Shown: positions 1-64,000 of the stretch, piece by piece | How positions within the stretch are numbered: position 1 is the first letter of the stretch | How the letters are laid out: each line of letters opens with the position of its first letter | Assembly: GCA_026874595.1 (NCBI GenBank) | Contig: CM049316.1 | Span: forward strand, 12,452,839-12,516,838 | DNA length: 64,000 nt | DNA from: Sipunculus nudus | Lineage: Eukaryota > Annelida > Sipuncula > Golfingiida > Sipunculidae | Reading direction: 5' to 3' | Position numbers and translations under genes: made by a program | Notes under the pieces: generated by a model | Told to the model about the DNA's origin: nothing | Database searches by the model: none | Seen by the model: the letters and a program-made list of their open reading frames with translations, nothing else

Positions 1-568
1 CTTTCCCTCCGGAATTTATAAGAAGAACTGTCATTCGATGATCCTCCGTTAAACTGGCACGTTCCGGCCCTTCCTCACGGACAGTACCGTTACGGGGCTA
101 ACTTTTGCCCTGTTCGTGCTTTCAGTTACTCTCTAGAAGCTATTCCTTCTAAAAAGGGGGGGAGCGCAAGAAGTTGTTTATTTCAACGAAAGTCACCATT
201 TCAAACAAAGAAATTAGCCCTATCACCATTTGTGCATGGCTAAAAGCTACCATTATCTCAGCATATGAATCAGCTTCTCCATCAACCTTAGACCAGCTTC
301 CCGTCAAAGCTCATGACATCAGGGCCCTTTCTACATCATTGGGCCATTTATCGGGGATATCCCCAAACCAACTGGTCAAGAAGGCTATTGGAAGTTGCCT
401 TCTTCATTCACCCACTTATATCTCAAGGATGTCAAATTCCAAGCTTGGGGCCTTTATTCCTTGGGCCCTGTGATTACGGCGGGTGAGGTCCTACAATTCT
501 CCAGTCCGTCCTCGCATCCTGCATCTGTTCCGGCAACGACGTCTTCGGCTGCTCCATCACTGCTGTGA
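1..568 (+). pseudogene. DIRS-type retrotransposon tyrosine recombinase, decayed 3' part
   Basis: Three successive reading frames give one continuous resemblance to the tyrosine recombinase of DIRS-like retrotransposons. Frame 1 (to about 160) carries a C-P-V-R-A segment. Frame 3 (about 165-385) carries a K-K-L-F-I-S strand, the box II motif A-H-D-I-R-A-L (H-x-x-R catalytic pair) and a preceding I-S-A-Y-E. Frame 2 (about 390-568) carries Y-W-K-L-P-S-S-F-T-H-L-Y-L-K-D-V, whose late Tyr is the likely nucleophile. A stop at 19-21, a frame change in the A/G run near 155-170 and another near 385 show that it is dead. These enzymes insert circular DNA intermediates. The element starts outside the window. 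It lies in a KIF15 intron, upstream of the first visible exon. The recombinase call is firm; the DIRS subclass rests on motif recall. Confidence 0.75.
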
Positions 569-627
569 TGTTCCCCTCATTCCGTCGTTCCAGGTAGGTA
601 TCCCCTCCCTAAGCTTTATCTGTTATT

Positions 628-990
628 TTCTCATTAATACAGAAACGGCTCACAATTATGTTTACGTGATAAAACCCCCCCATTCCCTCCCTGTGAATGG
701 TGGTTTTGTTAGTAAACTGTTGTTAGCTTTTCTGTATTACAAACAACACTCCCTCCCAGTCCACTTCCTTCCGCCATCGAAAAAAAAAGTGATTACAGGA
801 AACGGAAGTGTGACCTAGATACACGGGAACGAGGCGGGTTTGGGCGATAATAGGCCCAATAAGGGAAAATTTTCGGTTGGCTTACTCTGGCGTATAAACT
901 TTAACAGAGAAAATTCTCATTAATACAGAAAAGCTCACAACAGTTTACTAACAAAACCACCATTCACAGGGAGGGAATGGGGGGTTATCT
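628..990. repeat. Inverted repeat downstream of the DIRS remnant
   Basis: A segment at 668-739 reappears inverted at 921-989. The arms share the C-rich run, the GAATGGTGG block and the TTAGTAAACTGTTGT block, and are separated by about 180 bp. A direct copy of TTCTCATTAATACAGAAA also occurs at about 629 and 913. DIRS elements end in inverted terminal repeats with an internal complementary region, so this may be the 3' terminus of the element ending at 568. That assignment is inference. Confidence 0.6.
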
Positions 991-1156
991 GGCATCTAAC
1001 ATATGGATTTCCTTTATGGGGGCGGGGGGAGACCATTCTTTAATATGCGAATACGAAAGCATGAATAAATAAAATGAAAATGAAAAAATAACAGGGTAAG
1101 AATTAGACATTATTAAACTCATATGTTGCCCAGGATATTTATTGCACGTGGCAATT

Positions 1157-1690
1157 GGGTTTTACATATCTTTGTTGGGTTGGCCATATCCTTGTTGGGT
1201 TGGCCATATCCTTGTTGGTTTTGCCATGTCCTTGTTGGGTTGGCCATGTCCTTGTTAGGTTGTCCATGTAGGGTTAGCCATGCCCTTGTTGGGTTAGCCA
1301 TGTCCTTGTTGGGTTAGCCATGGCCTTGTTGGGTTTGCCATGTCCTTGTTGGGTTGGCCATGTCCTTGTTGGGTTGGTCATATCCCTGATGGGTTGGCCA
1401 TATCCCTGTTTGGTTGACCATGTCCCTGTTTGGTTGGCCATGTCCTTGTTGGGTTGGCCATGTTCTTGTTGGGTCGGCCATGTCCCTGTTGGGTTGGCCA
1501 TGTCCTTGTCAGGTTGGCCATGTCCATGTTGGGTTAGCCATGTCTTTGTTTGGTTAGCTGTTGGATTGGCCATATCCCTGTTGGGTTGGCCATGTCCTTG
1601 TTGGGTTGGCCATGTCCTTGTTGGGTTGGCCATGTCCTTGTTGGGTTGGCCATGTCCTAGTTTAGTTGACCATGTCCTTGTTATTTTTAG
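1157..1690. repeat. 20-bp minisatellite (about 26 units)
   Basis: Tandem 20-bp units are built on TTGGCCATGTCCTTGTTGGG, with scattered point differences and a few length changes. Because 20 is not a multiple of 3, a 60-bp superperiod opens long frames on both strands (for example 1320-1709 + and 1274-1633 -) that encode Pro/Gln/Asn/Gly or Cys/Trp-rich repeats. These frames are a by-product of the repeat, not genes. The array lies in the KIF15 intron before the exon at 1930. Confidence 0.95.
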
Positions 1691-1929
1691 TATTGAACTT
1701 CAAAGCTGAAAGTTTAATCCTGCAAGGGACACAAGGACAACTTGATTAAATCTCAACAGTACTACAGATAATTGCTCTGATGTCTTAACTTTTATTTATT
1801 ACTTCTGGATATTTCTAAACCCATGCCTAGAGTTCACTGCCACCTGCATTCCATAAACCAGTGGTGACAAAATGACATGGTGTCTTTGGTATTTCAACTG
1901 TGTAATCATAATATCATTTTTAACATCAG

Positions 1930-4900
1930 CTTCGGCAACAGAAAGAAGATGAAGCCATCCAGAGAGATGCAGAAATCACATCTCTGAAAAAGACAATAGA
2001 GGAATACCAGAGGATGTACCAGTCTCACCGTCGGACCAGCATCATACAGACCAAAAACATGAACGAAAGACACATGGAAACATTAAAGGTAATTCCTGTT
2101 GTTCATAACTGCATCACCAAGTCACTACTGCAAAGATGATAATGAAGTAAACTGTTGAATAGTTCATAATTAAAATATTAGAAATGTGATTGAAAATAAT
2201 CTTATTGATCATATGTCCAGTTTATATATGTGTCATAGATTCACCATTTTTACTGCACCTGCAGCTGCTTTAACATTTAAGGTATGCGAAACAGGAAAAA
2301 AAGTCTTTTTCCGTGGCATATTTTGAAAATATGTCATAAAAATTAGAGGAATCCTATTTCATGAAGTAGTGAGGACCCTCATTCAGTGGTGGTATCGTCA
2401 GAAGTGCAGAAACCCTTCAACATTTTAACTTTGTTCTTTAAACATTGTTTACACAGATTATAACTACCCCTAAGAAAGCCAAGTACGAGCTTCGTAACCG
2501 CACGGTCCTGGTGCCAGGCAGTGAGCAACAGGATGATGAAACATGCGAGGAGGGGATTCCAAAGTTTGATCTGAGCGGAGATGAAGGAATGATCGCGGAG
2601 GAATGTGAACCCAGTGACATGAATGACAAGGCTGCCCTGAGAGTAGAAATAGAACAACTACAAGTAGGTTTTCTTTGTCACAGTGTGTAGCTTAACTATC
2701 TTCAGTATCTTGTTTGGTTAAGCATAGAGTAAAATTAGGCCACAGCGACCTACATTTGGTGAAGTGCTGGATTAAAACAAGATTTTGAGCACCTTAAAGT
2801 CAGACTCTTGGTGTCCATGGATCCTGAGAAACATTTGATATTTTACTAAAACCAAATAATTTGACTAAATTACATATATAAACCTGTGAGAAATTGTGAA
2901 ATATAATTGCAGTCTCTCCATTTTGTGTAAAAAAGCATGCAAATTATTTCTCAATGAAAGCAGGGATTACTGTGGAATTTGTTGTGTATATTGATTTTGG
3001 ATATGCTTATTCATTGCATTTATCATTCACAGATATTTGTGTTTATAGGTTTTGATGATTTGTATTCTAATCTGAACAACAGGGGTTACATGATTTTTCG
3101 TTTCATTTATTTTCTACTCGACTGAAGCTGATCTTGGCCTGATTCCTCAAGTCCTTACCTGTAAGTCCAAGTCTGAGGCCAGTACTGTTGAATCTAAAGT
3201 CTGACTTTATAAAGAAGTGTCACCAATGTGTACCATGCACCCATATGAAGGTTGTGCTTTTACATTGACTGGTTGAACTATGTTTGTTTATGCTAGGAGG
3301 AGGTGTGTGAGCTGCGGGCCCTGCTGGATGCCAAGGAGAGCGAGATCCTGGAAACTGTCCAGCGAATGACCAAGCTGGAGGAGGAGTCCCGTCAGCTGAC
3401 CAAGTACCTAGAGGAGACGAGAGCTACCGCTGTTGATGAAGCCAAGACATCGTCTTCTCTCAGGGATAAACTGGATGAAACCATTAAGGATAAGATCTGT
3501 ATGTATATCAAAACTTCTTTCTTTTATTTTGATAGATTAAATATTTCCATTTTCATTTTTGTCATCTTAACAAAGGCCAAAAAAAAAGAGTGGGTTCTCA
3601 GACACTTTTTCAGAAATCAGTGTGTGAGGGTGATTTTCTTATTTTACTTTTTTTGTATGTTTCAATAAAAATTGTCATAAGATCAGGGAAAAGCATGATG
3701 AAGACATAATTGTTTTGCTAAACAGGTAAAAGCACTATATAACAAAGGAAATCTTATCAAAATTGTGTTACTTTATCTTCTTGAAAGAAATGTATGAGTG
3801 GCTGGAGCTTAAAATTGGCTCACATGTTTCCTTAGAATCCCCTTTTGGCCTAGTCCGCATATTCACCACGATCACCTCACTCAGTGTGCATTACAGCATC
3901 ATTAAATGTGTGTCAAACTGGAAATGGTCAAAATAATTATCCTGGAATTTTAGCAAATTCACCAGGGAAAAAATCTGTTAATCTTATTTTCATGAAGTGC
4001 TGGGGGACCATGGTTAAGGTGTTAACATTGTACTAGCTCATTGTATGATCTACCTTAAACTTTTGTTTTCAGTATTGGAGCATGAAGTTCAGGACCTGAG
4101 GATAGTGAGCACGTCCTTTGAAGATCAGTTTAAAAACCTGCAAAAGAAACAAGAAAGTGAAATGAATGAATTCCGACAGAAGATACATGAACTTGAGGAT
4201 CAGGTAAACTTACACATATAAACTGCATAGTCATTTATCCTTCATTTGTTTATAACTTGCATGTGTGCTAGTCATTAAAGCCACATATTCACTCGCCTTA
4301 TCTGTAGAATTTTAGTGATTTCTGGCTTACTCAGTGGACGTATTCATGAACTGAAGGTACTTCTTGCTAAAAAAGGTTCCTATAATGTCTCTATCCTTAT
4401 CTGTAGAATTTTAGTGATTTCTGGCTTACTCAGTGGACGTATTCATGAACTGAAGGTACTTCTTGCTAAAAAAAGGTTCTTATAATGTCTCTATCCTTAT
4501 CTGTAGAATTTTAGTGATTTCTGGCTTACTCAGTGGACGTATTCATGAACTGAAGGTACTTCTTGCTAAAAAAGGTTCCTATAATGTCTCTGTGACAGAT
4601 GAATAACCTTGTTTATCCTCAGGCTATTAGTAATGGCACATACACCCATGTTGACAAACAGAAAAACTTGATTAATTTTGAATTAGTTCTGTTTATTTAT
4701 TTTTCTAATAATGATTTATCAATATTTTCGTGTCTCTTTTTTTATAAGACCTGGAAATCCACTGATATTCATTTATTGATTTTTGGTGAATAGTTGGGGA
4801 ACAAAACAATAGAAATTGAGAATCAGCAGGAAGAACTAACCAAGCTTTCATATGAGAATGATCTTCTGAAGGTAAGAATGTAATTCTTTCATTTTTATGA

Positions 4901-7900
4901 TGTTAAATGCTAGTGTTTATGGTGCAATATATGTCACTGTCAGCATATATGGTTATGAGTCACATTGATCAATGGCCCAGATGATATAAAGTTTATTTGT
5001 GAAACATAAAATGTGATCCTGTGATGTGTAATTTAGTGTATTTTGAAGTGGGGTATTCTATTTTATACATTTTAATGTCATGAATATAAAATATAGCCAC
5101 ATATTTCCTGTAACAAATAAAGCCAAGAAAGTCAAGTTCAAGATATTCTCCATTTACCATGGCAGGTTATATATAACACCACCAGATGTCAGCAGCTATC
5201 ATTGAAATGCTTCTGGTCAGACTGCACTGTCATATACTTCAGCTTTAGTGTGAAGTGCTTTTGCAAATGTAGAAGACTTTCCCATCTGATTGGATTAGCC
5301 CCTCACCATAGCTTGAGAAAAAAATTAGTGAGGCCTGTCAAAGCTCAGAATTGTGTTTTAACTTGAATCTGTTTTGGGACAAATAAATTATGAATAGCTG
5401 GGAATGTCTTGTTATTAGATTTTTGATACACTGCGAGGTTGTTAACTATTATGGGATGGTGTATACAGGAGGAGAGGTCGAGCTGGGAGGATGAACGAGG
5501 GATGTTAGAACACCAGCTGTCCAGTATAGAAGCCCAGCTGGCGGCCGAGAAAGCAGAACGAGGACGCGTGGTGGCGGACCTGGTGAGCATGACTGCTGAC
5601 CGTGACAGTGCCAGACAAGATAAGGAGCAGTTGATGCTGCAGCTGACAGAGCAAGAGACAGACAAGGTAAGAAATGAAAATTCTTAATGGTATTTGCTGA
5701 AAGGACCATATACAGTGTAAACTCACTTATATAACAGATTTTAGATTGTGTACTTAAGGGTAGAACATAGCCCAGTGGTTAAGGCTTTGACTTCTTATGA
5801 GAAAGTCCCCTCCATTGCTTAAAGGGCAAAAAATGTTATATCAATGCATGTTAGAGTTTTAATGTCTGAAAGACTAGTTATGTCTTTTATATTGCCTCTA
5901 AGACGATGACTTCTCATTTACTTTATTTTAAATTTCAAAGTCTTTTTTATTCCAGCAAGAGAAGCTGGCAGACATGATTGGTGACAGGGACCGTTTGAGA
6001 AGTGAGCTGGAATCTGCAAACAGGAGAGTGAGTGAGCTGGACGCAGAAATAGTGGAAAACCAGAAGAGGATCAAGGAGTTCATACGCCAACAGGAGCAGC
6101 ATGCCAAGGAAATGGCCCTCACTCGGGTACATACCACCTGCATTGTTAAAATTATATAGCTTAATACTGTACATATATTGTATGGCATGGTAGTTGGTTT
6201 CCATATAAACTGTGAGGTTGCTGTATTTTGTCCAACTTTGGTCGTTCTTGATGCTAAGATCCCTGGCCTTGGTCTTCCACAAGGTTTCCCTCTGAGTACT
6301 GGTCATTGGCAGCAAGCAAATGTAAGATAATTCTGTTCCAGTGAATAATCAAAGGAGACTCTGACTTGTGACTCCAGTTTGTTAGTAATTGCAGAATACT
6401 ACATTGTTAATAATTAAAGATGACTCATATACTATATATAAGTCATACTTAAGAATGGAAAATCAGACATTTCACATTTGACCGATTCTGCCTATTTATT
6501 CACCAGGAAATGGTAGCTACTTTAAACACACAAAAAGATCGGCTTTTACTGGCCAATGAAGAGCAGTGGCAGGAAGCAGCAGAGGCTGAGGACCGCCACC
6601 AGGGGGAGGTGTTTGCTCTCCAGGAGCAGCTCCGAGAAAAACAAGAGCAGATTGATGCAGCTCAGGCTCAGATCGAGGAGCAGGTTGCCAGGATAAACCA
6701 GTGTGATGAACAGGTAATATACTGAGGGATTGCTGAGATGTCATATTCTTAATTATTACTATTGTTATTATTTTTATTATTTTAATTAAAAATGTATATT
6801 ATTATTATTATAAAATATTTTTATTTAAGATTTATATTACAGTAAAACCTTGCCTAATGACCACCTTGGTTAAGCAACCACCTCAAAACCACTTTTTAAC
6901 AGACCTGATTCTCTTTCTCTCTTTATATAAGGCTATCCCTTAGGTGTGACCACTTTATCAAGGTCCTGATGGCGGTCGTATTTTGAGGTTTTACCATTTT
7001 TTTATACTCCTGTCATATGACGGGAGTATTATGGTACACCCACTGTTCGTCTGTCTGTTAACTTTTAGGTGTCGCCATGATAAATTACCGGGGCTTTGAT
7101 GGATTATCAATAAACTCACCGTAACTACTTACCAACTGATCATCTGGCCCCAGTTCGAGAATGGGCAACATCCACTTATAAGGTCAAGGGTCACTGGTCT
7201 GCTTTGTGGTGTCGCCATGATAACTTATGCAGAATTCGAAGAATTTTGATCAAACTCATCAGAAATTTTAATCAGTAAAATATCTCGCCTAATTTGGATA
7301 TCCAGCAAAATCCATGCTTATTTAATGAGGTTGGGGGTCACAGCATTTCGGTGGCACCTTGGTGACTTACCAAAAATGCTATAGATTTTCATGAAACTCG
7401 TAATACATATTTTACCAATAGTTTCTCACCTGAATTGCCTTATCATCAAATTCATGCATATTTAATGAAGTCAGAGGTCACCAGATAAATGATAGGCGTA
7501 ATATGCACGTTTTTGGTGCTCTTGTTGTTATTATTATTAAAGAATTTAGATAGTGCCAAATCTGTGTAAAAATGTTAGAGGGTGCTTTGAATAATACTAA
7601 GAAAGTGTAAAATACCAAAAAAACACACAAGATGTTATATAAGTTCTAAAATTGAGAAACCACAAGATATGAAACTAATTATCAGTTAGCACTCAATCCT
7701 AAAACCTCCTCTGAATAAATATGTTTTCAGTTTTGATTTGAAAATTTCAAACCACAGAGTTGAATGTCACAGATTTAAACCTCAAAGCAGGCTTGCCCCC
7801 TGAATTTAAAGAATACAAAAGTTTGCAAGTCTCACCAGGCACCGTACATATATGTGTAAGACGAGTTGTCAGAAAATATATCTTGTTTATAAATTTAGTA

Positions 7901-10900
7901 AAATTCTTGTGCGGCAGTAAAGTCAGTAAGTAGTACTGTATACTGCATATATTAATATTTTATCAGTATTTATTTTACTTATCAACTCTTGCAGCTGAAT
8001 GTGCTGGTTTGTGAAAAGACAGAGTTGGAGACTGAGAATGAATCTTTATATGATGGATCAATGACCGCACAAGCAGCACAGATGGAAGCTGAAAATCTCA
8101 GACAAGAGGCTGAGGTATTGGCCATTCATTGCTTCATTATAATTTACCTGTTTTTCTACTCATTATGTAGAACATATTTGCTCATTATTTTACCACCTTC
8201 ATCATAGGCACTTGGGCCTGCAATTAAGGCCATACATACATAGTAGTGCAGGTATCTGCCTACTTAACTAGTATTAATCCATATTTATTTAATAATTTAC
8301 TACTGTAGTGTTGTTATGTAACATTACCAGTTATCATTTAAAGTACAAACCAAGTAGCAGTTGTTTTAATGTTTGTAAATAATTTGCATATTACCCATTC
8401 TTGCATTAGGACAGGTGGGTGCAACTTCATTTGGTTTGTCCTGGAAAGTTATTTCCATTCGCTGAGTTTACCTACTGCATACACTGGTATAAATTCTGAT
8501 AGATGATGTTGTGGTAGACCCTTTACAAATTTTCATATGTAAAATTCCTCTACATTAAAGGGAAATATTGAAAATGACCCCCCTTAGGACACACTTAGCA
8601 ACATCCCTGAAACTTCAAGACCACAAACAGGCATTTCTGAGGCATGTGCACAGGGGGGCTGCCTGACAACAATTTATTGGCACCAGCAGTTTAATGTAGA
8701 TTGTTAGTGGCAGGGTATCATTGAAAATGTATTCTATTTGTTAAAACTCTGATATTTATCAGACTAACTTCATTTGCAGACTGAATATTCATCAGACTTA
8801 CTGTTTATCAGACTAAATATTCATTAGGCCCACTTAATTTGCAGACCAAGCATTTATTTACTTTAAGACTTACTTTACTTACAGACTAACCTGAAGAAAG
8901 TAGAAGAAGAAAGGTCAGAACTACAGAAGGAGGTATTAAAATGTAGTTTCTTCTTTTTGACTACTTTTTCTTGCCTAAGATTTTAATATTTACACGATGT
9001 ACTCTATCATAAAAATGTAATATACCTGTGTGCAACGTCACTTTAAAGATATTGTTGTTCATGGCATTTTGAACCATTTAAAGGCAAAACAGCAAAGTCT
9101 TCATTGAACATAAAGGTTTTAGTGACAGTCTATGACTTCTGTATTATTCATAACTTCATGCATAAAAAAATGAAATCCAGAAGTTCTTAATATCAACATT
9201 ACTCTTTTAATATATTTACCGATATTCAGTTAAAAAGTCAAATTGCCACCAACAGACCATGGAACTACCTTTAAATTAAATTATATGTATATTTAATTTA
9301 AAAATTAGTCAACATCATCCAGATGTGGATTTTTATACCTGTGTTTCCTGTCCTTTTCTAGTTATCTGTGGTTAAGGAAAAGTTGTCTGACAGTACTCGT
9401 GAGCTAGAGGTAACATCAGCAGCGAACAGTCGACTGAAAGCTGAACAAACCACTCTGCAGCAGCAGCTAAGAGATGCCCAGAGTCAGGAGAAGGATGAGA
9501 GAATTATACAACTTACCTGTGAAAACGAAGCCTTGATTAAAGACCTGGCACAGGTAAGTCCTAGATTCTCTTAAAAATCAAGATTAAGACTAAGATTAAG
9601 ACATTGATGGTGGGCACAGGTATAAGTGCCAATAATTTCCATTTAGTGTTTGGCTAAAGGTTATGTAAGGTTCACAGGCCCTGTATTTCAAGGGTTTGCT
9701 AATGTGTTTATGTGAGCATGGCTGCAATGCAGTATTTGAATATGATTGTTGCCATGGCCTGTGCATGTTATGTTGCGGGGGATGGGGGGGGGGGGGGGTA
9801 CTTGGCTTTGTGTATGAGAAAAAATGTGTCTTGTAAAACAAAAGTGATTATCACCCCTTTCTCCACCTCCATCTCCTGTCCAAAACCTTGTGCTTACTCA
9901 TATGGTCATTTAACATTATATAGAATCTAGACCTAACATTGTTTTCATTATAAGCTGTTGTACGTAGTACAGATTTACGTCATGCGGTCCTGTTGCAGAT
10001 AAAGGATAATCACGAGACAGAGATACAGGAGCTGAGACAGCAGAAGGATCGTCAGGTGGACATGATATCACAGGAGAGCAACAACATGATGGAACAGTGG
10101 GTCGTCGTTCAGACAGATAACACAAAGCTCCAGGTCAGCACTCGTACAGTATTTCCGATGTCAGTAAAACTAGCATATTACGCATTCTTTGGGTCCGTGG
10201 GACTTCACCTGATTTTATGGGCTAAGTTGACATGGGTGGAGTTTATTAGTGTATTTTCTGATAGATGGCGATGCACCCTTCATAAAATATTGTAAAATTG
10301 TGTTAGGACTTGTGGGACAACAATTTAGTGCTGCCACCATCAGTTATGATATAGATAAATAATCAAAATTCATCCATATTTACTTAATATTAATTATATT
10401 TAAGGCCTTTGGTAAAGGTTATGAAATTTATCCATGAACATACATGTATCCTTCTCAAGGTTCACACAGGTCCTTATTAACTATGCAAGTACAAGATTTC
10501 TTCATGGCCATCAAATTGATCTGATTGTATGTGTTTGTAATGTGATGAATATGGTCCTTGAAAGATCCTTAAATTAGTGCTGGAGTTTTTGCCACAAGGG
10601 TTGACCTGGAATAACCTGCCTGAGTTGCCTTAAGATGTTTATAAAAATTTAAAATGGAGGATGGTCCGACGGTGTCAGATAAAACAAAATATATGCAGAG
10701 TGTAGGCCTGTGCTTCATGTATGCAGAGTGTAGGCCTGTGCCTGATATATGCTGAGTGTAGTCATGTGCCTGATATATGCAGAGTGTAGGCCTGTGTCTA
10801 CTGTGCAGAGTGTAGGCCTGTGTCTACTGTGCAGAGTGTAGGCCTGTGTCTACTGTGCAGAGTGTAGGCCTGTGTCTACTGTGCAGAGTGTAGGCCTGTG

Positions 10901-13900
10901 TCTACTGTGCAGAGTGTAGGCCTGTGTCTACTGTGCAGAGTGTAAGCCTGTGTCCATACCTTGTTCAAGCAGCGAGCCTATTATTTAAACACATGAGATA
11001 TACCAAATGCTTTGTTTCAAATTGAGCTGAACATCATTGGCCTCTTTTTGAAGTGTTCCTTTGGTAATCATTTTATTTTTCTGTGAATACTTTTCTTCCA
11101 CATGATGTTACATCATTATCTTTCAGTACTTGTCATTCCATGTTTTATTTTCCTTTAATTATCTTTCAGGAAGAAATCCGGTCTGTGAAAAAAGAGAAAG
11201 AAAGCACTGATAGCAGGTAAAACATGTGGAGTTCTTTTAAACTCATGTGATCATTCTGGAAAAGATTTAAAGGTCATTTGAGTAACACAGCTTTTTGGGG
11301 TTTCACCTGTAAATGACCTGAATGAAATCATTGATAGTTCTTTTAAAAAGCAGGACTGATTTGTACACATGATTTCAGAATTGATATTTTAACAAAATTT
11401 TAATTAAATCTTGCATTTGTCCATAGTTTTTATTAGTCCATCAACCAAAATCTGCTACAGACTTTTCTCTGGAATAATGACATGGCCAAATATAGCAGTT
11501 AGATTCAGATTATTTAATAAAGTCATTAATCAGATTTTAAATATTGTACATCCTTCACATATATTTTTGTATTATGCGATTACAGGTATCCTATGAATAG
11601 AGGTCCCACCAGGTGACATTGATTCCATTGGCTTTAATTGGTTAGATCAAATTATGTGTAATTTTATAGAGATATATGGTATTTATAAAATTCACCATAT
11701 GTGTATAAATCAGAGTGATGGCCCAGTGATAGCGATACAATGACAGTATATTCTGGTGCAGGTTGATCCAGCTTGAGAGCGAGGTAGATCATTGGAAAGA
11801 GGAACTGAGGAGGTCTTTATCAGGCAAGCAGGACCTGGAAAGCAAACTGTCCAGTGCTGAAACGTCCATAAAGGAACTCAAACAGAGGTGGGCTGTAGTT
11901 GTAGTATACTTTAGTAAAATATACTCCATCTGTACACTTGGTTTTATCCTGGTTCATCTTCTACCTTTAATCTGACCCTGGGTTTCCTTCCACACATGAC
12001 CTTAGGCTTGTATTCCTGCAACACTTGATCTTAGGCTGGTATTCTTTCTACACTTAATCTTAGACTGGTATTCCTTCAACACTTAATTGTAGGCTTGTAT
12101 TCCTTCAACACTTAAAGGTGCCTATTCACCTACCTTTTGAAAAAGAATTTATGTGATTTCTTGCTTCCTACGTGTATATATTAATTATCTAAACGTAATT
12201 TTGGGTGTAATAAAATCTTATAACGCCTTCGTGAAGGATTTATGAACTTGTTTATAAACAACATTTTTGTAAACATAGCAATGTTGACAAATGGAAACAA
12301 CATGTAACCTAAGGTGTTAGGTTGCATAAATGCAGAGGGACAGAATGTTCACTTGTTGCAAAAGCCATTTGCACAGCTCTGGCTTATCTGACTTGCTGCC
12401 AGATACTTTTGTTGAATTTGCTTTGATAATTTTGTCGGGTCCCCACATATTATAAACACATTGATAAAAACAAAACAAGCAGCCTGTGTGCGGTAATATC
12501 GACGTTTTCTGGCCTATTTTAATAAAGGCTCAAAGGGATTACCTTTTGTTTATAAAGGTCAAATAGGTGATTCGGCCCCTTTAATCTTAGGGTTTTCCTC
12601 TCTGTACATGTGATCTTAGGCTAGTATTCCTTCTACACTTAATCTTAGTATAGTCTGAGTTTCCTTCACAACATGCCCTTATGCTGGTAATCCGTCTCCA
12701 CTTAATCTTGGGCTGGTACACCTACTACACTTAATGTTAGTCTGATCCTCCAACTACACCTGATCTTTGATTGGGAATCCTACATTTAATCTTAGTCAGG
12801 TACTTCTGCTACACTTAATCCTGGTCTGCTACTCCTACACTTAATCTTAGTCTGGTATTCCTTCTACACCTGACCTTAGTCTGGTATTCTTTCTACACCT
12901 GACCTTAGGCTGGTATTCCTTCTACACCTGACCTTAGGCTGGTATTCCTTCTACACCTGACCTTGGGCTGGTATTCCTTCTACACCTGACCTTAGGCTGG
13001 TATTCCTTCTACACCTGACCTTGGGCTGGTATTCCTTCTACACCTGACCTTAGGCTGGTATTCCTTCTACACCTGACCTTAGGCTGGTATTCCTTCTACA
13101 CCTGACCTTGGGCTGGTATTCCTTCTACACCTGACCTTAGTCTGGTATTCTTTCTACACCTGACCTTAGGCTGGTATTCCTTCTACACCTGACCTTAGGC
13201 TGGTATTCCTTCTACACCTGACCTTGGGCTGGTATTCCTTCTACACCTGACCTTAGGCTGGTATTCCTTCTACACCTGACCTTAGGCTGGTATTCCTTCT
13301 ACACCTGACCTTGGGCTGGTATTCCTTCTACACCTGACCTTAGTCTGGTATTCTTTCTACACCTGACCTTAGGCTGGTATTCCTTCTACACCTGACCTTA
13401 GGCTGGTATTCCTTCTACACCTGACCTTAGGCTGGTATTCCTTCTACACCTGACCTTAGGCTGGTATTCCTTCTACACCTGACCTTAGGCTGGTATTCCT
13501 TCTACACCTGACCTTGGGCTGGTATTCCTTCTACACCTGACCTTAGTCTGGTATTCCTTCTACACCTGACCTTAGGCTGGTATTCCTTCTACACCTGACC
13601 TTAGGCTGGTATTCTTTCTACACCTGACCTTAGGCTGGTATTCCTTCTACACCTGACCTTAGGCTGGTATTCCTTCTACACCTGACCTTAGGCTGGTATT
13701 CCTTCTACACCTGACCTTGGGCTGGTATTCCTTCTACACCTGACCTTAGTCTGGTATTCCTTCTACACCTGACCTTAGGCTGGTATTCCTTCTACACCTG
13801 ACCTTAGGCTGGTATTCTTTCTACACCTGACCTTAGCCTAGTATTCCTTCTACACCTGACCTTAGGCTGGTATTCCTTCTACACCTGACCTTAGGCTGGT

Positions 13901-16900
13901 ATTCTTTCTACACCTGACCTTAGCCTAGTATTCCTTCTACACCTGACCTTAGGCTAGTATTCCTTCTACACCTGACCTTAGGCTGGTATTCCTTCTACAC
14001 CTGACCTTAGGCTGGTATTCCTTCTACACCTGACCTTAGGCTGGTATTCCTTCTACACCTGACCTTAGGCTGGTATTCCTTCTACACCTGACCTTAGGCT
14101 GGTATTCCTTCTACACCTGACCTTAGGCTGGTATTCCTTCTACACCTGACCTTAGGCTGGTATTCCTTCTACACCTGACCTTAGGCTGGTATTCCTTCTA
14201 CACCTGACCTTAGGCTGGTATTCCTTCTACACCTGACCTTAGGCTGGTATTCTTTCTACACCTGACCTAAGGCTGGTATTCCTTCTACACCTGACCTTAG
14301 GCTGGTATTCCTTCTACACCTGACCTTAGGCTGGTATTCCTTCTACACCTGACCTTAGGCTGGTATTCCTTCTACACCTGACCTTAGGCTGGTATTCCTT
14401 CTACACCTGACCTTAGGCTGGTATTCCTTCTACACCTGACCTTAGGCTGGTATTCCTTCTACACCTGACCTTAGGCTGGTATTCCTTCTACACCTGACCT
14501 TAGGCTGGTATTCCTTCTACACTGGGTCTTAGTCTCATACTTCTACACTTGATCTTAGTCTGGTATTCTTCTACACTTGATTCCAGTCTGATTTTCCTTC
14601 TGCACATACAGGTATTCCTTCTAAACTAAACCTATGGCTTATATTCCTTTAACACTTTAATTTGGTATATTAGCTTCACACTTAGTTCATACACCTCCTG
14701 AAATCTTTAAAAGTCTAAATTATTGAAATTTCTGTAAGTCCCTTTTATTAGTTGTGTAATAAAGAGTGGCATGCTGTGAATAGAGGTAATTCCATTTAGG
14801 TAATATATTTGGTGAATAATTTTTACCATATAGAATTTGTAAAAGGTTATATTTTTGGAACTAGAGAGCTCATTTGCTGAAGGACATATCTGTTGGGACA
14901 GATGTGTTTGTTATAATTAATTATATTATGGTGTCAAATATGTTGGTATAACACCACATTTAATTGTAGTTACACCTTTGTTGAATTAAGTTTACTTGGT
15001 GTATTTATTCTGTCAGAATCCTAGAAGTTAGTGGAGTAGGGGAACACTGGAAGAAAGAGCTTGAAAGAGCAATGGAAGCCAAAGCTATGGTTGAAGGAAA
15101 GCTGGCAAAGGCTGACCAGAACAACCAGGAGCTGCGGCGAAGGTCAGCTAAACCACAACACGGGCACATTTATCTGTATCAGTGCAATATTGACGTAAAC
15201 AGTATTTTTCAGATCTATAAAGAGCCCTCTTCCGATTAGGTGCTAAACTAGTAACTATTGCTTGCCTGTAAATTGTGTATAGAAAGGTTTCGAATCTCTG
15301 CCTGCAACTGCCCTGCACCCAATAAGAAAAGAGTCTTACACAGAAATGTTTGCAACCCTGTGATTGATTGTAAGCAAGACATAGATAGACTGGTACACTG
15401 TAGTTTTAGTAACCTAATCACAAGGTTGCAAACAGTTCTGTGTGGGTCTGCTCTGAATTGATCTAATTTCTTACTTTTTATTGTTTCATTTGACAAAATG
15501 TGCAACATTGTAAAGATGAAATCAAGATGATGCCAAATAGGACCTGCTGTTGAGAAAAAGGTCATGTCAGTTGTTATACCAGATTTGGTAATCTTTTATT
15601 GATAAAATATTAACATTTTTGTAAAAGGAGAATCTGTAAATATATTAAATAACCATAATTGCATCATTTACTTGTGTAATATGGTTTTGATTTGAAATTG
15701 GAGGTGAGGAAAATGTTTTAACTGTATTTAATTTACTTTAAACTATCTTGACAAACTCTTATGGCTTTATAGAATGTTTTTCTTGCAATACAGGAAAAAA
15801 GATAATAAATTTTTTTTTTCTGTCAGGGAAGCCAGTTTTCTTTCAGATAATCTCGACATAATTATATACATCAAAATTCAAATAGAATGTTGAAAGAAAT
15901 AAACACTTGGTAAATTTTTCTTAAATCTACTTTGTTACTTTTCTTTTAGAATCTCCATCCTAGATGCTGAGGTCACTAACAGAAAGGAAGATCTTGGGCG
16001 GACACACGTTGTCAAAGAAGAGATGGAAGCTAAAGTTAGCGGCATCAGACAGAAAAACCAAGAGCTAGAAGCCAGGTATCATGATAATGAATTCCGTGAT
16101 ACAGAAAACATGGTGTCACCTGCACTGTTAACTCACTTTCCTAAATCTTCTGTGCCCGTCAGTATAAATTCATATTTTCCATAAATTTTGGTTGGTTTTA
16201 TTTTTGCTCGGATAAAATTTCATTATTCTAACTTTTACCACAGGGCCACCGGATTAAATAGGTGAGGGTGGCAGATTATTAAATATTGGCTTTGGGAGGC
16301 AAAAATAACATACAGATTTGTTTATTGTACCATTAAGTGTATAATACTTTGTCAAGAAATGTCTTCACATTTGTCACGCTTAAAGTTGGTCTTTCAGAAT
16401 AGCCGAGTTTGAAGCCATTCTGATACACAGGAAGGAAGTGATGGAGGCGGCCATGACAGAGAAGGAAGAATTACAAAGTCAGCTCTGTCAACTACAGCAG
16501 TGTAACGAGGAGCTCGTGCAGAGGTGAGACTTCAGGCTGTGTGATCAGTATTCTTCCATCAACTATCCAATAGATGTGTCAAAACAAACGTCTAGCTAGG
16601 AAAGGATGTAATTACTTGAGTCCTCTGTACGATCCATATGTGTCCCTTAATTCCTGTAAATTCCTGGGAAATGACAATATCAAAATGTAGGCCTTGAAGT
16701 AAGTAGAAGCATCCTGGAAAACTGGATAATATTAGAGTTAGCATGCAAATTTTTTCAAATTCAGCCAACCAAAAATGTGAATATCATTCATTCTAATTAT
16801 CAATCATATGTAATAATGAACTGACCCTAACCTTTGGATTAAACCTAATTCTTGCTTATTAAGTGTCATCCTATATTCCTATCTCTTTCATCACATGAGC

Positions 16901-19900
16901 CACAATGACCATTTTCTTCTTTAAATTGCATCAATTACCACTATATCATATTATTAATGATTTTGTCCTAGGGACTGCCTCAAAAGTTCAGGAATTGTCA
17001 TGGAAAATGTCCTGGAATTTTGAAAGTCTAAATGTGTAAAAGCCCTGCACTGACTTTAGTAAGGGCTAAAACAAGTAGAAAATATCAGACTTGAACAACA
17101 CTCATTGACTGTTATCTAAGTCTGGTGTACTTGTTACCAAGGTGACACTACAACTGAATATTTTTAAAGACAAAGTTACATAGATTTCTGATAAAAATGT
17201 ATGAACATGATTTATGTTATTTGTATTTTCTTAAGAATGGCTGAAATAGCTGATAAAGAAGAAGAGGTAAAGAAAGCGATAACTGCATCCAATGAAAACC
17301 TCGAGCGGGAACTCAAGATACAAGAGCTGAACAACCAGGAGTTAACAGAGAGGTCAGTGATAAAGGTCACAGAGGTCAGTAATAAGGGTCACAGAGGTCA
17401 GTGATAAAGGTCACAGAGGTCAGTAATAAGGGCCACAGAGATAAATGTCACAGGTGGCTGATTGTCTGAGGTGTCAGTGATATAGTCTTAAGGGTAAGCA
17501 ATAAGGGTCACAGGTCAGTGATAAAGGTCACAGAGGTCAGTGATAAAGATCAGAGGTCAATGGCAAAGATCACATAGAGACCAATGATATGGCTTGTGTG
17601 TATAGTGATAAATATCAAAGAGAGGTCATTGAAAAGGTCACATAGTGACATTTTCTCATATGCATTAATTGAGATTAATTATTATATCAAACTATGTTTG
17701 TTGGATCCGGTCCATGGTACTATCAGATGTCCTGTTATAGTCTTATTGTTCATTGCAATATATGACCATCAAACAAAATGGTCAACATTTAACTAGTGAC
17801 TTCCAGCATTTTATAATCATCAGCATTCACTAATTAATACATCGATCAGACACAATATGCATAGAAATGCATTGTATATGATAATTTATTCCAGTTTGAG
17901 TGCTCTACAACAAGAACTGGAAGAGGTGCAGAAGAAACATCTTGAAACAGCAGCAGAGAAGAAAGAGTAAGTGAGACATTATTGATGCTTCTGGATATGT
18001 AAGACTTTAATTATGCAGATTAGACTTGGCACTTTCATATCAGCAGCAATAGAACTAATGTTCCTAATCTGTATTGCACAGAACCCGTTGCAACAAAAAT
18101 GATTAAAGTTGGTCAAAATATTTCAAGGCAGATTATCTGCATTTGAAACATGTAGCCTTTTTTGCTAGCCGGGTTACTGTTAAACTGTTCAGTAGTCAGT
18201 TGTCAGTAATTGATTACCATTTGTTGACTGATGATTGATATTAGCATTCCCTTGGTTTTCAGCCTTAATGTAAATTTAAGAGCAACGGGAGCAAGGTTTG
18301 TTCAGGTTTACTAAAGGGTAAATACAGACTCAACAGAGATTAAGTGTTGTTTCAACCAAGAGAGACAGCCTTTGCTGATACAAGCGTGACATTTTGTTAA
18401 TCTTGATGTAAAGCTGGGACGTGTTATATATTAAAATTAATGGTCACCAGACTTGAATTGAAAAGTTCTGTTCTGTCCATATAGATACATTATTCAATTG
18501 AATTATGTCAAATCTGCATATTTTTAATGAGGTTAGAGGCCCTGAGCCTTCCTTGTGATATTGCCGCGATAACTTTGAATTTGATGAGTTTTTATTGTCT
18601 AACCAATAATAACTCCCCTAGGTTCAATCCTCTGCAAAATCTGTCCATATTTAATGAGGTCACAAGATATACAATGGCGATATCATGCCCACTTGCCGTG
18701 CTCTTCTTAAAAATGTTATACACTTACTAGATAGGTTATATGAGAACTGTTGCAGCAACAAGAATGCAGTACTACAGTAGATTTCATGCAGTGAAGTTTA
18801 GCCAAGCTCTACAGTCAGACAGTATGATTTGTGAGTCCCTTGTATTGTACACTGGTAAAAATATATGCTATGTTACAAACTGCTTTCCATTACAGATTGT
18901 CAGAGCAGGCAGAGAAACACAAGACAGAACATGAGGCGTTCAAAGAAACGATAACTTTCTGGAAAAATAAAGCTGAAGAAAATGAAGCGGTAATTTACTC
19001 TTATATCATACAGTATCGTGTAGTATTTTTAGCTAAGCTCACTTTCATTCATGCTGAGCTTTAGTGATTGTACTTTGACCTTTGACTTTCCCTGTGGTCG
19101 TTTGACCATCCATAATTGGTGCACAAATTGTAACTATTATGCCTAGAAAGTTATTTAAGACAGGTAATGGTAGAATACCCTTAGAAACAAAAAAATTAGC
19201 TCACAGTGATCTGTATTCTGTGAACTTTGCAGTAAAAACTTACTTTTCATCACCATGACATTCAGGTTTAAAGCATTGTTTAAGGCTGTTGAACAAAAAT
19301 CTTACCATTGGACCACAAATTTTAAAAATTTGATCTGAGGCTGGAAGTGCCACTAATATTCCCCAATCCCCACCCAATTTTTTATGCATTTTACTTTTTA
19401 CTGTCCCAATGGCCATTTTATGTATACCTGTATATCATTAAATCAGCTAGTGAATAGTTGTTTAATTATATTAAATCATTAATCAGCAGCAAATAAATTC
19501 TAAAGGCCTGTATTAAAACAAGGTATCTGGAAAGAACACAGGTTCTTTCTTACTCCTTATAAAATTTTTTCATGAATGAATGCAAAACCCCTTTTATACT
19601 TGCTGTTTGTATGTATACTTTTGTGTTATGGTATTCTTTTGGAATTCACCACGAGATGACTTTGAACAAAAGTTTATAAATCAAATAAAAAAATTCTCAT
19701 ATTTCTCTCATTCTTTCTCCAGTATGCAGCTGGGCTGGCTGGTCACCATAATCCGAACCAGCGTATCCAGTACATCCAGAATCTCCGAGAGCAGTTACAG
19801 GACACACGAGAGGTGAGTCAAATATCAACAATGGTGGGACACACCTGAACATGAAACCAGTTTACAAAAACAAAACAAAACGTAGAAACATTGAAATATA

Positions 19901-22900
19901 CTTCTATCACAAAACCATGAAGCCCTCTGTAGTGTTCTTTCAAGGTAAAGACACCACATTTGAGTAATGGCACATTTATCATTGTCAGAAACTTTTGGCT
20001 CATGCTCATTGTGTGCAGTTATTGTGTCCGCCAAAACAGGGTTTTGCGAATACTGTTTTCAGCCCAACGCCACCGCCGCCGCGTAGGTGTCCGGAGAACT
20101 CCTCTGTAACCGCTGGGCGGAATTTAACAAAACCCGGGATTATGTTTAGGTCACATGTGAACTGCTGCACCCCGCTTTTGTTTTGACCTCTGACCTTTCC
20201 TCTGTGCTCTGCGTCCATCTGTGCGTCTGTTATGACACATTAACCCACATATCTCGGGAACCGTTTGACCGATCCTGAATAAATATTTGCACAAATGTAG
20301 CCCTTGGTAAGCTTTATAACATACATAAAAAATGGTGGCGCCACCTGCAACCATTTTTGCACAGTGTCCATCTGTTCATCTGCCTTGGGATAAAATCACT
20401 CATATCTCTGCTTTGGTTTGACTTATCCACCTGAAAGTTTGCATGTGTATACATCCTGGACAGCTCTCTTGATTTCATGACAGGTGGTGCCACCTACATT
20501 CATGTACGATGCAGAAATCCAAGCTCAGATCTCGGGAACTGTTTGACAGATTGGGCCAAAATTTTGCACATGTATAGATGTTGCATAGCTGTTTATCATA
20601 CGCAAAACTTGTGGCGCCACCTGCAAACATTTTTGCACAGCGTCCGTCTGTTTGTCTGCCATGGGATAAAATCACTCATATCTCTGCACTGGTTTGACTT
20701 ATCTGCCTAAAATTTTGCAGGTTTAGACATCTTGGATAGCTTTCTGGATTTTGTTGCAGGTGGCGCCACCTACATATATGTTTACGCTGCAGACATCAAG
20801 GCTTATGTCTCGGGAACATGACCGATTGGGCCAAAATTTGCATGTGTATAAATCTCACATAGCTCTTATTCATATACAAAACTGGTGGCGCCACCTGCAA
20901 CCATTTTTGCACAGCGTCCGTATGTTTGTCTGCTGTGGGATAAAATCACTCATATCTCTGCACTGGTTTGACTTATCTGCCTAGAATTTTGCAAGTTTAT
21001 AAATCTTGGATAGCTTTCTTGATTTTATGACAGGTGGCACCACCTACATTTATGTTTATGCTGCAGACATCCAAGCTCATCTCCGGAAACGTTTGCCTGA
21101 TTGGGCCAAAATTTTGCATGTGTATAGATCTCACATAGATCTTTATCATACGCAAAACTGGTGGTGCCACCTGCAACCATTTTTGCACAGGGTCTGTCTG
21201 TTTGTCTGCCATGGGATAAAATTACTCATATCTTGGCAGTTGTGTGATTTTTTGCATTTGTATACAACTTTGATAGCTTTCTGGATTTTGTGGTAGGTGG
21301 CACAACCTACATACACATTTCGGCTGCAGACATCCATGCTAATATGCAACACACCTCAATCTATTTCCCCTTGCCACTCAATCCATTCCTCACTTCTCCC
21401 GTTCCACTCTGATTTTGGAGGATACACAGTCGCTTTTCGACTACCTGTATTCTAATCAGATGGTGTTTTTTATCAAGACTTGCCCAATTAGGGCCAGACC
21501 TGGGATCATTTCTGAATTTGATAAAAAATGAATCAGAAAAGAGAAGATTTAGTGAATTATAATTTGATTGAATAAATTAAAAAATCAAATGAGTTATACC
21601 TGACATACAATTGAACCTCGGATGAATTCAGCACTATTGAAGAACAAATGCTCCAGCTGTCACATTTTCCAAAGTGTCACTCATGATATGTTGTTAATGT
21701 CTTTCGAGTAGTTCTCTCAGTAGACCAGCCATGTTGAGTTTGGGATAAGTCCAACACTGTCAGAAGAAGCATTCTGAGCAGGATATATTCACTGTAACGG
21801 AGTTTTGTCTCCACACATGCATCAATGAATGATCTTATATTCAAAAGATTGCAGCTTTTTTTATTTTAAAGTAAATTTGACTGTTTTAAGAATTGTTTGA
21901 AATGAATTTGAATTCATATTTCCCCAACATATTTGATTGATCTGAATTAGAACTGTCATAAAAGATGTCAGTCTTGTAGCAGAAAATACAGATTTCTGGC
22001 CAGTGGGAAACCTTTTATCTGAGTCCTTATTAAAAGTTGTGAATTTATATTTGGTATTCCAGCCAGGAAAAATCTAGTTGTGGTAGGTTCATATAAGAGA
22101 TTTAATATGGCACCAAGGAGTGCTGTCAGTAACAAGGCATGCCTCAAACTCGTTTTATAATGTGTGTTATGTAAGACAGTGACTCTTAATTAAGACTGCA
22201 TATAACATGTTTACAGCACACATTTGAGGCATATTTGAAGTATAAACTGATTTTACTGAACAGCAGAAAGAAATTACATTTCCCATGCACTGTAAATAAA
22301 TTTTGACATGTTAAGGTCAGGTTATTCAAATTTTCTGATATAAAAAAGTGTTCTTTTTCTCTTCAAATCTGCCCCACTTGTGTGTATGGTGAATGGGTAC
22401 TTTTTACTTTTTCAGTCTTAATAAACACCAGTTTGGTTTTAGCACAAAATTATGTTAGTACCACCTCTACTAATTTTTGGCTTACAGTTTATTTTTGTTC
22501 ATATTCAAAGCAGCTAATGCAGGCTAAAAGTAGCACAGCCTCAAATTGGTTAAATTCAGATACAGAACTATTTAGTTAAAATAGAAAATTGATCTATAAT
22601 TACCAATTTAAACTCTGGAATGTCTTTACGTGTGTTCCGAGCAATATGGAGAAACTTGTTTCCTTTTCCAGTCAGGGAGTTTTGGAGAGTTTGATTGGCC
22701 AAATTAGATTGGTTGGTCTGCTATATTTTTCACACATCTACTTGATGATTAGCTATGGTAGATGTTAAATATGCAAACAGGTCAAAAGTTTTCCAAACAG
22801 TTGTTTTGAAAAATAATAATGAAAACTCGCAGAAAAAATCAGGAAATATTTTATTTCATGAATGCAGGAAGTCAGCTTTAGTATCTTTCCATTTTGTATC

Positions 22901-23087
22901 AGTGTCATTACCAAGACAAACACAAGTTTATAGATTTTTTTATTTTCCATTCTTTTAGAAACTCTCTACCTCTACAGAAGAGATTGTGAAACTACGGGAC
23001 AGAAATGAAAAACTGGAGACCGCTTTAATGCGGAAGAGAGATGTCACGGGAACTCCGCTGAAAGAGAATGTTCCAAACAGATTATGA
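1930..23087 (+). CDS. KIF15: Kinesin-12 motor KIF15, stalk and C-terminal part (22 exons, 966 codons)
   Basis: Exons: 1930-2088, 2457-2663, 3297-3498, 4073-4203, 4794-4871, 5469-5666, 5956-6126, 6507-6713, 7995-8114, 8885-8932, 9362-9553, 9999-10133, 11170-11216, 11762-11887, 15017-15142, 15950-16075, 16398-16523, 17236-17352, 17895-17966, 18896-18989, 19723-19812, 22959-23087 (stop TGA). All use GT-AG and the frame is continuous. Nearly all of it is charged heptad coiled coil. Two landmarks match my memory of vertebrate KIF15: METLKIITTPKKA across exons 1-2, and the conserved C-terminal LAGHHNPNQRIQYIQNLRE, a motif shared with HMMR. The IITTP landmark favours KIF15. KIF15 is a plus-end-directed spindle motor that backs up kinesin-5 and binds TPX2 through its C-terminus. 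The motor domain lies left of the window. Past the landmark the stalk has roughly 910 residues, which I believe exceeds the vertebrate length; duplicated exons contribute. Confidence 0.9.
4299..4593. repeat. Three tandem copies of a 99-100 bp unit
   Basis: Copies start at 4300, 4400 and 4500 (TCTGTAGAATTTTAGTGATT) and differ by only a few bases, mainly the length of an A run and one C/T. This is a recent local triplication inside a KIF15 intron, just upstream of the exon at 4794. Confidence 0.95.
7006..7530 (+). mobile_element. Dispersed repeat starting with a 24-bp palindrome
   Basis: The repeat begins with the near-palindrome at 7006-7029 (TACTCCTGTCAT facing ATGACGGGAGTA), followed by TATGGTACACCC and a run of GTCTGTCTG. 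Its body consists of diverged subrepeats with TTTAATGA-GG/AGTC blocks and ends near GGTGCTCTTGTT. I recall this general form from molluscan genomes. It does not appear to encode protein. It occupies the 1.3-kb intron between KIF15 exons 8 and 9. A diverged partial copy is at 18480-18720. Confidence 0.6.
10692..10960. repeat. Minisatellite with units of 28 then 26 bp
   Basis: Units share the core GCAGAGTGTAGGCCTGTG. The first four are about 28 bp and variable; the next six or so are 26 bp and nearly identical, ending in TCTACTG. This fits a late expansion of a shortened unit. It lies in the KIF15 intron before the exon at 11170. Confidence 0.95.
11762..17352 (+). other. KIF15: Cluster of duplicated phase-2 exons in KIF15
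   Basis: Five consecutive exons (11762-11887, 15017-15142, 15950-16075, 16398-16523 at 126 nt each, and 17236-17352 at 117 nt) all begin and end in phase 2 inside an AGR arginine codon. Their peptides align with each other: a hydrophobic start (R-I/L-x-x-L/F-E), H/W-K-E near the middle, a K-x-x-L/M-E-x-K/Q-L segment and an N-x-E-L/K-E-L-x-R end. The next exons (17895-17966, 18896-18989) keep the same entry phase but are shorter. Because the units are symmetric, any one could be skipped or included without shifting the frame. This lengthens the coiled-coil stalk in steps of 42 or 39 residues (six 7-residue heptads per 42). Confidence 0.8.
11985..14525. repeat. 29-bp minisatellite, about 57 tight units, with a diverged left fringe
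   Basis: The unit combines CTTAGGCTGGTATTCC with TTCTACACCTGAC. A diverged fringe lies at 11985-12110 and 12585-12870; unrelated sequence at 12110-12585 separates the two parts. The tight array covers about 12870-14520. Variant units carrying CCTTAGTCTG start at 13135, 13338, 13541 and 13744, exactly 203 bp apart (7 x 29), so part of the array grew as a seven-unit block. It sits in the 3.1-kb KIF15 intron between two duplicated exons. Confidence 0.97.
17353..17640. repeat. Degenerate tandem repeat of about 22 bp beside a splice donor
   Basis: Imperfect copies of AGGTCAGTGATAAAGGTCAC follow the donor of the exon ending at 17352. The donor hexamer GTCAGT is part of the repeat consensus and recurs many times downstream, so the array offers several donor look-alikes. 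Confidence 0.85.
18480..18735 (+). mobile_element. Partial diverged copy of the 7006-7530 repeat
   Basis: Shares the TTTTTAATGAGGT blocks, the TGCCGCGATAACTT segment (compare the GTCGCCATGATAACTT block in the first copy) and a GTGCTCTT end. It has no clear terminal palindrome and no coding sequence. It lies in a KIF15 intron. Confidence 0.5.
20010..21350 (+). repeat. Tandem array of about 275-bp units centred on GGTGGCGCCACC
   Basis: Four to five units recur, with the block GTGGCGCCACCTGCAA at about 20335, 20612, 20886 and 21161. Each unit has a second GGTGGCGCCACC-type palindrome followed by CTACAT and then GCTGCAGACATC. Each also contains an ATATCTC segment and a TGGGCCAAAATTTTGCA block. 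The array fills much of the last KIF15 intron. It has no credible ORF. Its architecture resembles the array at 35040-36070. Confidence 0.9.
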
Positions 23088-23891
23088 CGGGGAGGGCCAG
23101 CCCATTGTGAAACTACACACATACACAAACACAGCTTGGGGTACACTGCTAAAAGGAATCCTGCATTACCTAGGGTTTCCCAAACAAATTTTGGTTTTCA
23201 CCAGAAAAAAGTTCTTATACCCAGCAAGCCTAAACTTAAGTTTCAAGCTTACAATACAGCTAAGCTTAAGACAGGTGAAGATAATACAACTGATTCTTTG
23301 AAAGGTTCACCTTCAGCCAACAGAGCAGTTAAGTTTGACAAGATGCCTGTTGCCACAACTTGTTACAGTGGATCACATGGAAACAGCCAATCAGCTTCAA
23401 TTACATGTCAAAGTAATCAATCAGCTGGTGGTAAACTTTACACTGACCAATCAGCAAAACCTCTATCTGCCAGTGACCAATCAGCAGAACCTTTACCTCA
23501 CAGTAACCAATCAATAGAACCTTCACCTCACATTGACCAATCAGCACAGAGCAAGCCTTGTGGGGCTTCAGTAAAGAATTTTGAAGGAGAAAATGAGCAA
23601 ACTGAGATTGAATGTAGGTCAACTGATGCTGATGGGGATGAAGATGAATGCAGCAGACTGACTGAATCATTTGTCCAGCGGCCTGACTATGACCAGGCAC
23701 CAGAGACTGGGTCTGAAATATTCAACCGAGAACATCACAACAGAACACCAAACCAGCATAACCAAACGGCACCTGGTGACATTGATTTGAATGAACAAAA
23801 CACTGCGTGGGGAAGCGGGATTGTGTCCGTGTTGGTTGATGCGTTACAGATGGCGCTAGATCCCAAAAATCCAAGTTCAGTGTGGAATTGA
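23088..23891 (+). other. In-frame open extension after the KIF15 stop (267 codons)
   Basis: After TGA at 23085-23087 the KIF15 frame stays open until TGA at 23889-23891. The first in-frame ATG is only at 23343. The peptide is polar and disordered-looking, with four about 10-residue repeats of the D/N-Q-S-A/I-x-P type near 23440-23560, an acidic patch (D-A-D-G-D-E-D-E) and a final hydrophobic stretch (S-V-L-V-D-A-L-Q-M-A-L). So long a stop-free run is unlikely by chance in DNA of this composition. It could be a C-terminal extension reached by readthrough (the context is TGA-C), a product of alternative splicing, a former coding tail now cut off by the TGA, or chance. I cannot choose between these from sequence alone. 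Confidence 0.5.
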
Positions 23892-24347
23892 TCAGTCAAA
23901 TTAGCCTATTCTTCCATATGAAATATTCAACAAAATTTATGTGTTACATTAATGTGATGAAACCATCATTTTGATCTCTTAAAAAAGGTATAAAAATGCC
24001 ATCTGATGACAGTATTAGACTTCAAAAGTCATTTATTTCATGCAGTTTTGTTTAAAATCTGTAATCATGGCAGTGAGCATGACCGGTCCAGCATCAGCAA
24101 GTTCAAATGCTAATATACAGACATTTTATTTTCTCTTGTGAACATGTAAAAAAATAGTAACTTTTTTTTGTCATACATAGAAAAATGCAATATTTTATAA
24201 TAATAACAGTCGATTGAATGATAATAACCATTGAAATTTATTTATTTATCAGATTCTGGGTTTTCTGCATCATTTTTGGGGCTTGTGGGATGGGGATTGT
24301 CCCTCCTATATACATATCTCAGATGAAAGCCTGTAAGGGAAATGTCT

Positions 24348-24353
24348 AATAAA
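24348..24353 (+). promoter_or_regulatory. KIF15: Candidate poly(A) signal of KIF15
   Basis: AATAAA occurs about 1.26 kb after the KIF15 stop and 460 bp after the end of the open extension. It is one plausible signal among several AT-rich candidates, and nothing in the sequence confirms its use. Confidence 0.3.
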
Positions 24354-24822
24354 AATCCCTTTGAAACATGGGTGCTCCAATTGAGATAGGCATATTACCT
24401 CACTGTATCAAATCGTAAACGAGATATATTGCTATCTGTCATGTGCAATATGGACATCCAGTCTGATCAGTAGTTGAATTGTCATATTCATGGTTAAATA
24501 CCCTGTTTCTGAGGTGTAATTATACAATTTTTGGAGATAATGCCATTGATGATAATCACTTTTTCTGGAAATAATACAATCTCTAGGGGGAACTGTACTT
24601 TGTCTAGAGATGGAACTGAATCTATGTGTAACTTTCTTTACCAATTCTGAAGATAACACTCTTTAGGTGTAACTTCTACCTCTGGAGATAACATGATCAA
24701 GGTGTGGTGGTAATTAATTTCTCTGAAGAAAAACAGGATCCAGGTGTAATTGTGCTTTCTCTAAGCTGTAGCTATGTGTAACTACAAGCTATGTGTAACT
24801 ACCATTTCTAGAGATAGCCATT

Positions 24823-25906
24823 GTTACACTACAAGGCTGCCTAATATCAAAACCACTGATTTGTTTTTTATCATATTTAGTATTCATATTTTTCCATACA
24901 TTTTCTATGAACATTTAAAAAATTAGGTCAGTATTGCTTTTGTTTTGAAGTAATGGGCCCAAATATAATGCAATTTAAAAAAATCTGGAAATATTTACTC
25001 ACTTAACATGAGAATTTGCTGAAGCTTGAGACTTTTTTATCAGGAATATATCTTTATTTAATAAAGATTCAATTGTTTACCCAAAATTAGATCTGAATTT
25101 TGCAAATTTTTCAAGTTATTAGCATAAATAAAAAATCAATACCTTAAATTTTGTCCAGCTTTGACAACCAACAGTTTGTATACTTTATTTGAAAAGATGT
25201 TTTTAATTTATCAAATTCACTGAATCTTTTATTTTATTTTGGTGAATAAAATAAACCATGTACTGAAAACTCCAATGTGCAAATTTTTTTAATAGTGATT
25301 CAAGGAATAATCTTGAAGATGCCATGTTGTGGCATTATTTTCTTTTTAAACTCAATTAAAAATTTGTGATTTAAAAATAATAAAATATATGTGTATGCAT
25401 AATATGACCCAATATGAGGTACACTCTGGATTGATAATGATTGCAACTTAGAAATCTGATATTTTAACTGATATTTTCAGATTTTTGTTCCAAATTTATA
25501 AAACTTGTAAATAAAAAAATGAATCCAATAAAAACTATTAAAGAAAAAAGTGCATATGCTAAAAATAGGCTTATATATGGATATGCTAAAAATAGGCTTG
25601 TATATAAACTTAAATGCATTAATCCCTTGAAAGTGAAATAAAGGTACTAGTCCATTCTGTCCACTTGCTTGTCTATCTGCAAATTTTTCATATGCATCAC
25701 AGTATCTCAAAATTTTTTACTGTTTTTCTTTATGACAGTCTTGTCAGAGTATTAAGTTTTGCAATCATATATTTAGAACTTTACTATTACAAGTAATAAA
25801 CCTCCCTTTCCCCTTAGCTTCTCTTATGCTTATATATACATGAAAAACGTTAGAATTTCTAACTTCAGCTGGGCGCCGAGACCCATGGGTCCCTTGTTTT
25901 TTTTTT
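24823..25906 (+). mobile_element. Element A, internally deleted copy
   Basis: Contains the AAGGCTGCCTAATATCAAAACC block, the TAATGGGCCCAAATATAATG block and the TTACCCAAAATTAGATCTGA block. It ends with CAGCTGGGCGCCGAGACC and CCATGGGTCCCTTG plus a T run. The same blocks occur in the same order in the larger copies at 46631-50651 (inverted) and 57527-61273. The left terminus seen in those copies is absent here. It is non-coding. Confidence 0.8.
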
Positions 25907-27420
25907 GTTGGGGGATGGGTGGGAGTTCATACACCTGGATACACTGCCAAATATACTTGAGTTTGTATGGATACTCTACATCAGTCATAGGTACATGGTT
26001 TGGTTGATTGACACTTATGTGTCACGGTATGGTGCAGTTGATACTTCTTGATTTACACTCATGCTTTTGTTGTTGTGATGTGTGTCTTTTTTTTATATTT
26101 ATATCATTATATCAAATACTCTCCTGTTGTTAGCTTTAATGAAATATTTAACATTCTTTGTATATATGGTAGAAATGGCATTCACACTGTCGTATAGAGC
26201 ACGGCATTGAATCAACACTGACAGATCTCCATTCTGTGGAAAATTAGTAAACTTTGATTAGTTAGAGATGGGAATTAAAATGCACAGTTAATCTATGTAA
26301 ATATACACCTTGCAGGCTGTTGCACACACATACACACAAAACTAACCTTCAGGCATTCCACAAGCACTGCACTTGTACTTGAAAAATGCAATAACATTTT
26401 TGGGAGGATAGTTGCTGCTGCCATCTATCAGCAGTTGAGCAAACTACATGCTGCTCTCTCTCTATGGACAATGTACCCATATTTTCCCCAAGAGTGGTAA
26501 TCCTGAAATATACTTGTAGTAACATATTCTTTTGTGAATTAAAAGAAATCTTCCATTTGGGGGCACAGTTGTATGGTAAGCAATGGGCTGAAGCCCTAGT
26601 AGGTATATATGCATGTGATATATAAAATGTATAACATATTGTTGTACTTAAAACACATTAATAACTTTAGTTGTTTTCAAGTACACCACAGTGTATTTGT
26701 TGCTATACATCGTTAATTAAATGTATAATGTAGGAATATTTGTTGTTTTCATTGACAAAGATACCCATTTTTCCTTGTTTACAAATTCCTCTCCAACATA
26801 TTTCTCTAATATTTCTTATTATGAAAATTGAGCTTTCCTTTCAGACAAACTTTACCTTAGATACTTCATTGCATGAGTAATTTACCCCCATCAGTCTTCC
26901 AGGAGAAAAAGGTAAATCTGGTGGGTTTATAGTCCAGTTCTACCAACCATGCAAGTCTTGCATATGTTCCCCTCCTGATCTTCAAGTTGCTCAATCGTTT
27001 AGCTTTTCTCAAAACATACACACCAACAGACACACTGAAAGAACATAGTGTTATTCTTTCTACATATTGCTGGCCCTAGGCCCATTGAACCAGGGCTCCC
27101 AAACAGGCTAAAAAAAGACATGCAAGAATTTTATGAGAGTACTTGAGGAAAAAATATAGGGAGTTTTCAGCAAAAATATTAACAGGACCATCTATCCCCA
27201 AGCGGCTCCTAAAGGTTTGCATTATTTGCTGAGATGGCTGAAATTATACGACTTACATAAGCAGTTCTACAAAGAGCTTAATGTGATCAGTGACAGTAGG
27301 TTTAAATTAAAATAATTCAGTAATAACTTTTATATCAAAAACACAATTGTGTAATTGGAAAATATGAGAGAATATTGTCCTAGTACTGGTATATAGGACA
27401 TAGGCGGTATTGGAACCCTT

Positions 27421-27556
27421 GCATTCACTTCTGTTTGGAGAGCGCACCCTTGTGAGGAAAGGCCATTAGTCTGAAGCACAGAAGACCAAACAGGATGCAA
27501 ACCTAGTCTTGCAGTAAAAAGTCAAGCGACCTTACCATTACACCACCACCCTCCAC
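27421..27556 (-). mobile_element. tRNA-derived SINE, copy 1
   Basis: Read on the minus strand, the copy opens with GTGGAGGGTGGTGGTGTAAT and a box-A-like GGTAAGGTCGCTTGACT, then a degraded box B (GGTTTGCATCC). It shares the end GAGAGCGCACCCTTGTG (plus strand) with copy 2. The layout is that of a tRNA head followed by a short unrelated part. Polymerase III promotion is inferred from the boxes. Confidence 0.6.
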
Positions 27557-28435
27557 AAAAATAGATTTGCCAGTTCAAGTTGACAAATAAAAGAACATTA
27601 CCAGTACACGTAAACAAATAATATAAACAACACATTTTAAATAATATTTTATTAACAGATGGTTATAGAAGCATATGTGCACCAACACTGATGTGACAAC
27701 GATAAACCATAAAGCAAAAGTTTGCTTTGTAACTGATTCCACAAAATGAAAAGAAATGTCTGAATTACACTCCTCACATAGTAGTTCTACTCTGAACCAT
27801 TCCAGATCTTTGTTAGAACCACTGCATTGTGCATCCAGTCCCAAGAATAGACCTACAAGACAGGGGTGTTGTGGGTTGAAAATTGGGAGCTGGATGCACA
27901 ATGTGATAAAACACCATTGGTCAGATTACAATTCTGTCTGAGCCCTGGTGGTGAAACTTCGAAAATCTTGCTATACAAAGCAGCAGTAAAAACAAAAGAG
28001 ATTTAGAATGAGTGCAGTGTATATCCTCCAGTGAGGAGTGTATGACTGAAGGAGTATTACAGCTGTTTAGCACCTGCACACTGGTGTCCATGGTAGAACA
28101 CAAAATCCTGGCTAATATTATATGTTTAATATGAATGACTTTGGTAGTAATCCATCTACACTGCAACAAGAATACATGACTGTTATAAAAAACAGAACTT
28201 ACGAGTCAGCTGAGTCCCTGTTAAAAAAAAAGAAGGTTAAGGTGGTGGTTTATAATCTGGTATCACCGACGATGTCTGTCTCATCTGATTTTACACTTTG
28301 CCTTCCTAGTCTTTCTAGAACTGTTCATTCTTGGATCTTTCTCAGCTCCCTGGGAGCATACAACCCAAGCAGTAATTTCAGGAGCAAGGAGGTTCTACAT
28401 TCTACATTTGCCTGCAGCCCATAACCAGTACCTTC

Positions 28436-28577
28436 ACTCCTGGGGAGAGAGAGCGCACCCTTGTGGTTAAGACTTTGGCTAAAGGTCCGAGCACAGATTC
28501 CAGTCAGAACTGGACATGAACCCCTTAATCTTGTGGTCACAAGTCCAACGCCCTATCCACAATGCCACCCTGCTCCA
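28436..28577 (-). mobile_element. tRNA-derived SINE, copy 2
   Basis: On the minus strand: GTGGAGCAGGGTGGCATTGT, then the box-A-like TGGATAGGGCGTTGGACT, then the box-B-like GGTTCATGTCC. This is the spacing of a tRNA gene, but there is no credible full cloverleaf. It has the same orientation as copy 1, about 1 kb away, but clear divergence from it makes a simple local duplication unlikely. Confidence 0.65.
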
Positions 28578-31169
28578 CAGATTACAGAGTTTTAAATTAT
28601 AAGTTTGGTTTATCAAAACTGCAAATAATCAGCAAAACATTACAAATGCAGATAGCCTCTCCTGTCTTATCAAAAACCTTTGAATATTTTTTTTCAAATC
28701 ATCTTATTATCTGCATGTGTGCCTGCTTTCTTTATACAAATAGCTTCAGCATGAATATTCTGAGAATCAGTGTGACTAATGCCCTTAAAATTCCTCTCAT
28801 AATAAAATTCAAATTTTACAAACTTAAATATGCAAAGTCTGGGCTGGCTAAGATGTTCATACAGATTATCTCATCCAAGATACAGTCTCTACATAATTAC
28901 TTAGCTAGCTACACAGCTAGCTAGACAACAGAATTAGTTTCACCAGTGGTTAACATCTGGCATTGTCAGGACAATCCACTAACTTGTAAATTCATTTAAA
29001 CAACCAGACAGAACTAATCAAGCATTCTTAAGGGTGTGTAAACACTGATAAAGATTCTTCAATGGCCACTCTGGTTTGACAGGCTTTGAAATGTACTGTT
29101 GTCTCACATTTAGGCCTCACAAAAAAATTCACTGGGAACAAAATAATGGTGCGAGTAGGAAAATATTTTTTTTACTGGTCAAGATATATGCCAGCTTGAT
29201 GAGAAATACAAAAATTTGCTTCAATTCTTGAAACAGTGTAAATGAACAACAGAACTGTAAGTCCATTTTTCATACCTTTAAAAAAATAAGAATTCTTTTT
29301 GGGGAATCTGTGCCATAGCAACAATTGGCAACATTATCAATGACCTTCATTTGCAAAAAAAATATAACATTTTTTTGTATGGCCAAAGTCTTAACAGGAC
29401 TGTTGCTACTTCAGTTCACCTGTTATATTAAGATATCCGAATCTCCAAATGGCCCCCATGTTGAGACTTGAAATCACAATATAGTACATGGAAGTGACAT
29501 CAGATATAGCCTGTTAGTATCTTTTTAGGTGTCAGGTAGAAATCATTACTCAGAAAACATACATTAACTTTGTTAAGATCAATGAGATCAAAGATCAATG
29601 AGGAATTTCTGTCACTGTGTTGTAAATATACAAACTTGTATATATATTTGTAAAGCAGGGAAAAAAGTCACATCCTTGCTATAGAAACCTGCCATCCAAA
29701 CCCCTACAAGGGTGAAAATAAATAATAATTCTTACTGTATATGGAACACAAATAAATAAATAGTGCACAAGAACTTGACTAGAGAACAAAAATAAGGTAA
29801 AGTTATCAACTGGTGTAGTTGAAAATAATACTGATTTGACATTTTTATCAGAGCATTTGGTTAAATGAGATTCAGAATTTGTAAAGGAAGTTCTATAAAT
29901 CCTAACTGACCTATGGCAAGATGGCACAGTCTCATATATGTCATGTTGGTCTGTATGAACACACTGTTATCAATTAACATGCAGATTATTACATGTTAAA
30001 CCCCAAAACACATGCTACATATTTGTTTGGCTGTGAAGTGCTGAGTTCTGCTGTGTCCTCACAGTACACCAATCACAATACACCCATGAAATTTTATAAT
30101 CATTCTGCTATTTGTAAATATAAATATCCTTGCAATACTGTTTGGGTAAATAAATGTTCAGAAAGGTTTGTAACTTTGTCCCACTCACATGACTTGATTA
30201 TGTATATATTATTAATCAATGCAGGCAACAATGATCTGGTCAAAATGAACCATACAAATGGATATGGAAATATACTGGCCTTTGAACATTTTTATAACAA
30301 CTCCTCACATGAAATTAAGGAAAAGATGAGACCTTCTTTTGTATATCATTTGGTAGATTGATGAAAGTGCTTATCTTACATTCAATAAACTGCAACATTC
30401 TATCAGTATTATTAGATATTGCACTTATTAAGGGTCTGTATGGAGAACAGACCAAAAATTCATTGTCAGTTTTGACAGATTCTACATCTCAGTGAAATGA
30501 TCCCTTATTTTAAACAATTATACAATATAAGATCAAAATAAGATTTCCCCATCATTAATTATTCACATGCCAATAAAAAGCACTATATTAATTCCATTGT
30601 TCAACCAACAACCAGCAGTCAAATATTGTATGATAAGATAGCTGGTTTCCAGAATCTGACTGGTATGCTGATTTATAATAATCACAGACAAGTAAACACA
30701 GGCAGAGTAACAGGTATTTCAAAAATAGCCCATCTGTTCTCCACAAAAGTATGTAGTTTTCAAAACAGTATGATATGGGTATAAATAGGGGCTATGTAGG
30801 AGTGCCACTCGCCACTATAATTGCTAACCAGTGGAGCTGTGGCCATATTCACAACCTTTGCGCGAGATGGCCTAAAACGGCTTCTCAATATAATACAATG
30901 GAGATCCAATCATCTCTGATTTTACTGGTACTTTTGGCTCCAATGAAGCCTGGCTTGCTCAGTACAACAATAAACATGGGTTACAATGATGCATAAGTGA
31001 TCATAGTGCATTCTTTACTTGTTAAAAAATAATTTATATATACTTAAATAATTTACACATATCTAATGTTTTCTACTTATGTTAAAACAGTATTCATAAT
31101 TGACTGTCGTACTGTTGCATGTTGCTGTTAACATATGAATCCTCCTTTCAAAATAGTAGCAGAGCCAAC

Positions 31170-31605
31170 TACTGTGGTTGCCTTTTTGTTCGCGAGGGTT
31201 TAAATTTCGCGATATTCGCGAATGGGAACTAATCGCGAAAATGAAACCTTCGGGAATAATCGGCCAATTGAGAATGTCCTTCTTATTTAGTGTAATCAAT
31301 ACTTGTATGGTAATAGGTTAAAACAGAGAGAATTTTTTTAATAAATTACATCCTTGCAGGTATAGGGAAATGTGAGCCTTAAATTTGAACTAAACCACCT
31401 ATGCTGTGTGGGCGGGCCTATCATTATATAAGAAAATGTCACAAACTCATGACTTATTCTCATTTTATAATACACACAGGTATATGGCTTTGCCAAAGAT
31501 TTGATATAGGTTCTTGTGAGATCGCGAAAATGAAACCCTCGCAAAACATTAAAATTGGAAAAATCGCGAAATTTCTGCCTCGCGAATATGAAACCAACCA
31601 CAGTA
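31170..31605. mobile_element. MITE with about 45-bp terminal inverted repeats
   Basis: The left end begins TACTGTGGTTGCC and runs through TTCGCGAGGG to AAATTTCGCGAT. The right end mirrors it, finishing CCAACCACAGTA, with TTCGCGAGG and AAATTTCGCGAT in the arm. TCGCGAA motifs recur inside both arms. It is non-coding, 436 bp, and probably inserted at a TA target. The transposase family cannot be assigned from the ends alone. Confidence 0.8.
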
Positions 31606-34212
31606 TATCTTTAAGAATAAATATATTTACAAGATTTTAGCAAAATAAGGCAATGATATGGTTGAAGCAATAAAACCAAGCAGATTTACCCCAGTTTCAA
31701 TTTTGTATCATATTTTTCAACATTATAACATAATATCATATTTCTTTTAAATATAGAATAAGAAATAATGTTTTCTAGCAATCTGAATTTTATCCAATCT
31801 CTACAGAAAATTATTAAATGCTTTAAAATGTTGAAAGCTTAGTCTGCCTTTTTAGTTTGAGTCTTCTGCTTCTCAAATACTACTGTGATAAAAAAAAAAC
31901 ATGCAATAAGCATCAAGGCTGGCACAATTTATCAATACTGATAAACCAATAAATGACATGTATGATTATAGGTGGCTCTGACAGGAACTGTTACCATAAA
32001 TTAGGCATACAATCTTGATTAACTTGTACAATAAAACATCTTTGGTCTAGTAATTTTTTGGATGATGGGAAACATTGCAATATATTGGTTTATTTTATTA
32101 ATGAAAAAAAGATACATGCTTTTAAATTGACTGTGTTATACTTTGATACTTCCTCAAATATAGTTCAACCAAGTATTTGTTGCTGGCTTTCTGTAAGTTG
32201 CAGTTTTTTAAATTTCTTTTTAAAATTCTCTTCTCATAAAATTACTGATATTTTATCATTAACTGACCACCAAACCTGTTCCAATAACTGATATGAACAT
32301 TCCTCATCATACCAGCTCCTTTCTGAAATTCTGTTTCTAATATCCAATTCCATTTTAAGGTAACATCCCTGGCTAAAACCACTTCATTAACAATCATCTT
32401 ACTTACAATAATAGTTATATTTGAGCTTAATGTTGAATCCCATGATGCATAAACAAATAAAATTTTAATCTTATATTTAAACAAGAAATAGACATGGGAG
32501 ATGAGCAAACAAATAATGTCTTGGGATATTGTCATGTTGTTCGATATAAGGTATGGCTTTTAATGGGAGTTCAGACCAATTAAAATCTTGAAAATCAAAT
32601 TTTTATATTCAAATATTTTTTACATATGGTGATTCACTGATACACATACCATTAGACTGTTCACTGCGATAGATGTTAAATATCAAAGCATCTTTAACCT
32701 AAAATAACTACTGGATGGAATATTTTTATTATCAAAGGGGTTCTAGCAAGGGATGCCACCTTAATAACTGCTGAACGAGCAACATATGCATATAGCTGTA
32801 TCACTGTATTCTGTATTCTATAGATACTGCTTTAATATCAAAATAATCCCAACCCACAATAACAGAAACACAATATAATGATATGACATGATGCTAAATA
32901 AATAAAGAGAGAATTATACAGATATAGAAAGGCAGTGTTATATGTGATACTGCAAGCAGGCAAGGTCACACAAACAAAAATTAATGTTCAATGGACTAGG
33001 AACAAGAGATATGGTGCAAGTGGCAAATTCTTCTCCTCTTTAATTACATTTCAAGTCAAGATACAATATGTGAATTGTGCCAGCTTGCCTAGAAAATACA
33101 TAATGTACTTCAGTTCTTGAAATGATATATATGTTTAACAACCTTATCTTCATTTGCAAGAAAAATGGTCCATAAAAAATATGAGCAGCTAATCCATAGA
33201 ACAATAATTTTTTTGTGTGTGCCTTAATAGCCACAAAAAACTGAGGGTTTGCTTGTTAAAGCCAAGTCAAAATGTTTGGTTGAGCTATAGCTGTTAGTTC
33301 TACCTGTATTATTGTCTACCTCATACACAGGAATCCAACCATCCATCTCAGTATGGTAACTTTAACAGACAAACATGACAATATGATACTCGGTGTTTGT
33401 TACTTATTCTGCATCAAGTGGAACAAATAATTCCAAAATTGCACAAAATGAGTGCAAACTGTGATGAAACCATGAAATTTGGTACAAAGTCTTTAACCCC
33501 ATAATCTAAAATCAAGACCTGATCATGCTGATTGTCTGAAAATTTTTATAACGGTTGCTAGATTTTCAACTGGCTGCTTATCAAATCACTGCATAAATCT
33601 GTTTAAGTAATAGCACCTGCAACCAGCAAGTTATTTGAACTTGGGATTGTACAGTACTAAATTAATGAATAACTATTGAAAATTAATCTGAAACTTTTCA
33701 AAGATGGCCATCACTATTCCAGGCTGTCAAGTGTCCTATTCATTCGACTTTTCTGGCTTTTTATTCCTATTTTCATACTTTTTCTTGAAAATTTCTTTTT
33801 TGTTTTGTTTGTAAAACGTAGTATTAAAATGCTGTGAATCACTGTAATATTTGCCCACGGGGTGCTTTGAGTAAACTTTAGGGAAATTTTGAGTAAACTG
33901 CAGGAAGTAAAAATTATGCAACACAACAAAAATTTACAATGTTTTCTGTTTATCAAGAATGAGCATGATGTTGTCATGTGTGGTTACAGTCCTACTTTAG
34001 TACTACTTTAACCTTCCAATTTCCTACTTTGTTCTACTTATCCAATATTGCCAGTCCTATTTTTGTCCTACATTTGCCTGACATACTTTTTTTTCTCTAC
34101 ACTACCATCATGATAAATCAATTCAGTCTTGAGACAATGATTTTAGATTACAGGGTTAAAAAGCTTATGTACAAAATTTCTTTCTTAAATTACATTCTGC
34201 ACTTCAAATTCT

Positions 34213-34218
34213 TTTATT
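34213..34218 (-). promoter_or_regulatory. Candidate poly(A) signal of the MARVEL gene
   Basis: TTTATT on the plus strand reads AATAAA on the gene strand, about 115 nt past the stop codon. It is the first such hexamer downstream that I noticed. A longer UTR is equally possible. Confidence 0.3.
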
Positions 34219-34330
34219 CCATCTCTTTATGCATGGCATGTGAAAGTAAAACCAGCGATCTCTCAGGTGGTCATTATCTGTACTGAAGGATTTTTTCACA
34301 CGGAATGTTGCTATCAATTTTGATGAGTCC

Positions 34331-37300
34331 TCAAACTTTCGCTGCCCTACTTGACACTTTGACGGCTGCCCACCTCTCCGGCCGCTGTGCCCCACCCCCT
34401 TTCCATTCTCTGTAGTTGTAAAAAGCTAGAATACTGTATAGTAGCAGGTTGATATAGCCCAGAACCTGAAATGTCAAGATAAACATCTAAGCGTAAACAT
34501 ATACACATACATGATACACTGATCACAGATGTGTGTATGGTAGTGTTTAATTAACCACAGTAGCTATGGGCTAATGTACAGTTTAAGTTTGTGTATGGTA
34601 GCATTTTACAAATAAACAAAGCTAACTTTTGTATGGTTGCATTTTACTGACAGACCATGTATGTGTATGGTACAATTTTACTTACAATAGTAGGTGTGAG
34701 CTGATGTATGTTTTTAGAATTGTATGGTAGTGATCAACTGATGACAGCAGCAATGAGCTGATGTACGATTCTACTTTGTGTATGGAAGTAATTTACTAAC
34801 AACAGTAGCTGTGAGTAGATGTTGGTTCTGGTTTGTGTATGGTAGCATTTTATTTACAAAACAGTAACAACTAGAATACAGGCAGTGGACAAGCAACTAA
34901 ATGTTTCTCCCAAATCACAGAGGCATGGGTAAAGTAAGGCATTGAATGTTCCTGATTAAAATCCTCTTATATGTGATATGAGCAATTCTCACCCAAAACA
35001 AAAGCATAGATGAACAACATGCAAAAAACAATTACAGATGGCATCACCAGACTTGCGGAGATGGAGGTATCCAAGATCTATGGACATGAATTAATTCAGG
35101 CCAGTACAGCAAACCACTCCCGAGAAAAGGGTAATAATATATTCTGCAAAACGTGAAGGTAGATGGTACCACCTGTCTGATCTACAAAAACCTTTCCAAA
35201 ATGGATGGACATGCAAAATTTCAGACCAATACATTGAACCAACCACTAAAAAGAACAGATGGCAAATGCATAGATGGACTGGGAGATGGAGGTATCCAAG
35301 ATCTATGGACATGCACCATTTCAGGCAAATACAGCAAATAACTCCTGAGAAAAGGGCATTAATTAATTCTAGGAAAACAGGAAGGTAGGTGGCACCACCT
35401 GTCTGATCTACAAGAAAACTCTCCAAGATGGATGGACATGCCAAATTTCAGACCAATACAATAAAATACTCCTGAGATATGAGCAATAAACACTGAAAGC
35501 AAACAATTCCTGATGGCGCCGCCAGTCTTAAATATCCAAGATAGAGGTATCCAAGATCTATGGACATGCACCATTTCAGGCCAATACAGCAAATAACTCC
35601 TGAGAAAAGGGCATTAATTAATTCTAGGAAAACGGGAAGGTAGGTGGCACTACCTGTCTGATCTACAAGAAAACTCTCCAAGATGGATGGAAATGCCAAA
35701 TTCAGACCAATACAATGAAACACTCCTGAGATATGAGCAATATCCACTGAAAGCAAACAATTCCAGATGGCGCCACCAGTCTTAAATATCCAAGATAGAG
35801 GTATCCAAGATCTATGGATATGCACAATTTCAGCAGAATACACTGAACCAACCACTAAGACAAACAGATGGCAAACACATAGATGGATGCCGCACAATAA
35901 CCATTGTAGGTTTTGCCACTAGTCTTAAGTTCAAGATGGAGATATCCAAGATCTATGGGCATGCAAAATTTCAGCTCAATGCACTGATCCACTCCTGAGA
36001 TATGGGCTTTTGTCTAAAAGATGCCCAAATTCATACTGCACATAAAGGATTGCAGGTGGCACCACAAGTCTTTGTTATGCAAAACTACATAGGTGAACGA
36101 ATTTATGCCGGGTTTTGGAAAGATTGGTATAAGGGTTTAAGAAAAGTTCTCCGCAAACATACACCATGGAGGCATAGGAGGCGACAGAACCTGGTCAAAA
36201 ACATAGTATCTGCAAAACTTTGTTTATATAGGCGGATACAATAAGCTGAGATATGTTTCAAGGTTTTGTAAGGTAGTATTTTACTTACAACAGTAGCTAT
36301 GAGCTGATGTATGGTTCTCTCTCTAATATGACCATCCAGTTTCTGATTGTAGTCAATGGCACTAGCGACCAGTGATGTACCAAACAGGAACATGAATGAT
36401 AAAAAGCTGTAGGCTACAACATTCTGCAACAGATGAACACAATATTCCATCAATATAACCAACACACAGCCATGTTTACAGAAAGGGCAGGGACCAAGCA
36501 AAAAGCTGAAAAAGATATTTCATCTATTTAAACCGGAGCTGCTCCATTAGACTAAATCCATGAAGAGATTATTTTGCAGTCCTGTTAATAATGCCATAAA
36601 TCATGTTATGAGAGGTTTCTTCACACATTTTTCTTGTAAAAGTTTGTAATCAGAGTATCCCAATGTACAAATTTTATATCACATTCAAAATCTTACCAAT
36701 CATCCAGTCAATCTTAGGATCAAACTACCATGTCCAGAGACTATGAATAATAAAAGAAAGAATCTGCAATTATTCTTAAATTCCACAAAACTGAGATTTT
36801 CTATTTTCAATATATTTTTATCATTTTTCAGATAATATGACTGAATAAATTACATTCAGTCGAGTGGCTGTAACCCATTGCTTACATAAATGAATCCTTA
36901 GCTACAGTCCAAAGCCTCAGTGATTTTCTGAATTCATGTTAATAAATCTACCACAATAGTGACAGAAACATCATGACATCAAGTAAATATAAATATTAAG
37001 TACAATAATTGAAGAGTTAGATCACTACACTAAGTAATGATGCCAGCTAGGTCATAGGTCATCAGGTGGTATGTTACCGAACTTGAAACCTGATATATAG
37101 TAGAATCCAGTTATCAGAAATATTAAGAAGAATCAAATTTACCACAACATCAAGTTCATTTAATTTGTTTGGATAAACATGGGAACTTATCCATGTCTTG
37201 GCAATTTGAAAATCACAGGATTTATACAAAAATGCAGATGTTATGTTCAATTCAGATATAAAGGTCTCCGGTCTGGGTTGGCAAAATAGCACATGCTGAG

Positions 37301-39792
37301 AATGGTTTTAAATGAAGCCTGTACATCATTGCATTATTTACAGCCATTATATAAATGTAAACATCTTTCTGGTCATTTTCAAGGGAATATTTGGTTCTTA
37401 TTTTAAAGTAAATTTAAAAGTTTCAAAACATCCAGGTTTATTGTAAACATTTGGTCACATGAAACACTTTCACTTACAATGAATGACCAGCTGATTGGGT
37501 ACATGTGTACTAACAGTGTCACATGACACAACATGAAAATGAGGCTAGTGAGGAATCCAGTGACTGTGGTGAACACAAAAACACGCAGGTGCCAGCTGAG
37601 TGGTAGAGCGAGGTAACCACCTTCCTGAGAGGCTGAGGTGGTCAGGCACACCAATGCCGATGCCGAGAATACCTGCAATATATTAAGGTAAATGAAAACA
37701 GACAGGTGCCAGCTGAGTGGTAGAGCGAGGTAACCACCTTCCTGAGAGGCTGAGGTGGTCTGGCACACCAATGCCGACGCCGAGAATACCTGCAATATAT
37801 TAAGGTAAATGAAAACAGACAGGTGCCAGCTGAGTGGTAGAGCGAGGTAACCACCTTCCTGAGAGGCTGAGGTGGTCAGGCACACCAATGCCGACGCCGA
37901 GAATACCTGCAATATATTAAGGTAAATGAAAACAGACAGGTGCCAGCTGAGTGGTAGAGCGAGGTAACCACCTTCCTGAGAAGCTGAGGTGGTCAGGCAC
38001 ACCAATGCTGACGCTGAGAATACCTGCAATATATTAAGGTAAATGAAAACAGACAGGTGCCAGCTGAGTGGTAGAGCGAGGTAACCACCTTCCTGAGAGG
38101 CTGAGGTGGTCAGGCACACCAATGCCGACGCCGTGAATACCTGCAATATATTAAGGTAAATGAAAACAGACAGGTGCCAGCTGAGTGGTAGAGCGAGGTA
38201 ACCACCTTCCTGAGAGGCTGAGGTGGTCAGGCACACCAATGCTGACGCCGAGAATACCTGCAATATATTAAGGTAAATGAAAACAGACAGGTGCCAGCTG
38301 AGTGGTAGAGCGAGGTAACCACCTTCATGAGAGGCTGAGGTGGTCAGGCACACCAATGCAGACGCCGAGAATACCTGCAATATATTAAGGTAAATGAAAA
38401 CAGACAGGTGCCAGCTGACTGGTAGAGCGAGGTAACCACCTTCCTGAGAGGCTGAGGTGGTCAGGCACACCAATGCTGATGCTGAGAATACCTGCAATAT
38501 ATTAAGGTAAATGAAAACAGACAGGTGCCAGCTGAGTGGTAGAGCAAGGTTACCGACTTCCTGAGGGGTTGAGGTGGTCAGACACACCAATGCCGACGCC
38601 GAGAATACCTGCAATATATTAAGGTAAATGAAAACAGACAAGTGCCAGCTGAGTGGCAGAGCAAGGTTACCGACTTCCTGAGGGGTTGAGGTGGTCAGAC
38701 ATACCTGTGCTGACACTTAGAAAACCTGTAATATATAGAGGTAAACGAAAAAATAGAGGTGCCAGCTGAGTAGTAGAGCAAGGTTACCTCCTTCCTGAGG
38801 GCCAGTGTCAAAGCTGAGAATGTCTGCAATATATAGAGGTTAATAATAACTGAAATCCCTGTCAAGCATAAGATCATCCTTTATTGGGCTAATACAATAA
38901 AAATGTGCTTAAATTAAGATCAATTAAAACAAAATTTTTTAAATTTACAAGGTATATAGACAGAAAGCTGGGTGAGAGGGATAGACAGACAAACATGCAA
39001 TTTTTTTTTATAAGTTCTACAACTTTACAGCAGAGACTGTAAAGTATCTAAGGATAGTACTGTCAGGAAAGAAAATGGCTCACACAAAAACACATATGAA
39101 AGGGCAGAGAACATAACTGGATTCTGGAATAAGAAATATTTATATCACCCTTGTATTAATGTTTGAAGCTTCCTTTAGCAGGGTCAACATTACATTTGCA
39201 TATTCCTGTGTATAATATGAAGTCCTGAAACATGCAACTCTTAAGTGATAGCATTTGAGATAAATTTGCTTTTTGAAAAGGATGGGCTGCTTATCTAAGT
39301 CAAAGTTGCTGAATTGTTAAGAGTTAAATCTCCCATATATTACCGGATAATATATTAACAAATCTTGAAATACTAGAGTGAAACTAAAAAAAAAGTACCA
39401 CATTACTGTTTTCCAATAACCCTACAGATAATCCCATAAAATAAAATAGATATCCAGTATAATACCAATGTATCATCCAGCTCAATTTCAACCAACAGAT
39501 TCTGACTCACCACTTGTAACAGCTGTACAATACCCCTAAATGATAAGAAATACTTCATGTAGCACCAGAGGACAATGACACGCTGATGACTGCGAGGGGA
39601 GTATGGCTTCATACATGGGTGCTGTTCCTCTGCTGTTTGTAAACCACACTGGTCTTTTGGCGGGATGCTGCAGTCATCAGTTGTGCTGATCATCGGCATC
39701 ACCTCGGTAGGTTCCGCATCAGGGATCTCGTCCGCCATCTCGTCACATCCCTGTCCTTGAGCGTGCCTGTCTGTCTGGGACAGGAGGTCCAT
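34331..39792 (-). CDS. MARVEL-domain tetraspan membrane protein (CMTM/plasmolipin-like), 248 aa in four exons
   Basis: Exons in gene order: 39792-39511 (94 codons), 37672-37478 (65), 36423-36289 (45), 34465-34331 (44 plus TGA). Every junction is GT-AG and phase 0. Residues 1-75 are polar and acidic. TM1 is about 80-105 (S-F-R-G-I-V-Q-L-L...), TM2 124-151, TM3 160-182 (starting NVVAYSFLSFMFLFG) and TM4 205-222 (YINLLLYSILAFYNY). A basic cytosolic tail follows. Four helices with this spacing and the N-V-V-A-Y and F-Y-N-Y signatures fit the MARVEL fold of vesicle and junction proteins; the exact subfamily is unsure. The chosen ATG lies 4 nt inside its exon, so a 5' UTR exon is expected upstream. 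A possible donor near 41193 would instead add an in-frame Cys-rich N-terminus. Exon 2 also has amplified upstream copies (37560-38850). Confidence 0.8.
35040..36075. repeat. Tandem array of about 255-bp units with GGTGGCACCACC palindromes
   Basis: The block GGTATCCAAGATCTATGGAC recurs at about 35064, 35290, 35545 and 35800, with a shorter unit at 35942. Units also share AGGTGGCACCACCTGTCTGA, TTTCAGACCAATAC and CTCCTGAGA. It lies in the last intron of the MARVEL gene. Read on the minus strand, the order of blocks (ATATCTC, AAATTT-GCATGT, AGATC, palindrome) recalls the array at 20010-21350. Confidence 0.9.
37560..38850 (-). repeat. 117-bp tandem array carrying the acceptor and 5' part of MARVEL exon 2
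   Basis: About eleven units at 117-bp spacing (AGGTGCCAGCTGAG at 37587, 37704, 37821 and so on). On the minus strand each holds a short pyrimidine-rich tract, TATTGCAG and the first 26-30 codons of exon 2. Only the leftmost unit continues into the full exon and its donor. Because 117 is 39 codons, units 1-9 keep the exon-2 frame open; acceptors at 37672, 37789, 37906, 38023, 38140, 38257, 38374, 38491 and 38608 are all in the same phase. The tenth unit has an in-frame TAA (38717-38719) and the eleventh is about 16 bp short. A 437-codon open frame across the array is mostly a consequence of this periodicity. Confidence 0.95.
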
Positions 39793-39796
39793 CTCC

Positions 39797-42108
39797 CTGT
39801 ACATTAAGAAAACATAGCGTATAACATACCACATTAATATAATAATTAGTGATGTACCTGATTTACATGATTTACAAGGTTACTGGCTTGCTCTGCATAC
39901 ATATCATCAAACTGTAGGTAGTGTCTGCCGAGAAAGATTCTTATTGCGCCTCTGTGACAGATATATAAATTTGTTATCTATAAAAGCTGTTAATAAACAT
40001 AATACATGAGCCAATGTTGACAAACAGAAAAAGCATGCAACATAAAGAGGCGGTTGCATACATTTTCAAGTTGAGAGGTCACCAGCCTCAAAACGCCTTT
40101 TGCAAAACTCTGACTTGCCACCTAATTTCTTTTTGAATGTGTTTGGATTATTTTAGCTGGACCCCACAAATTATAAACATGAGGATATAAATGAAATGTA
40201 CAGCCTGTACAGCCAGGATTGGCATTTTCTGGTCTTTCTTTTATATAAAAGGTTTATGTTTAGTTAATAGACATCAGATATCAGAATATGTCCCTTAAAA
40301 CAAATATTTTTAACCTAATGACAAATGTGTCATATTTAAAAAAAATTAATTAATGGTGATTGTTGTAACACTTCCCATTTCCTGATTGGGCAGAACTATA
40401 GAAACCTGGCTACAGCCTACCGCCAGTACCTTATGCACAACAGGTGTCACATAATAAATTGTTTCCTGACAAAGGTTGATACATATTATTTTCTGAGAAT
40501 TCCCGTATTTAATTTACTAGAGTATATTATAATAGAGGAGGAGGGGTCTGGGGAACCTGGGTTCCCCCCCTGAACTGGGGTGTGGGCAGAGCCCCCACCT
40601 TAAGCTTAATTCTCCTGTTCAAACAGTAAATGGTTCCCCATTTTCATGACAGATGGCGCTTCAATCGCAGATATAAATGAACAAAACTTGCCCCTAGCTG
40701 CTGGTATCTCGTCTTCACGGCTCATTTAGTAGCGTGTAGGGCTCCTAGTCTAGATATTGTAGGTTCGATTCCCCATTCAGGTGACTTTTGATGTTAAGTA
40801 GATATGTTGTTGTTAGAAGAGTTGATATGAGTGTAGGGACATCTACAGGGGGAAAGTAGGAGTTAAAATAAGGAATGAAAGGAGGATGTTTTATTTATAT
40901 TTTCCTGTTCCTCAATAGAAGCATAGCCCGCGTTCTATATTGGCTCCCCTGATTGTTCAACTTCAAAGCCAGGCCTGCAGAATACTGATGATACATGGCC
41001 ATTTAAATTTTATACATGAAGACAGTCATTCTAGTTATAGCCCATTACACCAGATGAATGTTGCAAGAGTCAAACACAGCGCAGTGACATGAGATTAAAC
41101 ACCAATGCATCAAGTAGTGACCATTGAATACAATGTACACCCCTGGCATTGTCTCAGATGAGGTTGTTTACTGCCAGTGACAGTACCTGAGTACCTGCTA
41201 CAGGGAGTGAGATGATTGGTGGAGTCCGCGCCAATACAGACACAGGCTACATGTATGTTTACGTTGCATCCTTGGCAAAACGTCATGCGAGCGCACATTA
41301 ATCAAATGATATATGTCACTTACATACAGACCTGCAGGATGCAAGTTTATCCTCCGGAAATACTTTGATTAAAAATTCATAATTCGATGCAGTGGCCAGA
41401 CTCAAAAGCTGTCAAAGCCTGCAGGCCGCTTACAACATCACACCTGCCGACAGCGGGAGAGTTCCGAATTTTTTTTACTCACGTGTTTATGACACCCTGG
41501 ATGTGACCATAGCTCAATTTGTCTCGATATGGACCATATATACATAGAATTATTAAATAAGCTGAACCACAGAGCTGCATATAATGTATTTATTATTATA
41601 ACCAGAAGTACTGTTTGTAGCAATTGTATGTAAAATACATTTTAAATACTGTTTAATGAACATATTACAGTTCATTACTGTAACATAACAAAACATAACA
41701 TAAATCTTAAATTTCTGTCGGTTTTAAAACAAAATAGCATTAGCCAAAGGCTACTGATCACCGACCAGAGCATAACCCGTACAAGCATACACACTGAAAG
41801 AATGTATAAATTAAAATATAAAATATGTGATGAATTAATTATTGTATGCAGGAGTACATATATATATTTAAGAACATACAAAAGAAAATTTAATTATAGT
41901 TTTAACACATTTTTTGCATTTAATACCCTGCTATTTGACTATTTTAGCCTTAAATACTGAAAGAATCAGTTTATATACATTTAACATGTAGGGAATTCCA
42001 AATTTAACTGGAGAAGTATTTAAATGAATGTAGACCATAATTTGTAGTTTTCACTAGTGGTAATTTATGATAAGATTTTTGCCGAGTATTGTATGATGTA
42101 GACACTTC
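39797..42108. other. Region upstream of the MARVEL coding start
   Basis: A stretch of somewhat higher GC content at about 40530-41460 may hold the 5' UTR exon and promoter of the MARVEL gene. A minus-strand frame at 41298-41193 ends at CAG/GTACTC, a passable donor whose phase would join in frame to exon 39796. No start site can be fixed from sequence. The remainder is featureless AT-rich DNA. Confidence 0.4.
40712..40783 (+). repeat. tRNA-like sequence, probably a tRNA pseudogene or SINE head
   Basis: Contains GGCTCATTTAGTAGCGTGTAGGGCT, a D-arm-like segment, and a consensus B box, GGTTCGATTCC, at tRNA spacing. The acceptor stem does not pair convincingly and no clear anticodon loop can be drawn, so a functional tRNA is unlikely. 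Confidence 0.4.
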
Positions 42109-42660
42109 TTAGTAATAATTTCGAAGATATACTGGGGAAAGATCATGTTTCATTTTATAGGTTTCAGTTACGATAGTCTTAGGTCTTTGTAGTTCTAGGT
42201 TATCAAAATTGTGTTTATTCAAGAGCTGAGTGTAGTCAGTATTTAAGTCTCCATCAATCAGGCATAGTGCCCGCTTTAAGATGCACTCCATCTTGACTGC
42301 AAGTATCTGTCCACAGAAATGCGAAAGGATGGAGTAATAGTTAAAGTTTGATTGTATAAAAGACCGGACGATAGTAAGTTTAGCATCTCTATCTAGAATG
42401 CGATGTATTCTGTACAAAGCACAAAGTTGCCTTGCAGCCTTTATACAATGTTTATTTACATGAAATTTAAATTTCATATGTTTATCTATGTAAATACCAA
42501 GTAGTTTTACACAAGCTTCACTGTTTAAGGTGGTATTGTTAATGTTGATACTTAAATTTCACTGGATACCTTAGGTTGAGAAGGAAGCTTACCTGAAATT
42601 TATCAGGAATAGCTTCCATTAAATTGATATGGAACCATTCTATAGCTATCTGACATTCAG
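42109..42660 (-). pseudogene. Non-LTR retrotransposon (LINE) reverse transcriptase, C-terminal remnant
   Basis: On the minus strand the peptide shows the typical end of a LINE polymerase: A-I-E-W-F, M-E-A-I-P-D-K-F-Q, L-L-G-I-Y-I-D, F-H-V-N-K-x-C-x-K-A-A-R-Q-L, S-F-I-Q-S-N-F-N-Y and L-S-P-V-Y-L. The 3' open part is 122 codons (42477-42109). Sequence to its right continues the match with frame breaks near 42560-42600. The catalytic core (YADD region) is missing, so this is a 5'-truncated, dead copy. Confidence 0.8.
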
Positions 42661-44784
42661 AAGTGAGGACTGTATGTTGTCTGCATGCACGTTACTTTTT
42701 TTTATGTCGAAATTTTCCCACTTGATGTCATAGTGTATTCTATGGTCAGAAAATTTTTTAAGAATCGTAAAATCTATCAATATGCAAATTTTATGTCGTA
42801 TTATTAATATTGTTGACATTATTATTATTATTATTATTAAGTTTGTTCACAGATTTCTGCTCCCTGAAGTTTCTGTAGGTGTTAAAGGAAAAAGCACTAT
42901 TATATTTACATCAAACAAAATATTTCATGGGAAAACTAGCAATAATTGTTTAAACTAATGGATAAAAACACATGTGCACTTGCAAAATATTTTTTCTTTC
43001 TAAGTAATCCGATTCCACATATTATGAAGAATTACTAAAATTTGCCGTCGGTAAAGATGCTTGGGTTCTCGCCTATAAAAGGTGTGGTCAGATAATAATA
43101 TTGTCAAGCTACCTTGGTGCAGTCTAACTTTGAAATACATATTTAAATAATTTAAAATTCCAATGACATATATATTTTTTTTTAATTCACAGAATATTCT
43201 CTATTAGATCTGCTATATATAAAAAGCCTATAAATTTTCTTGTTAGTCTGAAGATTTAAAAATTTAAAGCAATTGTTTTTATTTTTACACACACACAAAA
43301 ATGCGATTCATCTCACATCTGGCAGTTAGTAAAAGCATCTAACAATAATATCATTTTAAAATATACACAATTATCTCCAGGTTTTATGTGTTGCTTATCT
43401 ATCATTTTTCCTTCCATTTATATTTTTGTTTTAAAATTCTTGACTAATTAACAAAAGACTCTTTATCTTAAATGGCATGTTACTGCTTTTTAAAATAAGT
43501 TATCGAATAAAGAAAAAATGCATTTTGGATCATATTTTTTTCAACCATTTATTCAAAATTTGAAAGCTTTATGCCTTGTAGCTTGCGAGAAATATCCCCC
43601 TGAAGATGGTGTGATCTACTGAAATAGTGTTTTGAGAAAATGGCCAAAACTGTAATTAGAGTAATTCTGTCCTAGTTGTTTCACTGAACTGTGAATGCAT
43701 GTGACAGCTGTATAACATGAATCTACGTTATTATATATGCATGATTTTGTTCCCGGCCTTTTTTTTTATTGCTCTTTATCCTTTTTTCTGTATAAGTTTG
43801 GTGCCAAATGTCAAGTCGGTAAGTGTCAAATTCAGAAGAAGGCGGAGCTTATGGTCACAGGGCAAAATTACTATATAGGTCACCTGGCCACTCCCGCTGA
43901 CACTACCTAGGGGTCAATAACGCGCCCCGCTTATCAAGATAAGCAGTGCTCAAGCTCAAAAGACTGCTGCTGCAGGTCTTAATCCTATGTGTAAATCCAA
44001 CAATTTAGCTCCATTTGTCAGCCAAGCGGCGTCTTAAGAATACTAGTATGTTCGTTCTCTCAGGGTGAAACATGTGTTTCTGTTTACACCTTACGTCCCC
44101 ACGTACATGGAGTTGACAGGTCAATCAAAATGTAACTTTTTCTGAATGATTAATTATATCACATTTTTGTGACAAGGTGGGTATAAAAATGACATAGTAG
44201 TAATAAATTTTGTGAAAAATTAACACTTAATAATTTTGACGATATTAAGACCGTAACTTGAAAATATAATATATACACCAAACTGTCATTTAATATATGT
44301 AAATACATGTATATAAATACATAAGGATGGCTATATATATCATAGAAAATTTGACCTCTGGCCCTCGAGTCTCGTATGCCAATGTATATATTTTCATTTC
44401 CGAGAATTTTTTTATTTTGTTTTAAATATTTATTATTTTCACTGTTGTTGTACAATTTGGTACACTAAATATGTTGATAAGACAATTAAATTAATATCCA
44501 TCATATATTCATTGATAGCCATATATTGGTTCAGCGAAAAGTCAGGCGCGGATCCGGAGGGAGATACCCCCCCCCCCCCCCCGCAAAAAATCCTGGATCC
44601 ATGCCTGAAAGTGTATTTTTCAAACCCTAATTATACATGGGATGTAACAATTTTATATGAAATGTAATTAATAAGCTCGTTAGATATACCGATGGATAGT
44701 TTTTCTATTTTAATGTTCCAGTTTTTGTTAAATGAATGTTAAATATTGTACTTCTCTCACCTAACAAGTCCTTAATTAATATAA
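42661..44784. other. AT-rich stretch with no recognised gene
   Basis: Simple A/T runs and a short ATT repeat near 42820-42840. A moderately GC-rich patch at 43840-44000 contains CACCTGG, GGGTCAATAACGCGCC and TATCAAGATAAGCAG, which may be regulatory. Nothing resembling an exon was found. Confidence 0.5.
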
Positions 44785-44819
44785 ATGAGATGCGCATGCG
44801 CCTGCGCATGTGATCTCAT
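44785..44819. promoter_or_regulatory. Palindromic element with two NRF1-like sites
   Basis: TGCGCATGCGCC at 44791-44802 is close to the NRF1 consensus (YGCGCAYGCGCR). A second half-matching TGCGCATGTG follows at 44803-44812, and ATGAGAT/ATCTCAT arms flank the pair. In metazoans such sites usually mark promoters. No exon is identifiable nearby, so the target gene, if any, is unknown. Confidence 0.4.
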
Positions 44820-44950
44820 GAACTCAAGACCTGCTGGAAGGAAAACTTTTAGCATATTATGTCTAAAATTAGAGTAGTACATAATCTCTGAGTATAGTAT
44901 ATAAAATAATATGTTTAAGTTACCATTCAAAATGAGGAAGAAAATGAAGA

Positions 44951-44952
<2 letters not shown>

Positions 44953-45023
<71 letters not shown>
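44953..45023. repeat. (AT)n microsatellite
   Basis: About 35 uninterrupted TA dinucleotides. Its length is likely to vary between individuals and to be unreliable in an assembly. Confidence 0.97.
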
Positions 45024-45027
<4 letters not shown>

Positions 45028-45524
45028 GACTAATGTCTTACTGATTCAATATCGATTGGGAAACATATATATTCAAGTCGTATACAGAATGGCACATCTC
45101 ACGCATTCAGCATGTGACTCTCTTATCTGTGATGCTTCATTTATGCCAGAGTACACAATGCAATCTCGCACAATCTGACATTTGATAGTAAATTCCATGC
45201 AAACTTTTAATTAAAGTAATGAGAATGAAACAGAGCCATTATGTACATGGAACCTATACAATATAAACCTGAACTATAATAACAGTCTCGAATGTATATG
45301 AATATTATATGATATTATGTTATATATATGGGTCCTTTACCATCCAAAGTAATTGAGGAGATATGCTATCAAAAGACAGGTCAAATATGTCTCTATGATA
45401 TATATATTGATATAGAGTACATCCGAAAATAACGATTATTTTGGTGAAAAATTACAAAAGAAATGAGAAAATCTTAGAGCAATTTTCATATGCAGGTACA
45501 GTAACATAAATCTTATTTGTAATA

Positions 45525-45528
<4 letters not shown>

Positions 45529-45569
<41 letters not shown>
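45529..45569. repeat. (AT)n microsatellite, second
   Basis: About 20 uninterrupted TA dinucleotides, 500 bp to the right of the longer one. Confidence 0.97.
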
Positions 45570-45572
<3 letters not shown>

Positions 45573-45847
45573 TTCGACTCTTTAAGAATATATTTTGGGT
45601 CAAGGTGTCCAAGAATCAGTTGTTTTTCTTTCTAATAAATTAACTTCACTCACATGGCTGCATATTCAAATTAATATATACCAACATAAAGGTATGTCAT
45701 TCTTAAAATTGTAGATTTTAATAACATTTATGAAACATTTAAATTATAAAAAAAAATATAGTAAGAAATGTGTTTTTGGTCCATGTAAGATATTAAGGCA
45801 TCTAAAAAATATATAGGACCTTTACGCAGATTGATTTTTTTATAGTT

Positions 45848-46042
45848 TCATAGAAATTGACTGGTTCTTTTTTTTTCTAATTGAGAGACGTTTATAATTA
45901 AATGATACCAGCAGCCTCTATTAACGGATTGTATAGCCTCATCCCGTTCTTTGTCAGTTTTCTCAGACCTTGTGGTATGTCCCAGTTTCTTCAGTGTGGA
46001 CGACATACCATATTTTATCACCCTGCCGAGAGATTTGACCAA
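45848..46042 (-). other. Short open frame of uncertain status
   Basis: Sixty-four codons that start at an ATG and have a fairly gene-like composition (K-K-L-G-H-T-T-R-S-E-K and K-E-R-D-E-A-I-Q-S segments). There is no recognised family and no clear splice partner. It could be a lone exon, part of an old transposon, or chance. Confidence 0.2.
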
Positions 46043-46630
46043 ATAAAAAGAATATCATTTCGTAATAAAAATTAACTTTTGAATCCATAAATATGCATGA
46101 ACATTTGATATATAATACTAATTTAAAATCAAGCTTTTTTAATTTGACCTAGTTCCTGAAAACTAAAACTTTACTTTTCAACCACTAGCATGAATTATCC
46201 CCCCCCCCCCTTGCAAACTGTAAATTTTGTTAATGCATTTGACTTTGACAATGCATCGTTATTCAGAAATAAGTGTACAGGGGATGTTTTGGGTATTTGT
46301 GATGTCAATAAAATAAAGTTCATCATAAATATAATAAGTAAGAATTTACATTAATTTATTCATTTACTTATTATACACTCTTTCGTTTGTGGTTGAAAAG
46401 GGCAATTTATAAACCCACCCACGTGTAAAATTGACGCCCCACATGTTAAGCCGCGTGTCCACTTGTACGGATGCGGTGCGTGTGCGGTGCGGATACTTAT
46501 GCGGATATTTTGTGCGTGTGTGTCCATTAGATACGTTTTAGTGCGTTTTGGGGTCTTTCACTCTCTTTCACCTCTACAAAATGGCACTTTCCGCATGCGT
46601 TTCCGTACCCGCGGCTACATGGTCCGGTTT

Positions 46631-49600
46631 TCAAACAAGGGACCCATGGGTCACGGCGCTCAGCTGTTATATATGATAAAACTAGATGTGTCGGAACGAC
46701 ACGAATGCCCCCGCCTGGGGCAAATTAGAAATATTTGTTAAATTTTGAAAAAAATTTTAAGTTCAGGAGGTGTCGTATGGTCAAAAGTAGGTCAACAAGG
46801 GCAAAATGCAAACTTGATCTGTAATGGGTCATTATCAAGCAACACACCAAAAATCAGGCCAGTATCTGCAGGCATTGTGAAAAAAAGTCCATACATGTGC
46901 ATTTTCCATAAAAATTTACTGTCTTTCATGAAATTTTCTATGTTTAGGAGCCGTAAAACAATCAAAAGTAGGTCAACTGGGACGAAACGCGAACTCGATC
47001 TGTAACTGTCATTATCTGCCCACACATAAAAAATCAGGGTGGTATCTGCAGGCATTGAGGAAAAAAAGTCCGTACTTATGCATTTATGAAAATTTCTATT
47101 TTTCATGAAACTCTCTATGTTCAGGAGCAGTCAAATGGTCAAAAGTAGGTCAACTGGGACAAAACAAGAACTCGATCTGTAACTGGTCATTATCTGCCTA
47201 CACACCAAAAATCAGGCCCGTATCTGCAGGCACTGCCAAAAAAAGTCTGTACATGTGCACTTTTTTATGAAATTTTCTAAGTAAGAGCACCGTTAAACGC
47301 TCAAAAGTAGGTCAACTGGGACAAAACGTGAACTCGATCTGTAACTCATCATTATCTGCCCACACACCAAAAATCAGGCCAATATCTGCAGGCATTGCGA
47401 AAAAAAGTCCATACATGTGTATTTGTCATGAAAATTTCTATTTTTCATGAAATTTTCTATGTTCAGGAGCTGTAAAACGGTCAAAAGTAGGTCAACCGAG
47501 ACGAAACGCGAACTCGATCTGTAACTGGTCAATATCTGCCCACACACCAAAAATCAGACCAATATCTGTAGGCATTGCGAAAAAAAGTCCATACATGTGT
47601 ATTTGTCATGAAAATTTCTATTTTTCATGAAATTTTCTAAGTTAAGGAGCCGTAAAACGGTCAAAAGTAGGTCAACCGGGACAAAACGCGAACCCGATCT
47701 GTAACTGGTCTATATCTGCCCACACACCAAAAATTAGGCCAATATCTGCAGGCATTGCGAAAAAAAGTTCGTACATGTGTATTTGTCATGAAAATTTCTA
47801 TTTTTCATGAAATTTTCTAAGTTAAGGAGGCGTAAAACGTTCAAAAGTAGGTCAACTGGGACGAAACGCGAACTCGATCTGTAACTGGTCTATATCTGCC
47901 AACACAAAAAATCAGGTTAGTATCTGCAGGCATTGCGAAAAAAAAAGTCCGTACAACTGTTTGATTTCGGAATGACGGAAGGACGGAATGACGGACATGG
48001 GTAAAATTATATGCCCCGGTCACATTGTGGCGGGGGCATAAAAATATGAGTTGGAAATGAGGCACATGCTGGTTTTGTGTGGTAATAAATAAAAGCTTTA
48101 TTAGGAGTTGTTGGTGTTAAGCTTATGTATGATTTTGATAGTATCTTTGGAGACAGGGAAGAGGATTGATTTCATTTATTTTATTGACAAATGGAGTGCT
48201 ATTGTCACACAGATTTTGACTTGGCCATATAACTTAAAAGCAGCACAAATAATATAAAAGTTTAACTATTTATTAAAATTTATAACAAATATTGTGCCAA
48301 ATATAATTTTATTAAAAATAATAAGAGAATCATGATTTTTTAAAAATAAAATGTAACTGAAATGATCATTAAAATAATATTATAGAATATATTTATGAAT
48401 GCATTCATGAATACATTTTGAAAGTATTTGCACTGGTATTCAAATACTTTCATTTTTACCTGAATTCCGATTCTTATGCAAGAAATTTTATAATGATTCA
48501 TATTCGTATATATACATTATATATACATTTGCAAAGTATTTGCACTATGTCTGGTATTTATTCAGTTTTAGCCAAACAATGATGTTCAAAATACGAATAC
48601 ATTTGCAAAGTATTTGCACCATGTCTGGTATTTATTCAGCCAAACAATGATGTTGAGAATCCAGAATAGACAAAATTCACATATTTAAATGATGATCATA
48701 AGTACCTGGTTTTATGCTTATATTCACTTTGGACTACTTTCACATCAATCTACACACTAGACACAGTAGGAATCTAGATCAATATTATCAACTGCATCTT
48801 TGTCTCTCATTAATTTCCTTCATATGATCCCTAACGATTAGTAATGAATAATATGGTTTATTTTTGTTATCATCAAAAAATTGAACTGAAAAATACCATA
48901 GGTGATATGGTGTTATTTGGAATACTTGACATTCTATCCATCCATACAAGATTCTTACATCATCAGTAACTGCAAGTTAATTTCCTGTTACTCATCAACT
49001 AACAAATTCCTTTTCTATTAATTTTCTTTAATTTGTTATTAAAAACCAATAAAAAATTATTAATTTATAGTTTCTTGTTTTGTTGTTGGTCAAAACAACT
49101 ACTAGATAAGTTTGGTTGGACACCTGGATCAACTGTGGCTGGTCATACGCTGCCTGGCTGCCCCAGTGTATGCCTCCCTCAAGCGTGCATAATTTGCTGA
49201 AAGGTCAATAAGGTCAACATAAAGGTGACTGAAAGGGGCTTGAGAGAGCTTGGTTCTGACATGGTCTCATAAAAACATTAATAAAAGCTACAATTTTTGG
49301 CCATTTTCTTTCAGCTTTCTAAACTAAAAAGCTGAAATCCTTATGTATGCATGATATGAAAATTATATCAACAGTGCTCACAGGAAACAAACGTGCCATG
49401 GTCAAAAATGGGCAAAATTTAAGGTACTAATTTTATATTTATACTAATAACTTATAAAATTTGAAAAATTCAGAACTAATTTTGGGTATTCAATTGAATC
49501 TTGATTAAATAATGTTACATCCCTGACAAAAAATCTCTAGTTTCAGCAATCCTCTTGTTAAGGGAGTAAATATATTTCTTGATTTTTTACAAAGTGCATT

Positions 49601-50651
49601 ATGTTTGGGCCCATAACTTATTACGCAATACTGACATCATTTTTGGCATGTGCAGAGCGAATGTACAGAAAAATATGTATATTATATATGATCAAAGTCA
49701 GATCAGTGGTTTTGATATCAGGCAGTCTTGTGTAACAATGGGTTTTTAATGGAAAAATGAAGTTTTACATTAATATCTAAAAGGAATTAAGTCCTAGTGA
49801 CCAAATTCTTGGCATGGTAGGGCATTTTGGAGACATCTAACTGCATGCCAAATTTTAGGAACTGAGAGCTGAAGCTGGGGAGCTGAGCTATAGCAAACTG
49901 CATAACACTAGCTTGATGTAAAGAATATGTGACATGGTGCTTGAAAACTTGAATAAAATCTACATTTATTTATCAACTGGTTTCAAATTTTTGGTGTTAA
50001 CAGATGAAATGCTAACAAAAACATGCTGTGAAAATTAAATCCACAGCATTTACAGGAAAAAAATGTGCCATGGTCAAAGTTGGGCAAAATTTAAGGTACC
50101 AATTTTTAATTTTTGCTAATATTTAAAAAAAATTAAAAGATTTTGATCTGATTTTGGGTATACAATTTAATTTTTATTAATTTAAGTTAGATTACTTGAA
50201 AAAAGTCCTTAGCTTTAACATGTTTTGATCAAATATCTTTCCTGATTTTTTACAAAATGCATTATCTTTTGGCACATAACTTTTTAAATCATATAATACA
50301 GACCTAATTTCTGGCATGTACATAGGATCTATATAGATGATTATTTATGGTAAATATGAGGAAAAACAGATGAGTGGTTTTGATATTAGGCAGTCCTGAA
50401 GTGTGAAAATAGGTTTTTAATTAAAAAAAATGAGGTTTTTCCTTAATTTCTCAAAGGAACGAAGTCGCAAAGACCAAGTTTTCGGCTTGGTAGGAGATCT
50501 TGGGGACATCTAACATTATGCCGAATTTTTTATTCCTAGGTCTTACGGTTTCAAAACGTGCCAGTTTAACGGACGGACGGACGGACGGACAGCCGACGGA
50601 CAAAGGACCATATAAGGACTATAGCTCAGATGACTTATAGTCAGCTGAGCT
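46631..50651 (-). mobile_element. Element A, long copy in reverse orientation
   Basis: Bounded on the left by CAAGGGACCCATGGGTCACG and on the right by ATAGTCAGCTGAGCTA; these are the reverse complements of the right and left ends of the copy at 57527-61273. The internal order agrees: a GGACGGACGGAC run at 50570-50595, two diverged direct repeats (about 49380-49870 and 50030-50540), and a segment at 48050-49130 that matches 60180-61230. No long ORF is present, so it is non-autonomous or fully decayed. It is interrupted by the array at 46680-48045. Confidence 0.85.
46680..48045. mobile_element. Inserted element with a 180-bp satellite-like core
   Basis: The left edge carries GAATGCCCCCGCCTGGGGCA and the right edge ATGCCCCGGTCACATTGTGG then CGGGGGCAT, giving complementary GC-rich ends. 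Between them seven units share AAAAGTAGGTCAAC at 46781, 46962, 47140, 47302, 47482, 47662 and 47842, mostly 180 bp apart, with blocks such as CACACCAAAAATCAGGCC. A GACGGAAGGACGGAATGACGG run precedes the right end. It interrupts element A between ATATATGATAAAA and ATATGAGTTGGAAATGAGG, which are adjacent in the 57.5-61.3 kb copy. Confidence 0.8.
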
Positions 50652-51057
50652 AAAAACGTATCCGTTTCCGCACGCCGCATGCACTCCGCACCGCATAAGT
50701 GGACACACTCCTTCTTTATTCCATATGCGCGATTTAAAACGCGTCCGCATCCGCATCCGTATCCGTACCGCATAAATGGACACGCAGCTTAAGGCGCCAA
50801 AAGTACATTGTACAGTGCTGACATCTGTTGGAAAGAGTAGAAAGGAAACTGTTTTACTGTATGATCCCTCTCTATTAATTGGTCTCTCGGAATACAACAC
50901 ATGTTAAAAAATTTTATTGTCCGGTGTATGTTAATGAATGTTACTTTTAAAGCGTTTTTTTATACAACAATTTATTTTGATAAAACCGCCTGATTAAATA
51001 ATATTTTTGCAAATTTTCATTGATGTAAGCTTTATTTTTGTCACATGACATAACAAT

Positions 51058-51087
51058 ATGGCCGCCCCCTTATTATCGTCTGTTTAG
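51058..51087 (+). other. Possible upstream ORF in the VAC14 leader
   Basis: ATGGCCGCC opens a nine-codon frame closed by TAG at 51085-51087, about 70 nt before the VAC14 start and out of frame with it. Whether it is transcribed depends on the unknown start site. Confidence 0.3.
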
Positions 51088-51158
51088 ATCGCCGGCGGAT
51101 TCAAGTGCAGTTTTACGGATTACAAGGTCTAGACGGGAACATATACGACACTGCAGCG

Positions 51159-52720
51159 ATGACAGACAAGGAATATGCACCACTCACGGTGGTGTGCGTC
51201 AGAGCTCTCAATGACAAGCTCTACGAGAAGCGGAAAGGGGCCGCGCTGGAAATCGAGAGGTGGTTTCTTACTTGACACTCCCAGTCATACACTAAATTAA
51301 GTCATGCCTGTTGCTGGAAAAGAGTCATACCCCTGCATGCCATGTCCTTTCGTCCCAGCTGATTGTGAATTATTGGCCAGCTACATTTTAATACTAGCAT
51401 GGATGTTTCTAGTCAGCTATCGATTTCCCGTTAGACTGACAGCCATGGGACTGCAGCCCAGAGTATGGCTGTTGAAGACTACATTTGTTGAATGCTGGTC
51501 AGATGTGTGTGTCAGAATGGCCTCACTGTTATGCTTCTGTTATAAAGAAATGAGTCCTGTAGCTGTGTATTTGTTAAAGGAGACAGGGGTTTCCTTATCC
51601 AGTCTGTCATGTTTTATTCATCATCTAATATTATAACTGAAAATTCATGCATAAATCAGTATACTGATGGCATCATTACCTTTGATTCTGGTAGGATGAA
51701 TCAGAAAGCGCATCATCACATAGGTTAATCTGATTAGTGACTAAACTAAATGTATAACCTTGTTCACATGATGTAATGTATGTATGTTAATTATTTCTTT
51801 CAGTGAATGGTTGAGAAGGGGGGGGGGGTGAGTCAGCATAGGATAAAATATTTGGTTTTCTTCTTGTATTACACTGGAATAATACCCTGTGACCGATGTT
51901 GTTTAAAAAAATTAAAATAAGCATAGGTTGATTGTTAAGTATAACTCTAACATGATACAAAATAAAAGTTCTCATCATAATAAGGTTAAAGCAGTCGATC
52001 ATCCACTGTCCAAAACTGGAAGTTTGTTTAACATGAAAGACCATTGTAAAAAAAAATTATATTGAATATTACCTTACCCCTATCAACTCAAGATGCCCTT
52101 AATGTAAACCAGAAGAGGTCCCCTTCTTTATTTAATTATAAATTGCCTTGAGCAATTGTTCACGTATCATTTATACTAAGAAATAAATGTCAAGTCCTGT
52201 ATCCCCCTTTTTAAACAATTTTGTTGGCAAAAAGCAAGCAGCTGCATGGATATGACTTTCTGGGATCAACATACATTGCAGAAAATAAGATTTACTCAGA
52301 AATTGTGTTCAGATGTAATAAGAGTACAAATGATTCGACTTAATTTGCTATAGTCACCCAGTCACTCCTGATAACATACATTTCATGCACCTAAGCCAAT
52401 TAACAGCATTGTTGACAGAGCAGGTGGGTCTTTTTTGACGAGGCACGGGTTCATAAAACAGAATGTAGATTAGATAAAGAAACAGGGTCTCAACTTATGC
52501 GCTTCTTATAAGATTGTACTTTTTAAAAGCAAATTAATTTAAACCTCACTGATATATTATATATTTCAGGATGATGAAGGAATTTGTGTCTACCAGTAAC
52601 ATAGGACAGATACAGAAGCTGTTAAAAGTATTGGGCCAGGATTTTGCTCTGTCACAGTCTCCTAACAGTCGCAAGGGAGGTCTGATTGGCCTGGCAGCAT
52701 GTGCCATAGGACTTGGCAAG
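51159..52720 (+). CDS. VAC14: VAC14, N-terminal two exons (83 codons plus junction codon)
   Basis: Exons 51159-51259 and 52570-52720, joined by a phase-2 GT-AG intron. The peptide starts MTDKEYAPLT and continues RALNDKLYEKRK, then SRKGGLIGLAACAIGLGK. These match my memory of the opening of animal VAC14 almost residue for residue, at the expected positions (about 15-26 and 65-83). VAC14 is the HEAT-repeat scaffold that holds PIKfyve and FIG4 on endolysosomal membranes and so controls PI(3,5)P2 turnover. The ATG is the only in-frame start giving the family N-terminus. The remaining roughly 700 residues lie beyond the window: no exon matching the next HEAT segment was found in 52721-64000, so this intron exceeds 11 kb. 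The gene begins about 370 bp from the edge of the nested transposon at 46446-50792. Confidence 0.92.
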
Positions 52721-52738
52721 GTAGGTGGTCTAAATTAT

Positions 52739-53176
52739 TCTTATACCCCTTTCACACGGCAAATGCAGACTGGTTCCAAACCATTTTGAATGCGCATAAG
52801 AGCATTCACACAGCAATCCAATGCATTTTTAAACCATTTTGGCAAAATCGGTGTGAATCCAGCCCAGGAGGTGGTTTCAAATCATTTTGAATGTGAATCT
52901 TTTTATCCCCGTTTGCTATAGTGTCGTGTGAATGCTCTACGATGGTTTGGACCCAGCTTTCAAGCAGGTACTTGGTGAAAGTGCACAGTGAAAGCGCAAA
53001 TGCTTGTGTCAGCATTTTGTTATATTGTTCCACATGTGAAATGTACACCTCATGCACTGGTGTTAAATGCCAGGCTGAGTGCCTGAGTGAACTCACTAAC
53101 CAGATTGAAACTGATTGAGTCTAACCGCTTTGCCCAAATGAGTTTAAAAATATTTTGTGTGTGAAATGGGTATTAC
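52739..53176. mobile_element. VAC14: MITE in VAC14 intron 2
   Basis: The left end TTATACCCCTTTCACACGG mirrors the right end GTGTGTGAAATGGGTATTA, giving about 16-18 bp inverted repeats around a 400-bp non-coding body. Inside, CATTTTGAATG and CATTCACAC blocks recur. It begins about 20 bp after the donor of the exon ending at 52720. Confidence 0.7.
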
Positions 53177-55639
53177 AGTGCATTCCAGCTGGTAGTTATC
53201 AGAGCTTATAATTAGTGACCAGTGATACATAGTATTATTATCATCAGCTCTGGCTGCTGCACAGAGAGTAAATGTTCACTTTGCAATAGCAGGATGAAAC
53301 ACCCATGAGCCAAGATCTTTTTTGAAAAAAAAAATATATATATATATTTCTAAAGTGGGGTGGTCAATGTACTCAAATATTTTCATTATAAGTTTAACTT
53401 GGGTGTCAAATTTGTGTGAACCTTGCTCTTGTACATGTATTTCCCTCACATGTATATTTCAGTTGTCTTTCCTTAATCATCGTTTGTCAGCTTCTCTCTG
53501 AAGAACTACACTCAGTTTCAGTAAATAGTTAATTCAGTCACTGGAAATCTCCGGCAAAATATAACGTTTGTATGTTTTAGTGATGGTGAGGCTTAATGTT
53601 ACACTATTCGAGTTACTGTATTGTTATACTATTCAAGTTATTGAATAGTGTGAGCAATGTCCAACAGGGGGCGCTCAGCAGAAAGCTGTTTACAATTAAA
53701 TTGTGTTCCATTTGGCATGAATCACAGTTTCATTGTCAAATTATTCAAAGAATGAACTTATTTATTAAATTTATACTGCTTGCATATGTAATTTTTTAAC
53801 CTTATATGAATGCCATCAATGTTAAGGGGCCAGTTGTCATAACAATACAATCTAGTGAGCTACAATAGGGCTTAGGTGAGGTTGTTCCACTTGTAATTTT
53901 TGCAGTCATCAGATAGTGTACAAATATCATAGACCAAGTCTATATTTTCTTGAAACAATTTGCATTTCCACAGTTTGCATTGTTACATGTGAAGCCAGTT
54001 TTTGTTCAGGTGCACAGCTCAACAAATAAAGAGCTATAAAGATATTAAAATAGACATCATTTAGGACAGATAAACATGGTTTACAAAATGACACATGTAG
54101 GTTAAATAGTAATGGCAGTGATTAATAAAATGCAAGTCAGCTGTTCTTCCACAACCAGCCTTAATGAAGTCAGATTACATGACAAGCTTTTTTCAGGTGT
54201 AATATTAAATTCTGGTGCTGAAACTGAGGTACAGGTGTATATTTCAAGTCTCATGTTATGTAAAGCACACAAATCACCTTTTACATTAACACACAAACAC
54301 ATGCATATATGTATATTTGTGATATAACATTAAGTATATATAGTTATATTTTAAAATGCCATAATGTCAATGTACTCTTCTTCTAGCTTCTCTGAATGGC
54401 ATTTTAAAATCTGAGGGACTTACTTTTGTCAAATAATAATTTGTCAGTGAAAAGGGGACTTGGCTATTCTGTGGAAGTCTGGATAACCAGAAGTGAAGTA
54501 TTTACATTACAGAAGAGATACTTGAGACATCTGGTACTGCAGTGGCAATACAATCTGTCAGACTAAATGAGTTCAGTTAGTGTCGTTTGTATGATTGGCT
54601 TGTAGTTACTCAAATTACTTAGTTTGACTTAGCAGCATTTGCTATTGATTATGTTATTATAGGTTATTCTAGCGCCCGGCACCTCTGCCATTTTAGGCTG
54701 CCACCAGCCAAGGTCTGTTCAAGCAAAGCTGAGTTTACCTGCAGTCACTGCTGTAATTTAGTTAAGCTAAAACTAGCTACCTGTTTGCAACATAGTGTGA
54801 CTTGAAAAAAATAAAAGTGGAAAAGATGAAAAACACAGATATGCCCATGTAGGCTATGCTGAAAATTAGTTATCACTTATTTTAAGGATGGTTGAAACTA
54901 TATAGTTTGTTGAATGACAAAACACTAAAAATAGTTCGTAGTTTAAAATTTAATACTAATTATATACATTTGGATAATATGCAACACAATTTAAATAGAT
55001 AACCAAATACTTTAAATGATAATGATACTTTGTAATATCCCTAAATAAAAGTGAATTCTTTCAAGCAGTTTGAAGCCAGCCAACTTATACCAAGTCAAGT
55101 CCAGGATAGAAAGCCTACCCAACACTAAAAGTCACTAAAGTTTTGTCCAGGCCACCTGCTGATATGGTTCAAGTGATGCTCAGTGATTCAGTTAATTACT
55201 GGATCTACCACTAGATGGCAGCATCTAAAACTGACTAGCCAGGAGCAACCCAGGTGCACTGAGCTTTGAACCATGTCTGACGCACAAGCAAATCAGTTAT
55301 GTCTCGCTGGTGTTTACTACTGATGTCACTGACTTGTTTTCCTAGATATCCTCTTAAAGATATTATGTGTAGCAGTGTGCACATAGATATTCATCTGTGA
55401 TTTACTTGAGATAAATAAGTTGAAAAATTGTCTGCACTTGCAGTTGGTTATCATGATTTTGATTTTTAATTCAGTTTTGGTGCTCCCGTGTTAATTGCAG
55501 TGTTCTTGGTTTTGTGTTCTACACCATACTTTCAGAATTTCTTTAGTTAATTCTCTGTTTAAATTCACAATATTTATCTAACCTCCTCGCATATTTAGTG
55601 TGTTTGCATTTTTATTGTACTTTAGTTATTCCTCTTGCA
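53177..55639. other. VAC14 intron sequence, nothing distinctive
   Basis: AT-rich, with a short TA run at 53330-53347. No exon, RNA gene or clear repeat was recognised. Confidence 0.5.
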
Positions 55640-56590
55640 TGGTCAATATATCACTTACCTGCCTATGGGTACTCCAGTTATCCTGGTTCAGAGTGTGGTC
55701 CCCAACTTACTATTGTTATCCTGTTTCAATAGTTACTTCAGCTATCTTGGTTCTGTGGTTATTCCTGGTTCCATGATTACTCCAGTTATCCTGGTTCCAT
55801 GGTAACTCAAGTTATCCTGGTTCTGTGGTTACTCCAGTTACTCCTGGTTCCATGGTAACACAAGTTATCCTGGTTCCATGGTTACTCCAGTTATCCTGGT
55901 TCTGTGGTTACTCCAGTTACTCCTGGTTCCATGGTAACACAAGTTATCCTGGTTGTTCCATGGTAACTTCAGTCATCCTGGTTCTGTGGTTACTCCAGTC
56001 ATCCTGGTTCCATGGTAACTCCAGTTATCCTGGTTCTGTGGTTACTCCAGTTATCCTCGGTCCATGGTAACTCCAGTCATCCTGGTTCTGTGGTTACTCC
56101 AGTTGTCCTGGTTCCATGGTAACTCCAGTTATCCTGGTTCCATGGTAACTCCAGTAATCCTGGTTCCATGGTAACTCCAGTCATCCTGGTTCCATGGTAA
56201 CTACAGTTATCCTGGTTCCATGGTAACTCCAGTTATCCTGATTCCATGGTAACTCCAGTCATCCTGGTTCCATGGTAACTCCAGTTATCCTGGTTCCATG
56301 GTAACTCCAGTTATCCTGGTTCCATGGTAACTCCAGTAATCCTGGTTCCATGGTTACTCCAGTTATCCTTGTTCTGTTATTATCTTGTTTCCATGGCTAC
56401 TTCAGTAACACCTGTTCTATGGTTACTCCAGTTATTCTTGTTCCGTTGTAATTCCAGTAATCCTGTTTCCATTGTTATTTCATTAATCCAGTTTCCACGG
56501 TTACTTCTGTTATCCAGGTCCCAAAGCTACTTCTGTTATCCTGTTTCCATGGTTATTTCAGTCACTCTGGTTCCATGTTTATGTTATACT
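55640..56590. repeat. VAC14: 26-bp minisatellite in VAC14 intron 2
   Basis: About 35 units built on CCAGTTATCCTGG plus TTCCATGGTAACT. Two subtypes alternate in the left half (CCATGG and CTGTGG); the right half is uniform before decaying toward both ends. The 26-bp unit opens frames such as 55825-56070, which are not genes. Confidence 0.95.
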
Positions 56591-57526
56591 TGGCTGTAGA
56601 GTACCTAGTTTTGCTGTTTGGATTAACTTACGACAAGCATGTTATATTTTTTCTGAAGCTGTCAAAGTTCCAGTGTTCAGTGTTTGTCTCAAAAAGCTGC
56701 TTGCCTCCTGATTTTACTCTAAAATAAGACATTCCACCAGGTCATAACAGCAGATTTTCTGTTCAGTTGAACTGTGTTATTGAAAATCATAGAGAAAGTT
56801 CCAAATACCCTCTGTGTGAGTGTCTAAAACATTGAGTTATGTCAGCTCAACAAAGGCATAAGAGCAAAAACTGTTTATATATGCAGAAAATAAAATAAAT
56901 ATTGTTAAAAACTAGTACCTTGTCTTCCAATGATTAAGTCTCAGTTTAAACACTTTCTTCATTGCTGTCACACCAGCTTTTACTCTGTGTAGCAGCTTAT
57001 GAATACAGCCCCTGGTCCAGCCGCTGTAATCATGATTCATTCACTTTCTTATCTCGGGCTAGAAATGGATCTCCAGCTTCTTCAGGTGCATGGGGTGCTG
57101 CTAGGACATTATGTCATTCTGTCCTGTACAGATTTAGTGTGTGCTAAATCTGAGATTTCCATTAGTAGTGTAGTTAGGAATGTCAAGGGTGGATCATTTA
57201 TCAATATCACAGCTATTTGCGATGTCCCGTTTACTACATAATCCTCTAAAATTAACTCGTGTAAAAAGGAACGTCAGGAGCATAATGAATTAGAAGATCC
57301 ACACGTCTCAGCCTATTAAGAGTCTCCCAGTATCAGACACCCATATAAAACTCACCAGGGTCAATTATTCCCTGGTTCTCCTGGATTTAATACAAGATTA
57401 GTCCAGGTTTCAGGTTCTTGAATTGATCACCTTGTCTTACACTGAGTTTTGCAGTCAATATGTTAGTCCTGAATTTGATTAATAATTATTGAAGTTACTT
57501 AAACATTTGCAATAATTTTTAGCTCA
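56591..57526. other. VAC14 intron sequence
   Basis: No recognised feature. A frame at 56999-57241 (80 codons) shows no family resemblance and no paired splice sites. Confidence 0.45.
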
Positions 57527-60500
57527 GCTGACTATAAGTCATCTGAGCTATAGTCGTGGTCCATTGTCCGTCCGTCTGTCCGTCCGTCCGTCCGTCCGTC
57601 CGTAGATGTGGCACGTTTTGAAACCGTAAGACCTAGGAATCCAAAATTCAGCATAATGTTAGATGTCCCCAAGATCTCCTACCAAGCCGAAAACTGGGTC
57701 TTTGCGACTTCGTTCCTTTGAGAAATTAAGGAAAAACCTCAATTTTTTGTTAAAATCCTATTTTCACACTTCAGGACTGCCTTATATCAAAACCACTCAT
57801 CTGTTTTTCCTCATATTTACCATAAATATTCTTCTATATAATTCCTATGTACATGCCAGAAATTAAGTCTGTTTAGTATAAATTCTTTAAGTTATGGGCC
57901 CAAACATAATGGACTTTGTAAAAAATCAGGAAAAATATTTACTCACTTAACATGAAAAATTTTGAAACTAGAGTCTATTTTCCCAAGTATATAACTATGT
58001 TTAATTAAGATTCAATTGTTTACCCAAAATTAGATCTGAATTTTGTAAATTTTTAAGTAATTAGCATAAAAATAAAATCAGTACCTTAAATTTTGCCCAA
58101 CTTTGACCATGGCACGTTTTTTTTCTGTAAGTACCTTTGATTTAATTTTCACAGCATGTAAACATAAATATTTAATTTGTTTAAATCTGAAATTTGGAAG
58201 TAAAAGCTTGAAAATTAAGCTAGTTATTGATTTTTTTTCTTGAGGCTCTATTGTAGTCATTTGCTTTGATTACAGATTACAGATGCAGGGTCCCACTCCA
58301 GGCCACTGGAAGTCAGCAATGCCAGGGTTTCTGATTTGTTACAGTCACTGGGGGAGATCCCCTGCTGTGACAGGTGTACAGTTATTCTCATATCACCACC
58401 CCAATCACCCCCCCCCCCCCAAACCCCCCCCCAACCCAACCCAACCCACCAAGTGTTCACTGTATCTTCTTAATTGTAATGCTGTTTCCACTCTGATATG
58501 CAAAAACTTTCCTTGAAAAAGTAATTCAAGGTGTAATCCAGAAGATGCAATGTTGTGTAATGTAGCATTTTTAAAGAATCATTTTTCTTTTAAATGATTT
58601 TACCAATCATAATAGAACCCATCAGTGTGCTTAAATTATGATAAAATATGAAGCACATTATGGATAAATAAAGACACAATTAAAAATTGAGAAGTCTAAA
58701 TCAAGTATTTTTTTAGATATTTATTGTTTTGCAGATTTAAAAGATATATTTTTGTGGTAAAAAATAAATAAACATTTGTATGCATGATATGGTGTTATAT
58801 GACAAGATTGAGATTTATGATGATGCAGTTGAGAATTATGAATCAACTTTTATATTCAGTTGTATCTGTTTTATTGGAAATGTATAGAAATATAAACTTA
58901 AATTAAAAAAAAATTAATGTGATAAAAAAATGAGGATTTATTACAAACATTTGTTCATTATTTTCCTGCATCAGCAGAATTTGAGATAGGCTTTGTTTGC
59001 CATGTTTTATGTTGTTAATTAGTTATATTTCAACTGTATACATTTCATAAAAAAACATATATTTAATAATATATATTATACAAAAAAAAAGATTCGATTG
59101 AACAAATGTATAAACTACTGGAAATCAACAGTTAATCGAAAAGCCAACTAATCATCATGGTAAGTGTACAGATCATTTGTTCACAAACTGCTCACATGCT
59201 TCAGTTTCAACATTAGGAAACACATGGTCAGGTCACAAAATATTATTTGCAACAATTTCTTGCTCATCAATACAAACCAATCATATAAACCAACCATGGC
59301 CTTTATTACCTCTTCCTCTTACACTTTATCTCCATTTGATATTATTTTAGATTTTTACCTTCAAGGTTAACGTCAGCTGAGCACAGTGACTCGAGCACCA
59401 TGTAACATATTGTTTACATCAAGCTAGTGTTATGCAGTTTGCAAGAGCTCAGCTCCCTAGCTTCAGCTCTAAGTTCCTTAAATTCGGCATACAGTTAGAT
59501 GTCTCCAAAATCCCCTACCATGCCAAGAATTTGGTCACTAGGACTTAATACCTTCGAGATATTAATGAAAAACTTCATTTTTCCATTAAAAACCCATTGT
59601 TACACTTCAAGACTGCCAAATATCAAAACCACTGATCTGACTTTAATCATAAACAATATACATATTTTTCATTCTCTATGCACATGCCAGAATGATGTCA
59701 GTATTGCGTAATTGTTTTAAGTTATGGGCCCAAACATAATGCACTTTGTAAAAAATCAAGAAATATATTTACTCCCTTAACAAGGGCATTGCTGAAGCTA
59801 GAGATTTTTTTGTCAGGGATGTAACATTATTTAATCAAGATTCAATTGAATACCCAAAATTAGTTCTTAATTTTTCAAATTTTAAAATTTAAAAGTTATT
59901 AGTGTAAATATAAAATTAGTACCTTAAATTTTGCCCAACTGTGACCATGGCACGTTTGTTTCCCGTGAGCACTGTTGATATAATTTTCATATCATGCACA
60001 CATAAGGATTTCAGCTTAGAAAGCTGAAAGAAATTGGCCAAAAATTGTAGCTTTTATTAATGTTTTTTATGAGACCCTGTCAGACTTTGGCTCTCTCCAG
60101 CCCCTCTTGAATCACCTGTATTATGCATGCTTGAGGCGAGGCATACATAGAATCCAGGCAGCTTATGGCCAGCCACAGTTGATCCAGGTGTCCAACCCAA
60201 CACATCTAGTAGTTTTAACCAACAACATAACAATAAACAATAAATTAATAAATTTTTATTGGTTTTTAATAACAAATTAAAGAAAAATAGAAAAGGAATT
60301 TGTTAGTTTATAATAACAGGAAATTAACTTGCAGTTACTGATGATATAAGAATCTTGTATGGATGGGTAGAATGTCACGTATTCCAAATAACACCATGCA
60401 GTCACCTATGGCATTTTTCAGTTCAATTTTAATGATAAAGAAGTAAATCATATTATTCATTACTAATCATTAGGGATCATATGAAGGAAATAAATGATAG

Positions 60501-61273
60501 ACAAAGATGCAGTTGATAATATTAATCTAGATTCCTACTGTGTCTAGTGTGTACATTGATGTGAAATTAGTCCAAAATGAATTTTTTACAGTTATTTTTA
60601 ATATAAATAAAAGCCATAAAACCATGTACTTATGATCATTATTTAAATGTGTGAATTTTGTATATTCTGGATTCTCAACATCATTGTTTGGTGAAAACTG
60701 AATAAATACCAGACAAGGTGCGAATACTTTGTAATTGTATTTAAATACGAATATGATTATGTACTCCATTATAAAATTTCTTGCATAAAGAATGGGAATT
60801 CAGGTAAAAATTAAAGTATATGAATACTCGTGCAAATACTTTCAAAATGTATTCATGAATGCATTCATGAATATATTCTTTAATATTATTTTAATAATCA
60901 TTTCAGTTATATTTCATTTTACAAAATCATATGATTCTCTTATTATTTTTAATAAAAATTATATATGGGACAATATTTGTAATTTTTTTTAATAAATAGT
61001 TAAACTCATATTATATGTTCTGCTTATAAGTTATTTGGCCAAGTCAAAATCTGTGTGACAATAGTACTCCATTTGTTAATAAAATAAATGAAATCAATGC
61101 TCTTCCCTGTCTCCAAAGGAACTATCAAAATCATACATAAGCTAAACAACAACAACTCATAATACAGCTTATATTTATTACCACACAAAACCAGCATGTA
61201 CCTCATTTCTAAATAATATTTTTTTATCATATATAACAGCTGAGCGTCGTGACCCATAGGTCCCTTGTTTTTT
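57527..61273 (+). mobile_element. Element A, long copy in forward orientation
   Basis: Begins TAGCTCAGCTGACTATAAG with a GTCCGTCCGTC run at 57565-57602 and ends CAGCTGAGCGTCGTGACCC then TAGGTCCCTTG plus a T run. It contains two diverged direct repeats: the block ATGTTAGATGTCCCCAAGAT at about 57656 and its relative at about 59490. It carries about 1.1 kb (58270-59375) with no counterpart in the copy at 46631-50651, including a C-rich tract at 58408-58436. No ORF longer than about 80 codons was seen. The element class is unknown to me. Confidence 0.85.
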
Positions 61274-63181
61274 TATTATATCAACCTATTAATTAATTTT
61301 GGCTGAATACAAAAGTGTCCAAGCAATGCCAACCCCTCACACAGACTTACTGTCTCTTTTGACCTGTTTTATTCATTTTTCGGTTCTCTGTTTGATGAAA
61401 CACAGACAATCTGCATCTACTTACCATAACATGTATGCATGACCAGAGGTCTGACCTCTGTGAACTGACCGCGTGTGGGACCTCATGTGGGACAACTTCC
61501 AAACAAGGAGAAGAAATGTAAAAAAAAACCTATATGGTATGGTTTCATTTCAATAATGCAGGCAAACTCTAGAAATGTACTGGCTATAAAATTGTTAGCA
61601 AAGTTGTAGATCTCTATATCAGTTGAGATGATATTCAGGTCTGTAAAGGGTCAGAAAAATAAACATGTAATAGTAAAAAGCTGATTAATTCCGATTATCA
61701 GTTGGTAGAGGTCAACCAGTTGTTACTGATGATCGATCATAAAATAACAACCAATTCCCATCACTAATTTCTCATAAGATTTATGATTTTGAGTCAGAAA
61801 CTGCTCTTTTCCATTGCCTTGATTGGCTTATCTACATAATTGCACTTCATCTTGCATACAAAACAAATCCCTTTAAATCAGGAGGTTAGCAAACTTTACA
61901 TAGGATCTCTAAAAGGCTGCATTCAACAGAAAACTTAAATTTTCTAAATAATAAAAGTCATTTGCACACAAAAATTAAAAAAAAAAATACAACTGTACTC
62001 TTTGGAAAACAGAATTTGAACTATAATAGTATAAATAATTAAAGTCTTTAAAATGATACAGAATAAAATGAACTGTTTTGAGCTTAGTTGCCTGAATAAA
62101 ATAAACTCTGATGAAGAATATTTGATCAACATTAATGTACAGACTAGAGAACATACTTATTCAATTTTTTGCAGCATTTACTGGTGATGTATAAACTTGC
62201 TGCATTTTTCATATTAGAATTATCACCAGAACATGATTAATTATCACAAATTTGAGGAAAAAGTGCATATCACCTCAGATGTTGGGATATGATATTAGCC
62301 CTTAAATTATGATCAAGAGTTGATTCCTGATCACAATTTTCAGACTGAATGTGATTGTAGGAGGATATAACATAAACCCATAAATAATAACCAATACCTG
62401 TGACAAGCTCCGTGAAATGCCACGTTAAAATGAGCGGCGACAAGAAGCCTGTCGTGTGCAGGATCTCATCATAAAGTGAACTCTTATGAACGAGGCCAAT
62501 CTCAAGTTGGGTAATCAGTGAAATTTATTGCCCCTGAAATAGTTCTAAATTGACCTCTCCACTAATGCCCAGCAGAAGCCCATATTTCCAGTACTCGCAG
62601 CAGTAATGATCCAGTTTATGCCTCACAGACTGCAAGCAAATATGGCATAGCTGAGGGCAGGCTGACAGAGATTTTACCAGCACTGGCAACCCAGTCAGCC
62701 ATGAAATGGTTTTCCATATTTCACCCCTGGGATTTTGTGTACTTCATTGTCATGATGGCATGGTTCATGTAGGCCTGACTTGGCCAGGAAACCACTTAGT
62801 TGTTAAACTTATTAAACTTGATACCTTGTCTTGTTGGTATCATATAATCTGAGTGAGATGGTAAATGTTCATTATATTACTGGTGGTTATCTATTAAGTG
62901 GGCTCTGGATATCAGCCTTTGCAACACAGGGCAAGAAACAATTTCTGTGTAGCAGAAATTAGATGTTAAACAGATTTTTTTTTCCTCTTTTGTGTGTTAC
63001 ATCCTGGTTTGGTGGTTGATCAAGCTGTTATCTACCTCTTTAACACAATTGACCTAACCATGAACTCCATGTAACCTTAATCGCATATTCATTTAATGAA
63101 TAATCATGGGCAGAGCAGTTGCGAGCAACCAATCAAGTTACCATTGGCAATGTTCAGTTAATCATCTGACTAGCGCAAATG
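61274..63181. other. VAC14 intron sequence with a mildly GC-rich patch
   Basis: The patch at 62400-62760 stands out from the AT-rich surroundings, but it has no long frame and no splice-flanked exon. A conserved non-coding element is possible; there is no direct evidence for one. Confidence 0.4.
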
Positions 63182-63305
63182 TTGCAACTCACTTTACCAG
63201 GACCTCTGTCAGCATGTTTCCCAGATATATTTCTTACAAAGGTTGCTTTGTATAAAAAATATTCCAGAAACATGCTGACAGGGGTCCTGGTAAAGAGAGT
63301 CGCAA
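63182..63305. repeat. 124-nt near-perfect hairpin (60-bp arms, 4-nt loop)
   Basis: Arms 63182-63241 and 63246-63305 are complementary at 50 of 60 positions around a GTTG loop. The core TTTACCAGGACC and CTGTCAGCATGTTTC pairs with one mismatch. The symmetry produces overlapping open frames on both strands (63179-63364 + and 63154-63372 -). It could be a palindromic MITE relic or the stem of a small-RNA precursor. Confidence 0.9.
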
Positions 63306-64000
63306 AATATGCTATTGTCTTAAAAACAGCTCTCGCAACCACAGGCATCGAAAGTCTTATGTGAAGGAGCATTTTTTGGGATCATAAGCATAATTATGTA
63401 AAAGGGGCCAGGCATGAGGGCTGTGCTGGGTAGGTCAATTCACCACCGATTCAGAATGAAATCTTGTCAGATACCATAATATTTTAAGGAGAAAACACTG
63501 TACTTCATGTATATTTGACATACATCTGATATGTCTAATCACCTCAGCCAGGTCTTAGAAAGGATAAGTGTGCATGATGAGGTGCTTGAGATTGTCATTT
63601 GAAAAGTGTCATGAATTTCCTGTAATTTCTCATTGGCCCAAAATTTATTATAATTGATGATCGGTCAGTTAGTGCATTACAGTTTGATCATAGATATTGC
63701 ACCGCCATTATCTATACAGATAACAGTATTGCTAACCTGAGGACAAATTTACATGATTAAGTATGTATTTAACAAGAACATAACAATAATAATACATATA
63801 CACTGGATAACTGTGGTGTATTACATATTTAATTTGTTTTGCAGTTGGGTACAAATTAAATATTAATCCATTATTAAATATATGTACAATGTATTCAATA
63901 TATTCTTGCACTGTGTTGTAAAGTCTATACCTGGTCATTCTCAAAGGTTTTAATCATCATTAAAAAAGTTGTTAAGATTTAGATGGGCTTCTGTTTATTT
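63306..64000. other. AT-rich tail of the window
   Basis: No exon or repeat was recognised. It presumably still lies within VAC14 intron 2. Confidence 0.5.

Follow-up and report, generated by a model that had tools for sequence, protein, structure and literature searches.

The minus strand of the window, by which we mean the whole stretch of 64,000 nucleotides that was analysed, carries a gene predicted to consist of four exons, the first intron of which ends in a tandem array of 117-bp units. The features of this gene are given below in the order of the minus strand, with splice points marked by a slash and transmembrane segments abbreviated as TM.

39511..39792, minus strand: exon 1, with an ATG start, 94 codons and phase 0; its end lies within TM1
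39510, minus strand: first intron base after the exon 1 donor, GTG/GTGAGT
38824..39510, minus strand: intron 1 proper, 5' of the array
38726..38823, minus strand: outermost, decayed unit, with the acceptor TTGCAG/ACATTC
38609..38725, minus strand: second decayed unit, with the acceptor TTACAG/GTTTTC
37673..38608, minus strand: eight near-identical 117-bp units, opening at 38608, 38491, 38374, 38257, 38140, 38023, 37906 and 37789
37478..37672, minus strand: exon 2 proper, 195 nt, the first 87 nt of which form the ninth copy
37477, minus strand: first intron base after the exon 2 donor, ATT/GTAAGT
36289..36423, minus strand: exon 3, 135 nt, phase 0
34331..34465, minus strand: exon 4, 135 nt including the stop codon, with the fourth TM and the C-terminus

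The predicted product of this gene is complete, with 248 amino acids and four hydrophobic segments. The initial annotation had called it a MARVEL gene, and a profile search bore this out: the MARVEL domain PF01284 was matched with 41.4 bits, against a curated cut-off of 32.8, and the match links residues 82-219 to positions 2-134 of the 135 in the profile, across the four-TM domain. A second match to the MARVEL protein was not found in the 1.43-Gb genome at E <= 1. The length of intron 1 is set by which acceptor is taken and ranges from about 0.9 to 1.8 kb. Elsewhere in the window, the minus strand holds an open stretch of 149 amino acids at 42109-42558 that resembles the C-terminal portion of a reverse-transcriptase ORF from a retrotransposon.

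Tandem Repeats Finder (TRF) placed the 117-bp array at 37578-38799, with 10.4 copies and 95% matches. The acceptor TTGCAG/GTATTC is present nine times on the minus strand at a spacing of 117 bp, its first exon bases being the eight unit openings listed above and 37672. Each of the eight intronic units comprises 87 nt of the exon 2 start, followed by 30 nt of the intron end with the next acceptor. The proposal that nine near-identical units in the same phase each carry the acceptor and the start of exon 2 was thereby confirmed. The same holds for the statement that splicing to an upstream acceptor would keep the frame and add n x 39 residues: whichever of the nine acceptors exon 1 is joined to, the frame stays open and runs to 248 + 39n residues, with n from 0 to 8. 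The hydrophobic segment said to lie in each unit requires a small correction, as VFIYLNILQVF is present in every added unit, but one junction has TA in place of SA after it. The two decayed acceptors behave differently: use of the one at 38823 would put the frame off by 2 and then lead to a stop, and use of the one at 38725 would place an in-frame TAA at the third codon. Such decay is seen only at the intron edge of the array, and the array itself was located at one place only in the genome, as represented by one assembly.

The nine-fold common phase should be counted as one coincidence, for which two things suffice: the unit length has to be constant and divisible by 3, and the 30-nt piece derived from the intron has to be open in that frame. 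A unit length that is a multiple of 3 is expected about once in 3, and the 30-nt piece remained open in 0.58 of shuffles. Both conditions together have about 1 chance in 5, and the in-frame property of the MARVEL array is therefore near chance. The exon-proximal copy agrees with the consensus at 86 of the 87 shared sites, which means that the start of a real coding exon has been homogenised with the intronic copies; this is the expected outcome of tandem-array turnover. Among the nine units, 15 columns are variable, and all of them lie outside the 30 nt that derive from the intron. We considered on this basis whether the acceptor region is under selection, and rejected the idea: the absence of all 15 variable sites from the 30-nt part has a P value of 0.008, but without the edge unit at 38608 this becomes 0 of 8 with P = 0.09, and the longest invariant stretch, 50 nt, goes from P = 0.003 to P = 0.14 in the same way. 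Selection of the units as coding sequence was likewise rejected, with eight synonymous and eight non-synonymous single changes where 31% synonymous changes are expected (P = 0.09; a double change within one codon was entered as two). Four of the eight synonymous changes are CpG transitions. Neither the protein nor the splice sites give firm evidence that the units are under selection.

An array of this kind has a precedent in lancelets, where tandem duplication of an exon-intron boundary gives rise to so-called mirage minisatellites, described in the globin genes BflGb6 and BflGb9, in Adh3, in troponin C and in PGBD5 in the excerpts of two reports (PMC3087553; PMC3902484). In the MARVEL gene, too, the tandem units span a predicted exon-intron boundary and carry splice signals, the inner units are homogenised up to and including the exon-side copy, and diverged copies lie at the intron edge. 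What sets the array apart from the lancelet cases is that its nine units, each of exactly 117 bp, are in frame and open. Judged by its anatomy as read from the sequence, it is a mirage minisatellite, the comparison being one of structure. Data on lancelet Adh3 and RT-PCR on the globin genes suggested that such arrays leave regular splicing intact, as far as the excerpts of these sources go (PMC3087553; PMC3902484).

With regard to the choice among the nine acceptors, we scored splice sites with a matrix derived from the host genome, using a sample of 60 acceptors and 59 donors; it was refined on these same sites, the lowest of which score below zero. Every one of the nine unit acceptors scores 9.78 bits, which is the median of the 60 sampled acceptors. 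The decayed units score 9.31 and 7.67 bits, and the acceptors of exons 3 and 4 score 8.19 and 12.13 bits, respectively. An unrelated AG at 39123 in intron 1 reaches 9.20 bits, so the matrix is not very specific. As the nine acceptors score equally, local sequence cannot pick 37672. The fit to the MARVEL profile, which was scored for n = 0 and n = 1, does distinguish between them: one added unit lowers it from 41.4 to 33.3 bits, and for the piece spanning TM1 and TM2 alone it falls from 23.8 to 15.9 bits.

Arrays with less tolerant extra sites were found in two other genes of the same genome.

L004:2074-2373 and 1785-2043 (G000:C2): synaptogyrin gene, with an acceptor array of 51-55 bp and donor-like repeats of about 29 bp in the same intron
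L032:523-1522 (G000:C7): P-loop exon matched by the myosin profile, with 28 copies of a 36-bp unit carrying the donor ACAG/GTCAGT

The synaptogyrin locus turned up incidentally during the MARVEL search. When its two last exons are put together at the last acceptor, the product matches Synaptogyrin-1 over the junction, with query 2-62 aligned to chain 133-194 at E = 1.6e-9. Six acceptors are present, with spacings of 55, 55, 51, 51 and 55. Four of the five upstream acceptors shift the frame, and the fifth is in phase but runs into a TGA. Three of the upstream acceptors score 11.93 bits, one 9.76 and the outermost 7.24, compared with 9.73 for the real one. At L032, where the junction position is deduced from the sequence, the 28 donor copies are spaced at 35-36 bp and any of the 27 extra, distal donors adds an in-frame TAG. 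Given that the extra sites of both arrays break the frame or add a stop, exon-proximal choice or removal of the copies must work there, and this favours a reading of the MARVEL array as a set of decoys.

From the anatomy, the phase and the equal scores of the array, and from its recurrence elsewhere, we infer how it may have arisen and which acceptor is probably used. In a gene for a four-TM MARVEL protein, a tandem duplication would have taken in the last stretch of intron 1 and the 87 nt with which exon 2 begins. The duplicated junction would then have expanded and been homogenised through unequal exchange or conversion, with two old copies left to decay at the intron edge. Splicing to the mature mRNA would mainly join exon 1 to the exon-proximal acceptor at 37672, yielding the 248-aa protein. 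The other eight acceptors would be decoys, skipped under exon definition, in which the exon 2 donor is recognised as a pair with the copy closest to it; alternatively, retained units would be removed again. The exon-proximal acceptor is favoured by the best MARVEL fit at n = 0, by the frame-breaking arrays elsewhere in the genome and by the lancelet splicing data. Competition assays count against it, as among identical sites the upstream one, nearer the 5' splice site, is often preferred. On balance, we consider it probable that this is a mirage-type minisatellite in which 37672 is mainly used and eight acceptors serve as decoys, through exon definition or removal of units.

Appreciable use of the upstream acceptors would instead yield a graded series of isoforms, longer by n x 39 residues, to which each unit contributes a TM-like segment and a loop, and peptides spanning WHLSVFIYLNILQVF would be expected where these acceptors are used. 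As each unit holds one TM-like segment, an odd n would invert the old TM2-TM4 and an even n would keep them. Such a series draws on the equal scores and shared phase of the nine acceptors, on the lack of a stop as far as n = 8, on the hydropathy peak of 1.86-2.04 added by each unit, and on the invariance of the 30-nt part across all nine units; against it stand the lower MARVEL score at n = 1, the loss of significance of that invariance without the edge unit, the lack of significant coding constraint, and a phase and openness near chance. We regard it as unlikely that the isoforms are made in appreciable amounts, although isoforms with n x 39 extra residues may occur at a low level, as the nine acceptors score alike. 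The initial annotation had offered two readings, a source of repeat-number protein variants and a decoy array. The latter is the better supported, given the frame-breaking or stop-adding arrays in genes with conserved products, the weaker MARVEL match and the absence of significant coding constraint, which speak against the former. An assembly artefact that expanded or collapsed the unit number relative to the true copy number appears very improbable: the unit count does rest on one assembly, but several units bear their own substitutions, the edge copies are decayed, the locus lies within a 79-Mb contig, and an artefact could alter the number of units but hardly the existence of the array.

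The junction CAG/GTATTC may also double as a donor, so that each unit would formally be a 117-nt GT-AG intron, from CAG/GTATTC to TTGCAG/. We hypothesise that units retained after a mis-splice could in this way be excised in a second step. As a donor, CAG/GTATTC scores 7.61 bits, the 29th percentile of the 59 sampled and above the donors of exon 2 (6.13 bits) and exon 3 (5.14 bits). However, exon 1's own donor is higher, at 8.38 bits, and another GT within the unit reaches 5.94 bits, which makes the donor score weak evidence for a ladder of this type. Moreover, the donor regenerated after joining to exon 1, GTG/GTATTC, scores only 3.21 bits (12th percentile), and AG/GT is missing at some other junction arrays, namely L045 and the donor array of L004. 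A ladder of self-excising units, spliced out stepwise or correcting upstream mis-splices, therefore strikes us as rather improbable. The wider proposal is also doubtful: an in-frame acceptor-donor ladder that could be entered at any rung, with excision of 117n nt and self-corrected mis-splicing, would leak a few MARVEL isoforms with 0, 1 or few extra TM segments, and junction minisatellites would give this genome a lasting, error-tolerant supply of new introns and coding repeats.

Two known phenomena resemble such a ladder. In intron gain by tandem genomic duplication of AGGT, the duplicated AG/GT makes a GT-AG segment between the copies, according to the portion of the source at hand (PMC3443670). 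Here, too, a duplicated AG/GT borders each copy, with nine CAG/GTATTC at 117-bp spacing, but it is the boundary of a pre-existing intron that was duplicated, and the units are only putative introns. The ratchet points of recursive splicing are described, in the available part of the report, as a juxtaposed acceptor and donor (PMC8605326), a pair that is also predicted at CAG/GTATTC; they sit in long introns, whereas the MARVEL array is a 117-bp ladder with a mediocre donor in an intron of about 0.9-1.8 kb. Internal tandem repeats (minisatellites) at exon-intron boundaries, retained or spliced out, have also been described in recent human paralogues, again from an excerpt (PMC2812944). These belong to segmental duplications and have transcript evidence, in contrast to the MARVEL gene, which has no second match and is known from its sequence. 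Human boundary repeats aside, no mirage-type array outside lancelets was found among the matches listed in the part of the literature covered.

To estimate how common junction arrays are, we used a sample of 60 exons, comprising the best-scoring 30 of 75 myosin matches and the best-scoring 30 of 126 kinesin matches. Several of these exons come from one gene, some matches cross stops and so overrun the exon end, and the junctions were inferred by position matrix. Self-comparison flagged 4 of the 60 loci, and near-tandem copies spanning a junction were upheld in three: the P-loop exon described above (L032; the synaptogyrin locus is not part of this count) and the following two, both of which are donor duplications of two to three copies.

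L021:1624-1725: myosin exon, donor present twice at a spacing of 56
L045:1695-1796: kinesin exon, degenerate donor repeat at a spacing of 38

The fourth, L053, was rejected as a junction array, since the array stops short of the likely acceptor; at L053:1085-1522 (G000:C13), repeats of about 17 bp with many acceptor-like CTACAG motifs lie just 5' of the kinesin exon. The spacings elsewhere, 51-55 for the acceptors and 27-30 for the donors of L004, 35-36 at L032, 56 at L021 and 38 at L045, indicate that in-phase units are not the rule. An enrichment of arrays at junctions was also rejected: 16,052 of 168,000 flank points (9.6%, in 33 of the 60 loci) lie in near-tandem repeats, compared with 3 of about 120 junctions, assuming two per exon. 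Arrays at junctions thus seem rather rarer than in the flanks. With near-tandem repeats on so many flank points, junctions are not preferred; these are minisatellite-rich loci in which some repeats catch a junction. Within an intron of a synaptophysin-like gene (L006:811-1207, G000:C1), repeats of 33-126 bp start near the donor.

Further observations concern the genome at large. At G000:C2:44849337-44854198, several successive matches fall on almost the same segment of the myosin head profile (about 90-153), and this row possibly represents alternative exons of a muscle myosin gene. A muscle myosin exon matches PDB chains from squid, mammal and scallop with almost equal scores. Searches of the genome gave no GFP-family match, no molluscan haemocyanin domain and no FARP match, with the control silent in each of the three; the missing GFP-family match is weak evidence against a lancelet host. 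Eleven cytochrome-oxidase matches lie on contigs C60-C89 and C123, and weakly on C5. The reading frames of G000:C123:1-20000 (L069 and L070) are presumably bacterial, judging by gene names, and ARAGORN found no tRNA in these 20 kb of the 112-kb contig. The assembly therefore probably holds DNA of associated bacteria.

Taken as an experiment of nature, nine identical 3' splice sites in one intron constitute a competition assay between proximity to the 5' site and pairing with the downstream donor. The synaptogyrin array can serve in the same way, and there three of the acceptors that are passed over outscore the real one. The MARVEL array is probably a tolerated repeat of the kind already described in lancelets. 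Should the host turn out not to be a lancelet, the mirage class would be wider than the lancelet cases described in the excerpts cited above, and an extension of the class beyond lancelets is possible. Judging from the junction arrays at 3 of the 60 exons in the sample, tandem turnover seems to affect splice junctions commonly in this genome, and such turnover bears on how introns lengthen and arise.
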